Shown: positions 1 to 64,000 of the stretch, piece by piece
Layout of the letters: each line of letters begins with the position of its first letter
How positions within the stretch are numbered: the stretch's first letter is position 1
DNA from: Pandoraea norimbergensis
Lineage (GTDB): Bacteria > Pseudomonadota > Gammaproteobacteria > Burkholderiales > Burkholderiaceae
NCBI RefSeq assembly: GCF_001465545.3
Contig: NZ_CP013480.3
Location: forward strand, 5,580,001-5,644,000
Reading direction: 5' to 3'
Length of the DNA: 64,000 bases
Made by a program: the position numbers and the translations under genes
The notes under the pieces: generated by a model
What the model saw: the letters and a program-made list of their open reading frames with translations, nothing else
Databases searched by the model: none
What the model was told of the DNA's origin: nothing

Positions 1-1703
1 TGTCGCAGGCGTTCTCGCTCTATACCGAGCTGACCGTGCATCAGAATCTGGTGCTGCACGCACGCCTGTTTCACGTTCCCGAGGCGGAGGTGAGCACCCG
101 GGTGGACGAGATGGTGCTGCGCTTCGGTCTGGCCGACGTGCTCGACGCCCTGCCCGACAGCATTCCGCTCGGCATGCGTCAGCGCCTGTCGCTCGCGGTC
201 GCGATGGTGCATCAGCCCGAGTTGCTGATTCTTGACGAACCGACGTCCGGCGTCGATCCGGTAGCGCGCGACAATTTCTGGCGCCTGTTGGTGGAGCTGT
301 CGCGGCGCGACCGCGTGACGATCTTCATCTCCACGCACTTCATGAACGAGGCCGACCGCTGCGACCGCATTTCGCTGATGCACGCGGGACGTGTGCTGGT
401 CTCCGATCCCCCCGCCAAGATTACGAAAGACAAGGGCGCCGCGACGCTGGAGCAGGCGTTCATCGAATATCTCGTGGAAGCGGGCGGCGGCACGCCTGAA
501 GCGCCTGAATCACCCGAATCGCCGAAGACCGAACCGGCTGCCGCAGCGCCCACTGAAACCGCACACACGAAGCACAAAGCGTTTTCGTTCGGCCGCATGA
601 TCAGCTACCTGTGGCGCGAAACACTGGAGTTGCAGCGCGACCCCGTGCGCGCCACGTTGGCACTCGTCGGCTCGCTGGTGTTGATGCTGGTGATGGGCTA
701 CGGCATCAGCATGGATGTGGAAGACCTGCGCTACGCCGTGCTTGATCGTGACCAGACCACGCTCAGCCAGAACTACGCGCTCAATATTGCAGGCTCGCGC
801 TACTTCATCGAGCAGCCGCCGATTGTCGATTACGACGATATGGACCGACGCCTGCGTGACGGCGAACTGGCACTGGCCATCGAGATTCCGCCGGGTTTTG
901 CCCGCGACGTATCGCGTGGCAAGAACGTGCAGATCGGCGCGTGGATCGACGGCGCGATGCCGATGCGCGCCGAGACCGTGCAAGGCTACGTGCAGGGCAT
1001 GCATCAGAACTGGCTGGCCGATCAGTCATTGCGACGCCTCGGCGTGCGCGCGACCGCCTCGCTCGACATCGAGACACGCTATCGCTACAACCCCGACGTG
1101 AAGAGTCTGCCGGCCATGGTGCCCGCCGTCATTCCGCTGTTGCTGCTGATGCTGCCGGCGATGCTCACGGCGCTGTCCGTCGTGCGAGAAAAGGAACTCG
1201 GGTCAATCCTGAACCTGTATGTCACGCCGGTCACCCGCACCGAATTTCTCATTGGCAAACAGATTCCGTACGTGGCGCTCGCCATGCTGAATTTCCTGCT
1301 CATGGCGCTGATCGCCGTGACGCTCTTCGGCGTACCGATCAAGGGCAGCTTCTTCACGCTGCTGACGGCCATCTTCATCTTCAACGTGGTTGCCACAGGC
1401 ATCGGCCTGCTCGCGTCCACCTTCACCCGCAGCCAGATCGCGGCCCTGTTCTTCACGATGATCGGCACCATGATCCCGGCGATTCAGTTCTCGGGCATGC
1501 TCACGCCGGTGCCATCGATGGAGGGCTCAGGCCGGTTCATCGGCGAGATCTACCCGGCGACCTACATGCTGATCATCAGCCGGGGCGTCTTCAACAAGGC
1601 GCTCGGGTTTGCTGACCTCGGCAATGCCTTCTGGCCGATGCTCGTCGCCGTGCCCGTGATTCTGGGCGCCACGATCCTGCTGCTCAAGAAACAGGACAAA
1701 TGA
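1..1703 (+). CDS. rbbA: RbbA-like ABC transporter, ATPase-permease fusion (5' truncated by window)
   Basis: The frame is open to the left edge (first full codon at base 3), so only the C-terminal part is present. The visible part starts at the Q-loop ([10 protein letters not shown]). It continues through a degenerate signature ([11 protein letters not shown]), Walker B ([13 protein letters not shown]) and the H-loop ([12 protein letters not shown]), and then an ABC-2 permease: one TM near 640-710, a long extracytoplasmic loop, and five or so TMs from about 1110. ATPase and permease on one chain followed by a separate ABC-2 permease is the RbbA-YhhJ arrangement, in which RbbA is described as a ribosome-associated ATPase or exporter. 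The Ala/Pro/Glu-rich stretch at about 485-570 is a linker. Family is secure; substrate unknown. Confidence 0.85.
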
Positions 1704-2947
1704 TGGCGAGCCCCTCGACCCCGCAATCGCCAACGCCAACGCCGCCGGCATCTTCGACGCCCCCCGTCGCGCCCGCGCGAACCCCGGCAAGCGCTGACAA
1801 GCCGCGCAACCCCCACGCGTGGCGGCGGCATCTGGCCAACATCTACCGGCTTGGCGTGAAAGAGCTGTGGAGTCTAGTGCGCGACCCGATGATGCTCGTG
1901 CTCATCATCTACACGTTCACGGCCTCGGTGTATTCGTCGGCCACGGCGCAGCCCGACACGCTGCATCTCGCGCCGATCGCCATCGTCGACGAAGACGCGT
2001 CACCGCTGTCCGCACGCATCGTCTCCGCGTTCTACCCGCCGCAGTTCGCGCAGCCGCGCATGATCAGCGCCGACGCCGTGGACCGGGGCATGGACGAAGG
2101 CGCCTACACCTTCGCGCTGAACATTCCGCCCAACTTTCAGGCCGACGTGCTCGCGGGCCGTCATGCGGAAGTGCAGTTGAACGTGGACGCCACGCGCATG
2201 AGTCAGGCGTTCTCGGGCAGCGGCTACGTGCAGCAGATCGTGTCGGCGGAAGTGCGGGAATTCGTCCAGCGATACCGATCAAATGCGGAGCTGCCGGTGG
2301 AGCTGGCGTTGCGCGTGCGTTTCAACCCGACGCTGGAGCGGGCGTGGTTCGGCGCGCTCATGCAGATCATCAACAACATCACGATGCTGTCGATCATCCT
2401 CACGGGGGCCGCCCTGATTCGTGAGCGAGAGCACGGCACCATCGAGCATTTGCTCGTCATGCCGGTGACACCGACCGAGATCATGCTGGCGAAAGTCTGG
2501 TCGATGGGCATGGTGGTGCTGATCGCCGCCGCCATGTCGCTCTGGCTGATCGTGAGCGGCGCGCTGAATGTGCCGATCGGCGGGTCGGTGGCACTGTTCC
2601 TGCTGGGCGCCACGCTGCACCTGTTTGCGACCACGTCGATGGGCATCTTTCTGGCGACGCTGGCCCGCTCGATGCCGCAGTTCGGCATGTTGCTGATTCT
2701 GGTACTGCTGCCGTTGCAAATGCTATCGGGCGGGAACACGCCGCGCGAAAGCATGCCGAAGGTGGTGCAGGACATCATGCTCGCAGCACCCACGACGCAC
2801 TTCGTCGAGCTGGGGCAGGCGATCCTGTTCCGAGGCGCCGGGATCGGCGTCGTGTGGGTGCAGTTCGTGGCGCTGGCCGTGATTGGCGCCGTGTTCTTCG
2901 CCATCTCGCTGCGACGTTTTCGCCGCACGCTCAGTTCGATGGCTTGA
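1700..2947 (+). CDS. ABC-2 type permease, YhhJ-like
   Basis: This 415-aa inner-membrane permease follows the RbbA-like gene with an ATGA overlap at 1700-1703, so the two are translationally coupled. A Pro/Thr-rich cytoplasmic N-terminus of about 45 residues precedes TM1 ([10 protein letters not shown]). A periplasmic domain follows, then a block of five TMs in the C-terminal half containing the ABC-2 hallmark [17 protein letters not shown]. It most likely pairs with the upstream ATPase-permease and an HlyD-type membrane-fusion protein encoded left of the window. A second possible ATG lies at 1703. Substrate cannot be deduced. Confidence 0.87.
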
Positions 2948-3052
2948 TGTTGTTAACAAGGGGCGCGCGGGTATCGCCGGGTTCTCGGGTGACGCCTGCG
3001 CTTTCACAGCATCCGCCAAGCCCTGTCATGCCGGATTTGCGAGGTCATTGCC

Positions 3053-5464
3053 ATGCCTGCCAAGTCGTCTGCCGCACTCCAACGCCAAACGTCCCGCGCG
3101 ACGTCTTCCACTTCCACCTCACGGTCTGACACGCCATGGCTTGCCGCCAATCCGTGGCTCGACAATATGCCGTGGATGGCCGCCGCTGCCGAGTATGCCG
3201 TCGACGCGTGGCAGCGCAGCGTGCTCTTCGCAGACGTGATGCGTCAGCGCGGCAATCAGTATCAGGAACATTTGGCCGAGTCGGCACCGAATGTGCTCGA
3301 CTTCCCGTCGGAAGTGATTCTCGATGGGCACGACCTGCCGCGCCCGTGCAACTACTGCCTGATGCGGATTCAGCCCCCTGACGATGCGCCCACGCTGCCC
3401 AACGCGCGCCCGTTCGTCGTGGTCGATCCGCGTGCGGGGCACGGCCCGGGCATCGGCGGGTTCAAGCCCGATAGTGAAATCGGTGCTGCCTTGCGGGCCG
3501 GTCATCCGTGCTATTTCGTCGGCTTTCTGCCCGACCCGGTACCGGGCCAGACGGTCGAAGACGTGATGCATGCGGAAGCGGCGTTCCTTGAGAAAGTCAT
3601 CTCGATGCACCCCGAGGGTGCGGGCAAGCCGGCCGTGATCGGTAATTGTCAGGCCGGCTGGCAGGTGCTGATGACGGCGGCCATGCGCCCCGAGCTGTTC
3701 GGCCCGATCATCGTGGCCGGTGCGCCGCTCTCGTACTGGGCAGGCTGGCGCGGACGCAACCCCATGCGCTATTCCGGCGGCCTGCTGGGCGGCAGTTGGC
3801 TCACGGCGCTCACGAGTGACCTTGGCGATGGCCGCTTCGACGGGGCATGGCTCGTCCAGAATTTCGAGAATCTCGACCCGGCCAACACGCTGTGGCGCAA
3901 GAAATACCACCTGTACGCCAACGTCGATACGGAAGCGCCGCGCTATCTCGGTTTTGAGAAGTACTGGGGCGGGCACGTGTTCCTCAACGCGGTGGAGATG
4001 CAGTACATCGTCGACAACCTGTTTGTCGGCAACCGGCTCACCAGCGCGGAACTGATCACGAGCGACGGCATCCGGCTCGACCTGCGCAATATCCGCTCGC
4101 CGATCGTGGTGTTTTGCTCGTACGGCGACAACATCACGCCGCCGCCGCAGGCACTCGGCTTTATCACCGACATGTATCGCGACGACGCGGAAGTGTTCAG
4201 CCACGACCAGACCATCGTGTACGCCACACACGACAGCATCGGCCATCTGGGCATCTTCGTGTCGAGCAGCACCGGGAGAAAGGAGCACCGCAAGTTCGTC
4301 AACAACATCGATCTGATCGACGTGCTGCCGGCGGGTATCTATCAGGCGCAGATTGCCGAAAAAACCGCCGATACGCCGCATCGGGAGCTGATCGATGGCG
4401 ACTATGTGATGTCGATCCAGCGGCGCAGCATCGAGGACGTGCGCGCCATCGTGCAGCCGGACACCGAGAGCGACCGGCGCTTTGCGGCGGTGGCGCATCT
4501 GTCGGATATCAATCTCGGCCTGTACCGGAGCCTCGTGCAACCGTGGGTGCGGGCGATGGTTACGCCGAACTCGGCGTACTGGATGCGCATGCTGCATCCG
4601 TTGCGCGTGAGTTACGAAATGTGGTCGGATCGCAATCCGTTTGCCGCACCGTTTGCCGAGAAAGCCGAGCGCATTCGCGAGACCCGGCAGCCGGTGTCGC
4701 CGGACAACCCGTTCCTCGCGTTTCAGACCGCCATGTCGACGGCCATCGAGCAGTCGCTCAACTTCTATCGCGATATCCGCGATGACGGCTACGAGAAGGC
4801 TTTCGAGCTGATCTACGGTCAGCCGTGGGTACAGGCGCTTGCGGGGCTGCACGGCAGCGACGGGGCGGCGGTGCGCGTGCATCCGGGCACATCGCCGGAG
4901 CACATTGCGTTCGTGAAAGAAGCACTGGCCAATCGTCAGCACGAACTGCATCACGGCGGCGCACTGGAGGCAGGGATTCGTGCGCTGCTGTGGGTGCATC
5001 GTCTGCATGGTGAAGCCGATGAGCGTCAGTTCAATCTGGCGCGGTCGTTGCCGCGCAGCGAACGGGACATTCCCATCGAAAGTTTCCGCGAGATGATCCG
5101 CCGGCAGGCGGGCTTGCTGCGAATGTCGCCGGACGCCGCCATGAACGCCATTCCGGGCATGCTGGCGCACGCCTCGCCCGAACACATCCGTCTGGTAGCG
5201 AAGGCGGTGAAGGATCTCAGCTTCGCGGTGCCGATCGACGGCGACGAGCAAAGTGATCTGGAACGGGTTCTGGCGGTATTCGAAGACGCCGCCTTGAAGC
5301 AGGAACCCAAGCAGGCACAGAAGCAGGCAACAAAGCGGACACCCGCTGCTGCGCCCCGCAAACGCACGACGGCGGTCAAGAAAAGCGCCCCAGTGGCGAC
5401 GAAAGCCGCGACGAAACCTGCGACAAAAGCCACAACGGTCCGGAAGTCGAAAAAGGGCGCCTGA
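3053..5464 (+). CDS. DUF3141 family PHA-synthase-like alpha/beta-hydrolase with basic C-terminal tail
   Basis: This 803-aa protein matches DUF3141 proteins, which are distantly related to polyhydroxyalkanoate synthases. A PHA-synthase-type lipase box with Cys as nucleophile is visible (IGNCQAGWQ, Cys199), followed by a hydrolase-fold region with VFCSYGDNITPP (candidate catalytic Asp) and THDSIGHLGIF (candidate His). The N-terminal 25 residues are Ser/Thr-rich. The last 50 or so residues are almost only Lys, Ala, Thr, Pro and Arg, like histone-H1-type or PhaF/PhaM tails. The gene stands alone, 105 bases after the ABC permease, and is followed by the trp leader. Assignment to the family is firm; polymerase activity is not shown. 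Confidence 0.82.
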   Translation: MPAKSSAALQRQTSRATSSTSTSRSDTPWLAANPWLDNMPWMAAAAEYAVDAWQRSVLFADVMRQRGNQYQEHLAESAPNVLDFPSEVILDGHDLPRPCNYCLMRIQPPDDAPTLPNARPFVVVDPRAGHGPGIGGFKPDSEIGAALRAGHPCYFVGFLPDPVPGQTVEDVMHAEAAFLEKVISMHPEGAGKPAVIGNCQAGWQVLMTAAMRPELFGPIIVAGAPLSYWAGWRGRNPMRYSGGLLGGSWLTALTSDLGDGRFDGAWLVQNFENLDPANTLWRKKYHLYANVDTEAPRYLGFEKYWGGHVFLNAVEMQYIVDNLFVGNRLTSAELITSDGIRLDLRNIRSPIVVFCSYGDNITPPPQALGFITDMYRDDAEVFSHDQTIVYATHDSIGHLGIFVSSSTGRKEHRKFVNNIDLIDVLPAGIYQAQIAEKTADTPHRELIDGDYVMSIQRRSIEDVRAIVQPDTESDRRFAAVAHLSDINLGLYRSLVQPWVRAMVTPNSAYWMRMLHPLRVSYEMWSDRNPFAAPFAEKAERIRETRQPVSPDNPFLAFQTAMSTAIEQSLNFYRDIRDDGYEKAFELIYGQPWVQALAGLHGSDGAAVRVHPGTSPEHIAFVKEALANRQHELHHGGALEAGIRALLWVHRLHGEADERQFNLARSLPRSERDIPIESFREMIRRQAGLLRMSPDAAMNAIPGMLAHASPEHIRLVAKAVKDLSFAVPIDGDEQSDLERVLAVFEDAALKQEPKQAQKQATKRTPAAAPRKRTTAVKKSAPVATKAATKPATKATTVRKSKKGA

Positions 5465-5618
5465 GCGTCGCATTCTGCCCTCTGATCGGGGGGCAGAATC
5501 GTCGAATGACGGGCCCTGTCGCGCGCACATTCTTGCGAGAAATGGCCCGATCACGCGAGAAATTCGCTGTTTGACCGCTTTTTGCGACACCCCGCCCACG
5601 AGCAACGGTGGTTACTGC

Positions 5619-5624
5619 TACAAT
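5619..5624 (+). promoter_or_regulatory. Candidate -10 element upstream of the trp leader
   Basis: TACAAT lies ten bases before the leader peptide ATG at 5635. No convincing -35 sits at 16-18 bases. If this is the real -10, transcription would start around 5630-5632 and the leader peptide would be translated from a nearly leaderless message. Confidence 0.4.
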
Positions 5625-5634
5625 CGCCGTCACT

Positions 5635-5703
5635 ATGAAGTCGATTCAGTCTTCCTCCCTCCTCTGGTCGTCCCTGACCGTCGCCCTGCGCTGGTGGCGG
5701 TAA
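5635..5703 (+). CDS. trpL: Putative trp operon leader peptide (22 aa, three Trp)
   Basis: ATG at 5635 opens a 22-codon reading frame, [22 protein letters not shown], ending with TAA at 5701. It has three Trp codons (5665, 5692, 5695), two of them adjacent just before the stop, which is the classic attenuator design. It lies 134 bases before trpG. The WW codons and stop overlap the first arm of a hairpin (5694-5711) that can compete with downstream structure. No Shine-Dalgarno is visible before the ATG. Trp makes up three of 22 residues, far above the background rate. The call rests on composition and position only. Confidence 0.62.
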
Positions 5704-5778
5704 CCCGCCACGTCTATCTCATCCCCATAGCGCCCTCCCCCGCGGACCGCGAAGTCAATGTGGGGGCACGCTCAGGGG
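5694..5778 (+). promoter_or_regulatory. Putative trp attenuator: alternative hairpins
   Basis: Segment 1 (GTGGCGG, 5694-5700, over the tandem Trp codons) pairs perfectly with segment 2 (CCGCCAC, 5705-5711) across a TAAC loop. A second, larger hairpin pairs CCCC 5723-5726 with GGGG 5775-5778, AGCG 5729-5732 with CGCT 5769-5772, and CCCCCGC 5737-5743 with GTGGGGG 5760-5766. Segment 2 can also pair with GTGGGGG in six of seven positions, so the two folds are mutually exclusive. There is no U-tract after the large hairpin, so any termination would have to be Rho-dependent or the effect could be on trpG translation. Confidence 0.42.
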
Positions 5779-5836
5779 AAATTCGCAAATCTCACGCGTT
5801 CGACATTTCAATGTCACCAGACGAACAGGGACCATC

Positions 5837-6424
5837 ATGCTGCTGATGATCGACAACTACGACTCGTTTACCTACAACATCGTCCAGTACTTCGGTGAAT
5901 TAGGCGAAGACGTGCGCGTCTTCCGTAACGACGAGATCACACTCGACGCCATCGCCGAGCTCTCCCCCGATCGCATTTGCCTCTCGCCCGGCCCTAGCTG
6001 CCCGGCCAACGCAGGCATCACGCTCGACGTGCTCAAGCGCTTTGCGGGCGAAATTCCGATTCTTGGCGTCTGCCTCGGCCATCAGGCCATCGGCGAAGCC
6101 TTCGGCGGCAAGGTCATCCGCGCCCAGCAGATCATGCACGGCAAGGTGAGCGAGATCGAAACCACGCAACAAGGCGTGTTTGCCGATCTGCCCAAGCGCT
6201 TTACCGTCACCCGCTATCACTCGCTGGCCATCGAGCGCGCATCGCTGCCCGATTGCCTCGAAGTGACCGCCTGGACCGACGACGGTGAAATCATGGGCGT
6301 GCGCCACAAGACGCTCGACGTCGAAGGCGTGCAGTTCCACCCGGAGTCGATCCTCTCGGAACACGGCCATGCCGTGCTGCGCAATTTCCTGCAAGCCGCG
6401 CCGCGTGTGGCGCAGGCCGCCTGA
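5837..6424 (+). CDS. trpG: Anthranilate synthase component II (glutamine amidotransferase)
   Basis: The 195-aa class I glutamine amidotransferase supplies ammonia to TrpE for anthranilate synthesis, the first committed step of tryptophan synthesis; it may also serve aminodeoxychorismate synthase. The N-terminus [14 protein letters not shown] is typical. The catalytic triad is visible: Cys79 in GVCLGHQ, His168 and Glu170 in VQFHPES. AGGGA at 5826-5830 is the likely ribosome-binding site. It is the first gene of trpGDC. trpE, its partner and often its neighbour in Burkholderiaceae, is not upstream; the DUF3141 gene is there instead. Confidence 0.96.
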
Positions 6425-6563
6425 ATTCGGCGCAGCGCTGCACCCCAAGCGATTTCGAATGACATGAGCAGGTTGCCCGGCATCGATGCCGGCACCTGAC
6501 GGACAAGACAGCGGATCGCCGCGACAACCACGCGGCCGACCCGGCAGAGGAGAGAAGTCTTCC

Positions 6564-7592
6564 ATGATTACCCCGCAAGAAGCCCTGCAGCGCACGATCG
6601 AACACCGCGAAATCTTTCACGACGAGATGCTCCATCTGATGCGTCTCATCATGAAAGGCGAGATCTCGCCGGTCATGTCGGCCGCCATCATCACCGGCCT
6701 GCGCGTGAAGAAGGAAACCATCGGCGAGATCGCCGCGGCCGCGCAAGTGATGCGTGAGTTCGCCAATCACGTCGACGCCCCGGCCGACGAGCATTTCGTC
6801 GATATCGTCGGCACCGGCGGCGATGTGTCGCACACGTTCAACATCTCGACGGCGTCGATGTTTGTCGCCGCAGGCGCGGGTGCGAAGGTCGCGAAGCACG
6901 GCAATCGCGGCGTCAGCTCGAAGTCGGGCAGCGCCGACGTGCTCGAAGCGCTGGGCGTGAACATCATGCTCTCGCCCGAGCAAGTCGCCGAGTGCCTGCG
7001 TGAAGTCGGCATCGGCTTCATGTTCGCGCCGAACCATCATCCGGCAATGAAGAACGTGGCCGCCATCCGCAAGGAAATGGGCGTGCGAACGATCTTCAAC
7101 ATCCTCGGCCCGCTGACCAACCCGGCCGGTGCACCGAATCAGTTGATGGGCGTGTTCCACCCCGATCTGGTCGGTATTCAGGTGCGCGTGATGCAGCGTC
7201 TGGGCGCGGAACACGTGCTTGTCGTCTACGGCAAGGACGGCATGGATGAAGTGTCGCTGGGCGCCTCCACGGTCGTGGGTGAGCTCAAGGACGGCAAGGT
7301 CACCGAATACGAAATTCATCCGGAAGACTTCGGTTTGCAGATGGTGAGCAACCGCAGCCTGAAAGTGGGCAGCGCCGAAGAGTCGAAGACGATGCTGCTC
7401 GAAGCGCTCGACGACAAGGCGGGCACTGCACGCGAAATCGTGGCACTCAACGCGGGCACGGCGCTGTATGCCGCCAATCGCGCCGCGTCCATCGGCGACG
7501 GGATCCGCATGGCACGCGAGTCCATCACGAGCGGTGCCGCGCGCGCAAAACTCGACGAGTTCGTGACGTTCACGCAACGATTCAAATCGTAA
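6564..7592 (+). CDS. trpD: Anthranilate phosphoribosyltransferase
   Basis: The enzyme transfers phosphoribose from PRPP to anthranilate, the second step of tryptophan synthesis. The 342-aa length is normal. The PRPP-binding GTGGD motif is near residue 84, followed by the glycine- and serine-rich [21 protein letters not shown] region and the [14 protein letters not shown] block. I start it at ATG 6564 (MITPQEALQ), behind GGAGAG at 6550-6555; the frame is open further upstream (to 6486), but that stretch is not conserved-looking. It lies 139 bases after trpG. Confidence 0.96.
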
Positions 7593-7663
7593 TCTGATGG
7601 TCAGATGCCGAACGTGTCACGTCGACGTCTGACCCACTATTGAAGCCCGAAATACTGATCGCT

Positions 7664-8476
7664 ATGTCTACCGTTCTCGACAAGATCCTGGCCGTGAAGG
7701 CCGAAGAAGTTGCCGCCACCAAGCGCGCCCGCGACCTGATCAGCCTGCGCCGCGATGCCGAAGCCACCGTCGGCGACAGCGAATTACGCACGCGCGATTT
7801 CGTGGGTTCGCTGCGCACGAAGATCGAAGGCGGGCTGTCCGGCGTGATTGCCGAAATCAAGAAAGCGAGTCCGTCGAAGGGCGTGATTCGCGAGAACTTC
7901 GTGCCGCCGGCCATCGCCGAGTCGTATCAGCGTGGCGGTGCCGCGTGTCTGTCGGTACTGACGGATGAGCAGTTCTTCCAAGGCAAGACCGAGTATCTGA
8001 AAGCCGCACGCGCCGCGTGCGATCTGCCGGTGCTTCGCAAAGACTTCATGATCGACGCCTATCAGGTGTATGAAGCCCGCGAGATGGGAGCGGACTGCAT
8101 TCTGCTGATCGCCGCTGCACTGGAACTGGCACACATGCGCGATCTGGAAGCGCAGGCGCACGAGCTGGGCATGGCGGTGCTGGTGGAAGTGCACAACGGC
8201 CGCGAGCTCGATGCAGGTCTTGAGTTGAGCACGCCGTTGCTGGGCATCAACAATCGAAACCTGCACAACTTCGAAGTCACGCTGGACACCACGCTGGGCC
8301 TGCTCAAGCACATTCCGCAGGATCGTCTGGTGGTGACGGAGTCGGGCATCCTGTCGCGTGACGACGTGACCCGCATGCGCGCGGCCAACGTCAATGCCTT
8401 TCTCGTCGGCGAAGCCTTCATGCGCGCGCCCGAGCCGGGCGATGCCCTCGCCACGCTGTTCGACATGCCGCGCTGA
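7664..8476 (+). CDS. trpC: Indole-3-glycerol phosphate synthase
   Basis: This 270-aa TIM-barrel enzyme closes the indole ring from CdRP. Visible family motifs are [11 protein letters not shown], the catalytic-lysine region [26 protein letters not shown] and VTESGI. It is monofunctional, without a TrpF fusion, as is usual in betaproteobacteria. Start chosen at ATG 7664 ([15 protein letters not shown]), where family similarity begins; an in-frame TTG lies at 7640. It is 71 bases after trpD and likely in the same transcript. Confidence 0.96.
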
Positions 8477-8490
8477 TACAGGAGCGGTCA

Positions 8491-9186
8491 ATGGCCATCG
8501 AACGCGAACTCAAACTTGCCCTGCCGGGCGACCTCCCCGCTGCACGTGCCGACGCCCTCATCGCGCATCTCGATCACCTGCCCGGTGCCGAGGCGCGAGG
8601 CGAACGCCATCTCGTGAACCGCTATTTCGATACGCCATCGCTCGCGCTGTCGCGTGCCAAGGCGGCCTTGCGTCTGCGCTTCGTCGCGCGCGACGGTCAT
8701 CCGGGACAGTGGCTGCAAACATTGAAATCAGTCGGTGAAGCGCGCGACGGTTTGCATGTGCGCCACGAGTGGGAACAGCCGGTCAAGGGTGAGGCGCTGG
8801 AACTTGATGCGCTGATCGCCGCGTGCGACGTCCCCGCGACGGCGGCGATGCTGCGCGCCGAGGGGGCGAGCGTGGTTGCCCAGTTCGAGACGAACTTCGT
8901 GCGGCGGTTGTGGCGCTACGTTGCCGGTGACGGGACAGCAGTGGAGATTGCCTTCGATCGTGGCGAAGTCGCCGTCGAAGCCAACGGCCAGCGCCACACG
9001 GCACCGCTGCTGGAAGTCGAACTGGAATTGCTCGAAGCGCCCGATGACGACCGCAACGCACAGGGCGAGCGCATTCTCTTCGCGCTGTCGCAGGACTTGC
9101 GGCAAGTGCTGCCCGAGTTGCACAGCGACGACGTGAGCAAGGCGCAACGTGGCTATCGTCTGCGACAGAAGGTGCTCGGCGGTTGA
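8491..9186 (+). CDS. CYTH-domain triphosphate tunnel metalloenzyme
   Basis: The 231-aa protein starts with the CYTH signature ExExK (IERELKLAL), followed by an RYFDTPSLAL strand, a LRLRF strand and the acidic VEIAFDRGEV and LEVELELLE strands that line the tunnel. CYTH proteins cleave inorganic triphosphate or related substrates; some are class IV adenylate cyclases. There is no CHAD domain. It lies 14 bases after trpC, so it may be cotranscribed with trpGDC, but no functional link is evident. Confidence 0.85.
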   Translation: MAIERELKLALPGDLPAARADALIAHLDHLPGAEARGERHLVNRYFDTPSLALSRAKAALRLRFVARDGHPGQWLQTLKSVGEARDGLHVRHEWEQPVKGEALELDALIAACDVPATAAMLRAEGASVVAQFETNFVRRLWRYVAGDGTAVEIAFDRGEVAVEANGQRHTAPLLEVELELLEAPDDDRNAQGERILFALSQDLRQVLPELHSDDVSKAQRGYRLRQKVLGG

Positions 9187-9286
9187 GGCCGATGAGCGAG
9201 CACAACCGTGACGACGCGCTGATGGGGTCATCGCCCGACCGGCGTCGCCTGCCTTCCGAATTCACGTATTTCCAAAGACCTACCGC

Positions 9287-10174
9287 ATGACATCACGCGC
9301 ACGAGCGAAAGCCAACGACGAGCATCAGCGCTCCCTGTTCGACGATCCCGCACCGGCCACCGAGACTGCCGACGCCAATACGGCGGTTGAAACAGGTTCG
9401 GCTGCGAGGGTGAGTGGCGCGAGTGAGGCCGTGGCAGCCCCTGCTGTCGCGGGGCCGCTGCAAGGCCGTGTCGAAGATCAGTTCGATGCGCTGCCTGCCG
9501 CATGGAAGGCACTGACCGCACCGTTCGTCGCCAGCGACGCGTACGCACCGTTGTGCCGGTATGTCGACGCGGAAGTGGCGGCAGGCAAGACGGTCTATCC
9601 GGCCGACATTTTCCACGCGCTGCGCATGACGTCGCCGCAGGACGTCAAAGTCGTGATTCTTGGACAAGACCCGTATCACGGCGACGACCATGGCATCGCA
9701 CAAGCGCACGGCATGGCGTTTTCGGTGCAACGCGGGGTGCGCGTGCCGCCATCGTTGCGCAACATCTACAAGGAAATCGAGCGCGATCTCGGGATATCAC
9801 CGCCGTCGCACGGCAATCTCGATGCGTGGGCCAAGCAAGGCGTATTGCTGCTCAACACGACGCTGACGGTCGAAGCAGGCAATGCGGCAAGTCACGCGAA
9901 GCCTTTCAAGAAAGGCGGCTGGCAAGCGTGCACGGACACGCTGCTGGGTGGTCTCGCGGCACAGCAAGGCCCGCTGGTATTCCTGCTCTGGGGCAGCCAT
10001 GCGCAGGCAAAAGCGCCTTTGCTTGCGGGACACGGGCATCTGCTGCTCGAAGCCCCGCACCCATCGCCGCTCTCGGCGCATCGGGGCTTCCTCGGCTGCG
10101 GCCATTTCAGCGCCGCCAACGACTTCCTCGAACAGCACGGCAAGACACCCATCGACTGGCGTTTGCCGGATTGA
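9287..10174 (+). CDS. ung: Uracil-DNA glycosylase
   Basis: It removes uracil from DNA to start base-excision repair. Family 1 motifs are clear: GQDPYH with catalytic Asp128, an LLLNTTLTV strand, and the [11 protein letters not shown] leucine-loop motif. At 295 aa it is about 65 residues longer than Escherichia coli Ung. The excess is an N-terminal Ala/Thr/Glu-rich, probably disordered tail. Shorter starts inside that tail cannot be excluded. Confidence 0.95.
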
Positions 10175-10357
10175 GACTGCCGATGATCGCTTTGGCGATC
10201 ATTTTCAAAACTTGGTGCCATTTTGATAGTTATCGCTATCAAAAAGCCGGACCGTGCCGGTTCAACGTCATTACGGTTTTACCCACCGAAATATACGAAC
10301 GCATAGATCATTTCAAACGTTTACACGCTTTCTTGAACATATTAAACTTCCGGCCGT

Positions 10358-10391
10358 AATGAGAATTCGTCTCATTATCAACTGATAAGAA
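10358..10391. promoter_or_regulatory. Candidate tandem Fur boxes
   Basis: AATGAG-N7-CTCATT is a perfect inverted repeat at 10358-10376 and resembles a Fur box. A second, less perfect element (TTATCAACTGATAAGAAT) overlaps its right end. Both lie 60-90 bases before a siderophore receptor gene, the expected place for iron repression. Confidence 0.65.
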
Positions 10392-10449
10392 TCGTGCGTT
10401 GCCCGGCCCGTCAGGCGTCCGACGGTGACGCCATAGCCGGAACACACGT

Positions 10450-12726
10450 ATGTCTACCGCTTTCCAGACGCGCCAGCGTCTGCTCGTGACCGCCTGCGCC
10501 CTGCTCGTTGCCGGTGGCGCCCTCGCCCTCCCCGCTGCCGCACAGACCACCCAGCCCGCTCCGTCCGGTAATACGGACCCGGCCGGTGCCAGCGCCGCCC
10601 CTGCCAGCGCCAACGCCAGCGCCAACGCCGTCACCCTGCCGACCACGCAAGTGAACGACAGCGCAGTGCCGTCGGCCATGCAGACCAAGACGTTGCCCTC
10701 GTACAAGTTCGTCGACCCGTTGCGCGATACGCCGCGCTCGGTCACGGTCATTCCCGAAGAGCTGATCAAGCAGACAAACGCCACCACGTTCGCCGACGCA
10801 CTCAAGACGGTGCCCGGCATCACGTTCCTCGGTGGCGACGCCGCCGCGAACCCGTCGGCCGACCGCCCGGTCATTCGCGGCTTTGAATCGCGCAACTCGA
10901 TCTTCGTCGACGGCATGCGCGACTCCGGTGTGCAGAACCGCGAGACGTTCGCCATCGAGAACATCAGCGTCATCAAGGGCCCGGATTCGGTCTACGCCGG
11001 ACGCGGCGCCGTGGGCGGCAGCATCGACATCACGACGAAAACGCCGCGACTGGAAGACTTCACCAACGCCAGCCTCGGCTTCGGCACCGACAGCTACAAG
11101 CGCCTGACGCTGGACGTTAACCGCCAGCTCAACGATCAGACCGCCGTGCGCCTGAATGCCATGGGCTTCGACGCCGATCAGGCCGGCCGCACGAACGTCT
11201 ACAGCAAGCGCTGGGGTATTGCGCCGTCGGTGGCCTTCGGCCTGAACAGCCCGACCACCGTCACGTTCAGCTACTACCACCTGAATTCGTACGACATGCC
11301 GGACTTCAGCGCGCCGTTCCGCTCGGCAGGCGGCACGCCCGACGGCGGCTTCCAGCGCAACCAGTTCTACGGCCTGAACAACCGCGATTACCGTCGCGGC
11401 CAGACCGACACCGGCGAAATCAAGATCGAGCACCGCCTCAACGACACGTGGAAAGTGAAGAACACCACGATGGTCGGCCGCTCGACGCTCGACTACGTGG
11501 CGACGAACCCGCAGTTCCAGTCGGGCAACCCGAACATCATTTCGCTGCAAGCCAAGAGCGGCAAGTACGCCACCAACAGCATCGCCAACCAGACCGAACT
11601 CACCGGCAAGGCCACGTTGTTCGGCTTCGAGCACACGCTTACGGGCGGTGTCGAATTCAGCAACGAACAAAGCCGCTACGAGGGGTATCTCGTCGCAGAC
11701 AGCGCCGGCAACAACATCCGCTCGGGCGGCCCCTGCTCGGTGGCCTACAACTGCACGACCATCGGCGGCTGGAATCCGGACAACCCGTGGACGGGCAGCC
11801 TCGTCCTCAACGGCGACAAGGCCTTCCCGGGTGCCGCAACGAACACGCGCACCGATGTGGCCTCGGCCTACCTGTTCGACAGCGTGAAGCTCTCCGAGCG
11901 CTGGCTGCTCAACGGCGGCATGCGCGTCGATCGCTTCGACGTTCACGCCGTGCAAGCCGGTGCGCCGGACCTGAAGAACATCTCAACCCTGTTCAGCTTC
12001 CAGTTGGGCGTGGTGTACAAGGTGCTGCCGACACTGAGCCTGTACGCGTCGTACGGCACGTCGGCGAACCCGCCGGGCGCAAACAGCGGTCTGGGCGGCG
12101 GTACGGACCAGATTACGACGGGCAACTCGAACCTCTCGCCCGAGCGTAGCCGCAACATCGAAATCGGTGCGAAATGGGATGTGCTTGAGCAACGCCTGTC
12201 GCTCACCGCAGCGCTGTTCCAGACCGACAAGACCAATGCTCGCGTGAGCGATGGTCTGGGCGGCACGATCAACGCCGGCAGCCAGCGCGTGCGCGGTGCC
12301 GAACTTGGCTGGGCCGGTAACCTGACGCAGCACTGGCGTGTGTTCGGCGGCTACTCGTATCTGGATGCGATCACGACCGATGCAGGTCCGAGCGCACCGG
12401 GTGCGTCGGGTCTGCCGATGGTGATGGTGCCCAAGCACAACGTCACGCTGTGGACCGACTACGAAGTGCTGCCCAAGATCACGCTCGGCGCCGGTATGAC
12501 GCTATCGAGCCTCACCTACGCGTCGGTGTCGGCCACCACGCGCAAGTGGACGCCGGGCTACGCGCGCTTCGACGCCATGGCGACATATCGCGTCTCGCGC
12601 AGCGTCGATCTGCAACTGAACGTGCAGAACATCTTCGACAAGAAGTACTACGCCAGCGCCTACCCGATCTACGCCACGTGGGCCCCGGGTCGCAGCGCCA
12701 TGCTGACGCTGAACTTCCATCAGTGA
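10450..12726 (+). CDS. TonB-dependent siderophore receptor
   Basis: This 758-aa outer-membrane beta-barrel takes up ferric siderophores with TonB energy. A signal peptide of about 33 residues ends near ALPAAAQT. The plug domain shows SVTVIPEELIKQT, PVIRGFESRNSIFVDGMRD and ISVIKGPDSVYAGRGAVGG, wording typical of the catecholate-type receptors (Fiu-like). The barrel runs to a C-terminal aromatic-rich strand ending MLTLNFHQ. It is preceded by Fur-box-like palindromes. No siderophore synthesis genes or PiuC-type hydroxylase are adjacent. The exact siderophore is unknown. Confidence 0.93.
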   Translation: MSTAFQTRQRLLVTACALLVAGGALALPAAAQTTQPAPSGNTDPAGASAAPASANASANAVTLPTTQVNDSAVPSAMQTKTLPSYKFVDPLRDTPRSVTVIPEELIKQTNATTFADALKTVPGITFLGGDAAANPSADRPVIRGFESRNSIFVDGMRDSGVQNRETFAIENISVIKGPDSVYAGRGAVGGSIDITTKTPRLEDFTNASLGFGTDSYKRLTLDVNRQLNDQTAVRLNAMGFDADQAGRTNVYSKRWGIAPSVAFGLNSPTTVTFSYYHLNSYDMPDFSAPFRSAGGTPDGGFQRNQFYGLNNRDYRRGQTDTGEIKIEHRLNDTWKVKNTTMVGRSTLDYVATNPQFQSGNPNIISLQAKSGKYATNSIANQTELTGKATLFGFEHTLTGGVEFSNEQSRYEGYLVADSAGNNIRSGGPCSVAYNCTTIGGWNPDNPWTGSLVLNGDKAFPGAATNTRTDVASAYLFDSVKLSERWLLNGGMRVDRFDVHAVQAGAPDLKNISTLFSFQLGVVYKVLPTLSLYASYGTSANPPGANSGLGGGTDQITTGNSNLSPERSRNIEIGAKWDVLEQRLSLTAALFQTDKTNARVSDGLGGTINAGSQRVRGAELGWAGNLTQHWRVFGGYSYLDAITTDAGPSAPGASGLPMVMVPKHNVTLWTDYEVLPKITLGAGMTLSSLTYASVSATTRKWTPGYARFDAMATYRVSRSVDLQLNVQNIFDKKYYASAYPIYATWAPGRSAMLTLNFHQ

Positions 12727-12811
12727 TGCATGACGTGCCGCAGTGCCGTAGTGCCGTTGCTGCAACGTGACGCGGTGACGTAGTGCGCTGAAGTCATACG
12801 GCAACGTAAAA

Positions 12812-12846
12812 AAGGGGGATTCGGTCGCAATGGCCGAATCCCCCTT
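12812..12846. terminator. Bidirectional intrinsic terminator
   Basis: A perfect 13-bp stem (12812-12824 with 12834-12846) around a 9-base loop is flanked by A-rich sequence on the left and ends in T residues. It serves the converging receptor gene and the pirin gene. Confidence 0.8.
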
Positions 12847-12882
12847 CTGCATTCATTGGGCACTGACTTCCGTCACGCCATA

Positions 12883-13857
12883 TCAAAGCGTGCCCATCGA
12901 GCCTTGCTGGTAAAGCCGCATGAGGTTGATGAGATCGCCCTCGTCGCGCGCCGCGAAGTTGCCGCGAAAGACCACCGGCTCATCGAGTGGCGTACCGCCG
13001 ACGAGCAGCAGGCGTGCGCCAGCGCGCCCCGCCATCTGCCATTCGCCCGGTGGTAGCGACAACGCCTCTACGTCGCCGCCATCGGCACGCAACGCATGAC
13101 CCGCCAGCGCCGCCTCGCCCTGCGCGATCAGCGCAATCCAACGGCGGCCGTCGCACGGAACGGTGAACGTACGCACATCGTCGTCGCGCCAGTCGAGTCG
13201 TAACAACGTCGTGGGTTTCTCTTCACTTGAAGGGGCACCACCGCTTTGAGGCGTCTCGTCACGGCTAATGCGATCAGCGCGATCGACTTGCCGATCACCC
13301 CACTCGCCACACACGAGTGTCAGATCGAGCCCGCCCGCTTGCCACTGCGGCATCGCTGTCGCGCGAACCACCGTCTGATCGGGGGCGCCATGCGCATGGC
13401 GTCCGGCACGATTGACGACCAGACGCACGCCGCGCACGGTCTTGCAAAGGTCGTCCGGGACGTCGTCGTGCACGGTGCCGCAATTCGCTTCCAGCCAGAG
13501 CAAATCGCCCGGTTGCAGCGTGTCGTCACCGCCTTGCGCGTTTCGACAGCGCATCGACGTCGTGGATTCGGGAAACAGATAGGTCGCCACGGCACACCCC
13601 GCATGCGGATGCGGTGGAATGCACGCGCCGTGACGGCGGAATACATCGACCGAGAGAAACGGATCGGTCTCGTCAGTCTGATCGAAAACACCCGCCCCCG
13701 CGGCCGCGGCACAGCGACCGGGCCGGGAGACAGGAAGCACGCGCGGAATGACCGGCGCGTCGGCATGGGCGGCCGGGCGCTTCTTGACACGGGTCCGTAG
13801 CGATACGAGAGATACGGGACCCGATGCGAGACCCGGGACGGAATTCGGGTTGGTCAT
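12883..13857 (-). CDS. Pirin-family cupin protein
   Basis: The 324-aa protein has the pirin N-terminal cupin pattern: DPFLSVDVFRRHG, PPHPHAGCAVATYLF and a GDLLWLEANCGTVHDD strand, where the paired His residues bind metal in pirins. Pirins are redox-sensing or quercetinase-like proteins. The C-terminal half is poorly conserved. ATG 13857 has AGGAA in front and is preferred over a TTG at 13890. It is monocistronic and its substrate is unknown. Confidence 0.78.
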   Translation of the reverse strand: MTNPNSVPGLASGPVSLVSLRTRVKKRPAAHADAPVIPRVLPVSRPGRCAAAAGAGVFDQTDETDPFLSVDVFRRHGACIPPHPHAGCAVATYLFPESTTSMRCRNAQGGDDTLQPGDLLWLEANCGTVHDDVPDDLCKTVRGVRLVVNRAGRHAHGAPDQTVVRATAMPQWQAGGLDLTLVCGEWGDRQVDRADRISRDETPQSGGAPSSEEKPTTLLRLDWRDDDVRTFTVPCDGRRWIALIAQGEAALAGHALRADGGDVEALSLPPGEWQMAGRAGARLLLVGGTPLDEPVVFRGNFAARDEGDLINLMRLYQQGSMGTL

Positions 13858-13981
13858 TGGGGGTTCCTGCGCGTGCGGGACAACTAGCAATAAGAAACGC
13901 GACGCGCCCGCTCGCCGGGAGGGTCCGGCGAGTCGGGCTACGTTCGCAGCCCGACCGGGCGCGCCGCTTCAGTACGCTGAA

Positions 13982-14581
13982 TTACAGCGCTGCGATGGCG
14001 TCGCGGGCGTTCTTGAAGCCGGCAGCGGCCGATTCCGGGCCACGTGCCAGACCTTCGGCGAAGATGAACGTCACGTCCGTCATACCGAGGAAGCCCAGAA
14101 TGGCCTTCAGGTACGGGGTCTGGCTGTCGGCAGGCGTGTCCTTGTAGTTGCCGCCGCGAGCAAACGCCACGAGCACCTTCTTGCCTTGGATCAGGCCTTC
14201 CACGGTGCCGTCTTCACGGTAACGGAACGTCACGCGGGCACGGGCGATCCAGTCGAAGTAGGCCTTCAACTGCGACGGCACTTGGAAGTTGTACAGCGGC
14301 ACGCCGAACACGACATAGTCGGCGGCCTGAATTTCTGCGATCAGTGCATCGCTGCGCGCGATGATGGCGTTCTGCTCCGGCGAGCGTTGGTCTTCCGGCG
14401 TGAAGAACGCGCCGATCACGGCTTCGTCCAGATGGGGCACGCCGTCGGCCAGCAGATCGCGCACGACCACCTTGGCACCGGGGTTCTTCGCGACCAGTTG
14501 CGTCACCGTTTCGTTGGCGAGCGTGGTCGAGTTGGCACCCTGCGAGCGGGCGGCAGAATTGATTTGCAGAATCGTGGTCAT
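13982..14581 (-). CDS. azoR: FMN-dependent NADH:quinone oxidoreductase / azoreductase
   Basis: This 199-aa flavodoxin-fold enzyme reduces quinones and azo compounds with NADH and FMN. It shows the N-terminal [14 protein letters not shown] phosphate-binding segment, the [22 protein letters not shown]-site motif and the VAFARGG loop. Length is exactly that of the AzoR family. It is transcribed divergently from a LysR regulator with a shared, strongly palindromic intergenic site, so induction by quinone or electrophile stress through that regulator is likely. Confidence 0.94.
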
Positions 14582-14719
14582 TGCTGTGGCTCCTGAGCCT
14601 GGGTTCGGAAAATCCGTCCACGCAGGCCCCCTTCACCGGGGATGCCGTCAATTGCGTGTCGGCTTAGGGTGAATTCTAGTTACCCACAAAAATGAAACAA
14701 GCCGCTAAAATCGAATTGT

Positions 14720-14739
14720 TTGTTCCTATTTTGGAACAA
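14720..14739. promoter_or_regulatory. Palindromic operator between azoR and its LysR regulator
   Basis: TTGTTCC-N6-GGAACAA is a perfect 7-bp inverted repeat, centred about 108 bases before the regulator start. Such dyads containing T-N11-A are typical LysR-type binding sites. Confidence 0.65.
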
Positions 14740-14837
14740 TGAATTCGTCCCTTCCGGGTAGCGGTTTCACGGGCGGCTCATGGGCGATTCAACGGTTTTG
14801 GCCAGACGCCACAAGGCGTCACAAGGAGCGCAGTGCG

Positions 14838-15788
14838 ATGATTGACGATCTGAACGACATGCTGATCTTCGCCGAAGTGGTGCGCTCCGGCAGCATCACC
14901 CGAGCGGGTGAGCGGCTCGATTTGCCGAAGGCGACGGTCAGCCGGCGTCTGTCCCGGCTGGAGACGCGACTCGGCACCCGGCTGCTGCACAAGACCACCC
15001 GGCGCCTTGAACTCACGGAAGTGGGTGAGGCGTATTACGAGCGCTGTCTGCCGATTCTCGAAGAGGTGGAAGAGACACGCGACTTCGCTTCGCAGCTCTC
15101 GAACAAGCCGCGTGGCCGTTTGCGAATCACGGCACCCGCCGACTTTGCGACGCAATGGCTGGCGCTTCCGCTCGCCACGTTCTGTGCGGCGTATCCCGAA
15201 ATCACCGTCGATGTCGATCTCAGCTCGCGGCAGGTCGACCTGATCGCCGAGCGCGTCGACGTGGCCATTCGCGCGGGGCAGCTCTCGGACTCCACGCTGG
15301 TGGCGCGTCCGTTGCTGATGCTCACGCGCAGCCTCTACGCCAGTCCGCTCTATCTCAGCGCTACGGGCCTGCCCGGTGAGCCGGAAGAACTTGCCGGCCA
15401 CCGGTACGTGATCCTGCAAGGCGCCCGACGGCTCTTCAATACCGACACGCTGCACAAAGGGCGGCAACGCGTCGACATCACGATGCACGGCGCGATTCAG
15501 GTCAACAGCATGGGGATGGTCAAGGAGATGGCGCTGGCGGGTAGCGGCATTGCCGCGCTGACCGACATTCTGGCCGAAGATGCATTGCGCACTGGCCGTC
15601 TGGTCAAAGTGCTGCCCGAGTGGTCGCTACCGGCCAGCCCGGTGCATCTGGTCACGCCCTCGCGCCGCTTTTTGCCGAGAAAGACGCAGGTCTTCATCGA
15701 ACATATGCTGGCGGTCGCGCGGACGTGCCCCGAAGAAAACCGCGACCCGACGGTGCCGGGTCCGGCACCTGTCGAGGCCAAGCGGTAA
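14838..15788 (+). CDS. LysR-family transcriptional regulator
   Basis: At 316 aa it has normal LysR length. The N-terminal winged helix-turn-helix is plain (LIFAEVVRSGSITRAGERL, then PKATVSRRLSRLE), followed by a periplasmic-binding-like effector domain from about residue 90. I start it at ATG 14838 behind AAGGAG; the frame is open to 14739. It is divergent from azoR, and a quinone-responsive role would match known LysR-AzoR pairs, but the effector is not known. It belongs to the LTTR branch common in Burkholderia with the GRLRITAPADF motif. Confidence 0.92.
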   Translation: MIDDLNDMLIFAEVVRSGSITRAGERLDLPKATVSRRLSRLETRLGTRLLHKTTRRLELTEVGEAYYERCLPILEEVEETRDFASQLSNKPRGRLRITAPADFATQWLALPLATFCAAYPEITVDVDLSSRQVDLIAERVDVAIRAGQLSDSTLVARPLLMLTRSLYASPLYLSATGLPGEPEELAGHRYVILQGARRLFNTDTLHKGRQRVDITMHGAIQVNSMGMVKEMALAGSGIAALTDILAEDALRTGRLVKVLPEWSLPASPVHLVTPSRRFLPRKTQVFIEHMLAVARTCPEENRDPTVPGPAPVEAKR

Positions 15789-15854
15789 TCAGGCGCAAAT
15801 CAAAGACGATTCAAAGGCGATTCAAACACCCATCAAAGACTGATCGAACGCCGG

Positions 15855-17660
15855 TCAGGCACTCAGCCACTTCTCGCGGCGTTGCGCGGCGGCCCGATCG
15901 CGCGTCGCGGTGATGCGGTATTGCGTCACTTCCGGGGCATCGAGCGTGAGCGCGGTTTCGCGCAATTCGTCGCGGCGGAACGCGTGCACGCGCACCTGAT
16001 CGCCTGCGCGATAGCGTTCGAGCAACTTGTCGAGATTACCCGTCGTCACGCGCAGACCGTCGATGGCGACGAGCGTATCGCCTGCCGACAGACCCGCCGC
16101 TTGCGCAGCGCCACCGTCGAGCACTTGCGCGAGCGCGAGGTCGTCACCGCGCTTCGCTGTCTTCGCTCCGAGTGACGGACGGCCATGTTCCGGCGTCACT
16201 GGCGCCAGCGTCAGGCCGACACGCTCCAGCAACGATGCGAGCGGCAAGTCGCGCGTGCCGTTGATGGCCGTCGCAAAGAACTCCGACAGGTCGATACCCG
16301 AGACTTCTTCAAACAACGGCTGAACCGCATCTTCATCGATGCCGACCGGTGCCCCGCGATAGAAATCGCGCCCGTAACGCTGCCACAGCGCGCGCATGAT
16401 GTCGTCAAGCGACTTCTGGCCACGCGTCTGCGTGCGAATGGTCAGATCAAGTGCCAGCGCGATCAGCGAACCCTTCGTGTAGTAGCTCACGATGGCGTTC
16501 GGCGCGTTCTCGTCCTGACGGTAGTACTTGGTCCACGCGTCGAACGAACTCTCGGCAACGGTCTGCTTGAGGCGGCCGCTGCCGCGCAGCACGTTGGCCA
16601 CCGTCTCCGCGACCAGATCGTAATAAGCGGGCGCGTCGATCACGCCGCTACGCACGAGCATCAGATCGTCGTAATACGACGTAAAGCCTTCGAACAACCA
16701 CAGCAGGCGTGTGTAGTTTTCCTGATCGAGTGTGTAAGGCGCGAAAGCCGCAGGCTTGATGCGTTTGACGTTCCACGTGTGGAAGTACTCGTGGCTCACC
16801 AGACCGAGGAAGCCGCGATACGCGTCGCTCATCTTCGCCTGCCCCTGCACCGGCAGGTCATTACGACCGGCCAGCAGCGCCGTGGACGCGCGATGCTCCA
16901 GCCCGCCGTAACCGTCCCCCACCGTCATCAGCAGGAAGACATAACGCGACATGGGCACACGCGAACGCGCGCTGGCACCCGGTTCGAACAACCGGATCTG
17001 CGATTCGCAGATCTTCTTCATGTCGCGCAGCAAACGGTCGAGATCGAGCTTCGGCACGGGGCCGGTGATGGCCACCTCATGCGTCACACCGCACGCCTTG
17101 AAGGTGCCGTGCACGAAGGTGCCCAGTTCCACCGGCGAATCGATCAGTTCGTCGTAATCGGCGGCGATATAGCGGCCGAAGTCGAGCGCCGCCGTCCCCT
17201 GCGCAGGTTCCAGCGCCGTCGCCACACGCCATGCCTTGTAGGCAGCACCGCGCGGGCGCAGGATGTCGACCTCGCACGGCGAGTTCTCCTGCCCGTGCAC
17301 GCGCAGAAACACGCTGGTGCCGTTGAAGAAGCCATGCGTGTCGTCCAGATGCGCGGCGCGCACCGAAAGATCCCATGCATAGACCTCGTACGTCACGATC
17401 AGCGTGCCCTTGCAGGGCGCCGCCTGCCACGTGTGCTTGTCGAGCTTGTCGAGCGCCACCTTGCGGCCACGGCACGTCGCGCCGATGGTCACGATGTTGC
17501 GCGCGAACTCGCGCACCATGTAGCTGCCCGGAATCCACGCCGGCAACGTGAAACGCTGGCCTTCAGGCGCAGGGCTGGAGACCGTGACGCTCACTTCGAA
17601 CAAGTGAGCGGCGGGCGACTTCGGGACGATGGCGTACCGAATGGAAGGCGTAGCTTTCAT
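15855..17660 (-). CDS. M61-family metallopeptidase with PDZ domain
   Basis: The 601-aa protein matches glycyl-aminopeptidase-like M61 peptidases. The zinc motif HEYFHTWNVKRI is near residue 289, preceded by a GYGGLEHR block that is also conserved in the family. The N-terminal third is the M61 beta domain. A PDZ domain covers roughly residues 495-580 (AQAAGLSAGDTLVAIDGLRV). There is no clear signal peptide, so it may be cytosolic. It lies 41 bases downstream of dsbC on the same strand and may be cotranscribed. Confidence 0.92.
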   Translation of the reverse strand: MKATPSIRYAIVPKSPAAHLFEVSVTVSSPAPEGQRFTLPAWIPGSYMVREFARNIVTIGATCRGRKVALDKLDKHTWQAAPCKGTLIVTYEVYAWDLSVRAAHLDDTHGFFNGTSVFLRVHGQENSPCEVDILRPRGAAYKAWRVATALEPAQGTAALDFGRYIAADYDELIDSPVELGTFVHGTFKACGVTHEVAITGPVPKLDLDRLLRDMKKICESQIRLFEPGASARSRVPMSRYVFLLMTVGDGYGGLEHRASTALLAGRNDLPVQGQAKMSDAYRGFLGLVSHEYFHTWNVKRIKPAAFAPYTLDQENYTRLLWLFEGFTSYYDDLMLVRSGVIDAPAYYDLVAETVANVLRGSGRLKQTVAESSFDAWTKYYRQDENAPNAIVSYYTKGSLIALALDLTIRTQTRGQKSLDDIMRALWQRYGRDFYRGAPVGIDEDAVQPLFEEVSGIDLSEFFATAINGTRDLPLASLLERVGLTLAPVTPEHGRPSLGAKTAKRGDDLALAQVLDGGAAQAAGLSAGDTLVAIDGLRVTTGNLDKLLERYRAGDQVRVHAFRRDELRETALTLDAPEVTQYRITATRDRAAAQRREKWLSA

Positions 17661-17701
17661 GACGTGGGCGGCGCGGGCGGGCGCTTCTTATGTGAGAGGG
17701 C

Positions 17702-18454
17702 TTACTTGACGGTGGCGAGGGCTTTTTCGAGCTCGTCGGCAGGCACGGCGCCCGGCAGGCGGCGGCCGTCCGACAGAATGATCGTCGGCGTGCCCGTCAC
17801 GTTGTAGCTGTGTCCCAGCGCCACGTTCTGCTTGACCGGACCGTCGTCGCACTTGGCCGTGGGCGTGGCCGGTGCCTTCTTGTCGAGCATCCAGTCGTGC
17901 CATGCCTTGAGGCGATCGGTCGAGCACCAGATGGCCTTCGACTTGGCGTCCGAATCCGGGCCGAGCACCGGATACAGGAAGGTATAGACGGTGATGTTGT
18001 CGATGTTCGACTTCAGGGTCTCTTCAAAGCGCTTGCAGTACGGGCAATTCGGATCGGAGAAGACGGCGATCTTGCGGCTGCCGTTGCCCTTCACGAACTT
18101 GATGGCGCGATCGAGCGGGAGCTTCGAGAAGTCGACCTTGTTCAGCTCGGATTGACGCGCTTCCGTGAGGTTCTGACGCGTCTTGGTGTCGATCAGGTTG
18201 CCGCCGAGAATGACGTACTGTGCCTTTTCGTCGGCGTAGATGATCTCGCCGCCGACCGCCACTTCATAGAGCCCCGGCACCGGCGTGCGCGACACCGACT
18301 TCACGGGGGCATCCGAACCGAGCGTCTTTTGCACGGCGCTCTTCACGCGGTCGAGCGTCGCGTCCGGCTTGTTCTGCGCGACGGCCAGCGTGGTGACACC
18401 GGCGGCGCAAACCGCTGCGATAGCAAGCGCCGCGGCGCGATAACGTTGCAACAT
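17702..18454 (-). CDS. dsbC: Periplasmic thiol:disulfide isomerase DsbC/DsbG family
   Basis: The 250-aa precursor has a signal peptide of about 25 residues (LAIAAVCAAGVTTLAVAQ), the small dimerisation domain (residues about 30-90) and a thioredoxin domain with the active site CPYC in FSDPNCPYCKRFE. It isomerises wrong disulfides in periplasmic proteins and is kept reduced by DsbD. The cis-proline segment (TGTPTIILSDGRRLPG) is present. Start ATG 18454. Confidence 0.94.
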   Translation of the reverse strand: MLQRYRAAALAIAAVCAAGVTTLAVAQNKPDATLDRVKSAVQKTLGSDAPVKSVSRTPVPGLYEVAVGGEIIYADEKAQYVILGGNLIDTKTRQNLTEARQSELNKVDFSKLPLDRAIKFVKGNGSRKIAVFSDPNCPYCKRFEETLKSNIDNITVYTFLYPVLGPDSDAKSKAIWCSTDRLKAWHDWMLDKKAPATPTAKCDDGPVKQNVALGHSYNVTGTPTIILSDGRRLPGAVPADELEKALATVK

Positions 18455-18578
18455 CGAATTTCTCCAGAAGTAGTGTCGTGCTTGATGGTGCGTATGGGGA
18501 TGCGAGGGCGTGCGCAGATACTTGCACTGTCCCGCGCGTCGCTTCGCCGGTTGCGAATCGACGCCGTAGACGAATGCC

Positions 18579-19766
18579 TTAACCCAGCGCGCGGCCGATC
18601 AGGAATTTCTTCACGAAGGGCAGCATGTTCACGCCGTCGAGTCCGGCGTTGCGTGCGAACTTCGCGAGCGGGCTGCTGGTCGAGAACAGCTTGTGCAGCC
18701 CATCGGTCGTGAACGCCATGCTGCCGATATCTTCCTTGCGCGCACGCTCGTAGCGACGCAGCACGGTGGCGTCGCCACAGTCGCGGAACGATTCCCGCGC
18801 AGCCACGGCGTCGCCCAGTGCTGCGACATCGCGTAGCCCAAGGTTCATGCCCTGCCCCGCCAGCGGATGCACCACATGCGCCGCGTCGCCGATCAGCGCA
18901 ACGCGTTGAGCGATCAGACGCTTCGCTTGAGCGAGCACCAGCGGGAACCCCTGTGCGCGGGCTGAGACCGGCGTGAGCTGGCCAAGTTCACCTTTCGAGA
19001 ACGTGCCGATGCGCTCGGCAAGGTCTTTGGGATCGAGCGCAAGCAACTGGCTGGCGTGCCCTTCGGCGGCCGACCAGACGAGCGAGACGTGCTGATCCGG
19101 CAATGGCAGCAGCGCGATGATCTCGCCGTCGTGAAACCATTGAAACGCCGTATCGCGGTGCGATCGCTCCGCGCGGAAGTTGCACACCACACCTAGTTGT
19201 TCGTACGGACGCACCGTGCCATCGAGGCCCGCCGTGCCGCGTACCCATGAGTGCGCGCCGTCGGCCCCGACCACCAGCGATGCGCGCAGCACCTTGCCGT
19301 CGGACAGACGCACCGAGGCGGCATCCGCGTCGACTTCGAGCGCATCGGCGCGGGCGTCGACCCAATGGACTTGCGGAGAGAAGCGCAGCGCGGCGTCGAG
19401 GGCGCGTTCGAGATTCGACGATTCGGCGATCCATGCCAGTTGCGGCACGGCGGCCTGATAGGCCGAGAAGTGCAGGCTGCCGCGTTCGTCGCCGAACACT
19501 TCCATGTCGTAGACGGGATTCACGCGCGCGGGATCGACTGCCTGCCAGACACGCATGCGCTCGAAGAGGGCTTGCGAGCTGGACGAGAGCGAGTAGATGC
19601 GGGCGTCCCAGGGGTCACCGCCGGGCGCCGTGGCCGTGGCGGGCTGGGCGAGCAGTGCGACCGACAGGCGCGCTTGCGAAAGCAGCAAGGCGGCGGCCTT
19701 GCCGATCAGACCGCCACCGACGACGATGACGTCGTGCGTCTGGCTGGAAGTTTGGGATTGGGCCAT
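18579..19766 (-). CDS. UbiH/UbiF/VisC-type FAD-dependent hydroxylase
   Basis: This 395-aa flavoprotein monooxygenase belongs to the family that hydroxylates the ubiquinone ring. The FAD-binding GxGxxG is at the N-terminus (VIVVGGGLIGKAAALLLSQ) and the second FAD motif is VALIGDAAHVVHPLAGQG, followed by MNLGLRD. Which ring position it modifies (UbiF, UbiH or UbiI-like) cannot be told from sequence alone. It is upstream of dsbC on the same strand with a 124-base gap. Confidence 0.9.
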   Translation of the reverse strand: MAQSQTSSQTHDVIVVGGGLIGKAAALLLSQARLSVALLAQPATATAPGGDPWDARIYSLSSSSQALFERMRVWQAVDPARVNPVYDMEVFGDERGSLHFSAYQAAVPQLAWIAESSNLERALDAALRFSPQVHWVDARADALEVDADAASVRLSDGKVLRASLVVGADGAHSWVRGTAGLDGTVRPYEQLGVVCNFRAERSHRDTAFQWFHDGEIIALLPLPDQHVSLVWSAAEGHASQLLALDPKDLAERIGTFSKGELGQLTPVSARAQGFPLVLAQAKRLIAQRVALIGDAAHVVHPLAGQGMNLGLRDVAALGDAVAARESFRDCGDATVLRRYERARKEDIGSMAFTTDGLHKLFSTSSPLAKFARNAGLDGVNMLPFVKKFLIGRALG

Positions 19767-19960
19767 GCGGCGAATGCAGCGCCCGCGCCATGACTGCGCG
19801 AGCCGACTGGTTCAGAAAACGAGATGGCGTATTGTCGCACGCCTGCCGCCGGGGTGATGCCCGGCCGCGCGGTGCCCGGCTGCGACCGAGCGTCGCGCCG
19901 TCGACGCCCGGCGCTATACTTCCGCGCAGGTAACGGGCATCCATGCAGGGGAGATTCAAA

Positions 19961-20839
19961 ATGCGTCTCGACGACGAACAGGAAAGTCAGAACGTAGAAG
20001 ACCGCCGGGGCAGTGGCGGCGGCTTCGGAGGACGCACGACCATCGGGATCGGCACGATCGTGGTGGCGCTGGCGGCCTCGTACTTCTTCGGCATCGACCC
20101 GCGCGTAATCATCGAAGGCTCGCAGATGATTCAGGGGCAGACGCAGTCGCAGCCCCAGCGGGCACCGGCCAACACGGCACCCGCCAACGACCCCAAGATC
20201 GTCTTCACGCGCAAGGTGCTCGGCAACATCGAGCACACGTGGGCGAGCGTTTTCCCGGCGCAGCTGAACCGTCAGTACGTAGCGCCGAAGCTGGTGGTGT
20301 TCTCCGGGGCGACGGCCACGGCGTGCGGGACGGGGCAAACGGCCATGGGGCCGTTTTACTGTCCGGGCGACCAGAAGGTCTATATCGACCTCGAGTTTTA
20401 CGACGAATTGCAGCGCAAGTTCGGCGCCGGGGGGGACTTCGCGCAGGCTTACGTGATTGCGCACGAGGTGGGCCATCACGTGCAGAACCTGCTGGGCATT
20501 TCCGATCAGTTCGACGCGGCGCGCCGGCGCGTGAGCGAGGCGCAGGCCAATGCGCTGTCGGTACGGCTGGAGTTGCAGGCGGACTGCTTTGCCGGGGTCT
20601 GGGCCAACAATGCGGCGAAGGCGAACCAGCAGTTGTTCGAGCCGGGTGACATTGAGCAGGGGCTGAAGGCGGCGGCCGCCATTGGCGACGACCGGTTGCA
20701 GCAGCAATCGCAGGGGCGCGTGGTGCCGGAGTCGTTCACGCACGGCACGAGTGCGCAGCGGGTGTATTGGCTGCGTCAGGGGTTGCAGTCGGGCGATGTG
20801 CGCAAGTGCGACACGTTCTCGGCCAAGCAACTGAGCTGA
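19961..20839 (+). CDS. YpfJ-type neutral zinc metallopeptidase (membrane-anchored)
   Basis: The 292-aa protein is of the YpfJ/zinc_peptidase family: a short charged N-terminus (MRLDDEQESQNVEDRRG), a TM anchor at about residues 27-46 with a Gly-rich lead-in, a Gln-rich linker, then a zincin domain with HEVGHH in AYVIAHEVGHHVQNLLG and the third-ligand region LELQADCFAGVWAN. ATG 19961 follows GGGGAG; an upstream ATG at 19943 is less well placed. Its substrate is unknown. Confidence 0.9.
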   Translation: MRLDDEQESQNVEDRRGSGGGFGGRTTIGIGTIVVALAASYFFGIDPRVIIEGSQMIQGQTQSQPQRAPANTAPANDPKIVFTRKVLGNIEHTWASVFPAQLNRQYVAPKLVVFSGATATACGTGQTAMGPFYCPGDQKVYIDLEFYDELQRKFGAGGDFAQAYVIAHEVGHHVQNLLGISDQFDAARRRVSEAQANALSVRLELQADCFAGVWANNAAKANQQLFEPGDIEQGLKAAAAIGDDRLQQQSQGRVVPESFTHGTSAQRVYWLRQGLQSGDVRKCDTFSAKQLS

Positions 20840-20948
20840 GCGCCTGCGGCCCCCGAGGCCCCGGGGGTGGCAGAGCGGGTGGTTCGGGCACGAACGGGTA
20901 CAATAGCGGACTTTCCGCGACGCAATACCGGATTTCACAGGATTTAGC

Positions 20949-22043
20949 ATGAGCCTCAAATGCGGCATCGTCGGCTTGCCCAACGTCGGCAAATCGACCC
21001 TTTTCAATGCGCTGACCAAGGCGGGCATCGCTGCCGAGAACTACCCGTTCTGTACGATCGAGCCGAACGTCGGCGTGGTCGAGGTGCCGGACCCGCGACT
21101 GGGCAAGCTGGCCGAGATCGTCAAACCCGAGCGGATCATGCCGGCAACGGTCGAATTCGTGGATATCGCCGGTCTGGTGGCGGGCGCGTCCAAGGGTGAA
21201 GGGCTGGGCAACCAGTTCCTCGCCAACATTCGCGAAACGGATGCGATCACGCACGTCGTGCGTTGCTTCGAGGATGAGAACGTCATCCACGTGGCCGGCA
21301 AGGTCAACCCGATCTCCGACATCGAAGTGATCAACACCGAACTCGCGCTGGCCGATCTGGCCACCGTCGAGAAGTCGTTGCAGCGTTACACGAAGGCGGC
21401 CAAGTCGGGCAACGACAAGGAAGCGGCCAAGCTGGTGGCGGTGCTCGAGAAGATTGCGCCGGTGCTCAACGAAGCACGTCCGGTGCGCTCGCTGAAGCTT
21501 TCGGAAGACGAACAGGCGTTGATCAAGCCGTTCTGCCTGATCACGGCCAAGCCGACGATGTATGTGGCGAACGTGAAGGACGACGGTTTCGAGAACAACC
21601 CGCATCTGGATGCGGTGCGTAAGTACGCTGAAGCGGAAAATGCGCCGGTCGTGGCGGTATGCGCGGCGATCGAGGCGGAAATCGGCGATATGGAAGATGC
21701 CGACAAGGCTGAGTTTTTGGCCGACATGGGCATGGACGAGCCGGGTCTGGACCGCGTGATTCGTGCGGGCTTCAAGCTGCTGGGCTTGCAGACGTACTTC
21801 ACGGCCGGCGTGAAGGAAGTGCGCGCGTGGACGATCCACGTGGGCGACACGGCACCGCAAGCGGCTGGCGTGATCCACACGGACTTCGAGCGCGGCTTCA
21901 TCCGCGCGCAGACGATTGCGTTCGACGACTACATCCAGTTCAAGGGCGAGCAAGGCGCGAAAGAAGCCGGCAAGATGCGCGCCGAAGGCAAGGAATACGT
22001 CGTGCACGACGGCGACGTGATGAACTTCTTGTTTAACGTGTAA
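20949..22043 (+). CDS. ychF: Redox-regulated ATPase / OBG-family GTPase YchF
   Basis: The 364-aa translation-associated P-loop protein is an ATPase of the OBG GTPase family that binds ribosomes. The P-loop is [19 protein letters not shown] and the switch region [19 protein letters not shown]. The C-terminal TGS domain ends in [23 protein letters not shown] -10-like element lies at 20899-20904. It ends at a strong intrinsic terminator. Confidence 0.96.
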
Positions 22044-22097
22044 CGACTCAGTCGACTGGATAAATTCGGGGGCCCCAGATGCTTCCGGAGTCTCCAC

Positions 22098-22125
22098 AAA
22101 AAACCCGCGCTCTCGCGGGTTTTTT
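22098..22125. terminator. Intrinsic terminator after ychF
   Basis: A perfect 12-bp stem (22098-22109 with 22114-22125), a CTCT loop and T-tract make a strong terminator; the A-run on the left makes it work in both directions. Confidence 0.9.
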
Positions 22126-22138
22126 GTTTTCAAGGCGA

Positions 22139-22471
22139 CTTGGGGCAGTTCCGAATCTTCGATCCAAGCATCGAATTGCGCCGCCATCCGCTTGTCCCGG
22201 CGATGCGATCCCCATATGCTTTCGTTCGTCTCGCAGCTAGGCGTAATCTGCGCGATGACGATTGAGCAGCATCTCGCTGAAAGTCGTCGCCACTGCATTC
22301 AAGCGAACGTTCCCACCGATCCGCCGTCGTTACACGCCCGCGTCCATATATTCGGCGATCGTTCGCGCCAATCGTCAACACCCGTCCCCGTCACCACCCA
22401 AGCAGCAGTCACTCGCTCAACCGTCAGTTGATGACCCTTCGCAATCGTCTAAACAACTTCTTCTCGTTTGT
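22139..22471. other. Gap with no supported gene
   Basis: This stretch between the ychF terminator and hicAB holds only overlapping short frames with no recognisable product. On the minus strand one frame (about 22130-22381) reads with in-frame stops and could be a decayed gene, but I cannot name it. Base composition falls toward AT at the right end. Confidence 0.4.
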
Positions 22472-22496
22472 TTTTGATACTATATTTTGATACTAT
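22472..22496. promoter_or_regulatory. Direct repeats upstream of hicAB, probable operator/promoter
   Basis: TTTTGATACTAT occurs at 22472-22483 and again at 22485-22496, a 13-bp period immediately before hicA. TATATTTTG-like sequence within the repeats could double as -10. Autorepression by the DNA-binding HicB antitoxin is expected for this family. Confidence 0.55.
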
Positions 22497-22499
22497 TTG

Positions 22500-22754
22500 A
22501 TGAAAACAAAATCGAGAAAGACGCTTGAATTGATTTTTTCTCGCCCCACCCCAGCGGGAGCGCGTTGGCGCGACGTGGCATCGCTGTTTCTTGATCTTGG
22601 TGCAGAGTTGATTGAACGCGAGGGGTCCCGAGTCGCGGTCTATTTGTTTGGCCACATCAGAATATTTCATCGCCCCCACCCTTCGCCGGACCTCGACAAG
22701 GGGGCTATTGCAACGATTCGGAAGTGGCTCGAAGAGAACGGAGTGAAACCATGA
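22500..22754 (+). CDS. hicA: HicA-family toxin
   Basis: The 84-aa basic protein matches the widespread family annotated as HicA mRNA interferase: KTLELIFSRP, a WRDVASLFLDLGAE helix, EREGSRVAVYLFGHIRIFHRPHP and a C-terminal KGAIATIRKWLEENGVKP helix. Classical HicA toxins carry a catalytic His in a GSH motif; this subfamily has GSR at that place, with His residues further on. It precedes hicB with an ATGA overlap, the usual toxin-first order. The region is AT-richer than its surroundings, which suggests acquisition. Confidence 0.85.
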   Translation: MKTKSRKTLELIFSRPTPAGARWRDVASLFLDLGAELIEREGSRVAVYLFGHIRIFHRPHPSPDLDKGAIATIRKWLEENGVKP

Positions 22755-23086
22755 ATAACGTCATGATCATCAATGGGCACAAGGCCGTCATCTGCTATGA
22801 CCCCGAGATTGAAATGTTCAGAGGCGAGTTTGTCGGCTTGAACGGGGGTGCAGATTTTTATGCCGGTGATGTCGGCGGACTGCATCGCGAAGGCGAACTG
22901 TCTTTGAAGGTCTTTCTCGAAGAATGCGCGCGCCGTGGTTTGGAACCCCAAAAGCAGTTTTCGGGGAAGTTTGTGATTCGCCTGGATCCCAAAGCCCATG
23001 AAGCTGCCGCTATTGCCGCCGCAGCGCACGGACAAAGTCTGAACCAGTGGGCAGCCGAGACACTTGAGCTCGCGGCGTGCGCGTGA
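22751..23086 (+). CDS. hicB: HicB-family antitoxin with ribbon-helix-helix domain
   Basis: This 111-aa partner of HicA starts at ATG 22751, overlapping the toxin stop. The N-terminal part is the HicB partial RNase-H-like fold (AVICYDPEIEMFRGEFVGL). The C-terminal part is a ribbon-helix-helix DNA-binding segment (GKFVIRLDPKAHEAAAIAA, then GQSLNQWAAETL). It should neutralise HicA and bind the direct repeats upstream of hicA. Confidence 0.9.
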   Translation: MNNVMIINGHKAVICYDPEIEMFRGEFVGLNGGADFYAGDVGGLHREGELSLKVFLEECARRGLEPQKQFSGKFVIRLDPKAHEAAAIAAAAHGQSLNQWAAETLELAACA

Positions 23087-23165
23087 CGCTTCTTTCAACG
23101 CAATTGAGATCACTCGCCTAGACGGGGCGACCTATTGCGACAACAACTGAAGAAATCGTTGTTAT
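23087..23165. other. Short spacer after hicB
   Basis: No gene is seen. GATCACTCGCC and short AT patches are present, but there is no convincing terminator. Confidence 0.3.
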
Positions 23166-23450
23166 CTAACAAGATGCGGCCCTCTTCCTGCGAAGGCGAT
23201 CCACTACGTTGCGGATCGTGAGAAGGTTTCCGTCGAGAACGTCTTGTTCACTCAGGAAAAGCAACTTCAGTAGCGCTGACTGTTCGCGAAGGCTTTCATA
23301 CAAAGTGTCGCAATGTGGCGAGTCAACATCGCCATCACGCCTCCTCGTTGGTCGAACTCGCTTCGCGTATCCGTGCAGCACCTTCCATCTCCGTTTTGAA
23401 CTCTCGCAGTCAGTCATTCGCTGCTGACAGGGGAGTGTGAACGATCGCAA
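23166..23450 (-). CDS. Small hypothetical protein, antitoxin-like C-terminus
   Basis: A 94-codon frame whose last 45 residues (LYESLREQSALLKLLFLSE, then NVVDRLRRKRAA) look like a real amphipathic helical tail, reminiscent of Phd/YefM-type antitoxins. The first half is Arg-rich and does not look like the N-terminal domain of that family, so this may be a remnant of a larger gene or a shadow frame. Converges with hicB. An internal ATG (about 23415, MTDCESSK) is an alternative start. Confidence 0.3.
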   Translation of the reverse strand: MRSFTLPCQQRMTDCESSKRRWKVLHGYAKRVRPTRRRDGDVDSPHCDTLYESLREQSALLKLLFLSEQDVLDGNLLTIRNVVDRLRRKRAASC

Positions 23451-23566
23451 CCGTCAACAACGCAAAGCCTCGACAGGTGGATGTCGGCAGACTTCGCAGA
23501 TCCTTGTGATGTGGGCGTCTCCGGCAGAGTCAATTTCTGATGCCCGCCGTACTTATCGGAGAGCGC
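23451..23566. other. Intergenic, no feature seen
   Basis: Nothing recognisable in this spacer before the convergent end of the acetyltransferase gene. Confidence 0.3.
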
Positions 23567-24040
23567 TCAATGCGCTTCGGTCGTCAGCGTCGCGGTCACC
23601 ATATCCTCGTAATCCCCCTCCTCCGACGTCCCCGCCCCAGTCACAGCAAAACCGTGACGCAAGTAGAACGCCTTCGCTCGCGAGTTCTTCACCAGACATT
23701 TGAGTCGGTATCCGCGTGATGGCCAATCCGGGAGCGCTTTCAACAACGCCGCCCCCACACCTGCGCCTTGCGAGGTCTCACGCACGTAGAGCATGTGAAT
23801 GAAGTTATCCGCTGGCCAGACGGAGATGAATCCGAGGATCTCGTCGTTGACACCCCTCGCTACCTGAATCGTCTCGCCCGCGGCATCCGACGCGAAGTCT
23901 TCATACCGGAACCGGTCGGACGACAACCACGTCATCGTCTGCCGCCTGACACCGAGGTAGAGCTGCGCAAGCGCAGGCAAGTCCGCCGGTCTTGCCGCTT
24001 CAATATCAAAGGCAATTCCGTTCGTGTCGACGTAGCTCAC
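23567..24040 (-). CDS. GNAT-family N-acetyltransferase
   Basis: The protein of about 157 aa has the GNAT acetyl-CoA motif A (YVRETSQGAGVGAALLKAL) and motif B (KNSRAKAFYLRHGF). GTG 24040 overlaps the stop of the upstream GntR gene (GTGA), indicating translational coupling; TTG 24049 is the alternative. The substrate is unknown. Being in one operon with a GntR regulator, it may act in the same pathway as the divergent transporter. Confidence 0.85.
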   Translation of the reverse strand: MSYVDTNGIAFDIEAARPADLPALAQLYLGVRRQTMTWLSSDRFRYEDFASDAAGETIQVARGVNDEILGFISVWPADNFIHMLYVRETSQGAGVGAALLKALPDWPSRGYRLKCLVKNSRAKAFYLRHGFAVTGAGTSEEGDYEDMVTATLTTEAH

Positions 24041-24717
24041 GCGTCCCAACCCTCTCGAATGATTTGTGCGATCCGTTCACCGGTTTCCCGGTTATGCGCC
24101 TGCACCAATGCCACAGCCCCTGCATCGTCACCGGCCGCACAAAGACGCAGTAACTCGCGATGTTCCTCGTGCGAGCGCTGCGCGTTCCCCTGCGTGCGCC
24201 ACGCCAGAAACAAATACCGCCCGAGGTTCAGTCGCGCCGTCGCCACCGCACGCTGAAAGTACGGACGTTCCGCCTTCGCGTACAGCATCGCGTGAAACGC
24301 CGCGTTGCGTGCCACCACATCCGCAAGATCCGTTGCCGCTTCCAGCGCATCGAGCGACGCCTCGGCCCGCGCCAGATCGGCGCGCGACAAGTTCGGCATC
24401 GCCAACGCCATCAATCGCCCCTCCAGCAACGCGCGGTAGTCGGCCAACTCCAGCGCGTCGCTCTCAGTGAGCGACGCCACCACCGTGCCGCGATTCACAC
24501 GACTGAGCGCCAACCCGTCCGCCGCCAGCATGGTCAACGCTTCACGCACCGGCACATGGCTCACGCCCAGCGCCGCCGCCAGATGGTCCTGCCGCAGCGC
24601 TTCGCCCGGCTTCAATTCGCCACGGCCAATCTGCTCGCGCAACGCTTCATAGGCCCGCTCCGTGGCGGTCCCAGCCTGCGGCTCCGATCCCGCGTCCAAT
24701 CCGGCATCTTTCGCCAT
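24037..24717 (-). CDS. GntR-family regulator, FadR/FCD subfamily
   Basis: The 226-aa protein has an N-terminal winged helix-turn-helix (ALREQIGRGELKPGEAL, then LGVSHVPVREALTML) and a C-terminal all-helical FCD ligand domain whose metal-binding residues fall in the AFHAMLYAKAERP and HEEHRELL segments. It is divergent from an SLC13-type transporter, with AT-rich repeats in between, so it most likely controls uptake of an organic acid. The ligand is not known. Confidence 0.92.
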   Translation of the reverse strand: MAKDAGLDAGSEPQAGTATERAYEALREQIGRGELKPGEALRQDHLAAALGVSHVPVREALTMLAADGLALSRVNRGTVVASLTESDALELADYRALLEGRLMALAMPNLSRADLARAEASLDALEAATDLADVVARNAAFHAMLYAKAERPYFQRAVATARLNLGRYLFLAWRTQGNAQRSHEEHRELLRLCAAGDDAGAVALVQAHNRETGERIAQIIREGWDA

Positions 24718-24736
24718 TCGTCGACTCTCCCGGCAA

Positions 24737-24767
24737 ATTATATATAATCACGAAAATTATATATTAT
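24737..24767. promoter_or_regulatory. AT-rich repeated operator/promoter between gntR and transporter
   Basis: ATTATATATAAT (24737-24748) is a perfect 12-bp palindrome. A near copy, ATTATATATTAT, follows at 24756-24767, 19 bases on. In this GC-rich genome the block stands out and lies 12 bases before the transporter ATG. Confidence 0.55.
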
Positions 24768-24778
24768 CCGGAGTCGCC

Positions 24779-26224
24779 ATGTCACAAACCAGTCCGACAC
24801 CTACCGCTGGCAGCGCGGTCGCCCCCGTCCCCGGCGACGCCTTCGCGCCCGGGCGACGCTGGCGGCACGGCTTGCTTGTGGGACTCAGCGCCTTAGTCGG
24901 CTTCGCGCTGTACTCGGCAGGGTTGCGTGGCGACACGCTCACGGTGGCCGTCATCGTCACGCTCTGTCTCGGCTACTGGGCCACCGGCTGGCTGCCCGAC
25001 TTCCTCGTGTCGTTGCTGCTGATGTTCCTGCTGGTTGCCGCTACATCGCTTGGCGCTGGCGTGGTCTTCTCGGGCTTCACATCCGGGGCCTTCTGGCTGG
25101 TGTTCAGCGGGGCCGTCATCGGCATGGCGCTTGCCGTCACCGGACTCGGCGAGCGCGTCGCGCGCCGCCTCGCCGCCCACTGCGGACACGCTTACGGGCT
25201 CGCCCTCACCGGGTTCGTCGCCATCGCCTTCGTGCTGTCGCTGGTCATGCCTTCCACGCTGGGACGCATCGCCATTCTGGTCCCGATCGTGCTGAGCTTT
25301 TGCGACCGCGTCGGCTTCGTCGCCGGTCGTCCCGGGCGCACCGGGCTTCTGCTCGCCACCGCGCTCGCCAGTTGCGAGTTGTCGACGGCGATTCTTCCCG
25401 CCAATTTGCCGAATCTAGTGATGGCAGGCAGCGCGGAAACGGTGCTGGGCATCCGACTCGGCTATGCCGAATACGCCAGCGCACTCGTCCCGGCGCTGGC
25501 CGTCGTGCGCGGCGCGCTGCTGGTCGTCGTCGCGATATGGATGTTTCCGGATCGTCTCGTTGCAGCAGACCTCGCGTCTTCATCCCCCTCGCCCACAACC
25601 GCATCCATGGGCCCCGCCGAACGTCGCCTGCTCGGCGCGCTGACGCTGATGCTGGGGCTCTGGTTCACCGAACCTTGGCACCACGTCTCCGCCGGTTGGG
25701 TCGGGCTTGGCGTAGCGCTGTTGTGCCTCGGCCCGCTGCGCCTCGTGAATCCGGAAGCGTTTCTCAAGCAGGTGAAGCTCGCACCGTTGTGGTTTGTCGC
25801 AGCGATCATCGGACTGACGGCAGCGGTCGATCACGCAGGTCTCGCCGACGCGCTGCGCCCCGCACTTTCGCGCCTCGACCTCGCGCAAATGTCGGCAACG
25901 CCCGCCTATCTCGTGCTGGTCGTACTTTCCGTCGTGCTGATGTTTGCCGTCACCTCGAACGCCGCGCCCGCGTTGTTCACCCCGTTAGTCCCCGCCCTCG
26001 CACAAGGCGCGCCGCTCAGCATGAAAGCCGTGTTGCTCACGCAGGCTGTCGGTATCTCGACGATCGTCCTGCCGTATCAAGCGCCGCCGCTGATTCTGGC
26101 CATGGCGCTCGCCGGCATCGGACTGCGTGACGCCACCCGGTTTTGCGTTGCCACCGCCTTGCTGTCGCTCGTCACGGTGCTGCCGGCCAATGCGCTTTGG
26201 TGGCACGTCATCGGCCTGATGTGA
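24779..26224 (+). CDS. SLC13/DASS-type anion permease
   Basis: A 481-aa integral membrane protein with about 11-12 hydrophobic segments. The two re-entrant, Ser/Asn-rich substrate loops typical of divalent anion:sodium symporters are recognisable (CELSTAILPANLPNLVMAGS and FAVTSNAAPALFTPLVPAL). Such proteins import dicarboxylates or related organic acids. ATG 24779 is the first position where the hydrophobic pattern fits; the 25 residues before TM1 are low-complexity. Divergent from the GntR/GNAT operon. Confidence 0.82.
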   Translation: MSQTSPTPTAGSAVAPVPGDAFAPGRRWRHGLLVGLSALVGFALYSAGLRGDTLTVAVIVTLCLGYWATGWLPDFLVSLLLMFLLVAATSLGAGVVFSGFTSGAFWLVFSGAVIGMALAVTGLGERVARRLAAHCGHAYGLALTGFVAIAFVLSLVMPSTLGRIAILVPIVLSFCDRVGFVAGRPGRTGLLLATALASCELSTAILPANLPNLVMAGSAETVLGIRLGYAEYASALVPALAVVRGALLVVVAIWMFPDRLVAADLASSSPSPTTASMGPAERRLLGALTLMLGLWFTEPWHHVSAGWVGLGVALLCLGPLRLVNPEAFLKQVKLAPLWFVAAIIGLTAAVDHAGLADALRPALSRLDLAQMSATPAYLVLVVLSVVLMFAVTSNAAPALFTPLVPALAQGAPLSMKAVLLTQAVGISTIVLPYQAPPLILAMALAGIGLRDATRFCVATALLSLVTVLPANALWWHVIGLM

Positions 26225-26591
26225 CGCGATGTGACGTGCTGCAACGCGAAGTGGCGTTTTACGTGGCCATCCGAATCAACATTTCAAACGCCGGTTTGCC
26301 ACAGTCACCCGATAGACGTGATCCTTTCGGAGACCGTCTCGTCTAATATCAAAGCGTGGCCCTGCCATCTCGGGAATGCCCTGCTTGAGCTTGGCGTGCC
26401 CGCGCAGTGACAATCGTGACAACGACAAAGTAAAAAACGGGAGCGACACCACGAATAAGACGCGTCGATCATGTCGCGTCGATTCGCGTCAATACGCATC
26501 GCCCCGTCGGCCGACTCACCGCAATCTCGCCATACCCAAACAGCAGCGCAATCGAGCATCGCAGTCTTCATGCAGCCAGGGGGATGTTGGC
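26225..26591. other. Intergenic, 367 bases, no feature seen
   Basis: Between the transporter and the GT87 gene. The frame of the GT87 gene stays open through much of it, but codon choice and composition do not look coding. No clear terminator or promoter was found. Confidence 0.35.
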
Positions 26592-27893
26592 ATGACATCG
26601 AAGCCGTCCGAAGTGATTGACGTAGCAGCGCCCTCGCGCCCGCACTGGAGCGATGATCGCGATCGCATTCGCCTGTATGCCGGCGCCGGCCTGCTTTGCG
26701 TGCTCGGCGTGATCGTCTTCTGGTGCAAACAGCACTTTTTCACGGAAAACCCTACGATCGGCCCCTTCGGTCTCGACTTCCTGCCGTTCTGGGGCGCATC
26801 GCATTTCGTACTGCAAGGGCATCCGCTCGATGCTTACAACATCGAGATCATGAATCAAGCGCAAATCGCTGCGGAACCCTGGACAACCAAGTTGGGCGGC
26901 TACATGCCGTGGCTCTACCCGCCCATCATGATGGTGTTCCTCGCCCCCGTGGCGTTGCTGCCTTTCATGTTCGCCTACACCGTGTATGCCAGCATCGGCT
27001 TCGCGCTGTTCTATGCGACCCTGCGGCGCACGGCACCTTGGGCGGACGCGCGCCTGCCGATCATCGGATTTCCCGGCGTGCTGGTCGTTGTCGTTGCCGG
27101 TCAGATTGCCCTCTACACCACCGCCATCGCCGGCATCTCGCTGGTGTTGCTGCGCAAACGTCCCGTGTGGGCAGGTATCTTCGCAGGCCTGCTCTTCATC
27201 AAGCCGCACATCGCGCTGCTCTTCCCGCTGGCATTCCTTTGCGCCCGGCAATGGCGCGCCCTCGCCGCATGCATCGTCACCGTCATTGTCACGACGTTGC
27301 TCGCCGCAGCGGTGTTCGGTATCGATGCCTATACCGCCTTCCTTCACGCCAATGAATATGCGCGCCAGGGTGTCGCCAACGGCACGGCTCAGGTCGCACG
27401 CATTCCCACGTTCTTTATCACCGCCCGCATGTTCGGTGCGCCGGTGCTCGTGGCACTCGTCATCCATGGCGTGATTGCACTGGGCGCCGTCGCGGTGGTG
27501 ATCGACTTCTGGCGTCGCCCCGGCCCGTTTGCACTGCGCGCTGCCACGCTGATTTGTGCGACCACGCTGGTGAGTCCGTACCTCTATGACTACGACCTCG
27601 CCCTGCTCGCGCTGGTGATCGCGTGGTACGTGCGCGATGGCGTGGCACGCGGCTGGCTGCGCGGCGAGCGTGAATGGCTCGTGGTGTTGTGGATCACGCC
27701 GTTGTTCGGCCTGTTCATCGTGCTTTTCACCAACGTCCAGTTCATGCCGCTCATTACGCTGGCGACACTCGGCATGCTCTGGCGCCGACGTCGCAAGCTT
27801 GCGCATGTACCCGATCTGCCCGATGCCTTCGATCGGCGAATCGATACCGCCGACCGCCGTGCCCCCGGCATGGCTCATGTGTTCACGAGGTGA
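26592..27893 (+). CDS. Polytopic glycosyltransferase, GT87/DUF2029 family
   Basis: A 433-aa membrane protein with about ten hydrophobic segments and the DUF2029 pattern, including DFLPFWGASHFVLQGHPLDAY in the first periplasmic loop (acidic residues likely catalytic) and YMPWLYPP. GT87 members are GT-C enzymes that use polyprenyl-linked sugars on the outer face of the inner membrane. Start ATG 26592 follows AGGGGGATG. The next gene, a GtrB-like polyprenyl-phosphate glycosyltransferase, begins four bases after its stop, so the two are a functional pair. Confidence 0.82.
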   Translation: MTSKPSEVIDVAAPSRPHWSDDRDRIRLYAGAGLLCVLGVIVFWCKQHFFTENPTIGPFGLDFLPFWGASHFVLQGHPLDAYNIEIMNQAQIAAEPWTTKLGGYMPWLYPPIMMVFLAPVALLPFMFAYTVYASIGFALFYATLRRTAPWADARLPIIGFPGVLVVVVAGQIALYTTAIAGISLVLLRKRPVWAGIFAGLLFIKPHIALLFPLAFLCARQWRALAACIVTVIVTTLLAAAVFGIDAYTAFLHANEYARQGVANGTAQVARIPTFFITARMFGAPVLVALVIHGVIALGAVAVVIDFWRRPGPFALRAATLICATTLVSPYLYDYDLALLALVIAWYVRDGVARGWLRGEREWLVVLWITPLFGLFIVLFTNVQFMPLITLATLGMLWRRRRKLAHVPDLPDAFDRRIDTADRRAPGMAHVFTR

Positions 27894-27897
27894 CCCG

Positions 27898-29016
27898 ATG
27901 CCACGCGCTGCCGACACCCGCCACACACCCGACACCACCCGCGCACCGCTCGTCTCGCTCGTGGTGCCCTGCCACAACGAAGCCCCGGCGCTCGACGCCT
28001 TCTTCCGGGCCGTCGTCCCCATCCTCGACAGCGTGGCCGGCGTTCGCTTCGAAATCGTCTGCGTGAACGACGGCAGCACCGACGACACGCTCAACGCGTT
28101 GCTCGCGTTACGCCGTCACGACGCCCGCATTCGTGTCGTGGACTTCACACGCAACTTCGGCAAGGAAGCCGCACTCAGCGCCGGCATCGACGAAGCCGTC
28201 GGCGACGCCGTGATCCCCATCGACGCCGACCTGCAAGACCCGCCCGCCCTCATCCCCGTGATGATCGAGCGCTGGCGCAACGGCGCCGAAGTCGTGCTCG
28301 CCAAGCGCACCAACCGTGCAAGCGACAGCTTCGCCAAACGCGTCGCCGCCGGGTTGTACTACCGCGTACACAACCGGCTCTCCGAAGTGAAGCTGCCCGA
28401 GAACGTCGGCGACTTCCGGCTGATCGACCGGCGCGTGGTCACGGCGCTCAAGCAGTTGCCCGAGCGCCGCCGCTTCATGAAGGGTCTGTTCGCGTGGGTC
28501 GGCTTTCATACGGAAATCGTGGAGTACGTGCGCGAGCCGCGCAGCGCCGGTGAGTCGAAGTTCTCCGGCTGGCGGCTGTGGAATTTTGCGTTGGAAGGCA
28601 TCACCAGCTTCAGCACCGTGCCGCTGCGCTGCTGGACTTACATCGGCGTGTCGCTGGCGTTCGTCTCATTCGCCTATGGCTGCTTTATCGCGCTGCGCAC
28701 GATCATCCACGGCATCGATGTGCCCGGCTACGCGTCGCTGCTCGTCGGCATTCTGTTCCTCGGCGGCATCCAGTTGGTGGGGATTGGCGTGATCGGCGAA
28801 TACGTCGGACGCATCTATTACGAATCGAAGGGGCGTCCGCTCTATCTCGTGCGCCGGCGCTACCAGACGAGCGACAAGGTCAGCCATCTGCCTGCCCGCG
28901 TGGGCGGGCGCACACCGCGCCATCTGCACGAAAGCCTCGCGCTCACGCGTCGCGATACGTCCAGAGCCGATGCAGCAAAAACGTCGCGGGCGGCACGATC
29001 AGCACGACAGCGATGA
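27898..29016 (+). CDS. GT2 polyprenyl-phosphate glycosyltransferase (GtrB/DPM1-like)
   Basis: The 372-aa enzyme has a GT2 catalytic domain (SLVVPCHNEAPALDAFF, VCVNDGSTDDT, and the DxD-bearing PIDADLQDPPALI) and two C-terminal TMs (about residues 240-310), the layout of GtrB. It should charge undecaprenyl phosphate with a sugar from a nucleotide donor at the cytoplasmic face. The final 35 residues are basic and overlap the 3' end of the opposing gtrA-like gene by 74 bases. Confidence 0.9.
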   Translation: MPRAADTRHTPDTTRAPLVSLVVPCHNEAPALDAFFRAVVPILDSVAGVRFEIVCVNDGSTDDTLNALLALRRHDARIRVVDFTRNFGKEAALSAGIDEAVGDAVIPIDADLQDPPALIPVMIERWRNGAEVVLAKRTNRASDSFAKRVAAGLYYRVHNRLSEVKLPENVGDFRLIDRRVVTALKQLPERRRFMKGLFAWVGFHTEIVEYVREPRSAGESKFSGWRLWNFALEGITSFSTVPLRCWTYIGVSLAFVSFAYGCFIALRTIIHGIDVPGYASLLVGILFLGGIQLVGIGVIGEYVGRIYYESKGRPLYLVRRRYQTSDKVSHLPARVGGRTPRHLHESLALTRRDTSRADAAKTSRAARSARQR

Positions 29017-29392
29017 TGCCCAGCCAGTGATTGCCGCCCAAGCGCTCGACGGCCCCGGCAATCATCGTCGTGAGCCATAACCCGAACAGCGACACGCCCA
29101 CAAAACGCAGCAGACTCGTGCGGTGCAGCCGCGCGGAAAAACTCCAGAGCGTATTGAGCAGATAGGAACACGGCGTCGCGACGCAGAACGCCGTCGCATT
29201 CGCCAGTACCGGCCCCACGTCAAAGCCGTCGATGAGCGTGATCGCCACGATCACATGCACCGCCGTCGAGATCACCCCCGTCACACCAAATCGCCATAGC
29301 GGCACGAGCAACGTGCGCGCATGCCGCGACGCACGCCAGCGTTGCAGACGCGATGCCGGTGGCGGTGACGACGGCGGACGGGGTTCGTGCAT
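28943..29392 (-). CDS. GtrA-family membrane protein (putative polyprenyl-sugar flippase)
   Basis: This 149-aa protein has four TMs and the GtrA pattern: LWRFGVTGVISTAVHVIVA, ANATAFCVATPCSYLLNTLWSF and PPATFLLHRLWTYRD at the C-terminus. GtrA proteins are thought to flip undecaprenyl-P-sugar made by GtrB. ATG 29392 gives the normal family length. Its 3' end overlaps the GT2 gene tail-to-tail. With GT87 and GT2 it forms a complete three-part lipid-linked glycosylation set, although it is encoded on the opposite strand. Confidence 0.87.
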   Translation of the reverse strand: MHEPRPPSSPPPASRLQRWRASRHARTLLVPLWRFGVTGVISTAVHVIVAITLIDGFDVGPVLANATAFCVATPCSYLLNTLWSFSARLHRTSLLRFVGVSLFGLWLTTMIAGAVERLGGNHWLGIIAVVLIVPPATFLLHRLWTYRDA

Positions 29393-29587
29393 CAGCGGCG
29401 TTGTAAGTAAAGACGCGGGCGAGTAAGAGAATCCGGAAGCGCAAGGTGTAAGAAAAACACCCGTGGCGGATCGAGTATAGGGATTTCTTCCACCTCGCGG
29501 AATATGGGTTGCAAGTCGCCAGGATCTGCATAGGATTGCTGGGTACTTCGCAAGAACAATACCCCCAAAGAAGACAGGAGGAAGACA

Positions 29588-32044
29588 ATGCAACGCCCCA
29601 ATGCCACATATGCCATCCACGCCATCGGCGCACTGGCCTGTGCCTTCGCCACGTGGAGCGCGTCTGTGCACGCTGCCGACACCACCCCCTCGGCCGCGCC
29701 CCCCGCCTCCGAAACACTCACGGTCGCCGGTCTCTCGCAGCCGGCCGATATCCTGATCGATCGCAACGGCGTGCCGCACATCTTTGCGGCGAACGAGCGC
29801 GACGGCTTCTTCGTGCAAGGCTTCAATGCCGCGCGCGACCGCCTGTTCCAGATCGATCTCTGGCGACGCCGTGGTCTCGGCGAATTGTCGGAAGTCTTTG
29901 GCCGCGCCTACGTCGCACAGGATGATGCCGCCCGCCGCTTCGTCTATCGCGGCGACATGGCGACCGAATGGCGACGCTACGGCCCCGATGCCAAGCCCGC
30001 TGCCGAAGCCTTCGCTGCCGGCGTGAACGCTTATATCGAATGGCTCGCCGCCCACCCAGACCAGATGCCGTACGAATTCCGCACGGTCGGGTATTGGCCA
30101 GCGAAATGGACCGCCGACGACATCGTGCGCATTCGCAGCCATGGCCTCACCCGCAACCTCAAGAGCGAAGTCGCGCGCGCCAAGGTCGTGTGCAAAGCCT
30201 CGCTCGACGCCGACAGCGTGCGCGTCGGCCTGCAACCGGCATGGAAGACGCAAGTGCCCGCCGGGCTCGATCCGTGCCTGCCCGACGACCTGCTCAAGGT
30301 CTTCGATCTCGCCACACAAGGCGTGAAGATCACCAAGGAATCACTGCAACGCGCCGACGCCGACATCATTCAGGTGGCCGAAGCCGGCCCGTACGACGTA
30401 TCGACCGAATCGGCGGAAGGCAGCAACAACTGGGTCATCTCGCCGCAGAAGTCGGCCACCGGCCGCGCCATCATGGCCAACGACCCGCACCGCGCCTATG
30501 CCGCGCCGAGCCTGCGCTACATCGTGCAGGTGAGCACGCCCACGCTCAATCTGATCGGCGCCGGCGAGCCGGCCATTCCGGGCGTGGCGATCGGCCATAA
30601 CGGCACCATCGCGTTCGGCCTCACGATCTTCAACATCGATCAGGAAGATCTGTACGTCTACGAGCTGAACCCGGCCAACCCGGACCAGTACCGCTATCGC
30701 GGCAAGTGGGTGTCGATGCGCACCGCCCACGAGACGATCAACGTGCGCGACGGCGCGCCCGTCGAGACCGATCTCAAGTTCACCCGCCACGGCCCGGTGA
30801 TCTACGTCGATAAGGACAAGCACCGCGCGTACGCCGTGCGCACGGCGTGGCTCGAACCGGGCATGTCGCCATACTTCGACGCCATGCGCTACATGCGCGC
30901 GAAAAACTACGCGCAGTTCCAGAAGGCACTCGATACGTGGGGTGCGCCGACCGTCAATCAGGTCTATGCGGATACGGCGGGCAATATCGGCTGGGTGCCG
31001 AGCGGCATGGCGCCGATTCGCCCGAACTGGGACGGCCTGATGCCCGTGCCCGGCGATGGTCGCTACGAGTGGGCCGGTTTCTGGCGCCGCGATCAGTTGC
31101 CCTCGGCGTACAACCCGGCGACCGGCTACTTCACCACGTCCAACGAGATGAACATGCCGGCCGGCTATCCGTACGATCAGCGCAAGCTCGGCTTCGAATG
31201 GACCAACGGCTCGCGTCATGCACGCATCGACGAAGTGCTGAAGGCGAAGGACAAGGTGTCGATCGAAGATTCGGAGCGCTTGCAGAACGACATCGTGTCG
31301 ATTCCGGCCCGCCGCTTGATGGCGCTCCTCGCGCCGCTCGCCAGCGACGATCCGCAAACGGCTGCCGCCCTCAAACTGCTCAAGGGCTGGGACGCCCACA
31401 TGGGAGCCGACTCGGCACAGGCCGCGCTGGAAGAAGTCTGGTTCAGCCGTCATCTGGGCCGCGCCTACAAGAACGCCGTGCTGCCGAAGGCTGCTGCGGA
31501 CAGCTTCGGTGCACCCGATCCGGCACCGATGCTCGACGCGCTTGAGCAACCCGCCGCCCGCTTTGGCGAGAACGCCAACGCCAAACGCGACGCGGTGCTG
31601 CTGAGCAGCCTTGGCGAAGCGTGGGGCGAGATGGTCAAGCTGCAAGGGGCCGACCCCGGCGCGTGGCAGTGGGGCAAGCTTCAGACCAACCTGAATGCGC
31701 ACCCGCTCGCCGACGCCGTCGCCCCGGCCATGCGCGCGAAGCTCAACGTCGGTCCGTTGCCCAAAGGCGGCAGTGCCTTTACGCCGAACCAGTCGACGTA
31801 CCGCGTGAGCGACTTCCGCCAGACCAACGGGCCGTCGTTCCGGATCGTGGTCGATGTGGGCAACTGGGACAACACGCGCGCCATGAACCTGCCGGGTGAA
31901 TCGGGCAATCCGGACAGCCCGCATTACCGTGACCTCGCCCAGAAGTGGCTCGACGGCGAGTACTTCAAGCTGCCGTACACCCGTGCGGCGGTCGAAGCCG
32001 AGACGGAGTCGCGCCTGCATCTGGTGCCGGAGGCATCGCGTTGA
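29588..32044 (+). CDS. Penicillin-acylase-family N-terminal-nucleophile hydrolase
   Basis: An 818-aa secreted precursor with a signal peptide of about 30 residues ending SVHAAD. Two subunits are expected after autocleavage at Gly278-Ser279, in EGSNNWVIS; Ser279 would be the new N-terminal nucleophile. ANDPHR and the IAFGLTIFNIDQEDLY segment match the family. Family members deacylate penicillins, cephalosporin side chains or acyl-homoserine lactones. Which applies here cannot be decided. AGGAGG at 29577-29582 is a good ribosome-binding site. It ends at a strong terminator. Confidence 0.92.
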   Translation: MQRPNATYAIHAIGALACAFATWSASVHAADTTPSAAPPASETLTVAGLSQPADILIDRNGVPHIFAANERDGFFVQGFNAARDRLFQIDLWRRRGLGELSEVFGRAYVAQDDAARRFVYRGDMATEWRRYGPDAKPAAEAFAAGVNAYIEWLAAHPDQMPYEFRTVGYWPAKWTADDIVRIRSHGLTRNLKSEVARAKVVCKASLDADSVRVGLQPAWKTQVPAGLDPCLPDDLLKVFDLATQGVKITKESLQRADADIIQVAEAGPYDVSTESAEGSNNWVISPQKSATGRAIMANDPHRAYAAPSLRYIVQVSTPTLNLIGAGEPAIPGVAIGHNGTIAFGLTIFNIDQEDLYVYELNPANPDQYRYRGKWVSMRTAHETINVRDGAPVETDLKFTRHGPVIYVDKDKHRAYAVRTAWLEPGMSPYFDAMRYMRAKNYAQFQKALDTWGAPTVNQVYADTAGNIGWVPSGMAPIRPNWDGLMPVPGDGRYEWAGFWRRDQLPSAYNPATGYFTTSNEMNMPAGYPYDQRKLGFEWTNGSRHARIDEVLKAKDKVSIEDSERLQNDIVSIPARRLMALLAPLASDDPQTAAALKLLKGWDAHMGADSAQAALEEVWFSRHLGRAYKNAVLPKAAADSFGAPDPAPMLDALEQPAARFGENANAKRDAVLLSSLGEAWGEMVKLQGADPGAWQWGKLQTNLNAHPLADAVAPAMRAKLNVGPLPKGGSAFTPNQSTYRVSDFRQTNGPSFRIVVDVGNWDNTRAMNLPGESGNPDSPHYRDLAQKWLDGEYFKLPYTRAAVEAETESRLHLVPEASR

Positions 32045-32075
32045 ACTGATGTGATGGATCAAGCTGCTTGAATAG

Positions 32076-32114
32076 AAAACGGCCGGTCGGGTTTTACCCC
32101 GTACCGGCCGTTTT
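32076..32114. terminator. Bidirectional intrinsic terminator
   Basis: A 12-bp perfect outer stem (32076-32087 with 32103-32114) plus an inner CGGG/CCCG stem is flanked by A and T runs. It separates the acylase from the convergent MFS gene. Confidence 0.88.
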
Positions 32115-32150
32115 CATTGGCGTGCCTGCATGCCAATCGCGATCTGACGA

Positions 32151-33650
32151 TCAATGCCCGCCGGGCACAAACTCCGGCTTGTCGCGCTTCACGCCACGCG
32201 CGCTGTCGACGGCGTTGGTCGGCACGAGCAGCAGCAGAATGACCACGCCCACCGAAATCGCGAGAATCGACAGGAACGTCAGGTGCAGCGAGTGTTGCAA
32301 CACCGCGCGAATCGCCTGATCGGCCACCGTCGCCACGCCACGATCTTCCAGCACGTGACGCAACTGGTCGGAGCTGACGGTGCCCAGACCACTCGAATGC
32401 GTCAGTCCATAGTTGAGCACCGCACCGAACAACATCGCACCCAGCGTGCTGCCCAAATTCCGCGAGAAGATGTTCGATGCCGTGGCACTGCCGCGCTGCG
32501 ACGGCGTGACAAGCTCCTGAATCAGCACCAGCGCGCTCACGCTGCCGGTACCCATCGAGAAGCCCATCAGCAACGAGCCGAACCCTGCCAGCACCGGCGA
32601 ACTGTTCGGGCCGAGCAACGCAAACACGATGCCGCCCATCGGCATCAGCAGGCTGCCCAGCACCAGCACGCGGCGCAAACCGAATCGGGTGAACGTCTTG
32701 GCCGCGAGCGTGGCACCAATCGGCCAGCCCACCATGATCATCGTGAGGGCCATACCGGCGACCACCGGCGTCTGCTTGAGCACACCCTGCGCGTACATCG
32801 GCAGGAACGTCGTCAGCCCCATGAGCACCATGCCTGAGAGCATCGTCGCGGCGTTGGCCGCCGCAATCGGACGGCGGCTCCACAGCGCGAACGAGATCAT
32901 CGGGTCCTTCGCGCGGCGCTCTTGCCACACGAACAGCATCGAGGCGATGGCGCATACCAGCACGCCCGACCACACATGCGTATCGGTGAAGGCATTCGCA
33001 TCGGTGAGCGCAATCATCAGCGCCGCCACGGCGATGGTGAAGAACACGGCGCCGAGGAAGTCGATGCTCGGCTTCTGGCGCGGGGCCTCTTCATGCAGAT
33101 AGGCGATGAAGCCTGCCGCGGCCAGCAAGCCGATGGGGATGTTGATCCAGAAGATCCACGCCCACGACAGATCGCGGATGATGATGCCGCCGAGCATCGG
33201 TCCGAGCACGGCCGAAATCGCCCACACACTCGCCAGATAGCCCTGCACCTTGCCGCGCTCGCTGATCGGGTAGTAGTCGGCAATGATGGTCAGACTCACC
33301 GGCTGGATGCACGCCGCGCCCACGCCCTGCAACAGGCGGAAGACGATCATCGCGGGCATCGACCACGCGAGCCCGCCGCCGAGCGAGGCAATCAGGAAGA
33401 TCACGATGCCCGCGAGCACCACCGGCTTGCGCCCGTAAAGATCGGCGAGCTTGCCGAACACCACGGTCATGGCGGTCTGCGTGAGCAGGAACGCGGAGAA
33501 CACCCAGCTATACAGATTCAGGCCGCCGAGCTGGGCGACGATTTGCGGCATGGCGGTGGAAATGATCGTGGCTTCGATGGCGACCATGGAGGTCGCAGCC
33601 ATGACGGATGCCACGATGAAAGGCCGCACGGAATTGCGGTTAGCAGTCAT
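32151..33650 (-). CDS. MFS multidrug efflux transporter, EmrB/QacA (DHA2) type
   Basis: A 499-aa protein with about 14 hydrophobic segments. The motif-A loop GKLADLYGRKPVVL and motif-C-like PVSLTIIADYYPISERGKVQG belong to the DHA2 drug:proton antiporters. TM1 carries AIEATIISTAMP, the family's conserved D/E region. ATG 33650 (MTANRNSVRPF) is preferred over the open extension to 33800. It is a single gene with no EmrA partner or TetR regulator beside it; the substrate is unknown. Confidence 0.9.
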   Translation of the reverse strand: MTANRNSVRPFIVASVMAATSMVAIEATIISTAMPQIVAQLGGLNLYSWVFSAFLLTQTAMTVVFGKLADLYGRKPVVLAGIVIFLIASLGGGLAWSMPAMIVFRLLQGVGAACIQPVSLTIIADYYPISERGKVQGYLASVWAISAVLGPMLGGIIIRDLSWAWIFWINIPIGLLAAAGFIAYLHEEAPRQKPSIDFLGAVFFTIAVAALMIALTDANAFTDTHVWSGVLVCAIASMLFVWQERRAKDPMISFALWSRRPIAAANAATMLSGMVLMGLTTFLPMYAQGVLKQTPVVAGMALTMIMVGWPIGATLAAKTFTRFGLRRVLVLGSLLMPMGGIVFALLGPNSSPVLAGFGSLLMGFSMGTGSVSALVLIQELVTPSQRGSATASNIFSRNLGSTLGAMLFGAVLNYGLTHSSGLGTVSSDQLRHVLEDRGVATVADQAIRAVLQHSLHLTFLSILAISVGVVILLLLVPTNAVDSARGVKRDKPEFVPGGH

Positions 33651-33990
33651 TGTTTTTTTGAAGTGGGGGCGACGCGTTTGAGACGGCGGAAGACGGGGAT
33701 CGAACGTGGCGGGGGTACCGCGCGCGTAGTCAAGACGACTCGGGCCAGAGGATGGCGACAAGCATAGCCGAACACCAGCAAACGCGTATGACGTGAGCAA
33801 GCGACCGGCATGGCTTCCCGGAAAGCCTTATGCCACGGGGCTTACGGGCCGAGAAAACCCTGACCGGAAGCGGGTTTTGGAAGGTTTGGCGCAGCCAAAA
33901 CCTCGCCATGAGCGATCAACGCTCGATTTTTCCGCGATCACACGCCGGTGGTGTTGCTTTTGGCGCGAAACCGCCGGGCAGCGATGCGGC
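33651..33990. other. Intergenic, 340 bases, with one inverted repeat
   Basis: Upstream region of the MFS gene. It contains GGTTTTGG (33873-33880) and CCAAAACC (33895-33902), a perfect 8-bp inverted repeat, possibly part of a terminator for the minus-strand GlsB gene. No gene seen. Confidence 0.4.
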
Positions 33991-34230
33991 CTATCGTCGC
34001 ACCAGGCGCAACAGGGCGAGCAGCACAATCGCGCCGATGGTGGCCGTGATGATGCGCCCGAGGGTGCCGTGTCCGATGGCGATGCCCAGATGCTGAAGCA
34101 ACCAGGCGCCGATGAACGCGCCGATCACCCCGACGACAATGTCGCCGATCAGCCCAAAGCTGCCGCCGACGACCAGTCCGGCAAGCCAGCCGGCCACCAG
34201 CCCGACCAGCAGGAGAATGAGAATGCTCAT
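33991..34230 (-). CDS. GlsB/YeaQ/YmgE-family small membrane protein
   Basis: A 79-aa protein with three hydrophobic, glycine-rich segments (LVGLVAGWLAGLVVGG, GVIGAFIGAWLL, TATIGAIVLLALLRLVRR), the transglycosylase-associated/GlsB fold often induced by stress. It is the second of two paralogues on the minus strand, 22 bases after the first. Confidence 0.87.
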   Translation of the reverse strand: MSILILLLVGLVAGWLAGLVVGGSFGLIGDIVVGVIGAFIGAWLLQHLGIAIGHGTLGRIITATIGAIVLLALLRLVRR

Positions 34231-34252
34231 GATCGTTCTCCGGACGCGGGCG

Positions 34253-34510
34253 TCAGGCGGTGCCGCGGCTGCGCTTGATGGCGCCGTAAATCACCAGCAG
34301 GACGATCGCGCCGATGATCGAGGCGATCCAGCCGGCCGATTGGCCTTCGGTGTAGAGATGGAGGAACTGTCCGACATACCGGGCGAGCAACGCGCCGGCA
34401 ATGCCGAGGATGATGGTCATGATGATGCCCATGCTGTCCCGGCCGGGATGCAGGGCGCGTGCGATGAGACCGACGATCAGACCGACGACGATGGTGCCGA
34501 TAATGCCCAT
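34253..34510 (-). CDS. GlsB/YeaQ/YmgE-family small membrane protein (paralogue)
   Basis: An 85-aa three-TM protein (MGIIGTIVVGLIVGLIARAL, MTIILGIAGALLARYVG, SIIGAIVLLVIYGAIKRS) paralogous to the next gene. Start ATG 34510. A TATACT on the minus strand at 34542-34547 may be its -10. Role in envelope stress is inferred from family members only. Confidence 0.87.
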   Translation of the reverse strand: MGIIGTIVVGLIVGLIARALHPGRDSMGIIMTIILGIAGALLARYVGQFLHLYTEGQSAGWIASIIGAIVLLVIYGAIKRSRGTA

Positions 34511-34814
34511 GACGTGTCTCCAAGGACGGGAACCCGAACGCAGTATATCGCCTATTTCCGGCATGTCGACGACCGCGTCATCGGCGCCACAGCGGCATTT
34601 ATTGCTCAATATTTCAGCACTTCGTCCCGAAATCCGGCCCAAAATGCCCGCGCACCTGACCCCGCCTATGTTCGGTATAAGGGATCGCTATTTGTCAAAA
34701 GGGCGTCACTGCGCGATGATGGCAAGCACTGTCCCGGTGCGAAGGGCGCGGGTTGGCCTGAAACGGGCATCGCGTCGACGCGCTATAATCAGGGGCTATT
34801 AAATCCCCCACACC
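34511..34814. other. Divergent promoter region, glsB pair / hemA
   Basis: A 304-base region between divergent transcripts. TATAAT at 34784-34789 lies 25 bases before the hemA ATG and is a good -10; its -35 is poor. TATACT on the minus strand lies near 34542. There is no gene. Confidence 0.5.
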
Positions 34815-36095
34815 ATGCAACTGCTCGCTCTCGGCCTGAACCACCACACGGCGCCCGTCTCGCTGAGAGAACGGGTGGCGTTTCCGTTCGAGCGGATCGA
34901 GCCGGCGCTGGCAGGCCTGAAGAGTTTGTGGAACGACCGGTCGAGCGCCCCCGAGGCCGCCATCCTGTCGACGTGCAATCGCACCGAAATCTACTGCGTC
35001 ACCGACGATGCCGCCGCCCGCGAGCGAGCCGTGCACTGGCTGTCGCAGTTCCATAACATTCCGGCCAGCGACCTCGCCCCCCATCTGTATGCCCTGCCCC
35101 AGTCCGACGCCGTGCGGCACGCGTTTCGCGTGGCGAGCGGTCTCGACTCGATGGTGCTCGGCGAAACCCAGATTCTCGGCCAGTTGAAAGATGCCGTGCG
35201 CACCGCAGCCGAAGCCGGCGCGCTGGGCACGTATCTGAATCAGTTGTTCCAGCGCACGTTCGCGGTGGCCAAGGAAGTGCGTGGCCAGACCGAGATCGGC
35301 GCGCATTCGGTGTCGATGGCCGCTGCGGCGGTGCGTCTGGCCCAGCGCATTTTCGAAAGCATCAGCACGCAGAAAGTGCTGTTCATCGGCGCGGGCGAAA
35401 TGATCGACCTCTGCGCGACGCACTTCGCCGCACAGAACCCGAAAGCCCTCTATATCGCGAACCGTACCGCCGAGCGCGGCGAAAAACTCGCCGAGCGGCT
35501 GGGCGGCAACGCCATCCGTCTGTCCGAGCTGCCGCAGCGCCTGCATGAGTTCGACATCGTCGTCTCGTGCACGGCCAGTACGTTGCCGCTGATCGGTCTC
35601 GGTGCGGTCGAGCGCGCCATCAAGGCGCGCAAGCACAAGCCGATGTTCATGGTCGATCTGGCCGTGCCGCGCGACATCGAGCCCGAAGTGGGCCGGTTGA
35701 CCGACGTCTTCCTGTACACGGTCGACGACCTCGGCGCCGTCGTGCGCGAAGGCAACGCGCTGCGTCAGGCGGCAGTTGCGCAGGCCGAAGCGATCATCGA
35801 GACGCGTGTCCAACACTTCATGCAATGGCTCGACGCGCGCAGCGTCGTGCCGGTCATTCGCGACATTCACGGCACAGCCGAAGCGATGCGCGTGGCCGAA
35901 CTCGAGCGTGCGCAACGCATGCTTGCACGCGGCGACGACCCTGCCGCCGTGCTCGAAGCCCTGTCCCAGTCCCTCACCAAGAAATTCCTGCATGGCCCGA
36001 CGCACGCGCTGAACACGGCGCGCGGCGATTCGCGCGAGCAAATCATTCACCTCATTCCCGAACTGTTCCGCACCTCGGGATCTTCCGACAAATAG
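34815..36095 (+). CDS. hemA: Glutamyl-tRNA reductase
   Basis: It reduces Glu-tRNA(Glu) to glutamate-1-semialdehyde, the first step of C5 tetrapyrrole synthesis. At 426 aa it is full length. The catalytic Cys54 is in [11 protein letters not shown], the NADPH domain has [12 protein letters not shown], and the [15 protein letters not shown] block is present. Its stop is followed directly by the prfA ATG, the conserved hemA-prfA-prmC arrangement. Confidence 0.97.
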
Positions 36096-37178
36096 ATGAA
36101 AGCGAGCATGCAAGCCAAGCTCGACCAGTTGACGCAACGTCTGGTCGAGCTTGATGGCCTATTGAGCCAGGGCGACGTCACGCGCGATCTGGACAACTAC
36201 CGCAAGCTCACCCGCGAACACGCCGAGCTGGCGCCGGTTGTCGCGCAGTACCAGCAGTACCGCCAGGCGCACAACGATGTGACGGCGGCGCAGGAGATGG
36301 CGTCCGACCCGGAAATGCGTGACTTTGCCGAAGCCGAAGCGGCCGACGCCCGCACGCGCATGGACGACATGGAAGCCTCGCTGCAACGCATGCTGCTGCC
36401 GCGCGACCCCAACGACGAGCGCAACATCTATCTGGAAATTCGCGCGGGCACGGGCGGCGACGAGTCGGCGCTCTTCGCGGGCGACCTGCTGCGCATGTAC
36501 ACGCGCTATGCCGAACGTCAGCGCTGGCAGGTGGAAATCATGTCGGCCAGCGAGTCGGATCTGGGCGGCTACAAGGAAGTGATCGTGCGCCTGATCGGTC
36601 AGGGTGCCTATTCGCGCCTGAAATTCGAGTCGGGCGGCCATCGCGTGCAGCGCGTGCCCGCGACCGAAACGCAGGGCCGTATCCACACGTCGGCGTGCAC
36701 CGTGGCCGTGATGCCCGAAGCCGACGACGTGGCCGACGTCGAGATCAACCCGGCCGATATCCGTATCGACACGTTCCGCGCATCGGGTGCGGGCGGGCAG
36801 CACGTCAACAAGACCGACTCGGCCGTGCGTATCACGCACATGCCCACGGGCATCGTCGTGGAATGTCAGGACGACCGCTCGCAGCATCGCAACAAAGACA
36901 AGGCGCTCAAAGTGCTCGCCGCGCGCATCAAGGATGCCCAGATGCGCGCCCAGCAAGCCAAGGAAGCCGCCACGCGCAAGAGCCTGATCGGCTCGGGCGA
37001 CCGTTCGGAGCGCATTCGCACCTACAACTTCCCGCAAGGGCGAATGACCGATCACCGTATCAACCTCACGCTCTACAAGCTTGAGTACATCATGGACGGC
37101 GATCTGGACGATCTCGTCAACGCGCTCGTGACCGAACATCAGGCCGAGTTGCTGGCATCGCTGGGCGAGGCCGCCTGA
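36096..37178 (+). CDS. prfA: Peptide chain release factor 1
   Basis: RF1 ends translation at UAA and UAG. The 360-aa protein has the P-A-T codon-recognition motif ([15 protein letters not shown]) and the universal GGQ motif ([18 protein letters not shown]), whose Gln is methylated by PrmC, encoded next. It begins at ATG 36096, immediately after the hemA TAG, and its own TGA overlaps the prmC start. Confidence 0.98.
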
Positions 37179-38107
37179 TGTCGCAGGGGCAGGACAGCAC
37201 GACTTCGCCTGACGCGTCTAACGCGTCTAACGCGTCTGCTACGCCGGGCACCGGGTTGGCGGCCGGGTCCACATCCGGCGCCAGCACCGTCGAGACGTTG
37301 CTGCGCGAGCCCGGGCTGCCGCCGTCGGAGTCGCGCATTCTGCTCTCGCACGTGCTCGGCTGGTCGCGCACGCAGTTGATCACGCGCGATCGCGAACCCC
37401 TTGCCCCCGACGCCGTGGCCGCCTATCGCGGTCTGCACGCCCGGCGTGTCGCGGGCGAACCGATTGCCTATCTCACCGGTACCCGGGAATTCTTCGGGCT
37501 GACGTTCGCCGTCAGTCCGTCGGTCCTGATTCCCCGGCCGGAAACCGAACTGCTGGTAGAACTGGCACTGGCGCGCCTCGAAGGCTGCACCGCACCGCGC
37601 GTACTCGATCTCGGCACCGGCAGCGGCGCGATTGCACTGGCCATCGCGCACAGCCGTCCCGATGCCCAACTCACCGCACTGGACCGCTCGACGGACGCCC
37701 TGCGCGTCGCCACCGGCAACGCGCAGCAACTCGGACTGGCAGCGCCGCGTGTGCGCTTTCTGGAAAGCGACTGGTATGGCGCGTTGGCGGCTGGCGAAGC
37801 GCCGTTCGACATGATCGTCTCGAACCCGCCGTACATCGTGGCGGGTGACGAACACCTCTCGCAAGGCGACCTTCGGTTTGAACCGGCCGATGCGCTGACT
37901 GATCATGCCGACGGTCTGGCCGCCCTGCGCGTCATCGTCGCAGGCGCGGTGTCGCGGCTCAAACCCGGTGGCTGGCTGCTGTGTGAACACGGCTACCATC
38001 AGGCCGCCGACGTCCGCGCACTGTGCGATGCGGCCGGTTTCCTCGACGTTTTCTCCGAGCGGGATCTCGCGGGTATCGAGCGCACCACGGGCGGCCGCCG
38101 CGCCTGA
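37178..38107 (+). CDS. prmC: Release factor glutamine methyltransferase
   Basis: It methylates the GGQ glutamine of release factors with SAM. The Rossmann motif VLDLGTGSGAIALAIA and the catalytic NPPY (MIVSNPPYIV) are present. The 309-aa form carries an extra N-terminal stretch of about 35 Ser/Ala/Thr-rich residues, partly made of a 9-base repeat at 37212-37238, before the helical domain. The ATG lies at 37178, overlapping the prfA stop. Confidence 0.96.
   Translation: MSQGQDSTTSPDASNASNASATPGTGLAAGSTSGASTVETLLREPGLPPSESRILLSHVLGWSRTQLITRDREPLAPDAVAAYRGLHARRVAGEPIAYLTGTREFFGLTFAVSPSVLIPRPETELLVELALARLEGCTAPRVLDLGTGSGAIALAIAHSRPDAQLTALDRSTDALRVATGNAQQLGLAAPRVRFLESDWYGALAAGEAPFDMIVSNPPYIVAGDEHLSQGDLRFEPADALTDHADGLAALRVIVAGAVSRLKPGGWLLCEHGYHQAADVRALCDAAGFLDVFSERDLAGIERTTGGRRA
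37212..37238. repeat. Three 9-base tandem repeats in prmC
   Basis: ACGCGTCTA, ACGCGTCTA and ACGCGTCTG in tandem encode N-A-S-type residues in the low-complexity N-terminus. Confidence 0.8.
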
Positions 38108-38226
38108 CGAGGGCAGCCCGGGCCACCCGCAAAGGACACCCGGAGGGCACGCACCAACGAGCGCGGCGGAAAACCGCTAAAATGGCGGACACGCCGATTT
38201 TCCGGCATCCCCACGGGCTTTCCACC

Positions 38227-38541
38227 ATGACTACCCAGCAACGTATTCAGCAAATCGTCACCGACCATCCCGTCGTGCTCTTCATGAAGGGCAATGCGCA
38301 GTTCCCGATGTGCGGCTTCTCGGGCCGCGCCGTGCAGATCCTGAAAGCCTGCGGCGTGGACAACCTGTTCACGGTCGACGTGCTGCAAGACGAAGAAATC
38401 CGTCAGGGCGTGAAGGAATTCGCCAACTGGCCGACCATTCCGCAGCTCTACATCAACGGCGAATTCATCGGCGGCTCGGACATCATGATGGAGATGTACC
38501 AAAGCGGCGAACTCAAGCAGATCATCGCTGAGCTTGCCTGA
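38227..38541 (+). CDS. grxD: Monothiol glutaredoxin, Grx4/GrxD family
   Basis: The 104-aa protein carries the CGFS active site (FPMCGFSGRAVQ, Cys29) and a TIPQLYINGEFIGG glutathione-binding loop. Grx4-type proteins bind and hand over [2Fe-2S] clusters with BolA partners. Start ATG 38227. It follows prmC by 119 bases and precedes ubiX, as in many betaproteobacteria. Confidence 0.96.
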   Translation: MTTQQRIQQIVTDHPVVLFMKGNAQFPMCGFSGRAVQILKACGVDNLFTVDVLQDEEIRQGVKEFANWPTIPQLYINGEFIGGSDIMMEMYQSGELKQIIAELA

Positions 38542-38573
38542 TCGTCGTCTGATCTCCGCTTGATCCCGGCCTG

Positions 38574-39182
38574 ATGACCGTCTCGACGGGCGCCCCGCGC
38601 CCAGCGCGCATGATCGTCGCCATCACTGGCGCGACCGGTGCCGTCTATGGGGTGCGCCTGCTTGAGCGCCTGCGGGCGCTCGGCGGCGTCGAGACCCATC
38701 TGCTCGTGTCGAGCGCCGGTTGGCTGACGTTACGTCACGAACTGGGGCTCGAACGATCGGACGTGCAGGCACTCGCCGACCAGTACCACAGCGTGCGTGA
38801 AGTCGGCGCCAACATTGCCAGCGGCTCCTTCGCCACGACCGGCATGGTCATCGCACCGTGCTCGATGAAAACGCTCGCGAGCGTCGCCCACGGCCTGTCG
38901 GACAACCTGATTGCCCGCGCCGCCGACGTCACGCTCAAAGAACGCCGCCGCCTCGTCATGATGGTGCGCGAAACGCCGTTCAATCTGGCGCATCTGCGCA
39001 ATATGACCGCTGTCACGGAAATGGGCGGCATCGTCTACCCGCCGCTGCCGGCTTTCTACAACCGCCCCGAATCGCTCGACGCCATGGTCGACGACACTGT
39101 CGGGCGCGTACTCGACCTCTTCGGTCTGGCACCGCAGGTCTCTACCAGTTGGTCCGGACTCGGCAAGGACGCCGAAGCATAA
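38574..39182 (+). CDS. ubiX: Flavin prenyltransferase UbiX
   Basis: It makes prenylated FMN, the cofactor for UbiD-type decarboxylases, used in ubiquinone synthesis. The 202-aa flavoprotein has the GATGAVYGVRLLERL phosphate-binding start, the MVIAPCSMKTLASVAHG segment, RRLVMMVRETPFNLAHL and a C-terminal PAFYNRPESLD. The 32-base gap to grxD suggests one transcript. Confidence 0.95.
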   Translation: MTVSTGAPRPARMIVAITGATGAVYGVRLLERLRALGGVETHLLVSSAGWLTLRHELGLERSDVQALADQYHSVREVGANIASGSFATTGMVIAPCSMKTLASVAHGLSDNLIARAADVTLKERRRLVMMVRETPFNLAHLRNMTAVTEMGGIVYPPLPAFYNRPESLDAMVDDTVGRVLDLFGLAPQVSTSWSGLGKDAEA

Positions 39183-39231
39183 GCGCCTGATCGGCTAAGC
39201 GGCTATGCGACTGAACCAGCGAGTCAGCGCA

Positions 39232-39768
39232 CTACCTCACGCCATCCAGCCAGCGCTGCAACGTATCGAGCGCCCCTTGCGGCTGCCCTGCTGCCGATTC
39301 CGGCGTCGCCACACATAATTCCAGCATGACCTCGTTCGGATCGAGCAGATAGAGATGCTCGCCGTCGCCGTGACGCTCGACCACAAACGCCACATCGTGC
39401 GCCGTCAGACGCGATTTCCAGCGCTCAAGGGCGTCGAGATCGCGCACGCGTAGCGCCACGTGATGGATCTGGTTCGCGGGGGTATCGGGATGGGAGACGG
39501 GCGCCAACCCGTCGCAATTGAAGAAGGCCACCGCTTCGCCGGGGGCGATCTGATAGCTCACGAGCAGGTACGGCTTACCCCAGAGGCGACTCATGCCGGT
39601 TTGCGCACCCGCGAGCCTGAAGCCCATGACGTCGACGTAGAAACTGTGTGTGAGCGCCGCGTCGTAACTGGGATACGCGACGTGATCGATCGCCACAGGC
39701 GTGACGGGTGCCGACGAGGTGACGGCAGTGCTGGGCTCGAGAACGGCCTGACTGGTGGACGGACTCAT
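39232..39768 (-). CDS. VOC-family (glyoxalase/dioxygenase fold) protein
   Basis: The 178-aa protein has two beta-alpha-beta-beta-beta modules: IDHVAYPSYDAALTHSFYVD and IHHVALRVRDLDALERW, with potential metal-binding His and Glu residues (HVA, LYLLDPNEVMLELC). Members are glyoxalases, dioxygenases or resistance proteins; this one cannot be assigned further. ATG 39768 with GGGAGG upstream is the start. The N-terminal 25 residues are low-complexity. Confidence 0.82.
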   Translation of the reverse strand: MSPSTSQAVLEPSTAVTSSAPVTPVAIDHVAYPSYDAALTHSFYVDVMGFRLAGAQTGMSRLWGKPYLLVSYQIAPGEAVAFFNCDGLAPVSHPDTPANQIHHVALRVRDLDALERWKSRLTAHDVAFVVERHGDGEHLYLLDPNEVMLELCVATPESAAGQPQGALDTLQRWLDGVR

Positions 39769-39989
39769 CGCGTACCTCCCGGGCATTGAGGTGGCGAGTG
39801 TGTCGCCAACGTTGCCTGCGCAGACCGGTTGGACGGCCTGCGGGGAACTGCGTCTGTAGTGTAGTCTTGCAACCCGCGTCCCGACAACCGAGTGTCAGCC
39901 GCAGCCGCATGGACTATAGTAAAAACGCCACACTTTGCGTGCCAAGGCGCGTCCCCCGTGGTGTGACACTTTCGCGAACGGAGTTTGAT

Positions 39990-40283
39990 ATGGAGACCGC
40001 ATTCTCGCCTGTTGTCCTGTACGCCGTGTTGACGCTGGTATTCGTGATGCTCGTGCTTGTCGTGCCTGTGGGTGCCCGTTGGCGCCAGGTGGCATGGCCG
40101 GCCTCGATGCCACCGCTCTCGCCGCACCGTCCGGGCGATCTGCTCGGCGCCCCGCGCACGCCCTACTGGCGCTCGCCGAACGACACACGAGATTTACGCC
40201 GCCCCTCGTACTTCAGCACGTCGGAACAACGCGGACGACGCCCGCCGGGCTTTCTCGCACCGCGCGATCACGACTGGCGATAG
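39990..40283 (+). CDS. Small single-TM hypothetical protein
   Basis: A 97-aa protein, not recognised. ATG 39990 is preceded by GGAG. One TM spans about residues 7-28 (VVLYAVLTLVFVMLVLVVPV); the rest is a Pro/Arg-rich cytoplasmic or periplasmic tail. A perfect 10-bp inverted repeat downstream may be its terminator. Confidence 0.55.
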   Translation: METAFSPVVLYAVLTLVFVMLVLVVPVGARWRQVAWPASMPPLSPHRPGDLLGAPRTPYWRSPNDTRDLRRPSYFSTSEQRGRRPPGFLAPRDHDWR

Positions 40284-40330
40284 CCGTCGATCGCGAGTCG
40301 CGCCCAACGCCCCACCGATGTTGTCGTGAA

Positions 40331-40358
40331 TAGCGGCCGATAAGATTTTCGGCCGCTA
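40331..40358. terminator. Hairpin, possible terminator
   Basis: TAGCGGCCGA (40331-40340) pairs perfectly with TCGGCCGCTA (40349-40358) over an 8-base loop. The downstream T content is modest, so strength is uncertain. Confidence 0.5.
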
Positions 40359-40458
40359 TCGCAGGTTTCCTTACGCCTTGTTACATCTGTAGTCCTGCGG
40401 TTGCACCGCCGTGGGACCACGTTCCTTAAAATTGGACGTGATGAAACAAGGAGATCAG

Positions 40459-40764
40459 ATGCAACATCAACACTGGATCGCTGCCGCAGGGATGGCGGCC
40501 GCGCTCGTCTCGGGCAGCGCACTCGCACGCACCGATGTCTCGGTGAATATCGGCATTCCGGGGCCGGCCATCGTGGCCCCTGCCCCCGTCTACGTCGCAC
40601 CGCCGGTCTATGCTGCGCCCGCACCGATGATGGTCGCGCCGCCCCCGCCGGTGATCTACGGACCGCGTCCGCATTACTGGCGCGGACCGCCCCCGCGCCA
40701 TTGGCATCACGACCGTGACTGGGATCGCCGCGATTGGCATCGCCACGACGGCTATCGCCGCTGA
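40459..40764 (+). CDS. Small periplasmic Pro/His/Arg-rich protein
   Basis: A 101-aa protein with a signal peptide cleaved near ALA (MQHQHWIAAAGMAAALVSGS is the start of it), then PAPVYVAPPVYAAP-type repeats and a His/Trp/Arg/Asp-rich tail (RHWHHDRDWDRRDWHRHD). Such YXXPP-type proteins are common and uncharacterised in Burkholderiaceae. AAGGAG lies eight bases before ATG 40459. Metal binding by the tail is possible but unproven. Confidence 0.72.
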   Translation: MQHQHWIAAAGMAAALVSGSALARTDVSVNIGIPGPAIVAPAPVYVAPPVYAAPAPMMVAPPPPVIYGPRPHYWRGPPPRHWHHDRDWDRRDWHRHDGYRR

Positions 40765-40851
40765 TCTCGCAAGCCGGCACCGCAACCACCACCTTTAATT
40801 TGACGGTGAATGCCCGATAAATTGACGGTGAATTGGCGATGAATTGCCAAC

Positions 40852-40886
40852 AAAAAGCCCCGCATGTTTTGCTTGCGGGGCTTTTT
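40852..40886. terminator. Strong bidirectional intrinsic terminator
   Basis: A 13-bp perfect stem (40852-40864 with 40874-40886), a 9-base loop, an A-run before and a T-run after. Confidence 0.9.
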
Positions 40887-41085
40887 ATTTTTCACGGCGA
40901 ACAATTCTCGGCCAATGAGAAATTCAAATGAAACAGGCGTGATTCATATCGCGCCCGTCTCATCATCAACCGATGAATAAGCATTAATTGATCGCGTGTA
41001 ATTTCGATGGGTTGAATTTCGCGTTTTGTCGCGTTTTGGCTCCCCAATTAAATCCCGAACGACGTTCTCTATTTCGTCAGTCGAA

Positions 41086-41199
41086 TCAATAACGATAGCA
41101 GCACGGGTGTCCGTAGTAACCCCCGTAATACGGCCGGGCCGGAACAACAACGCATCCGGCAAGCGTGACGGCAAGCAGTGCGGCAACAAGCAACTTCAT
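41086..41199 (-). CDS. Small lipoprotein, 37 aa
   Basis: A short gene: ATG at 41199 with AGGAG eight bases upstream. The product is MKLLVAALLAVTLAGC followed by VVVPARPYYGGYYGHPCCYRY. The LAGC lipobox predicts lipidation at Cys16, leaving a 22-residue Tyr/Gly/Pro-rich mature chain. Similar tiny Tyr-rich lipoproteins are frequent in Burkholderiaceae; function unknown. Confidence 0.68.
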   Translation of the reverse strand: MKLLVAALLAVTLAGCVVVPARPYYGGYYGHPCCYRY

Positions 41200-41337
41200 G
41201 ATCTGACTCCTGATGATAAGGAACGAGGGGAACGCGAGTCCGTTCGATTCCTTTATATCTTTGGCCCGATACGAAGCCCATCACGCGTCTGTAAGCCGTG
41301 TAAGCGAAGGTTGCCAAACGGGGGAAGTGTCGCACTT

Positions 41338-41371
41338 TGTTACGTTACATGCGGCGTCCAACGCCGTAACA
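41338..41371. promoter_or_regulatory. Inverted repeat upstream of the sigma-54 promoter, possible activator site
   Basis: TGTTACG (41338-41344) and CGTAACA (41365-41371) are perfect inverted arms; inside lies CGGCG (41352-41356) / CGCCG (41362-41366). The site is about 115 bases before the inferred start at about 41469, the usual distance for a bacterial enhancer-binding protein. Confidence 0.45.
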
Positions 41372-41442
41372 TCACCGCCCCCGGCCAGCGACGCTTTCAT
41401 GACAACCCAATAACGACGCGGGTTTGCGCTTGTCGCAGCCGC

Positions 41443-41458
41443 TGGCACGGCGATTGCA
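41443..41458 (+). promoter_or_regulatory. Canonical sigma-54 (RpoN) promoter
   Basis: TGGCACG-N4-TTGCA is an exact match to the sigma-54 -24/-12 consensus, with the required ten bases between GG and GC. Transcription would start near 41469, toward the right. Confidence 0.75.
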
Positions 41459-41468
41459 TAGTAATGTG

Positions 41469-41550
41469 TGCCGCCCTCTCAATTGCCCCGAAGAGAGCGG
41501 CTTTGGATGTCAGCCCCTTCCCGCGTCTGACGCGGGAGGGGGTCTTTTTT
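41469..41550 (+). ncRNA. Putative sigma-54-dependent small RNA, about 82 nt
   Basis: From the inferred start near 41469 to the end of a T-tract at 41550. It contains a first hairpin (CCG 41471-41473 and CTCTC 41476-41480 with GAGAG 41493-41497 and CGG 41498-41500) and the terminator hairpin. No convincing reading frame with a ribosome-binding site fits inside, so a regulatory RNA is more likely than a short mRNA. Not matched to any family I know. Confidence 0.5.
41514..41550 (+). terminator. Strong intrinsic terminator
   Basis: A 12-bp stem (41514-41525 with 41531-41542, one G-T pair), a TCTGA loop and TCTTTTTT. It works only left to right. No upstream protein gene on this strand needs it, which supports the small-RNA call. 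Confidence 0.88.
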
Positions 41551-41886
41551 CCGACAGGCTGCTCAGCCACTTCAATTGCACCGTCTGCGTGCAAAACCCC
41601 TCGTATTGCCATTTCATCTGCGCGTTTGAAATGTATTGACGCTATAACAGCGTCGACTTTGCGCCCGTTTCATTTATCTTTAAATCTTTATTCGGCGCGG
41701 CTTACCGGGTGATTTTGCCATTCAAGGCAAAAACAACATGCGGGTAGCCACCAATCTCAAGTTGACTTTCCAACTGTCGTAATCGCGTCTATAGAGGAGT
41801 GCGCGTCAACTCCTGGGCGACGCAAAAAATCCTTTTCGTGACGGCCGCACGACACGCGCCGGGGCAAGCGTATCAGGGAGAAGGTC
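41551..41886. other. Upstream region of the PAS-chemoreceptor gene, with a receptor-like 14-codon frame
   Basis: There is no full gene. At 41738-41782 a 14-codon frame, MRVATNLKLTFQLS, then TAA, resembles the start of a membrane chemoreceptor. The region around 41665-41695 is AT-rich and may carry the promoter. Confidence 0.4.
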
Positions 41887-43950
41887 ATGGAAATCGCCAC
41901 GCCTGAATTCCAGATGGAACAACAGGAACTACAGGCCATCAGCGCCGCACTTAACCGCGTTCAGGCGGTTATCGAGTTCGATCTGCAAGGCCGCGTCATG
42001 CACGCGAACGATAATTTCCTTCAGACACTCGGTTATCGGCTCGACGAAATTCAGGGCCAGCACCACCGTATGTTCTGCGAGCCGGACTACGCCGCGTCAG
42101 AGGCGTACCGCGACTTCTGGGCGAAGCTTGGGCGCGGGGAATTCGACTCGGGCGAATACAAGCGTGTCGCCAAGGGCGGCCGCGAGGTCTGGATCCGCGC
42201 CTCGTACAACCCGGTGTTCGACGCCAACGGCGTGCCCTACAAGGTCATCAAGTTCGCGACCGACGTCACCGCCGACCGGGCGCGCCAAGCGGAATTTGAG
42301 AGCAAGGTGCGCGCCATCGGCGTATCGCAGGCTGTGATCGAATTCCAGCTCGATGGCACCGTGCTCACCGCTAACGACAACTTTCTGCAAGCCCTCGGCT
42401 ACTCGCTCGACGAGATCAAGGGCCAGCATCACCGCATGTTCTGCGAGCCGGAGTACGCCAACTCGGCGGCTTACCGCGACTTCTGGGCCCGCCTGAATCG
42501 CGGCGAGTTTGACACCGGCGAGTACAAGCGCATCGGCAAAGGCGGCCGCGAGATCTGGATTCACGCCTCCTACAACCCCGTATTCGATGCCAGCGGGCGC
42601 CCGTACAAGGTCGTCAAGTTCGCCTCGGACGTGACCGCCCAGCGTCGTCAGACGGCCGAGTTCGAAGGCAAGGTGCGCGCGATGGATCTGGCGCAGGCCG
42701 TGATCGAGTTCAACCTCGACGGCACGGTGATCACCGCCAACGACAACTTTCTCAAGACACTCGGCTACGCGTTCGACGACATCAAGGGCAAGCATCACCG
42801 CATGTTCTGCGAGCCGGAATACGCCGCGTCCGACACGTATCGCGAGTTCTGGGCGAAGCTCAATCGCGGCGAATTCGACTCCGGCCGCTACAAGCGCATC
42901 GGCCGTGGCGGGCGCGAAGTCTGGATTCAGGCGACGTACAACCCGATTCTCGACATGAACGGCCGCCCCTACAAGGTGGTGAAGTTCGCAACCGACATTA
43001 CGCAGCAAGTCGAACTCGAAGCCAGCGTGAAGCGCCGCGCCGAAGACGATCAACGCAAGGTGGCCGCGTTGCTGAACACAGTCAATCGTGCGGCTGCCGG
43101 CGACCTGACCGGCGACATCGCCGTGAACGGCACCGACCCGATCGATCAACTGGCCGAAGGCATTCGCCACATGATGGACGACCTGCGCGGCGTGATCGGC
43201 AAGGTCGTGAACTCGGCCGGCGAATTCTCGGGCGCATCGCGCGACATCGCAGACCGCGCCAATACGGTCGCGACCGGTGCTCAGGCGCTCGGTGCCACCG
43301 TCGAAGAGATGAATGCCTCGATCGAAGAACTGACCGCATCGATCAACTCGATTGCCGACAACACCAAGGGCGCCGATCAGCTTGCCAAGGCCACACAGCA
43401 GGAAGCGGAGACCGGCGCGCGCGCCATCGCCCGCTCGGTCGAGGCGATGGAGTTGATCAACAAGTCCTCGGAAGACATCGGCGAGATCGTCAAGGTGATC
43501 GGCGAGATTGCCGGGCAGACCAATCTGCTGGCCTTCAACGCGGCCATCGAGGCTGCGCGTGCTGGCGAGCACGGTCTGGGCTTCTCGGTCGTGGCCGACG
43601 AAGTGCGCAAGCTGGCCGAGCGCTCGTCGCAGGCGACCAAGGAAATCTCGAAACTCATCAACGAGTCGACCAAGCGCGTGGCACAGGGCAGCGAGGTGTC
43701 GAAGCAGGCGGGCGACGCGTTCGAGAAGATTGTCGGCGGCGTGTCGCGCACCACGCAGGCGATCTCCGAGATTTCTTGTGCCGCAGAAGAGCAACTGGTC
43801 GCCGCCCGCGAAGTGAGCCTTGCGATTCAGCACGTGGCCGAAGAGACCGAGAAGTCGGCGGGTGCGTGCGAGACCATCGCGCAGGCCACCGCCGGGCTCA
43901 CCAGTGAGGCCGAGGAACTCGACCGCACGGTCTCCCGTTTCAAAGTCTGA
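41887..43950 (+). CDS. Soluble methyl-accepting chemotaxis protein with three PAS domains
   Basis: A 687-aa protein without TMs. Three tandem PAS-PAC units of exactly 122 residues each (about 25-390), all with HHRMFCEP and GREVWI or GREIWI, precede a signalling domain with the canonical hairpin tip [20 protein letters not shown] and adjacent [17 protein letters not shown]. Soluble PAS receptors such as BdlA or Aer-like proteins sense redox or intracellular ligands through heme or flavin. There is no CheR-tethering pentapeptide at the C-terminus (ends RFKV). It heads a cluster with cheR, cheD and a CheW protein. GGGAGAAGG precedes ATG 41887. Confidence 0.93.
41968..43065. repeat. Three tandem 366-bp coding repeats (PAS units)
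   Basis: Matching positions start at 41968, 42334 and 42700, an exact 366-base period, with no insertions or deletions between the units over most of their length. This indicates in-gene duplication. Confidence 0.85.
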
Positions 43951-44012
43951 TGCCGCACCCCGTTCCTTCGATCTGTCACGACTGACGCGTCCGTATCTCC
44001 GGAGAGCACGAC

Positions 44013-44855
44013 ATGGAAATCGAAGCCGACGCCGACCCCGGTACCCAGCTCGCCCTTTTGCGCGCCGTGCACCGGCACACCGGCATCTCGATGAACGAAA
44101 AGAAGTGGACGATGTTGCAGGGGCGGCTACGCCCGCGCCTGCGCACGCTCTCACTGCGTTGCTATCGCGACTATCTGGCGCTACTGGAAAACACGCCGGA
44201 CGAAGTGCGCAACTTCGTGAATCTGGTCACGACCAACGAGACCACGTTCTTTCGCACGCCGCGCGTGTGGGACTACTTCGCGCAGCACTTTCTACCGCGC
44301 TGGCAGGAGGGCAAGCCCGGCCGCCCGTTCCGTATGTGGTCGGCGGCAGCCTCCAGCGGCGAAGAGGCCTACTCGACGGCGATGATCTGCGAGGAATTCC
44401 GCGTGCGGCATCCGGACTTCCAGTATCAGATTCACGCGACCGACATCTCGAGTCAGGTGCTGGCCGTGGCGATGGCGGGCAACTACGGCGGACGCAGCAT
44501 CGACGGCCTGAAGCAGCAACGCCCGGGTCTGCTTGCCAAGTATTTCCGCCCGAGTGTGGGCGGACACACCGTGGTGCCCGAACTGCGCGCGCACATCACC
44601 TTTGCCGAGCACAACCTGTATCAGCGCATGGCGCGCCGCGAGGCGTTCGATCTGATCATGTTGCGCAACGTGCTGATCTACTTCGAAGCCCCCGATCAGG
44701 AGCGGGTGCTCGAGAATGTGCGCCGCACGCTCGCTCCCGAAGGCGTGCTCATCGTGGGCGAGTCGGAATCGCTCTCGCGGCTGTCGACCGGCTACCGGTT
44801 CGAACAACCGCTCATCTACCGAAATCAGGGAGCGCCGAATGGGGTCATCGCATGA
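44013..44855 (+). CDS. cheR: Chemotaxis protein methyltransferase CheR
   Basis: The 280-aa protein methylates glutamates of chemoreceptors with SAM. The N-terminal helical domain (HTGISMNEKKWTMLQGRL) precedes the SAM-binding domain (RMWSAAASSGEEAYSTAM) and the FDLIMLRNVLIYFEAPDQ segment. It lies 62 bases after the receptor gene, and the cheD start lies inside its 3' end. Confidence 0.95.
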   Translation: MEIEADADPGTQLALLRAVHRHTGISMNEKKWTMLQGRLRPRLRTLSLRCYRDYLALLENTPDEVRNFVNLVTTNETTFFRTPRVWDYFAQHFLPRWQEGKPGRPFRMWSAAASSGEEAYSTAMICEEFRVRHPDFQYQIHATDISSQVLAVAMAGNYGGRSIDGLKQQRPGLLAKYFRPSVGGHTVVPELRAHITFAEHNLYQRMARREAFDLIMLRNVLIYFEAPDQERVLENVRRTLAPEGVLIVGESESLSRLSTGYRFEQPLIYRNQGAPNGVIA

Positions 44856-45366
44856 TATTCAGGTGTTGATGGGCGAAGTGCGCATCGGGCGCGGCGAAGA
44901 CGTGTTGCGCGCGACACTTGGTTCCTGTGTCGGCATCGCGCTGATGTGGCGCTCGCGTGGCCTGTATGGTCTCGCGCACTGCCTGTTGCCCGAAGCCCCG
45001 GCGCCCACGCTCGCCATCGGCGCGAAGTACGTGACGCAAGCCGTGCCGTCGCTGCTGGCGCTCATGAAAGCCGACGGGGCGCGGCGCAGCGAAATCGAAG
45101 CCGTCATCGCGGGCGGCGGCAACATGATGCCGCACCAGCCGCCCGCCCGGCACGGGCTGATCGGCGTGGCCAACGCCAAGATGGCGCAGGCACTCATCGC
45201 CGAGACCGGCATTCCGATCGTGCACGTGGAAGTGGGTGGCGAAGTCGGACGGCAAATCACCATCGATTGCGCCCATCACTCGTATTTCGTGCGCGTGATC
45301 GGATCGAACGGTGCCACCGAGGTACCGCGCCGCCCGGCGCTTCGACTCGTGGGACGGGGCACATGA
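44839..45366 (+). CDS. cheD: Chemoreceptor glutamine deamidase CheD
   Basis: The 175-aa enzyme deamidates receptor glutamines. The catalytic Cys30 is in RATLGSCVGIAL, the His in YGLAHCLLP, and GGGNMMP is present. It starts at ATG 44839, overlapping cheR by 17 bases, and its stop overlaps the next start (ATGA). CheD often works with CheC, which is absent here. Confidence 0.95.
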   Translation: MGSSHDIQVLMGEVRIGRGEDVLRATLGSCVGIALMWRSRGLYGLAHCLLPEAPAPTLAIGAKYVTQAVPSLLALMKADGARRSEIEAVIAGGGNMMPHQPPARHGLIGVANAKMAQALIAETGIPIVHVEVGGEVGRQITIDCAHHSYFVRVIGSNGATEVPRRPALRLVGRGT

Positions 45367-47273
45367 ACGCACGCACTCCCGGATTTCCGTTTCTGCATCA
45401 AGATGCGCTGGCCGGCACGACCGTGCTGCCGCCGACGGTGTCGCCCTTTCAGGGCTATGCCGGTCGCAACGCCTATGGCTACGGTGCTGGCGCGGCCGTG
45501 ACGACGCATATCGCGAGTGAATCACCGCAGCGTCGTGGCAATGATGCCGAGGCGATCAATGTCGACGGTATCGATGGCATCGAGGATTTAAGTGGCGTGA
45601 GTGGCGTGAGTGGCGTGAGTGGCGTGAGTGGCGTGAAGAGCGCCGCTCCGGAGACGGCAGCCCCTGCCGTGGCGTCCGCCGCGGCGCCCGCCCCGACACC
45701 TGCGCGGCGCGCCGTCACGGTCGACGACGTCGAAGTCTTCGGCTCGTTTCATCTGGGCGATGTGGAGTTCGCGCTGCCCATCGCTGCGTTGCAGGAAGTG
45801 GTGAATTATCCGTCTCGCATTACGCCGGTGCCACTCTCGCCGCCGTTCCTGCTAGGCCTGTTCAATCTGCGCGGCACGCTGATTCCGATTGTCGATCTCA
45901 AGCCGTTGTTGTCGATGTCTTCGGGTGTCGGCACAGGCACGGCCGGCGCGCTGGCACGGGTGACAGAAAAGATTGCCATCGTCGATGTCGACGGCGTGCG
46001 CGTCGGGCTGCTGTTCGATACCACGGGCGAGATTCTGCGTGTGCGCGCCTCGCAGCGCACCGGCTTCGAATACGATGCCGGACACACCGCACCGCCGGTG
46101 GTTTCCGGCGCCATCAAGCTCGACGGCGGCGATCGGATTCTGCAAATTCTTGCGCCGGGTGCGCTCGTGCATATCGAGAATATGCCGCAGTTGCTGGCGC
46201 GCCAGTCGCTGAGTGCACCGCAGCGCCGCCAGCAACGCCAGCGGCTGCAATGCGTGTCGTTCACGGTGGAGCAATCGCGTCTCGCACTGCCGATGAGCGC
46301 GATTCGCGAGATCATCCGCATTCCCGAGTTGCAGAACTCGGCACTCGCCAGCGTGTTCTGCGTTGGCATGCTGAACCTGCGCGGCACCGTGGTGCCGGTC
46401 ATCGACTTCGCTCACTTTCTCGGCTTGCACGCGTGCCGGCCGGATGCCGACGTGGCAGGCACCGCTGCCGATCCGCGCCGCATTCTGATCGTCAAGCAAG
46501 AGGACGTGCATTTCGGTTTGCTGGTCGACGCCGTGGACAGCATCGTGACGTACTACGCCGACGAGTTGCTGGCGATGCCGTCGTTCAGCACGACGCATGC
46601 GCAACTCTTCGCGGGCTGCATCACCCGCGAAGATGCCAGCGACATCGTGCTGCTCAATGCCGAAGAGTTCTTTACACACTCGCAAGTGCTCGAACTCACG
46701 CGCGGCCATCGCGAGTTGTATCGCGAAGGCGACGGTGCCGCCCACAACAAGGCCGGTAGCTCGGCGCGCTTCGCAGCGGGCGCCGCAGGCAAGGCATCAC
46801 GCGGTACTCGCCATGCTTACGTGTCGTTCCGTCTGCAACACATGCTGGCCGTCCGGCTCGACCAGTTGCGCGAGATCATTCACGACTCGCCCGATGTCAT
46901 GCCCGCACCCGGCGCACCGTCGTTCGTGCGCGGGATGCTCAACCTGCGCCGTGAACTGGTGACGATTGTCGATCTGCGTGCGCTCTACGGCATGCCTGCG
47001 CAGGAGGACACGCAGGCGCGCAAGATTCTGGTGATCGAACACGGCAAGGACAAGTTCGGGCTGCTCGTCGATGCCATCGAGAACATCGTGACGCTGGACG
47101 AGGCCGACAAGCTGCCGGTGCCCGCGATGTTGCTCGGACGGGCCACACATGAGATGCGCAACGACATGCGCGACGCGGTGGAATTGCCGGCGTCGGACGG
47201 CACGGCACGTACGGCCATGTTGCTGGATCTCCAGCCGCTCAAGATGAGGCTGGAGACAGCACTCGCGTTGTAG
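45363..47273 (+). CDS. Protein with three fused CheW domains
   Basis: A 636-aa protein with CheW-like domains at about residues 123-265, 296-435 and 483-620. Each has the CheW core: FALPIAALQEVVNY / LFNLRGTLIPIVDL, LALPMSAIREIIRI / MLNLRGTVVPVIDF, and LAVRLDQLREIIHD / MLNLRRELVTIVDL. It should couple receptors to CheA in signalling arrays. The N-terminus is disordered and carries a GVS repeat of five 9-base units. The start is ATG 45363, overlapping the cheD stop. Confidence 0.92.
   Translation: MNARTPGFPFLHQDALAGTTVLPPTVSPFQGYAGRNAYGYGAGAAVTTHIASESPQRRGNDAEAINVDGIDGIEDLSGVSGVSGVSGVSGVKSAAPETAAPAVASAAAPAPTPARRAVTVDDVEVFGSFHLGDVEFALPIAALQEVVNYPSRITPVPLSPPFLLGLFNLRGTLIPIVDLKPLLSMSSGVGTGTAGALARVTEKIAIVDVDGVRVGLLFDTTGEILRVRASQRTGFEYDAGHTAPPVVSGAIKLDGGDRILQILAPGALVHIENMPQLLARQSLSAPQRRQQRQRLQCVSFTVEQSRLALPMSAIREIIRIPELQNSALASVFCVGMLNLRGTVVPVIDFAHFLGLHACRPDADVAGTAADPRRILIVKQEDVHFGLLVDAVDSIVTYYADELLAMPSFSTTHAQLFAGCITREDASDIVLLNAEEFFTHSQVLELTRGHRELYREGDGAAHNKAGSSARFAAGAAGKASRGTRHAYVSFRLQHMLAVRLDQLREIIHDSPDVMPAPGAPSFVRGMLNLRRELVTIVDLRALYGMPAQEDTQARKILVIEHGKDKFGLLVDAIENIVTLDEADKLPVPAMLLGRATHEMRNDMRDAVELPASDGTARTAMLLDLQPLKMRLETALAL
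45591..45635. repeat. Five 9-base tandem repeats in the triple-CheW gene
   Basis: AGTGGCGTG occurs five times in a row, encoding SGV units. Changes in copy number would stay in frame. Confidence 0.9.
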
Positions 47274-47415
47274 ACGGGGGTTTGACGCAGGGCCCTGCGG
47301 CGTGTCGGGGGGCGCGCCGCAGGGGTAGTTCGCGAGACGGTAGGCGCTCGCCGGACTTCCTTTGCGTTTGATGTTCGACGTTCGATCTTCGGCGCTCAGT
47401 GCGTAGGCCCAAGGC

Positions 47416-48081
47416 TCAAGCGAGGCCCAACTCGCGGCGCACCTGCGTCAGAAACGCGCGCATGACATCGGTCCGCTCTCGTCCGATGCGCTGTCCTGCT
47501 GCGGTGCTCAGCCCGTCGGTCAGATGCAGTAACTTCCGCTCGAAATGGTCGATGGCGTACGTCGCGTCATCCAGCTCTCGATGCTGCGCAAACGGATCGA
47601 CCGGATCATACAGGCGACTGCCGAGACGCCCCGCCACATAAAACACGCGGGCGATGCCGACGGCACCCAACGCGTCGAGCCGGTCGGCATCGCGCAGAAT
47701 CCGCGCCTCATCCGTCGTCGGCGTAATGCCCGCCGAGAAGCTGTGTGCCGCGATGGCATGCGCCACCAACTCGACGCGCGACGCCGGCCACTCCATCCGA
47801 ACCAACAACTGGCGAGCGACATCAGCCGCCAGCGTCGACGCGCGTGCACGGTCCGGCGAATTCTTCTCGACACTCACGCAATCGTGCAACAACGTGGCGA
47901 CAGCCAACGCCTCCAGATCGACACCGGGCACGTCGGCGGCGATTTCTTTCGCCAGGCACCAGACACGCGCGAGATGGGACACGTCGTGCGCGCCATCATC
48001 GGTCGCATGGCCGCCATCGTAGTGACGCAACACGTCGGCGACCGTGGCCGAGCAGGGAGAAAACAGGTCAGGCAGAGACAA
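47416..48081 (-). CDS. HD-domain phosphohydrolase
   Basis: The 221-aa protein has the HD metal motif (HDVSHLARV, then VATLLHDCVS) and later Asp residues (RDADRLDALG), matching the YedJ/HDIG-type single-domain phosphohydrolases. Substrate unknown. The frame has no ATG near the N-terminus: TTG 48081 is used here, and a GTG near 48036 is an alternative. Convergent with the chemotaxis cluster. Confidence 0.78.
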   Translation of the reverse strand: MSLPDLFSPCSATVADVLRHYDGGHATDDGAHDVSHLARVWCLAKEIAADVPGVDLEALAVATLLHDCVSVEKNSPDRARASTLAADVARQLLVRMEWPASRVELVAHAIAAHSFSAGITPTTDEARILRDADRLDALGAVGIARVFYVAGRLGSRLYDPVDPFAQHRELDDATYAIDHFERKLLHLTDGLSTAAGQRIGRERTDVMRAFLTQVRRELGLA

Positions 48082-48116
48082 ATTCGATTCCGTTGAAAAT
48101 GACGTCGCAGGCGACG

Positions 48117-49298
48117 TCAGATGACTTCGTGGCGATGCACGTCATGCGTGACAAAGCCCGAGGTATCGCTCGGCATGGCCAGCCACTCGGGATGCGCAAG
48201 GGTGCGGCGCATGTCGTCGAGCCCGCTGGTCCAGTGATCGAGCATGGTCGAGAGGCCGAACTGATAGTCCTTGTAATGGCCCTCGTATTCCTTGTTGCGA
48301 TAGATAAGCTGGACGACGTTGTACCGCTTACTGCACGCGATCTCCTGCGCCGCATGGCACCACGGGTCGCGCGCGCGCACGTCGGCGGGCACGCGCTCCA
48401 GCACTTCGCGCAACACGCGGCGATAGTGCTGCGCGCGTTGCAGGTTATCGGTGACGAATCGCGTCCGGCTGGAAAACTGAATGTCTTTCTGCCGGTCGGC
48501 GACATCGTTCAGGTTGTCAGGCAACGGCCCGCGCGCACTCCACAAGTCCACCTGAAACGCGAGCGTGTCGCGGCGCGGCGATGTACCAAGCACTTCCGAC
48601 AGCGGCGTGTTCGAGACCAGCCCGCCGTCCCAGAAATACTGGCCGTCGATCTCGACCGCAGGAAAGCCCGGCGGCAACGCGCCGGACGCCATGAAGTGCT
48701 CGGGCCGCAGCACTTCGCGCGTGTTGTCGAAGTAGACGAAATTGCCCGTATGCACATTCACCGCACCGACCGAGACGCGCGTCTCGCGCGAGTTGATGCG
48801 ATCGAAGTCGACAAAGCGCTCAAGCGTGCCGCGCAGCGCCGTCGTGTCGTAATAGCTCGCGTGCGCCGGGTCACCCATTGCGGTCGGCAAGGGCTGCGGC
48901 CAACGCGGCGTGAAGAAGCCCTTCTGACCTTCGACCAGTGCGCGCCAGGCCTGCCACGCGCTGTAGGCCACGCGCCCCGACTCCGGGCCGTTGAGAATGG
49001 CTGCTTCGAACGGGGCCGGCAGCGGCGGAAATACCGCTGGCTCGCAGATCGTGCGCCAGAACGCTTCGAGTTGCGCCACACGCTTCTCGGGAGGATTGCC
49101 AGCGATGACGGCCGTATTCAGGGCCCCGATGGAGATGCCCGCGATCCAGTTCGGATGGATGCCGGACTCGTACAGCCCGGCGTACACGCCCGCCTGATAA
49201 GCGCCGAGCGCACCGCCGCCCTGCAAGACAAGCGCCACTGTCTCGTACGGCGGCAGATCGATGGCGCGTTTGGGGACCTTCGGCGGGTTGGCCGTCAT
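48117..49298 (-). CDS. Patatin-like phospholipase
   Basis: The 393-aa enzyme has a patatin domain: the oxyanion loop VLQGGGALGAYQAGVY, nucleophile Ser in GISIGALN, and catalytic Asp in WDGGLVSNTPL. The C-terminal part is the DUF3734 type common in Burkholderiaceae. Start ATG 49298. It lies next to 3-hydroxybutyrate dehydrogenase on the same strand, a pairing that suggests a role in storage-lipid or PHB turnover, although only acyl hydrolase activity is predicted. Confidence 0.9.
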   Translation of the reverse strand: MTANPPKVPKRAIDLPPYETVALVLQGGGALGAYQAGVYAGLYESGIHPNWIAGISIGALNTAVIAGNPPEKRVAQLEAFWRTICEPAVFPPLPAPFEAAILNGPESGRVAYSAWQAWRALVEGQKGFFTPRWPQPLPTAMGDPAHASYYDTTALRGTLERFVDFDRINSRETRVSVGAVNVHTGNFVYFDNTREVLRPEHFMASGALPPGFPAVEIDGQYFWDGGLVSNTPLSEVLGTSPRRDTLAFQVDLWSARGPLPDNLNDVADRQKDIQFSSRTRFVTDNLQRAQHYRRVLREVLERVPADVRARDPWCHAAQEIACSKRYNVVQLIYRNKEYEGHYKDYQFGLSTMLDHWTSGLDDMRRTLAHPEWLAMPSDTSGFVTHDVHRHEVI

Positions 49299-49353
49299 GA
49301 CCGTTCTCCTGAAGCAATGGCGTGATGCCACGCAGTACTGCAAAGGTAAGGCA

Positions 49354-49389
49354 CTGGCCATCCGGCTTTTGCGACAGGCGGATGGCCAG
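49354..49389. terminator. Hairpin after the dehydrogenase gene
   Basis: CTGGCCATCCG (49354-49364) and CGGATGGCCAG (49379-49389) pair perfectly over 11 bp. There is no long T-run, so termination is likely but weak. Confidence 0.5.
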
Positions 49390-49404
49390 CAAACCGACTT
49401 CCGG

Positions 49405-50202
49405 TTATTGCATGAACCAGCCGTGGCTCACCACGAACGACTGTCCGGTGAACGCAGCCGTCGGGAAAGTGGCGAGGAACAGCGCCGTTTGTGCGACGTC
49501 ATCCACCGTGGTGAAAATGCCGTCGACGGTGCCGCCGAGCATGACCTTCTTGATGACCTCGTCTTCCGAGATACCCAACTCCTTCGCCTGCTCGGGAATC
49601 TGCTTGTCGACGAGCGGCGTGCGCACGAAGCCCGGGCAGATCACGTGCGAGCGCACGTTGTGCTTGGCGCCTTCTTTGGCGAGCACGCGCGCCAGACCCA
49701 GCAACGCGTGTTTGGCCGCGACGTAAGCCGACTTCAGCGGCGAGGCCTCATGCGAGTGCACCGAGCCCATGTAGATCACGATGCCGCCGCGATCGTCCTT
49801 GTACATGTGCTTGAGCGCCGCCTTGGTCGTAAGAAACGCGCCGTCGACGTGAATCGCCTGCATCTTCTTCCAGTCGGAGAACGCGTAGTTCTCGATCGGG
49901 TTCACGATCTGGATGCCGGCGTTGGAGATCAGGATGTCGATGGACCCGAACGTCTGCGCCACCTTGTCGATGCCGCTGTTGACGGCTTCTTCATTGGTCA
50001 CGTCCATCGCTACGCCCAGGGCCTTTCCGCCCGCCGCCTTGATTTCCTCGGCGACCGCGTCGGCGCCCTGCTGGTTCAGATCGGCGATGGCCACCGCTGC
50101 GCCCGCTTTGGCGAGCGTCAACGCAATTTCCTTGCCGATACCGCTGGCGGCGCCCGTCACCACGGCGACTTTTCCATTCAACTGATTCACTGACTGGCTC
50201 AT
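49405..50202 (-). CDS. bdhA: 3-hydroxybutyrate dehydrogenase (SDR family)
   Basis: This NAD-dependent short-chain dehydrogenase of 265 aa interconverts 3-hydroxybutyrate and acetoacetate, used in PHB mobilisation. Motifs: TGAASGIG for NAD, NAG ([12 protein letters not shown]), and the catalytic Ser-Tyr-Lys in [28 protein letters not shown] at the C-terminus matches the family. ATG 50202 with AGGAG upstream is used; a GTG at 50208 is too close to the ribosome-binding site. Confidence 0.92.
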
Positions 50203-50310
50203 TTGCACACTCCTGATTCGTCAAAATGGCGCGTCGTGCGGCGCTTCGCGCGCGCACGGCACGTCGGGGGTCTTGCGTTACGACTTCAGCAATTACGTCA
50301 GATCAAACAG

Positions 50311-50334
50311 AAAAGGCGCCTTGCGGCGCCTTTT
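50311..50334. terminator. Intrinsic terminator after ettA
   Basis: A 10-bp perfect stem (50311-50320 with 50325-50334), a TTGC loop and A/T flanks. It ends the minus-strand ettA transcript seven bases beyond its stop. Confidence 0.85.
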
Positions 50335-50340
50335 CCTGCG

Positions 50341-52008
50341 TTACCGCGCGATCGGCTTGTAGCGGATTCGCTTCGGTTTCGCGCCCTCCTCGCCGAGGCG
50401 TTTCTTCTTGTCCGCCTCATACTCCTGATAGTTGCCCGGGAAGAACTCGACGTGCGAGTCGCCTTCGAACGCCAGAATATGGGTGGCGATACGATCGAGG
50501 AACCAGCGATCGTGAGAGATCACCATCACGCAGCCGGCGAACTCGAGCAGCGCGTCCTCGAGTGCACGCAGGGTTTCGACGTCCAGATCGTTCGACGGTT
50601 CATCGAGCAGCAACACATTGCCGCCCGAAATCAGCGTCTTGGCCATGTGCAGTCGGCCGCGCTCACCACCCGAGAGCGAACCCACCTGCTTCTGCTGGTC
50701 GGAGCCCTTGAAGTTGAAGCGGCCGATATAGGCACGCGACGGCGTTTCGTAGCGGCCCACGGTCAGCACGTCGGCGCCGCCCGAAATTTCTTCGAACACG
50801 GTCTTCGTGCCATCCAGCGCATCGCGGCTCTGGTCGACATAGGCCATCTTGACCGTCTGACCGATCTTGATTTCGCCGCTGTCCGGTTGTTCACGGCCGG
50901 TGAGCATCTTGAAGAACGTCGATTTACCGGCACCGTTCGGGCCGATGATGCCGACGATCGCGCCCGGCGGCACGTTGAAGCTCAGGTCGTCGATCAGCAG
51001 GCGGTCGCCGAAGGCCTTCGACACGTTCTTGAATTCAACGACTTCATTACCCAGACGCTCACCCACGGGGATGAAGATTTCCTGAGTTTCGTTGCGCTTC
51101 TGATATTCCTGGCTGTTCAGTTCGTCGAAGCGGGCAAGACGCGCCTTCGACTTGGCCTGACGGCCCTTCGGGTTCTGGCGCACCCACTCCAGTTCCTTCT
51201 TCAACGCCTTCTGACGCGCCGATTCGCTCGATTCTTCCTGCTCCAGGCGCTGTTCCTTCTGGTCGAGCCACGAGCTGTAGTTGCCCTTCCACGGAATGCC
51301 ATGACCCCGGTCGAGTTCGAGAATCCACTCGGCCGCGTTGTCGAGGAAGTAGCGATCGTGGGTAACGGCCACCACGGTACCCGGGAAGCGCGTGAGGAAC
51401 TGTTCCAGCCAGTCGACCGATTCCGCGTCCAAGTGGTTGGTCGGTTCGTCGAGCAGCAGCATGTCCGGCTTCGAGAGCAGCAGACGCGCGAGCGCGACGC
51501 GGCGCTTTTCACCGCCCGAGAGCACGCCGATCTTGGCGTCCCACGGCGGCAGACGCAGGGCGTCGGCGGCGACTTCGAGCGCTTGTTCGATGTTGTTGCC
51601 GTCGCTCGCGGCCAGAATTGCTTCGTACTTGGCTTGCTCGGCGGCGAGTGCGTCGAAGTCGGCGTCCGGCTCGGCGTAGGCGGCGTAGATCTCTTCGAGC
51701 TTGGTACGTGCCTCAAAGATTTCGCCCATGCCGCTTTCGACGGATTCGCGCACGGTCTGCTCGGGATCGAGCTGCGGCTCTTGCGGCAGATAACCGATGT
51801 TCAGGTTCGCCATCGGGATGGCCTCACCCTCGATCTCCTTGTCCACCCCGGCCATGATTCTGAGCACGGTCGACTTGCCCGAACCGTTCAGACCCAGCAC
51901 GCCGATTTTGGCGCCGGGGAAGAACGACAGGGAGATGTCCTTGAGGATGTGACGCTTGGGCGGCACGATCTTGCCCACGCGGTTCATGCTGAATACGTAC
52001 TGTGCCAT
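50341..52008 (-). CDS. ettA: Energy-dependent translational throttle protein EttA (ABC-F)
   Basis: A 555-aa soluble ABC-F protein with two ATPase domains. Domain 1 has [14 protein letters not shown] and [15 protein letters not shown]; domain 2 has [14 protein letters not shown] and [15 protein letters not shown]. The P-site tRNA-interaction linker (charged, near residues 235-300) lies between. EttA binds the ribosomal E site and tunes initiation to energy state. The family-typical start [19 protein letters not shown] is at ATG 52008. Confidence 0.97.
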
Positions 52009-52069
52009 TCGGCTTTCCTGATACTGAAACGGTTATGCCGCTCTCGTCGAGCGACAGACATCGGCAAGT

Positions 52070-52423
52070 TTAACAAAGCGCAGCGTCGGGCGCGTCGATG
52101 GTGAGGTCGGCACGCGCGTAACTACAGCACGGCAGCAGCCAGCCCTCAGCTTTCTCGTCGCGCGACAAGCCCGGCCATTCGATGCGGTAGGCCACTGACG
52201 CCGGGGCTGGGTCGCCCGCGCTTTGCACTCGGCACAGGCACGCACGGCAGGTGCCGTTGCGGCACAGGCTCGGCAACTTGATGCCGGCGGCCTGTGCGGC
52301 GAGCAGCAGCGGCACGTCAGCCGGGGCTTCGAACTGCCAGCCTGAGGGCAGCAGCGTGACGCGATGGCGGCGTGGTTCGGCGGGTTCATCGTTAGCCGGT
52401 GGCTCGGAGGTAAAGCTGTCCAC
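52070..52423 (-). CDS. [2Fe-2S] plant-type ferredoxin
   Basis: The 117-aa protein has four Cys ligands: CRNGTCRACLC provides three, and CC in LLPCCSYARADL the fourth. The N-terminal 20 residues are charged and variable. Electron partner unknown. The start is GTG 52423, since no ATG lies in frame near the N-terminus. It is preceded by a 388-base gap. Confidence 0.85.
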   Translation of the reverse strand: MDSFTSEPPANDEPAEPRRHRVTLLPSGWQFEAPADVPLLLAAQAAGIKLPSLCRNGTCRACLCRVQSAGDPAPASVAYRIEWPGLSRDEKAEGWLLPCCSYARADLTIDAPDAALC

Positions 52424-52811
52424 GGTGTGAAGGTTGGTGATCGAAAGTAAGGATGTCGGGTGTTGATTCGCGATTCACGAGGCGTGGCGGCAACTGATGG
52501 CAACTGACGATGAGCGCCGACGGCCATGTGCAGGCGCTTCCCGGGGTGCAGCGCGCGTCTGGCATCAACGCGCTACCATAACCCGTTCCTGCGGCTTTTT
52601 GTCGCGAGTACGATGCCGATGGCATCCCGGACGATGTCGATCGCCAGCATCTTGGCCCCCGTCAGTCATTCGGCTCGCGCCATTGCGCCATTGCGCTTTT
52701 TGCTGCCGCCCCAATATCGAACAGAATCGAAGTTTCGCAGACGCTCTGCGATGGCGGCGGCTCGACCTCCCGCCCACTTATTCAACCTTATTCAGTGTTA
52801 TTCAGCCGTCC
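52424..52811. other. Divergent intergenic region, 388 bases, with 10-base-spaced repeats
   Basis: Between ferredoxin and the MazG-like gene. TTATTCA occurs at 52778, 52788 and 52798, exactly one helical turn apart, ending eight bases before the ATG. No gene is supported, although some frames are open. Confidence 0.5.
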
Positions 52812-53204
52812 ATGAGCCAAGCGCCCTCGTCCCCGGATTCGCCTGCCGATGTTGCATCGTCCGATGTCAACGGACATGCCCGTCTGATCGACACCCGGGG
52901 GCTCGAAGGCGCGCTGCATGCCTTTGCCGACGCGCGTGACTGGCATCGGCATCACACGCCGAAGAACCTTGCGATGGCGTTGTCCGTCGAAGTGGCAGAG
53001 CTGGTCGAAATTTTCCAGTGGCATACCGACGCCGAGGCCAGTGCGGTCATGGCGAGCAGCGAGGCACGCCATGTGGAGCAGGAACTCGCCGACATCGCCA
53101 TGTATCTCGTGCGCCTGTCGTCGGTGCTGGGCGTGGATTTGAACCGCGCCGTGACCGAGAAGCTCGTCATGAATGCCCAGAAGTACCCGGCACCGCCGGC
53201 GTAG
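52812..53204 (+). CDS. MazG-like nucleotide pyrophosphohydrolase
   Basis: The 130-aa protein is of the RS21-C6/dCTP pyrophosphatase type, an all-alpha NTP pyrophosphatase. Metal-binding acidic motifs are EVAELVEIFQW and EQELADIAMYLV. It probably cleans abnormal nucleotides from the pool. ATG 52812. A metallophosphoesterase follows 31 bases later. Confidence 0.87.
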   Translation: MSQAPSSPDSPADVASSDVNGHARLIDTRGLEGALHAFADARDWHRHHTPKNLAMALSVEVAELVEIFQWHTDAEASAVMASSEARHVEQELADIAMYLVRLSSVLGVDLNRAVTEKLVMNAQKYPAPPA

Positions 53205-53235
53205 TCTCTCCCCCAATTTCGTTACAGACACCGAT

Positions 53236-54459
53236 ATGTCGCAAACCTCACAAGCGTCTCGTGCCCCGTCAGGGGCGACCGACGGCCCGGCTCACCGCCA
53301 CGGCAAGTCGTCGCACCGCACGCTGCCTGCGCGTCCGCGCTGGCTGATGCTCGCCATCATCGCGCTGCTGCATACCTATATCGGCTGGCGGCTGCTCACG
53401 CCGCTGCCCGTCGGCATGGGCTGGAAGGTGGCCGGCGCGTTGTGGCTCATCGCCTCCACCGTATTGATTCCGCTCGGCTTGATGAGCCGGGCGCTCCAGC
53501 GCGAGCCGCTCGCCACCTTGCTGAACTGGTCCGGCATGATGGCGGTCGGCATTTTCTCGTCGCTGTTCGTGCTCACGTTGCTACGCGACATCGTGCTCGG
53601 CGTGGCGATGGCGTTCTCGGTGCTCGATGCGCAACTCGTGACGCGCTCCGCCGTCATCGTGTTGCTGCTGACTGCCGCCTCGACGGTGCTGGGTTTCTAC
53701 AACGCGCGGCGGCTCGCGCGCGTGGTCGACGTGGATATTCCGATCGCCAATCTGCCGCCGGAGCTCAAGGGGTTCACGATCGTGCAGTTGAGCGACATTC
53801 ACGTGAGCTCGACGATCCGCCGCCGCTACATCGACGCCATCGTCGACGCGACCAACGAATTGAAGCCCGATCTCGTGGCCATCACCGGCGATCTGGTCGA
53901 TGGCAGCGTGCCCGCGTTGCGCGACCACATTGCGCCGCTGGGCCGGCTCACGTCGCGCCACGGCACCTATGTGTGCACGGGCAATCACGAGTACTACTCG
54001 GGGGCGCCGGCATGGGTGGAGGAACTGCGGCGTATCGGCCTCACCGTGCTTGAAAATCAGCACGTCGTGCTGGAGCACGAGGGTGCCGCGCTGACGGTGG
54101 CGGGTGTCACCGATTTCGGTGCACATCATTTCGATCCGGAGAAGCGCAGCGACCCGCAAGCGGCTGTCGCGGGGTCACCGGAAGATGTGCCGCGTGTACT
54201 GCTCGCGCATCAGCCGCGCAGCGCACCGGCGGCCGCCGAAGCGGGCATCGATCTGCAACTCTCGGGCCACACGCATGGCGGTCAGTTCTGGCCGTGGATG
54301 TACTTCGTGCCGCTCCAGCAGCCGTTCGTGCATGGATTGCACCGGTTGGGACGTCTGGCGATCTACGTGAGCCGGGGCACTGGCTACTGGGGTCCGCCCA
54401 AGCGCTTTGGGGCACCGTCCGAAATTACGCGCATCCGGCTGGTGCCGGGGAAGGTCTGA
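53236..54459 (+). CDS. Membrane-anchored metallophosphoesterase (YkuE/YaeI-type)
   Basis: The 407-aa protein has an N-terminal membrane part of about four TMs (residues about 38-165) and a calcineurin-like domain: QLSDIHVSS, ITGDLVDGSV, GNHEYYSG, LAHQPRS and LSGHTHGGQFWP, all metal ligands present. Relatives include UDP-sugar or lipid-linked phosphatases. ATG 53236. Confidence 0.9.
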   Translation: MSQTSQASRAPSGATDGPAHRHGKSSHRTLPARPRWLMLAIIALLHTYIGWRLLTPLPVGMGWKVAGALWLIASTVLIPLGLMSRALQREPLATLLNWSGMMAVGIFSSLFVLTLLRDIVLGVAMAFSVLDAQLVTRSAVIVLLLTAASTVLGFYNARRLARVVDVDIPIANLPPELKGFTIVQLSDIHVSSTIRRRYIDAIVDATNELKPDLVAITGDLVDGSVPALRDHIAPLGRLTSRHGTYVCTGNHEYYSGAPAWVEELRRIGLTVLENQHVVLEHEGAALTVAGVTDFGAHHFDPEKRSDPQAAVAGSPEDVPRVLLAHQPRSAPAAAEAGIDLQLSGHTHGGQFWPWMYFVPLQQPFVHGLHRLGRLAIYVSRGTGYWGPPKRFGAPSEITRIRLVPGKV

Positions 54460-54622
54460 GTGGGGGCTGAGTTGGGGGCTGAGTGTGGTCTGAGTGGGAT
54501 TTGCGCGGAGTTTGGCGGTCGCAGTCACGCGATAAGGCTACAATCGCCCTCCTCCGCCGCGTTCCGCTAGCGCGCCCCGCGTTCTTTTTCGCGATTCAAT
54601 CTCCGTACCTGTCTTTGCTGCC

Positions 54623-54919
54623 ATGAAGTCACTGCCTCCCGCCTCCGCGCTTGAAACCGTTGCCGTGCGCCTGCGCGGCAAGATCCAGGGCGTCGGGTAC
54701 CGCCATGCTGCGGTGCGCGAGGGCCATCTGATCGGCGTTCGCGGCTGGGTGCAGGCGTTGCCGGAGGGCGACATCATCGCGGTGGTGCAGGGCACACCCG
54801 AGCAGGTCGACAAGATGCTCGAATGGATGCGTCGCGGCCCGCCCGCCGCACGCGTGATCGACTTCGAGAGCGAAGTGGAATACACCGGCCGTCGCTTTGA
54901 CCGTTTCGAACAGCTCTGA
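54623..54919 (+). CDS. acyP: Acylphosphatase-like protein lacking the catalytic Asn
   Basis: The 98-aa protein has the acylphosphatase fold: the phosphate-loop Arg in GKIQGVGYRHAAV and the GDIIAVVQGTPEQVDKMLEW helix region. The family normally has GWVRN with an essential Asn; here the segment reads RGWVQALPEGD, so that Asn is missing. It may be inactive or have another role. TACAAT at 54539-54544 may be its -10. Confidence 0.85.
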   Translation: MKSLPPASALETVAVRLRGKIQGVGYRHAAVREGHLIGVRGWVQALPEGDIIAVVQGTPEQVDKMLEWMRRGPPAARVIDFESEVEYTGRRFDRFEQL

Positions 54920-55207
54920 GAAAGTGGGAAGTACTGGGGGGGGTGCAGGGAAGGCTGGGGGACGCTGCGGAAGCTGCGAAGCTGAGAGTGCGCACCAGCA
55001 GGACGCAGGTACGAAACGTGAACGAAACACGTGAGCGTCGGGCGCGCGCTAACGGCGGCCGCACACACAGGGTTCAACGCGTGGGGATTTGAGAGCTTCG
55101 AAGTGACGAGCAGCGACCATCGAGTCGCTGCGCATCGCTTCTATGCGCGCCATGACTAGCCCGGGACGGGCAGCGCGTGGCGCGCCGGTCAGACTTGAGC
55201 GCTGACC
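54920..55207. other. Intergenic, 288 bases, no feature seen
   Basis: Between acylphosphatase and the IF-1 gene, which converge. No clear terminator was found. Confidence 0.35.
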
Positions 55208-55429
55208 TTAATTCTTGTGACGGTAATTGATGCGGCCCTTCGTCAAATCGTAGGGCGACATTTCCAGCGTCACGCGGTCACCCGCGAGAATACGGATGCG
55301 GTTCTTTTGCATACGGCCACTCGCGTAGGCAATCACGCCCACGCCATTTTCAAGCGTGACGCGAAAGCGATTGTCCGGCAATACTTCTTCGACTTTTCCG
55401 CCGAATTCGATCAATTCTTCCTTGGCCAA
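55208..55429 (-). CDS. infA: Translation initiation factor IF-1 paralogue
   Basis: The 73-aa OB-fold protein is IF-1 ([19 protein letters not shown], then [23 protein letters not shown]). Burkholderiales commonly carry a second, stand-alone infA of this MAKEELIE type besides the one in the ribosomal-protein operon. It starts with TTG at 55429; the codon before is ATA. AGAGGA lies about seven bases upstream. A non-AUG start in an initiation factor gene may reflect self-regulation. Confidence 0.93.
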
Positions 55430-56051
55430 TATCGTGTCCTCTTGTAGGCGCCGCTCGCGATGAGCGCAGCACCGGTGTTACTGAAGGTTCGTTCGCCAAT
55501 ACCGTCGCCACGCCCTGTGGGTTGCAGGGCATCCATCGAAGCCAAACGAGCCTACCCGGCGGACCTGCCATGACTGTCATGGCGGCGCACCGAAACGCGG
55601 CGAGAGTTCGAAGGAGCAAGGCACATTGCGGCAGTGCCACAATGACGAGCAGTGCGTGTCGGGAGGGCGGAGACCGGTCGGTCTGCGCCATCGGCACAGC
55701 GAGTGATTCGGCTCGCAGGACAAGGCTGTCAGCGGCGCCGATAAAGCATTTCGCGATCGTCAGGCGATGATCGGCGAATTTTCGCCGATCCCGCTAGGAT
55801 ACGCCTATCTGCGTTGCTCGTGGGGAAAAGTTGTCCGGATTGTGCCATTTTGGAGGCTTTTGTCATCAATTTGTGGCGCAATGCATCATTCGAGACATTC
55901 AGCGCCCCCCCCCGCTCCCAGCCCGCTTCCCCGGGATTCTCCTTGATTCATGAAGCATACCCGCGAGTCGCCCCTCCGGGACAATGCGAGCGTGACGCGC
56001 AACGTGGCCTCAACTATCCTGTAAGTACCCGTACCCTGCAGGAGGATGACC
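55430..56051. other. Intergenic, 622 bases, with one strong palindrome
   Basis: Between divergent infA and the CBS gene. GATCGGCGAA (55769-55778) and TTCGCCGATC (55781-55790) form a near-perfect palindrome. Short frames here look non-coding. A regulatory or RNA role is possible but not shown. Confidence 0.4.
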
Positions 56052-56525
56052 ATGAAAACAGTCGCTCAGATCCTGAAGTCCAAGTCGGCAGACACCGTGT
56101 ACAAAGTGCGTCCGTCCGATTCGGTACTCGATGCGTTGACGTTGATGGCAGAAGCGCGCATCGGCGCGGTGCTGGTCAGCGAGGATGATCGCACGATCAT
56201 CGGCATCTTCACGGAGCGCGACTACGCGCGAAAGGTGGCGCTCATGGGCCGGACATCCGTCACTACCCCTGTACGCGACGTGATGACCTCCGCCGTGCGC
56301 TACGTGAGCCCGGAACAGACCAACGAAGAGTGCATGTCGCTCATGACCGAGCACCGCATCCGCCACCTGCCGGTCATGAAAGACGGCGAACTGGTCGGCC
56401 TGCTGTCGATCGGCGATCTGGTCAAGGCGATCATCTCCGAGCAACAGTTCACCATCGATCAGCTCGAAAACTACATCATGGGCGGCGGCGCCGCACTCAC
56501 CACCCGGACACCTCGCCCCAACTGA
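56052..56525 (+). CDS. Tandem CBS-domain protein
   Basis: A 157-aa protein with two CBS motifs (VYKVRPSDSVLDALTLM / GAVLVSEDDRTIIGIFTERD, and MTSAVRYVSPEQT / RHLPVMKDGELVGLLSIGD). CBS pairs bind adenine nucleotides. The DYARK segment between them is common in stress-related CBS proteins. GGAGG precedes ATG 56052, which is preferred over 56046. Confidence 0.92.
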   Translation: MKTVAQILKSKSADTVYKVRPSDSVLDALTLMAEARIGAVLVSEDDRTIIGIFTERDYARKVALMGRTSVTTPVRDVMTSAVRYVSPEQTNEECMSLMTEHRIRHLPVMKDGELVGLLSIGDLVKAIISEQQFTIDQLENYIMGGGAALTTRTPRPN

Positions 56526-56595
56526 TGACGCACATGGGCCGGTAGCCACCCCTTGAGAGCGGGTCTGACGAACCTTCACGCCCCACCGCAACATC

Positions 56596-56619
56596 ACGGC
56601 GCTTCAACAGAAGCGCCGT
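56596..56619. terminator. Intrinsic terminator after the CBS gene
   Basis: ACGGCGCTTC (56596-56605) and GAAGCGCCGT (56610-56619) pair perfectly over an AACA loop and are followed by a T-rich tract. Confidence 0.85.
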
Positions 56620-56673
56620 TTTCATTTCATCTCGAACACCCTGCACTGCGATCCGACACCCGGCTGTGCCAGA

Positions 56674-57507
56674 ATGCACTTCCCTGACGGCCTCCTAGCG
56701 TCGCGACGCCTGACCTTGCCGCCCCTCTCTTCCTTCGCGCCCGCCATCGCCCCCTCCCTCGCCGCCCCGACATTCGCAACCTTTGCACCCCGCGTGGGCG
56801 AAATCGATCGTGCGCGCTTGCGCCGTCGTATGGGTTGGATGGCGTTTGCCGTGCTGGTCGTCCACGGGCTCGCGGGGGTGGCACTGCGTGAATGGCTGCC
56901 TGACTTGCCGGATCTTCGCGACGACACGCAACGGCCTTCGATGCAGGTGACATGGGTAACGACACCGGCGCCTGTGACGCCGCCTGCCAGTGCGAAAGCC
57001 GTTCAACCGGCGGAATCCATGACCTCACCCGCCGTTCGTTCGTCGAGAACACCGCCGGTACCGGCCACACCCGCCGTTCAGCCCAAACCGATCACACCTG
57101 AACCTACTTCACCCCTCGCCATCACGCCGCCTGCGCCAACGACTCCGCCGCCCGACTGGCGCGCCGACATCGCACGGGGTGTCGGTCAGTTACCGCCCGC
57201 GCGGGCATCGGCACCGGCGGCGTCCGCCGAGCGTGTGATTACCGACCAGTCGCAACGTCCTGCCGGGGCCGGAGACGATGCCAACGCACCCGGATCAGCC
57301 GCGCAGCGTGCGTTCGACAACGCATTGGGTAGCGGGCGCTCGTCCGTCAGCGGCCCATCGGCGACGCGCGAAGGCGGCAACCCACTGGGCACCCGGGAAT
57401 GTATCGAGATGAATGGCAAGAAGCGCTGTGCGCGCTACCGCAACCAGGCCGCAGACATCGACCCGTTCATGAAGCGAGAACGATTGTTCTCGCCGGACAT
57501 GCGTTGA
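56674..57507 (+). CDS. Proline-rich single-TM hypothetical protein
   Basis: The 277-aa protein is not recognised. An N-terminal segment of about 50 residues precedes one TM (WMAFAVLVVHGLAGVAL). A long Pro/Thr/Ala-rich periplasmic region follows, then a conserved-looking C-terminal part with two Cys in RECIEMNGKKRCARYRNQA. The architecture resembles TonB-like or envelope-anchored proteins, but no domain is evident. The start is uncertain because the first 45 residues are low-complexity. Confidence 0.62.
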   Translation: MHFPDGLLASRRLTLPPLSSFAPAIAPSLAAPTFATFAPRVGEIDRARLRRRMGWMAFAVLVVHGLAGVALREWLPDLPDLRDDTQRPSMQVTWVTTPAPVTPPASAKAVQPAESMTSPAVRSSRTPPVPATPAVQPKPITPEPTSPLAITPPAPTTPPPDWRADIARGVGQLPPARASAPAASAERVITDQSQRPAGAGDDANAPGSAAQRAFDNALGSGRSSVSGPSATREGGNPLGTRECIEMNGKKRCARYRNQAADIDPFMKRERLFSPDMR

Positions 57508-57591
57508 GATATCAGAAAACGTCGCAGAAAACTCACCGTGGGCGAGCGGCAAGACCACCGCTGCGCCCACTCGACTGACGCGACAGGCGAA

Positions 57592-59070
57592 TCAGAAGTC
57601 TTCCGCGTCGACGTCGTAATTCGACGGTTCCCAGCGAATCGCCAGCAGCGCGAGCAGCCCGATGGCCGGCGCAATCGCGATCACCCAGAAGACCTTGGTC
57701 GCCAGCGCCGCCGCGAGCACCGGGAACAGGAAGAGCGACACCGTGGAACTCGAACGCATCAGCGTCTGATTGAAGCCCACGCCCACGCCACGCAGTGATG
57801 TCGGGTAGCTCAGCGACGCAAACGTCATCGAGTGCGCGCCCGGACCGAAGCCCTGCCCCAGCAGGAACAGCGCGAGAAAGCCCAGCGCCCACGCCACTTG
57901 CACGCCGGTCGCGGGCTTGCCGACCAGCGCCAGCCCGACGAGTGCCGTCAACTGGAAGGCGTAACCGATGACGGTCAACTTCCACGCGCCGACCTTCGGC
58001 ACGAGCCGCACGCCGAGCAAACCACCCGTGAACGCAAACAGCAGGTTGAGCGCCAGCGACATCAGAATCGTCGTGAGCATCGACTGCGCGAGAAAACTCG
58101 CGATGATCACCGGCAAACCGAATGCCACCGCGTTATACGCAAACGACGAGGCCACCGCGATGATGGTCGCGAGCGTCGTGCGGCGCAGATACACACCGCG
58201 CAACAACGCACCGTAATTGCTCCACGCCGCAGGCCGTTTGGCCGTCACACGCTCGGCGTCGGCAGCCACCACGGCATCGATGCCATACGAGCGCTTGAGA
58301 ATCTTCGCGGCCCCTTCCAGATCGCCCTGATTCGCGGCCCACACCGGCGACTCGCTCATGTAACGGCTGCGCACGGCGATGATGGCCAGTGCCGGAATCG
58401 CGCCGAAGCCGAGAATGATCCGCCAAAGCAGTGCGCTATGCGACGACGGCAGCACCGAGTAGCACAGCAGCACGAGCAGATACGACGCACAGATCGCCGC
58501 GTACCACGTTGGACACCACATCGCCACGCGCGCCGCCTTGTTGCCACGTCCCTTCAACTTCGAGAACTCGGCAAGGAACGCCATCGCCACCGGCAAATCG
58601 ATACCGACACCCAGCCCCATCACGAAGCGCGCACCGGCGAGCACGTACTCGTTCGGCGCGAACGCGCAGGCGATGGCCGCGATGACGAAGCACAGCATGT
58701 CGGCCATGAACACGCGGTAGCGGCCAATGCGGTCGGTGAAGTAGCCACCGAGAAACGCACCGACGATGGCGCCGAACGTGATCGCCGACGCGACCATGCC
58801 GGTGCCAGCAGGCGTGAGATTGAACTCGCGGGCCACGTCTTTCAGACCGAACGCAAGTGCGCCCAAGTCGTAAGCGTCGAGGAACACACCGCCAAGGGCG
58901 ATGGCCACGATCCAGCGGGCATTCGAGACACGCGCGCCGCCTTCGTTGACGAGTTGCGCAACGTCGCTCGCCGAGCGGATAACAGCGGGGCCCGAAGGGC
59001 GGGCAGCCGTAGATGCCGCAGTGGCTGCGGGTGCAGACGCGGCAGGAGACAGGGAAACGTCGACAGACAT
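57592..59070 (-). CDS. MFS transporter, sugar-porter/aromatic-acid symporter type
   Basis: The 492-aa protein has about 12 TMs. It shows the motif GGYFTDRIGRYRVFMAD between TMs 2 and 3, FVMGLGVGIDLPVAMAFLAE in TM4, and SRYMSESPVWAANQGDLEGA in the central loop, a pattern of the metabolite:proton symporter group. The N-terminal 50 residues are Ala-rich. The substrate is unknown. It converges with the proline-rich gene. Confidence 0.87.
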   Translation of the reverse strand: MSVDVSLSPAASAPAATAASTAARPSGPAVIRSASDVAQLVNEGGARVSNARWIVAIALGGVFLDAYDLGALAFGLKDVAREFNLTPAGTGMVASAITFGAIVGAFLGGYFTDRIGRYRVFMADMLCFVIAAIACAFAPNEYVLAGARFVMGLGVGIDLPVAMAFLAEFSKLKGRGNKAARVAMWCPTWYAAICASYLLVLLCYSVLPSSHSALLWRIILGFGAIPALAIIAVRSRYMSESPVWAANQGDLEGAAKILKRSYGIDAVVAADAERVTAKRPAAWSNYGALLRGVYLRRTTLATIIAVASSFAYNAVAFGLPVIIASFLAQSMLTTILMSLALNLLFAFTGGLLGVRLVPKVGAWKLTVIGYAFQLTALVGLALVGKPATGVQVAWALGFLALFLLGQGFGPGAHSMTFASLSYPTSLRGVGVGFNQTLMRSSSTVSLFLFPVLAAALATKVFWVIAIAPAIGLLALLAIRWEPSNYDVDAEDF

Positions 59071-59511
59071 GATGCGGAATCGGAAAAGCAGGGACGAAAG
59101 GTCGCGATGTTACCGCTTGGTACCGTGTCAACCAAGTGCTTTCTGGTTATATGCTTAGACGATTCCCTCGCCAATCGGCATATTTTGCGAACTTATCGGC
59201 AACATCACCCACTTCTCACCCATCTATATAGTGACTTCCCCTCACCCTGCTCGCATTGACAGGGCATGACCCCACATCCCACCGGGTGGGAATATGATCG
59301 AGGCATGCTTCAAAAGCGGCGGGGTCCGCGCAAACCCGCGCCACGCCGGGCGTGACGCCATTACAAATGCTTACCGTTTCTTACAGCACGAATGTCTGCG
59401 GAACCCTACATTCCGCGTCGTGGTCGCAAGATATGTGGCACATAGTGCGCGAAGTCACCGCCCTCCATGGTGACGGCGCATTTACCTCACGCTCACGAGG
59501 AACGACTGAAA
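59071..59511. other. Divergent upstream region, 441 bases
   Basis: Between the MFS gene and the lipoprotein gene. It is AT-richer around 59140-59240. A dyad CCCAC/GTGGG occurs near 59281-59290. No coding frame is supported and the promoter is not clear. Confidence 0.35.
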
Positions 59512-60027
59512 ATGAAGATCAAAGCACTTACGGGAATCAGCGCGGCACTGGCCGCAGTCCTGCTCGCCGGTTGCGTCGCACCGGGCCAGCAATACGGTGG
59601 CGGTTACCAACAGGGTTATCAGCAACCGGGTTACCAACAGCCGGGCTACCAGCAGGGCTATCAGCAACCGCCGCAGCAGGCGCCGCAGGGCGCGCTGTAT
59701 GGCCGGGTCGAATCGATCGAGCAGATGAACGGCGCGAATAACAGCCCGAACATTCTCGGTACGGTGCTGGGTGGTGCGGCCGGTGGTTTGCTCGGCAACA
59801 CGATCGGCGGCGGACGCGGACGCACGGCCACCACCATCGGTGGTGCCGTGGTCGGTGCCATCGCGGGTAACCGCATCGAAAACGGCATGGGCCAGCCGAA
59901 CGTGCTGTACCGCATTACCGTGCGTCTGGACGATGGCCGCGTCGCCACCGTGACGCAAGCGCCGCCGCTGCGCGTGCAGCAGGGCCAACGTGCTGCCGTC
60001 TCCAACGACACGGTGTATCCGTACTAA
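59512..60027 (+). CDS. Outer-membrane lipoprotein with glycine-zipper 2TM domain
   Basis: The 171-aa precursor has a lipobox LLAGC (Cys near residue 20), then a Gln/Tyr/Gly/Pro repeat tract (QQGYQQPGYQQP), then a glycine-zipper 2TM region (LGGAAGGLLGNTIGGG, then GGAVVGAIAGNRIENGM) and a C-terminal beta part (YRITVRLDDGRVATVTQ). It is SlyB/Pcp-like and likely supports envelope integrity. ATG 59512 follows GAGGAACGA. Confidence 0.88.
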   Translation: MKIKALTGISAALAAVLLAGCVAPGQQYGGGYQQGYQQPGYQQPGYQQGYQQPPQQAPQGALYGRVESIEQMNGANNSPNILGTVLGGAAGGLLGNTIGGGRGRTATTIGGAVVGAIAGNRIENGMGQPNVLYRITVRLDDGRVATVTQAPPLRVQQGQRAAVSNDTVYPY

Positions 60028-60083
60028 GCAAAGCACGAAATATCGGAAGGCCCGCACGGGGCCAAGTCCGATTCGCTACAGTG

Positions 60084-60115
60084 AAACGCCCGCCGGTTTT
60101 GCCCGGCGGGCGTTT
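60084..60115. terminator. Strong intrinsic terminator
   Basis: A 13-bp perfect stem (60084-60096 with 60103-60115) is followed by TATTTTTC. Confidence 0.9.
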
Positions 60116-60280
60116 TATTTTTCAGGCGTGTCAAACGCGACACAGTCGCGTCGATCGAGGGGTCAGGCGCCATACGCAAAGACTATTTGGCCTGATAAGA
60201 TACGCGCGACCATCGGAGGGCTGTGCGCCGTTCCGGAACTTTGTCGAATCCGTCAGTTACCGCAACCCTTCGCATCCGTC

Positions 60281-61696
60281 ATGTCGACCCAGACGACTTA
60301 TCACCATCGGCTTTTCATGGCGGTGGTCGGCGGCATTAGTGCAGTACTCAATGCCGGCGCCTTCTTTGCTGTCTTGCTATTCAACGGACAGAATCCCTAT
60401 ACCCCGTACGGCCTGACGCTTGTCAGCGCGTTGGGTGTGGCAGCCTTTATCGTCTTTGCCCGCTTCCATCTGCTGGCCAGCGCCCGCGATGCCAAATGGA
60501 TGCTCGGGCGCGGCGCCATGCGCTGGTGCCGGGTGTTGCTCACGATGATCGTGCTGTTGTTCCTGACCTATGACCGTCCGGAAGACGTGCGCGTCATGCT
60601 CGCCGAATGGGCGGGGCTCGCGCTGCCGTTGCAGATGCTGGGCCTGGCTGCGTTGCGCGGTGCGGCCCACAGCATCAACAACGCCCCGGGCAACCAGCGT
60701 CGCGCCGCGTTCTTCGGCTTCGGCCCCGAGGCGCGCAAGCTGAATCTGCGCCTGCGCCGCTCGCCGATTCTCGGCATTCAGGTCGCCGGTTACTACAACG
60801 ACGCCCCTGTCGCGCCGGAAGACGGTGAAGTATTGCCGCCCTACCTTGGCCGCTATGCCGACGCCGCCGCGCATATCCAAGCCAGCAGCTACGAAATCGT
60901 CTTCATCGCCATCGGGCAACAGGACAACAAGGAACTCACCGCCGACATCGTCAACCGCTTGTACGATTCGACGGCGGCTATCTATCTGCTGCCCGAGTTC
61001 CGCTTCCCGGGCGATCTGCCGCTGACCGGCACCGATCTGGCCGGTGTGCCGTTGCTGGCGTTGCACGACATCACCGTGCAGGGCTTCCTGCGCATGATCA
61101 AGCGCGGCATGGACATCGCGGGGGCCTCGCTGCTGCTGTTTTTCCTGTGGCCGGTCATGATCGGCATTGCGATCGCCGTTCGGCTCGATTCACCGGGTCC
61201 GATCCTGTTCCGGCAGCGGCGTTATGGCGAACGCGGCCAGCCGATCATCGTGCGCAAATTCCGCTCGATGCGCGTCGTCCAGCCCGAGGATGCGGCGGCC
61301 GCCGCGACCGGTGGACTGCGTCAAGCGCACGCGGGCGACAGTCGCATCACGACACTGGGCCGGCATCTGCGCCGGACGTCGCTCGACGAGTTGCCGCAAC
61401 TGCTGGATGTGCTGGGGGGTGCGATGAGTCTCGTCGGCCCGCGTCCGCATGCAGAGGAGCACAACGAGATGTACCGGCGTCTGATTCCGGGTTACATGCT
61501 GCGTCACAGCGTGAAGCCCGGCATTACGGGATGGGCGCAGATCAACGGCTTGCGCGGTGAGACCGAGACACCCGACAAGATGCAGCGCCGCGTCGAGTAC
61601 GACCGCTACTACATCACCCACTGGTCGCTGTGGCTCGACATCAAGATTCTGCTCAAGACCATTCCGGTCATGATCACGGGACACAACGCGCTGTAA
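60281..61696 (+). CDS. Undecaprenyl-phosphate sugar phosphotransferase (WcaJ-like)
   Basis: The 471-aa initiating enzyme of exopolysaccharide synthesis has four N-terminal TMs, a Rossmann-like CoA-binding-type domain (AAFFGFGPEARKLN) and a C-terminal sugar-phosphate transferase domain: KRGMDIAGASLLLFF, DSPGPILFRQRRYG, RRTSLDELPQLLDVL, MSLVGPRPHAEEHNE and KPGITGWAQINGLRGETETP. It transfers hexose-1-phosphate to undecaprenyl phosphate. The start is ATG 60281. It opens an EPS locus continuing past the window. Confidence 0.93.
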   Translation: MSTQTTYHHRLFMAVVGGISAVLNAGAFFAVLLFNGQNPYTPYGLTLVSALGVAAFIVFARFHLLASARDAKWMLGRGAMRWCRVLLTMIVLLFLTYDRPEDVRVMLAEWAGLALPLQMLGLAALRGAAHSINNAPGNQRRAAFFGFGPEARKLNLRLRRSPILGIQVAGYYNDAPVAPEDGEVLPPYLGRYADAAAHIQASSYEIVFIAIGQQDNKELTADIVNRLYDSTAAIYLLPEFRFPGDLPLTGTDLAGVPLLALHDITVQGFLRMIKRGMDIAGASLLLFFLWPVMIGIAIAVRLDSPGPILFRQRRYGERGQPIIVRKFRSMRVVQPEDAAAAATGGLRQAHAGDSRITTLGRHLRRTSLDELPQLLDVLGGAMSLVGPRPHAEEHNEMYRRLIPGYMLRHSVKPGITGWAQINGLRGETETPDKMQRRVEYDRYYITHWSLWLDIKILLKTIPVMITGHNAL

Positions 61697-61711
61697 GTCC
61701 TGCGTGCGGAC

Positions 61712-62533
61712 CTAGCGCCCGTTACGCGCCATGCTGCGCCACTGACGCCAGCAGATGCCGACAAAGCGCCGGTCGTCGACCAAATAGCGCCGCCACATCC
61801 TGCCCGGGTCCTGCAAGATGCGCCAGATCCACTCGGAGCCCGTGCGTTGCATCCATTTCGGTGCACGCCGCTGCATCCCGGCAGCGAACTCAATCGCCGC
61901 GCCCACACACAGCATCAGTCCACCCGGCATATTGCCTGCGTTGGCCATCGCCCAACGCTCCTGTTTCGGCATGCCTACGCATACGAAAATCAGATCGGGC
62001 GCCAACGCGCGAACACGCTCGGCAATCGCATCGCCTTCGGGCCCGGTCGGATCGAAGCGCATCGACGGCACGATCAACGTGAAATCCAGCCCCGGGAAGC
62101 GCGCGGCGAGCCCTTCGCGAATCCGGGCTTCGAATTCGGGATGACCGCCCACGAAGACCGCCTTACCGCCGGTCGCACTCGCGCGGTCGCAAAGCGCAGG
62201 AAGCAAATCTGCACCAGTCACGCGTCCGGGCAGCGGCGTGCCGAACAGCCGGCTGGCCCAGATGATCGGCATGCCATCGGCAAACAGATAGTCGGCCGTA
62301 GCATAAGCGCGCTTGAACTCGGGTTGTGTGTCGAGCCGCACGATGTGATCGACGTTCGGTGTCACGACAATTCGCGCGCGCCCGTCGCGCTGCACACTGG
62401 CATGTGCGAGCACGTCGACGGCAGTGTCGAAAGGCACCGCAGCGAGATTCAGCCCGAACAGGGCAACGCTGGGTTCGAAGACGTCGCGCGAGCGCGTGAC
62501 GGGTGCGGCGTTCAGATCCGTGTCACTGGTCAT
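61712..62533 (-). CDS. WecG/TagA/CpsF-family glycosyltransferase
   Basis: The 273-aa enzyme is of GT26: PFDTAVDVLAHA, VVTPNVDHIVRLD, ADGMPIIWASRLFGTPLPGRVTGADL, VFVGGHPE and ALAPDLIFVCVGMPKQERWA. It adds a sugar to the lipid-linked intermediate in polysaccharide synthesis. It converges with the phosphotransferase gene, only 15 bases apart, and may be divergent to the oxidoreductase gene. Confidence 0.93.
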   Translation of the reverse strand: MTSDTDLNAAPVTRSRDVFEPSVALFGLNLAAVPFDTAVDVLAHASVQRDGRARIVVTPNVDHIVRLDTQPEFKRAYATADYLFADGMPIIWASRLFGTPLPGRVTGADLLPALCDRASATGGKAVFVGGHPEFEARIREGLAARFPGLDFTLIVPSMRFDPTGPEGDAIAERVRALAPDLIFVCVGMPKQERWAMANAGNMPGGLMLCVGAAIEFAAGMQRRAPKWMQRTGSEWIWRILQDPGRMWRRYLVDDRRFVGICWRQWRSMARNGR

Positions 62534-62754
62534 GACCTATCGTATTCCTGTCGTCCGGCGAAGCCGGATCCGTTCGGGTGGCAGGCACGATAGTATCAGC
62601 GGGCCTATGACGCCAGTGACACTTTTCACCACACGCGCGCGCACTTGTTGCGGAAAGTCGTCGTCTTGACGTCGTGGATCAGCTACCATCGCAGCGGCTG
62701 TCCGTCCTGCCCCTTCCCTAACTGCTGTAAGCACGCCGCGAGTTGCCGCAGACG

Positions 62755-64000
62755 ATGATTCTCGACGCCCACGACATTCCTTCCGGAACCTGCCTGCAAG
62801 CCGATCTGTGCATTGCCGGTGCAGGTGCCGCCGGCATCACCCTTGCGCTGGCGCTCGAAGCCAGCGGACTCGACGTCATCCTGCTCGAGAGCGGCAGCGA
62901 CACCCCCGAGCCCGCCACGCAAGCGCTCTACGACGGCACGGTCGCCGACACGCGCCTTCATCCCCCCACGGAAAGCTACCGCGTACGCCGCTTCGGCGGC
63001 TCGACCACGCTCTGGGGCGGACGCTGCATGCCGCTCGATGCCATCGATTTCGAAGCGCGCGACTACATGCCGCACAGCGGCTGGCCGATCACTCTCGACG
63101 ACTTGATGCCGTGGTACGCACAGGCCAATACCCTGTGCGAAGCCGGTGAATTCGCCTACACCGCCGAGCGCGCATTCACGAAGCCGTCGCCGCCGATGAT
63201 CGGCAACTTCGAGAGCGATCTGTTCACCACGAACACGCTGGAACGATTCAGTTGTCCGACCGATTTCGGCGGCCGCTACCGGGCCCGTCTGGCCCGAGGA
63301 CGCGTGCGCGTCGTGCAGCACGCCAATCTGTGCCGTCTGCCCCAGCGCGACGACACGGCACGTCTGGTCGGCCCGGCCGAAGTGCGCACGCTCGATGGCA
63401 AGGTCTTCACTGTGGCCGCGCGTGCGTACGTGCTCGCCACCGGTGGTCTGGAAGTCCCGCGCCTGCTGCTCGATAGCCCGGGTGCCAGCAGCCTTGGCCT
63501 CGGCAATGCGCACGACGTCGTGGGCCGCTATTACATGTGCCACATCGCCGGCACCATCGGCACAATGGACCTCGCCGCAGCGGCGTCGGTGCACCACGGT
63601 TATGAAGTCTCGGACGAAGGCATTTACTGCCGTCGCCGCTTTGCATTGCGCCCGCAAGCCCAGCACGACCTTCGGGTGGGCAACTTCATCGCCCGGCTGC
63701 ATCACCCGCGCATTCCCGAAGCGGGACACGGCAGCGGCATTCTGTCGTCGCTGTATCTCGCGCGCCCCATCGTTCCTTACGAATACGCCAAGCGCCTCTA
63801 TGGCGATTCGCCCGACAATTCGCTCGCGAACTGGCTGGCGCACCTGCGTAACGTCATCGTCGACGCGCCGAACACCGTTCGGTTCCTGACGCACTGGACA
63901 CTCAAGCGCACGTTGGCGGCCCGCAAATTCCCGTCGATCATCGTGCGCCCGGCCAACCTGCGCTTCAGCCTCGACTTCCATGCCGAGCAAGCGCCGAACC
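62755..64000 (+). CDS. GMC-type FAD-dependent oxidoreductase (3' end outside window)
   Basis: The frame runs from ATG 62755 to the edge, at least 415 codons. An FAD Rossmann motif is at the start (ADLCIAGAGAAGITLALALE), with an acidic residue at LLESGS. RRFGGSTTLWGGRCMPLDAIDF matches the GMC ADP-binding region, and ARAYVLATGGLEVPRLLLDS the FAD motif II. The C-terminal His-containing catalytic domain would lie beyond the window. Its place in an EPS locus suggests a sugar-oxidation or modification role. Confidence 0.87.
   Translation, partial: MILDAHDIPSGTCLQADLCIAGAGAAGITLALALEASGLDVILLESGSDTPEPATQALYDGTVADTRLHPPTESYRVRRFGGSTTLWGGRCMPLDAIDFEARDYMPHSGWPITLDDLMPWYAQANTLCEAGEFAYTAERAFTKPSPPMIGNFESDLFTTNTLERFSCPTDFGGRYRARLARGRVRVVQHANLCRLPQRDDTARLVGPAEVRTLDGKVFTVAARAYVLATGGLEVPRLLLDSPGASSLGLGNAHDVVGRYYMCHIAGTIGTMDLAAAASVHHGYEVSDEGIYCRRRFALRPQAQHDLRVGNFIARLHHPRIPEAGHGSGILSSLYLARPIVPYEYAKRLYGDSPDNSLANWLAHLRNVIVDAPNTVRFLTHWTLKRTLAARKFPSIIVRPANLRFSLDFHAEQAPN

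Follow-up and report, generated by a model that had tools for sequence, protein, structure and literature searches.

Small RNAs transcribed with the alternative sigma factor sigma-54 are best known from the gamma-proteobacteria, where CrcZ, GlmY, and Qrr are the familiar examples. GlmY/GlmZ and Qrr are sigma-54-dependent regulatory RNAs, two of which (Qrr and GlmZ) act by pairing, and the CrcZ family is marked by repeated A-rich Hfq/Crc motifs. Two further small RNAs of pseudomonads, NrsZ and NalA, are driven by NtrC together with sigma-54, and the cuckoo RNAs and CcsR form a group in which a CCUCCUCCC motif is exposed in loops. The sites of the CbrB activator at CrcZ, CrcY, and CrcX consist of upstream TGTTAC/GTAACA half-sites, one forward and two reverse, according to a study that also describes CbrAB as exclusive to the Pseudomonadaceae (PMC6296734). 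NcS25 of Burkholderia, found in Pandoraea as well, is an 84-nt RNA that pairs with the Shine-Dalgarno region; it adjoins a porin gene and reportedly carries no sigma-54-like motif (PMC10117139).

The locus described here lies in a 64,000-nt stretch of the Pandoraea norimbergensis chromosome, hereafter the window. Like CrcZ, CrcY, and CrcX of the pseudomonads, it appears to encode an RpoN-dependent small RNA, preceded by half-sites of the CbrB kind, although the half-sites in Pandoraea abut and a third follows 16-18 nt further. The RNA differs from the CrcZ type in its length of ∼82 nt, its one C-rich loop, and its lack of repeated A-rich motifs. A first-pass annotation, made from the window's letters, had set it apart from CrcZ on the last of these grounds, and the distinction holds: inspection of 26 sequences found no A-rich repeats, and Rfam returned no match. 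The absence of an Rfam match, the different organisms, and the different neighbours likewise separate it from GlmY/GlmZ and Qrr. An NtrC-box-like repeat at the locus recalls NrsZ and NalA, a likeness drawn by description only, but here the repeat lies behind the gene. The CCUCCUCCC motif of the cuckoo RNAs and CcsR is shared by a majority of the 26 sequences, but within the terminator stem, where it changes with its partner arm. From NcS25 the RNA is distinguished, again by description only, by its flanking lipoprotein-like and chemoreceptor genes. NcS25 in Pandoraea is itself reported, in the same paper (PMC10117139), near a gene for a sigma-54-dependent regulator, and both RNAs might belong to one circuit.

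The locus is very likely a real sigma-54 RNA gene, whose product is probably a small, signal-switched regulator of other messages. Judged from sequence comparison, it is likely to be a genus-specific, RpoN-dependent regulatory RNA that acts in antisense by loop pairing; the whole is placed a step lower than the gene itself because action by pairing is rated somewhat below the RNA-gene claim. A conserved sigma-54 small RNA in a beta-proteobacterial genus, with promoter, loop, and terminator evolving as a unit, would offer a testable entry to RpoN regulation in Pandoraea.

Promoter, predicted RNA and terminator

The sigma-54 promoter (41443-41458, + strand) reads TGGCACG-GCGA-TTGCA, so the exact -24 TGGCACG and -12 TTGCA elements separated by four bases, as first claimed for this stretch, are indeed present. 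TGGCACGNNNNTTGCW has a single exact match in the window with both strands scanned; allowing up to two mismatches brings the number to 13, where 15.2 would be expected, and the promoter is therefore distinct from background only as an exact match. The related pattern TGGCAY-N5-TTGCW is found at just four sites in the 1.2 Mb of the P. norimbergensis genome that were scanned. With the -12 GC at 41456-41457, the +1 is predicted at ∼41469, twelve bases 3' of the -12 C, which places the start of the RNA 10 bases past the promoter.

The predicted RNA (41469-41550, + strand, ∼82 nt, with both ends predicted) folds at -42.5 kcal/mol compared with -28.6 kcal/mol for shuffled sequences (z -4.3), and none of 200 shuffles equalled it. 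Its 5' hairpin (41470-41501, + strand) carries the C-rich loop TCAATTGCCCCGAA (41479-41492, + strand), the proposed seed, whose core TGCCCCGAA is invariant in the alignment of 26, and a short linker joins this hairpin to a strong intrinsic terminator (41513-41550, + strand). The terminator scan recovered a 14-pair stem (41513-41543) and a T run, with the U run ending at 41550, in close agreement with the terminator originally placed at 41514-41550. Terminator-like sites number two in 2.3 kb, against 2.9 in shuffled sequence, so the site count by itself is no proof. A promoter followed 10 bases later by a two-hairpin RNA agrees with the order given by the first-pass annotation (a start about 12 bases downstream, then a hairpin and a terminator), and the promoter-RNA-terminator observation as a whole is confirmed as real. 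The covariance-model search that the annotation had proposed gave no Rfam match at the locus, either across the whole window at gathering scores or in 41300-41900 at E values up to 5.

Conservation and decay within Pandoraea

Of 61 genomes searched by BLAST, 24 gave a match, the source genome included, and all 24 belong to one genus. A covariance model built from these 24 members added the divergent copies of G002 and G015, so that 26 of 32 genomes examined in Pandoraea, one of the genera that the annotation had singled out for such a search, carry the RNA unit. The limits of the BLAST matches in relatives fall near the promoter and the terminator; this and the mere four pattern sites in 1.2 Mb are more than chance would produce. 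TGGCAY-N5-TTGC is kept in all 26 carriers (the 24 BLAST members, P. norimbergensis among them, and the two divergent copies), the loop core UGCCCCGAA is identical in all 26 aligned sequences, the promoter stands at a fixed distance from that core in 25 of them and one base further off in the other, and the predicted RNA measures 80-84 nt across 24 species. A pattern search returned 16 stretches, in Pandoraea only.

The two stems remain paired as their sequences change. Standard pairs fill 98.9% of pair cells among 22 distinct sequences (98.2% in the 5' hairpin and 99.6% in the terminator stem), and the proportion drops to 49-69% when the structure is slid by one to three columns. Changes on both sides affect 10 cells, compared with 3.3 in shuffles and a count reached by none of 500, and two of the terminator stem pairs show such changes; pairs with double changes number three, matched by 152 of 500 shuffles, and the shared ancestry of the sequences inflates the other measures. 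The sigma-54-driven small RNA proposed at the outset is supported by this combination of 26 carriers in 32 genomes, a promoter in every carrier, and stems that stay paired through change. Three features that mark a sigma-54-dependent small RNA are found here, namely the -24/-12 spacing (26/26), RpoN in the host, and a structured non-coding RNA with a terminator.

The interval had also been described as free of protein genes; in the window an open reading frame of 228 codons with a TTG start (41026-41712) crosses it. The frame is unconserved in relatives: its in-frame stops fall at varying places across the 26 loci, and start codons within the RNA open frames whose length is not conserved. A comparison of reading-frame with RNA-structure conservation yielded no conserved frame and stems that stay paired. 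That the stretch is a protein gene, or a chance pair of promoter and terminator, is very improbable, since the 228-codon frame that speaks for a protein is set against these varying stops and frame lengths, sequence changes that track pairing, and a promoter kept in 26 of 26.

No convincing copy was found outside Pandoraea in 398 genomes of the family (the 32 included) or 399 of the order, scans whose stricter filters could miss distant relatives, and the extension to Burkholderia suggested by the annotation was not borne out. Three model matches in the family (L053, L054, and L056) and one in the order (L308) were discarded, as each is without the loop core and without a promoter at the match. 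Within the genus the model also gave a weak match in G020 (L055), which on inspection did not prove to be the RNA, another in G013, and weak second matches in other genomes. A search of the open-access literature, with most subscription journals outside its coverage, found no description of the RNA.

Six genomes of the genus are without the RNA (G003, G013, G020, G024, G026, and G029). G013 retains the lipoprotein-like gene upstream and the first candidate enhancer block, but the DNA corresponding to 41.4-48.1 kb of the window is missing, so that the RNA and the chemoreceptor cluster are absent together. In G020 the neighbours are kept and the RNA is a relic, with no promoter, an altered loop core, and a terminator that has lost its 3' arm; such joint decay of promoter, loop, and terminator is expected for one functional unit. 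The remaining four gave no match to 41193-41420 at E 0.1. RpoN is encoded in 31 of the 32 genomes, including every carrier, the exception being G003. This 1.2-Mb genome, placed in the genus, is without RpoN, the RNA, and the neighbouring DNA, and may be misplaced or reduced.

Candidate enhancers and activators

Upstream of the promoter, TGTTAC-GTTACA and a further GTAACA occupy -131 to -98. The first of these lies in a conserved block, GTCGCACTTTGTTACGTTACA (41329-41349), identified as a candidate enhancer in the alignment of 26 and matched once in the genome at up to three mismatches. The further GTAACA belongs to the third half-site, CCGTAACAT (41364-41372), also a candidate enhancer, and is exact in 24 of 26 carriers. 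The first block is present in all 26 carriers and also in G013 and G020, which have no working RNA, and its role may therefore lie with the lipoprotein gene; both of these RNA-less genomes have an altered third half-site. CbrB was considered as the activator on account of the similar half-sites and set aside because CbrAB is called exclusive to the Pseudomonadaceae (PMC6296734). No IHF consensus was found in 41301-41470.

Downstream of the terminator, at +109, lies the inverted repeat TGCAC-N7-GTGCA (41577-41593), a candidate enhancer that resembles the NtrC-box consensus. It is conserved within one mismatch in 21 of 26 carriers (16 exact), the other five lying beyond one mismatch, and its position is +108/+109 in four carriers and +138 to +141 in 17. 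Exact boxes number four in 1.2 Mb, and only the one at 41577-41593 has a strict sigma-54 site no more than 400 bp away; another box, with a single mismatch, lies upstream of an apparent glnA, a gene named by eye. At up to one mismatch such sites are not enriched in the window (two against 3.7 expected). The distance from the repeat to the chemoreceptor start is nearly constant, and it may for that reason belong to the chemoreceptor. A nitrogen-status switch on taxis and transport, in which NtrC bound at 41577-41593 would drive the RNA and the RNA would pair with the leaders of the triple-PAS chemoreceptor and other genes, is a doubtful proposal; if true, it would be an uncommon case of a natural enhancer placed behind the small RNA gene that it serves.

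The P. norimbergensis genome holds 12 matches to sigma-54 activators, nine of them strong, of which one NtrC and two PrpR exceed the NCBIfam cut-offs. Another activator (L142) carries a VpsR domain and is presumably like BerB. The part of the BerB paper available gave no BerB site for comparison with the locus.

Neighbouring genes and proposed mode of action

In the reading that we prefer, an enhancer-binding protein would activate sigma-54 (RpoN) RNA polymerase, which would start at ∼41469 and stop at the intrinsic terminator, releasing an RNA of ∼82 nt. The 5' hairpin would present the invariant C-rich loop UCAAUUGCCCCGAA, and the 3' end would consist of the terminator stem and a U tail. Antisense action is the most likely mode, probably with Hfq (a one-motif scan of about a fifth of the genome gave no match to Hfq), the loop pairing with mRNA leaders that contain GGGGCA and so altering their translation or stability.

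The gene upstream in all 26 carriers encodes a 37-aa lipoprotein-like protein (41086-41199, - strand), named by eye and without a Pfam match. Downstream, in 25 of 26, lies a chemoreceptor gene with three PAS domains and an MCP signal domain (41887-43950, + strand), 3' of which are CheR, CheD, and a protein with three CheW stretches. The position upstream of a chemoreceptor cluster given in the first-pass annotation is thus borne out in 25 of 26 carriers, but the link to chemotaxis is loose. G006 has an intact RNA and no match in its genome to the cluster's CheW-like protein, and G020, G024, and G026 have the CheW protein (53% identity in G024 and G026) without a working RNA. The chemoreceptor reading of G006 (L024) diverges soon past its start.

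The same comparison bears on the idea that the RNA serves the chemoreceptor operon as a terminated leader or an attenuator, with sigma-54 transcripts sometimes reading through. The shared strand, the distance of 336 bp to the gene, and synteny in 25 of 26 would suit such an arrangement, but the gap holds further conserved promoter-like DNA close to the gene, and RNA and cluster part company in G006 and G020; we regard it as quite improbable. Only a little less improbable is action by protein binding instead of pairing, as for CrcZ with Hfq or RsmY-type RNAs with RsmA. A protein might recognize the invariant loop, and none of the pairing targets is proven, but each RNA presents one short hairpin loop, lacks both repeated A-rich motifs and a GGA in the 5' loop, and has no Rfam match.

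A more specific alternative is that the RNA chiefly regulates the adjacent chemoreceptor, its loop pairing with CGGGGCAA (41860-41867, + strand), 20-27 nt 5' of the start codon, to alter translation and thereby connect a sigma-54 signal to chemotaxis. In 22 of 26 species the loop can pair perfectly with the site over 8 bp, the gene adjoins the RNA in 25 of 26, and among the 46 gene starts in the window the leader ranks second for loop pairing. In a two-species duplex scan of the loop against 224 ortholog pairs (0.4 Mb per species), to which the chemoreceptor was added by hand as the 225th, it again came second on the summed energy, a value reached by one of 150 shuffled loops. It would place just fifth against the 770 ortholog pairs of a second scan (1.2 Mb per species). 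Reciprocal best hits missed the chemoreceptor in the first scan, and it was again missing from the second; the gene starts came from a simple script that misses some genes, and about a fifth of the genome was covered. The match was, moreover, spotted by eye before it was tested, and the entire leader is conserved, which does not single out the pairing site. In G006 the RNA persists although the cluster is missing and the site broken, and in G020 the site persists beside a decayed RNA. Regulation chiefly of the chemoreceptor is possible but unlikely.

For the favoured antisense role on other messages, none of the leaders scanned passed every species test. Both duplex scans placed first the leader of a gene for an ABC transporter permease, a protein with BPD_transp_1 above cut-off and a glycine-betaine type solely below NCBIfam cut-offs, and the score of this leader was matched by three of 150 shuffled loops. 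This target is not claimed, since its site is kept in the RNA-less G013 and G020 and is complete in just 14 of 26 carriers. Searching for the 9-mer TTCGGGGCA at 0-30 nt before an ATG gave 27 rows in P. norimbergensis (the RNA locus among them) and 36 in G021; comparison of the former loci with 30 of the 36 G021 rows found none shared by BLAST at 1e-10, and these candidates were dropped.

Several other elements deserve mention. The permease leader (L153, ∼16686-16810, minus strand; G000:C1:5404055) is highly alike in 28 of 32 genomes of the genus, with 93-100% identity in 27 of 30 matches, above an ordinary leader, and may itself be regulated. Between the terminator and the chemoreceptor lie two inverted repeats, CATTTCA...TTGAAATG (41610-41633) and GACGCT...AGCGTC (41638-41654), both strongly conserved in most of the 26, followed by a well-conserved TCAAGTT and GTCGTAA (41757-41782), which we take to resemble a sigma-28 flagellar promoter. 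On the other side, a direct repeat of TGTAAGCCGTGTAAGC and a conserved TATA-type element (41290-41305 and 41250-41259) precede the lipoprotein-like gene, presumably as parts of an OmpR-type regulated promoter. Elsewhere in the genome, at G000:C1:5902642 (L234, ∼15272), a strict sigma-54 site lies directly 5' of a short open reading frame that resembles a soluble chemoreceptor.
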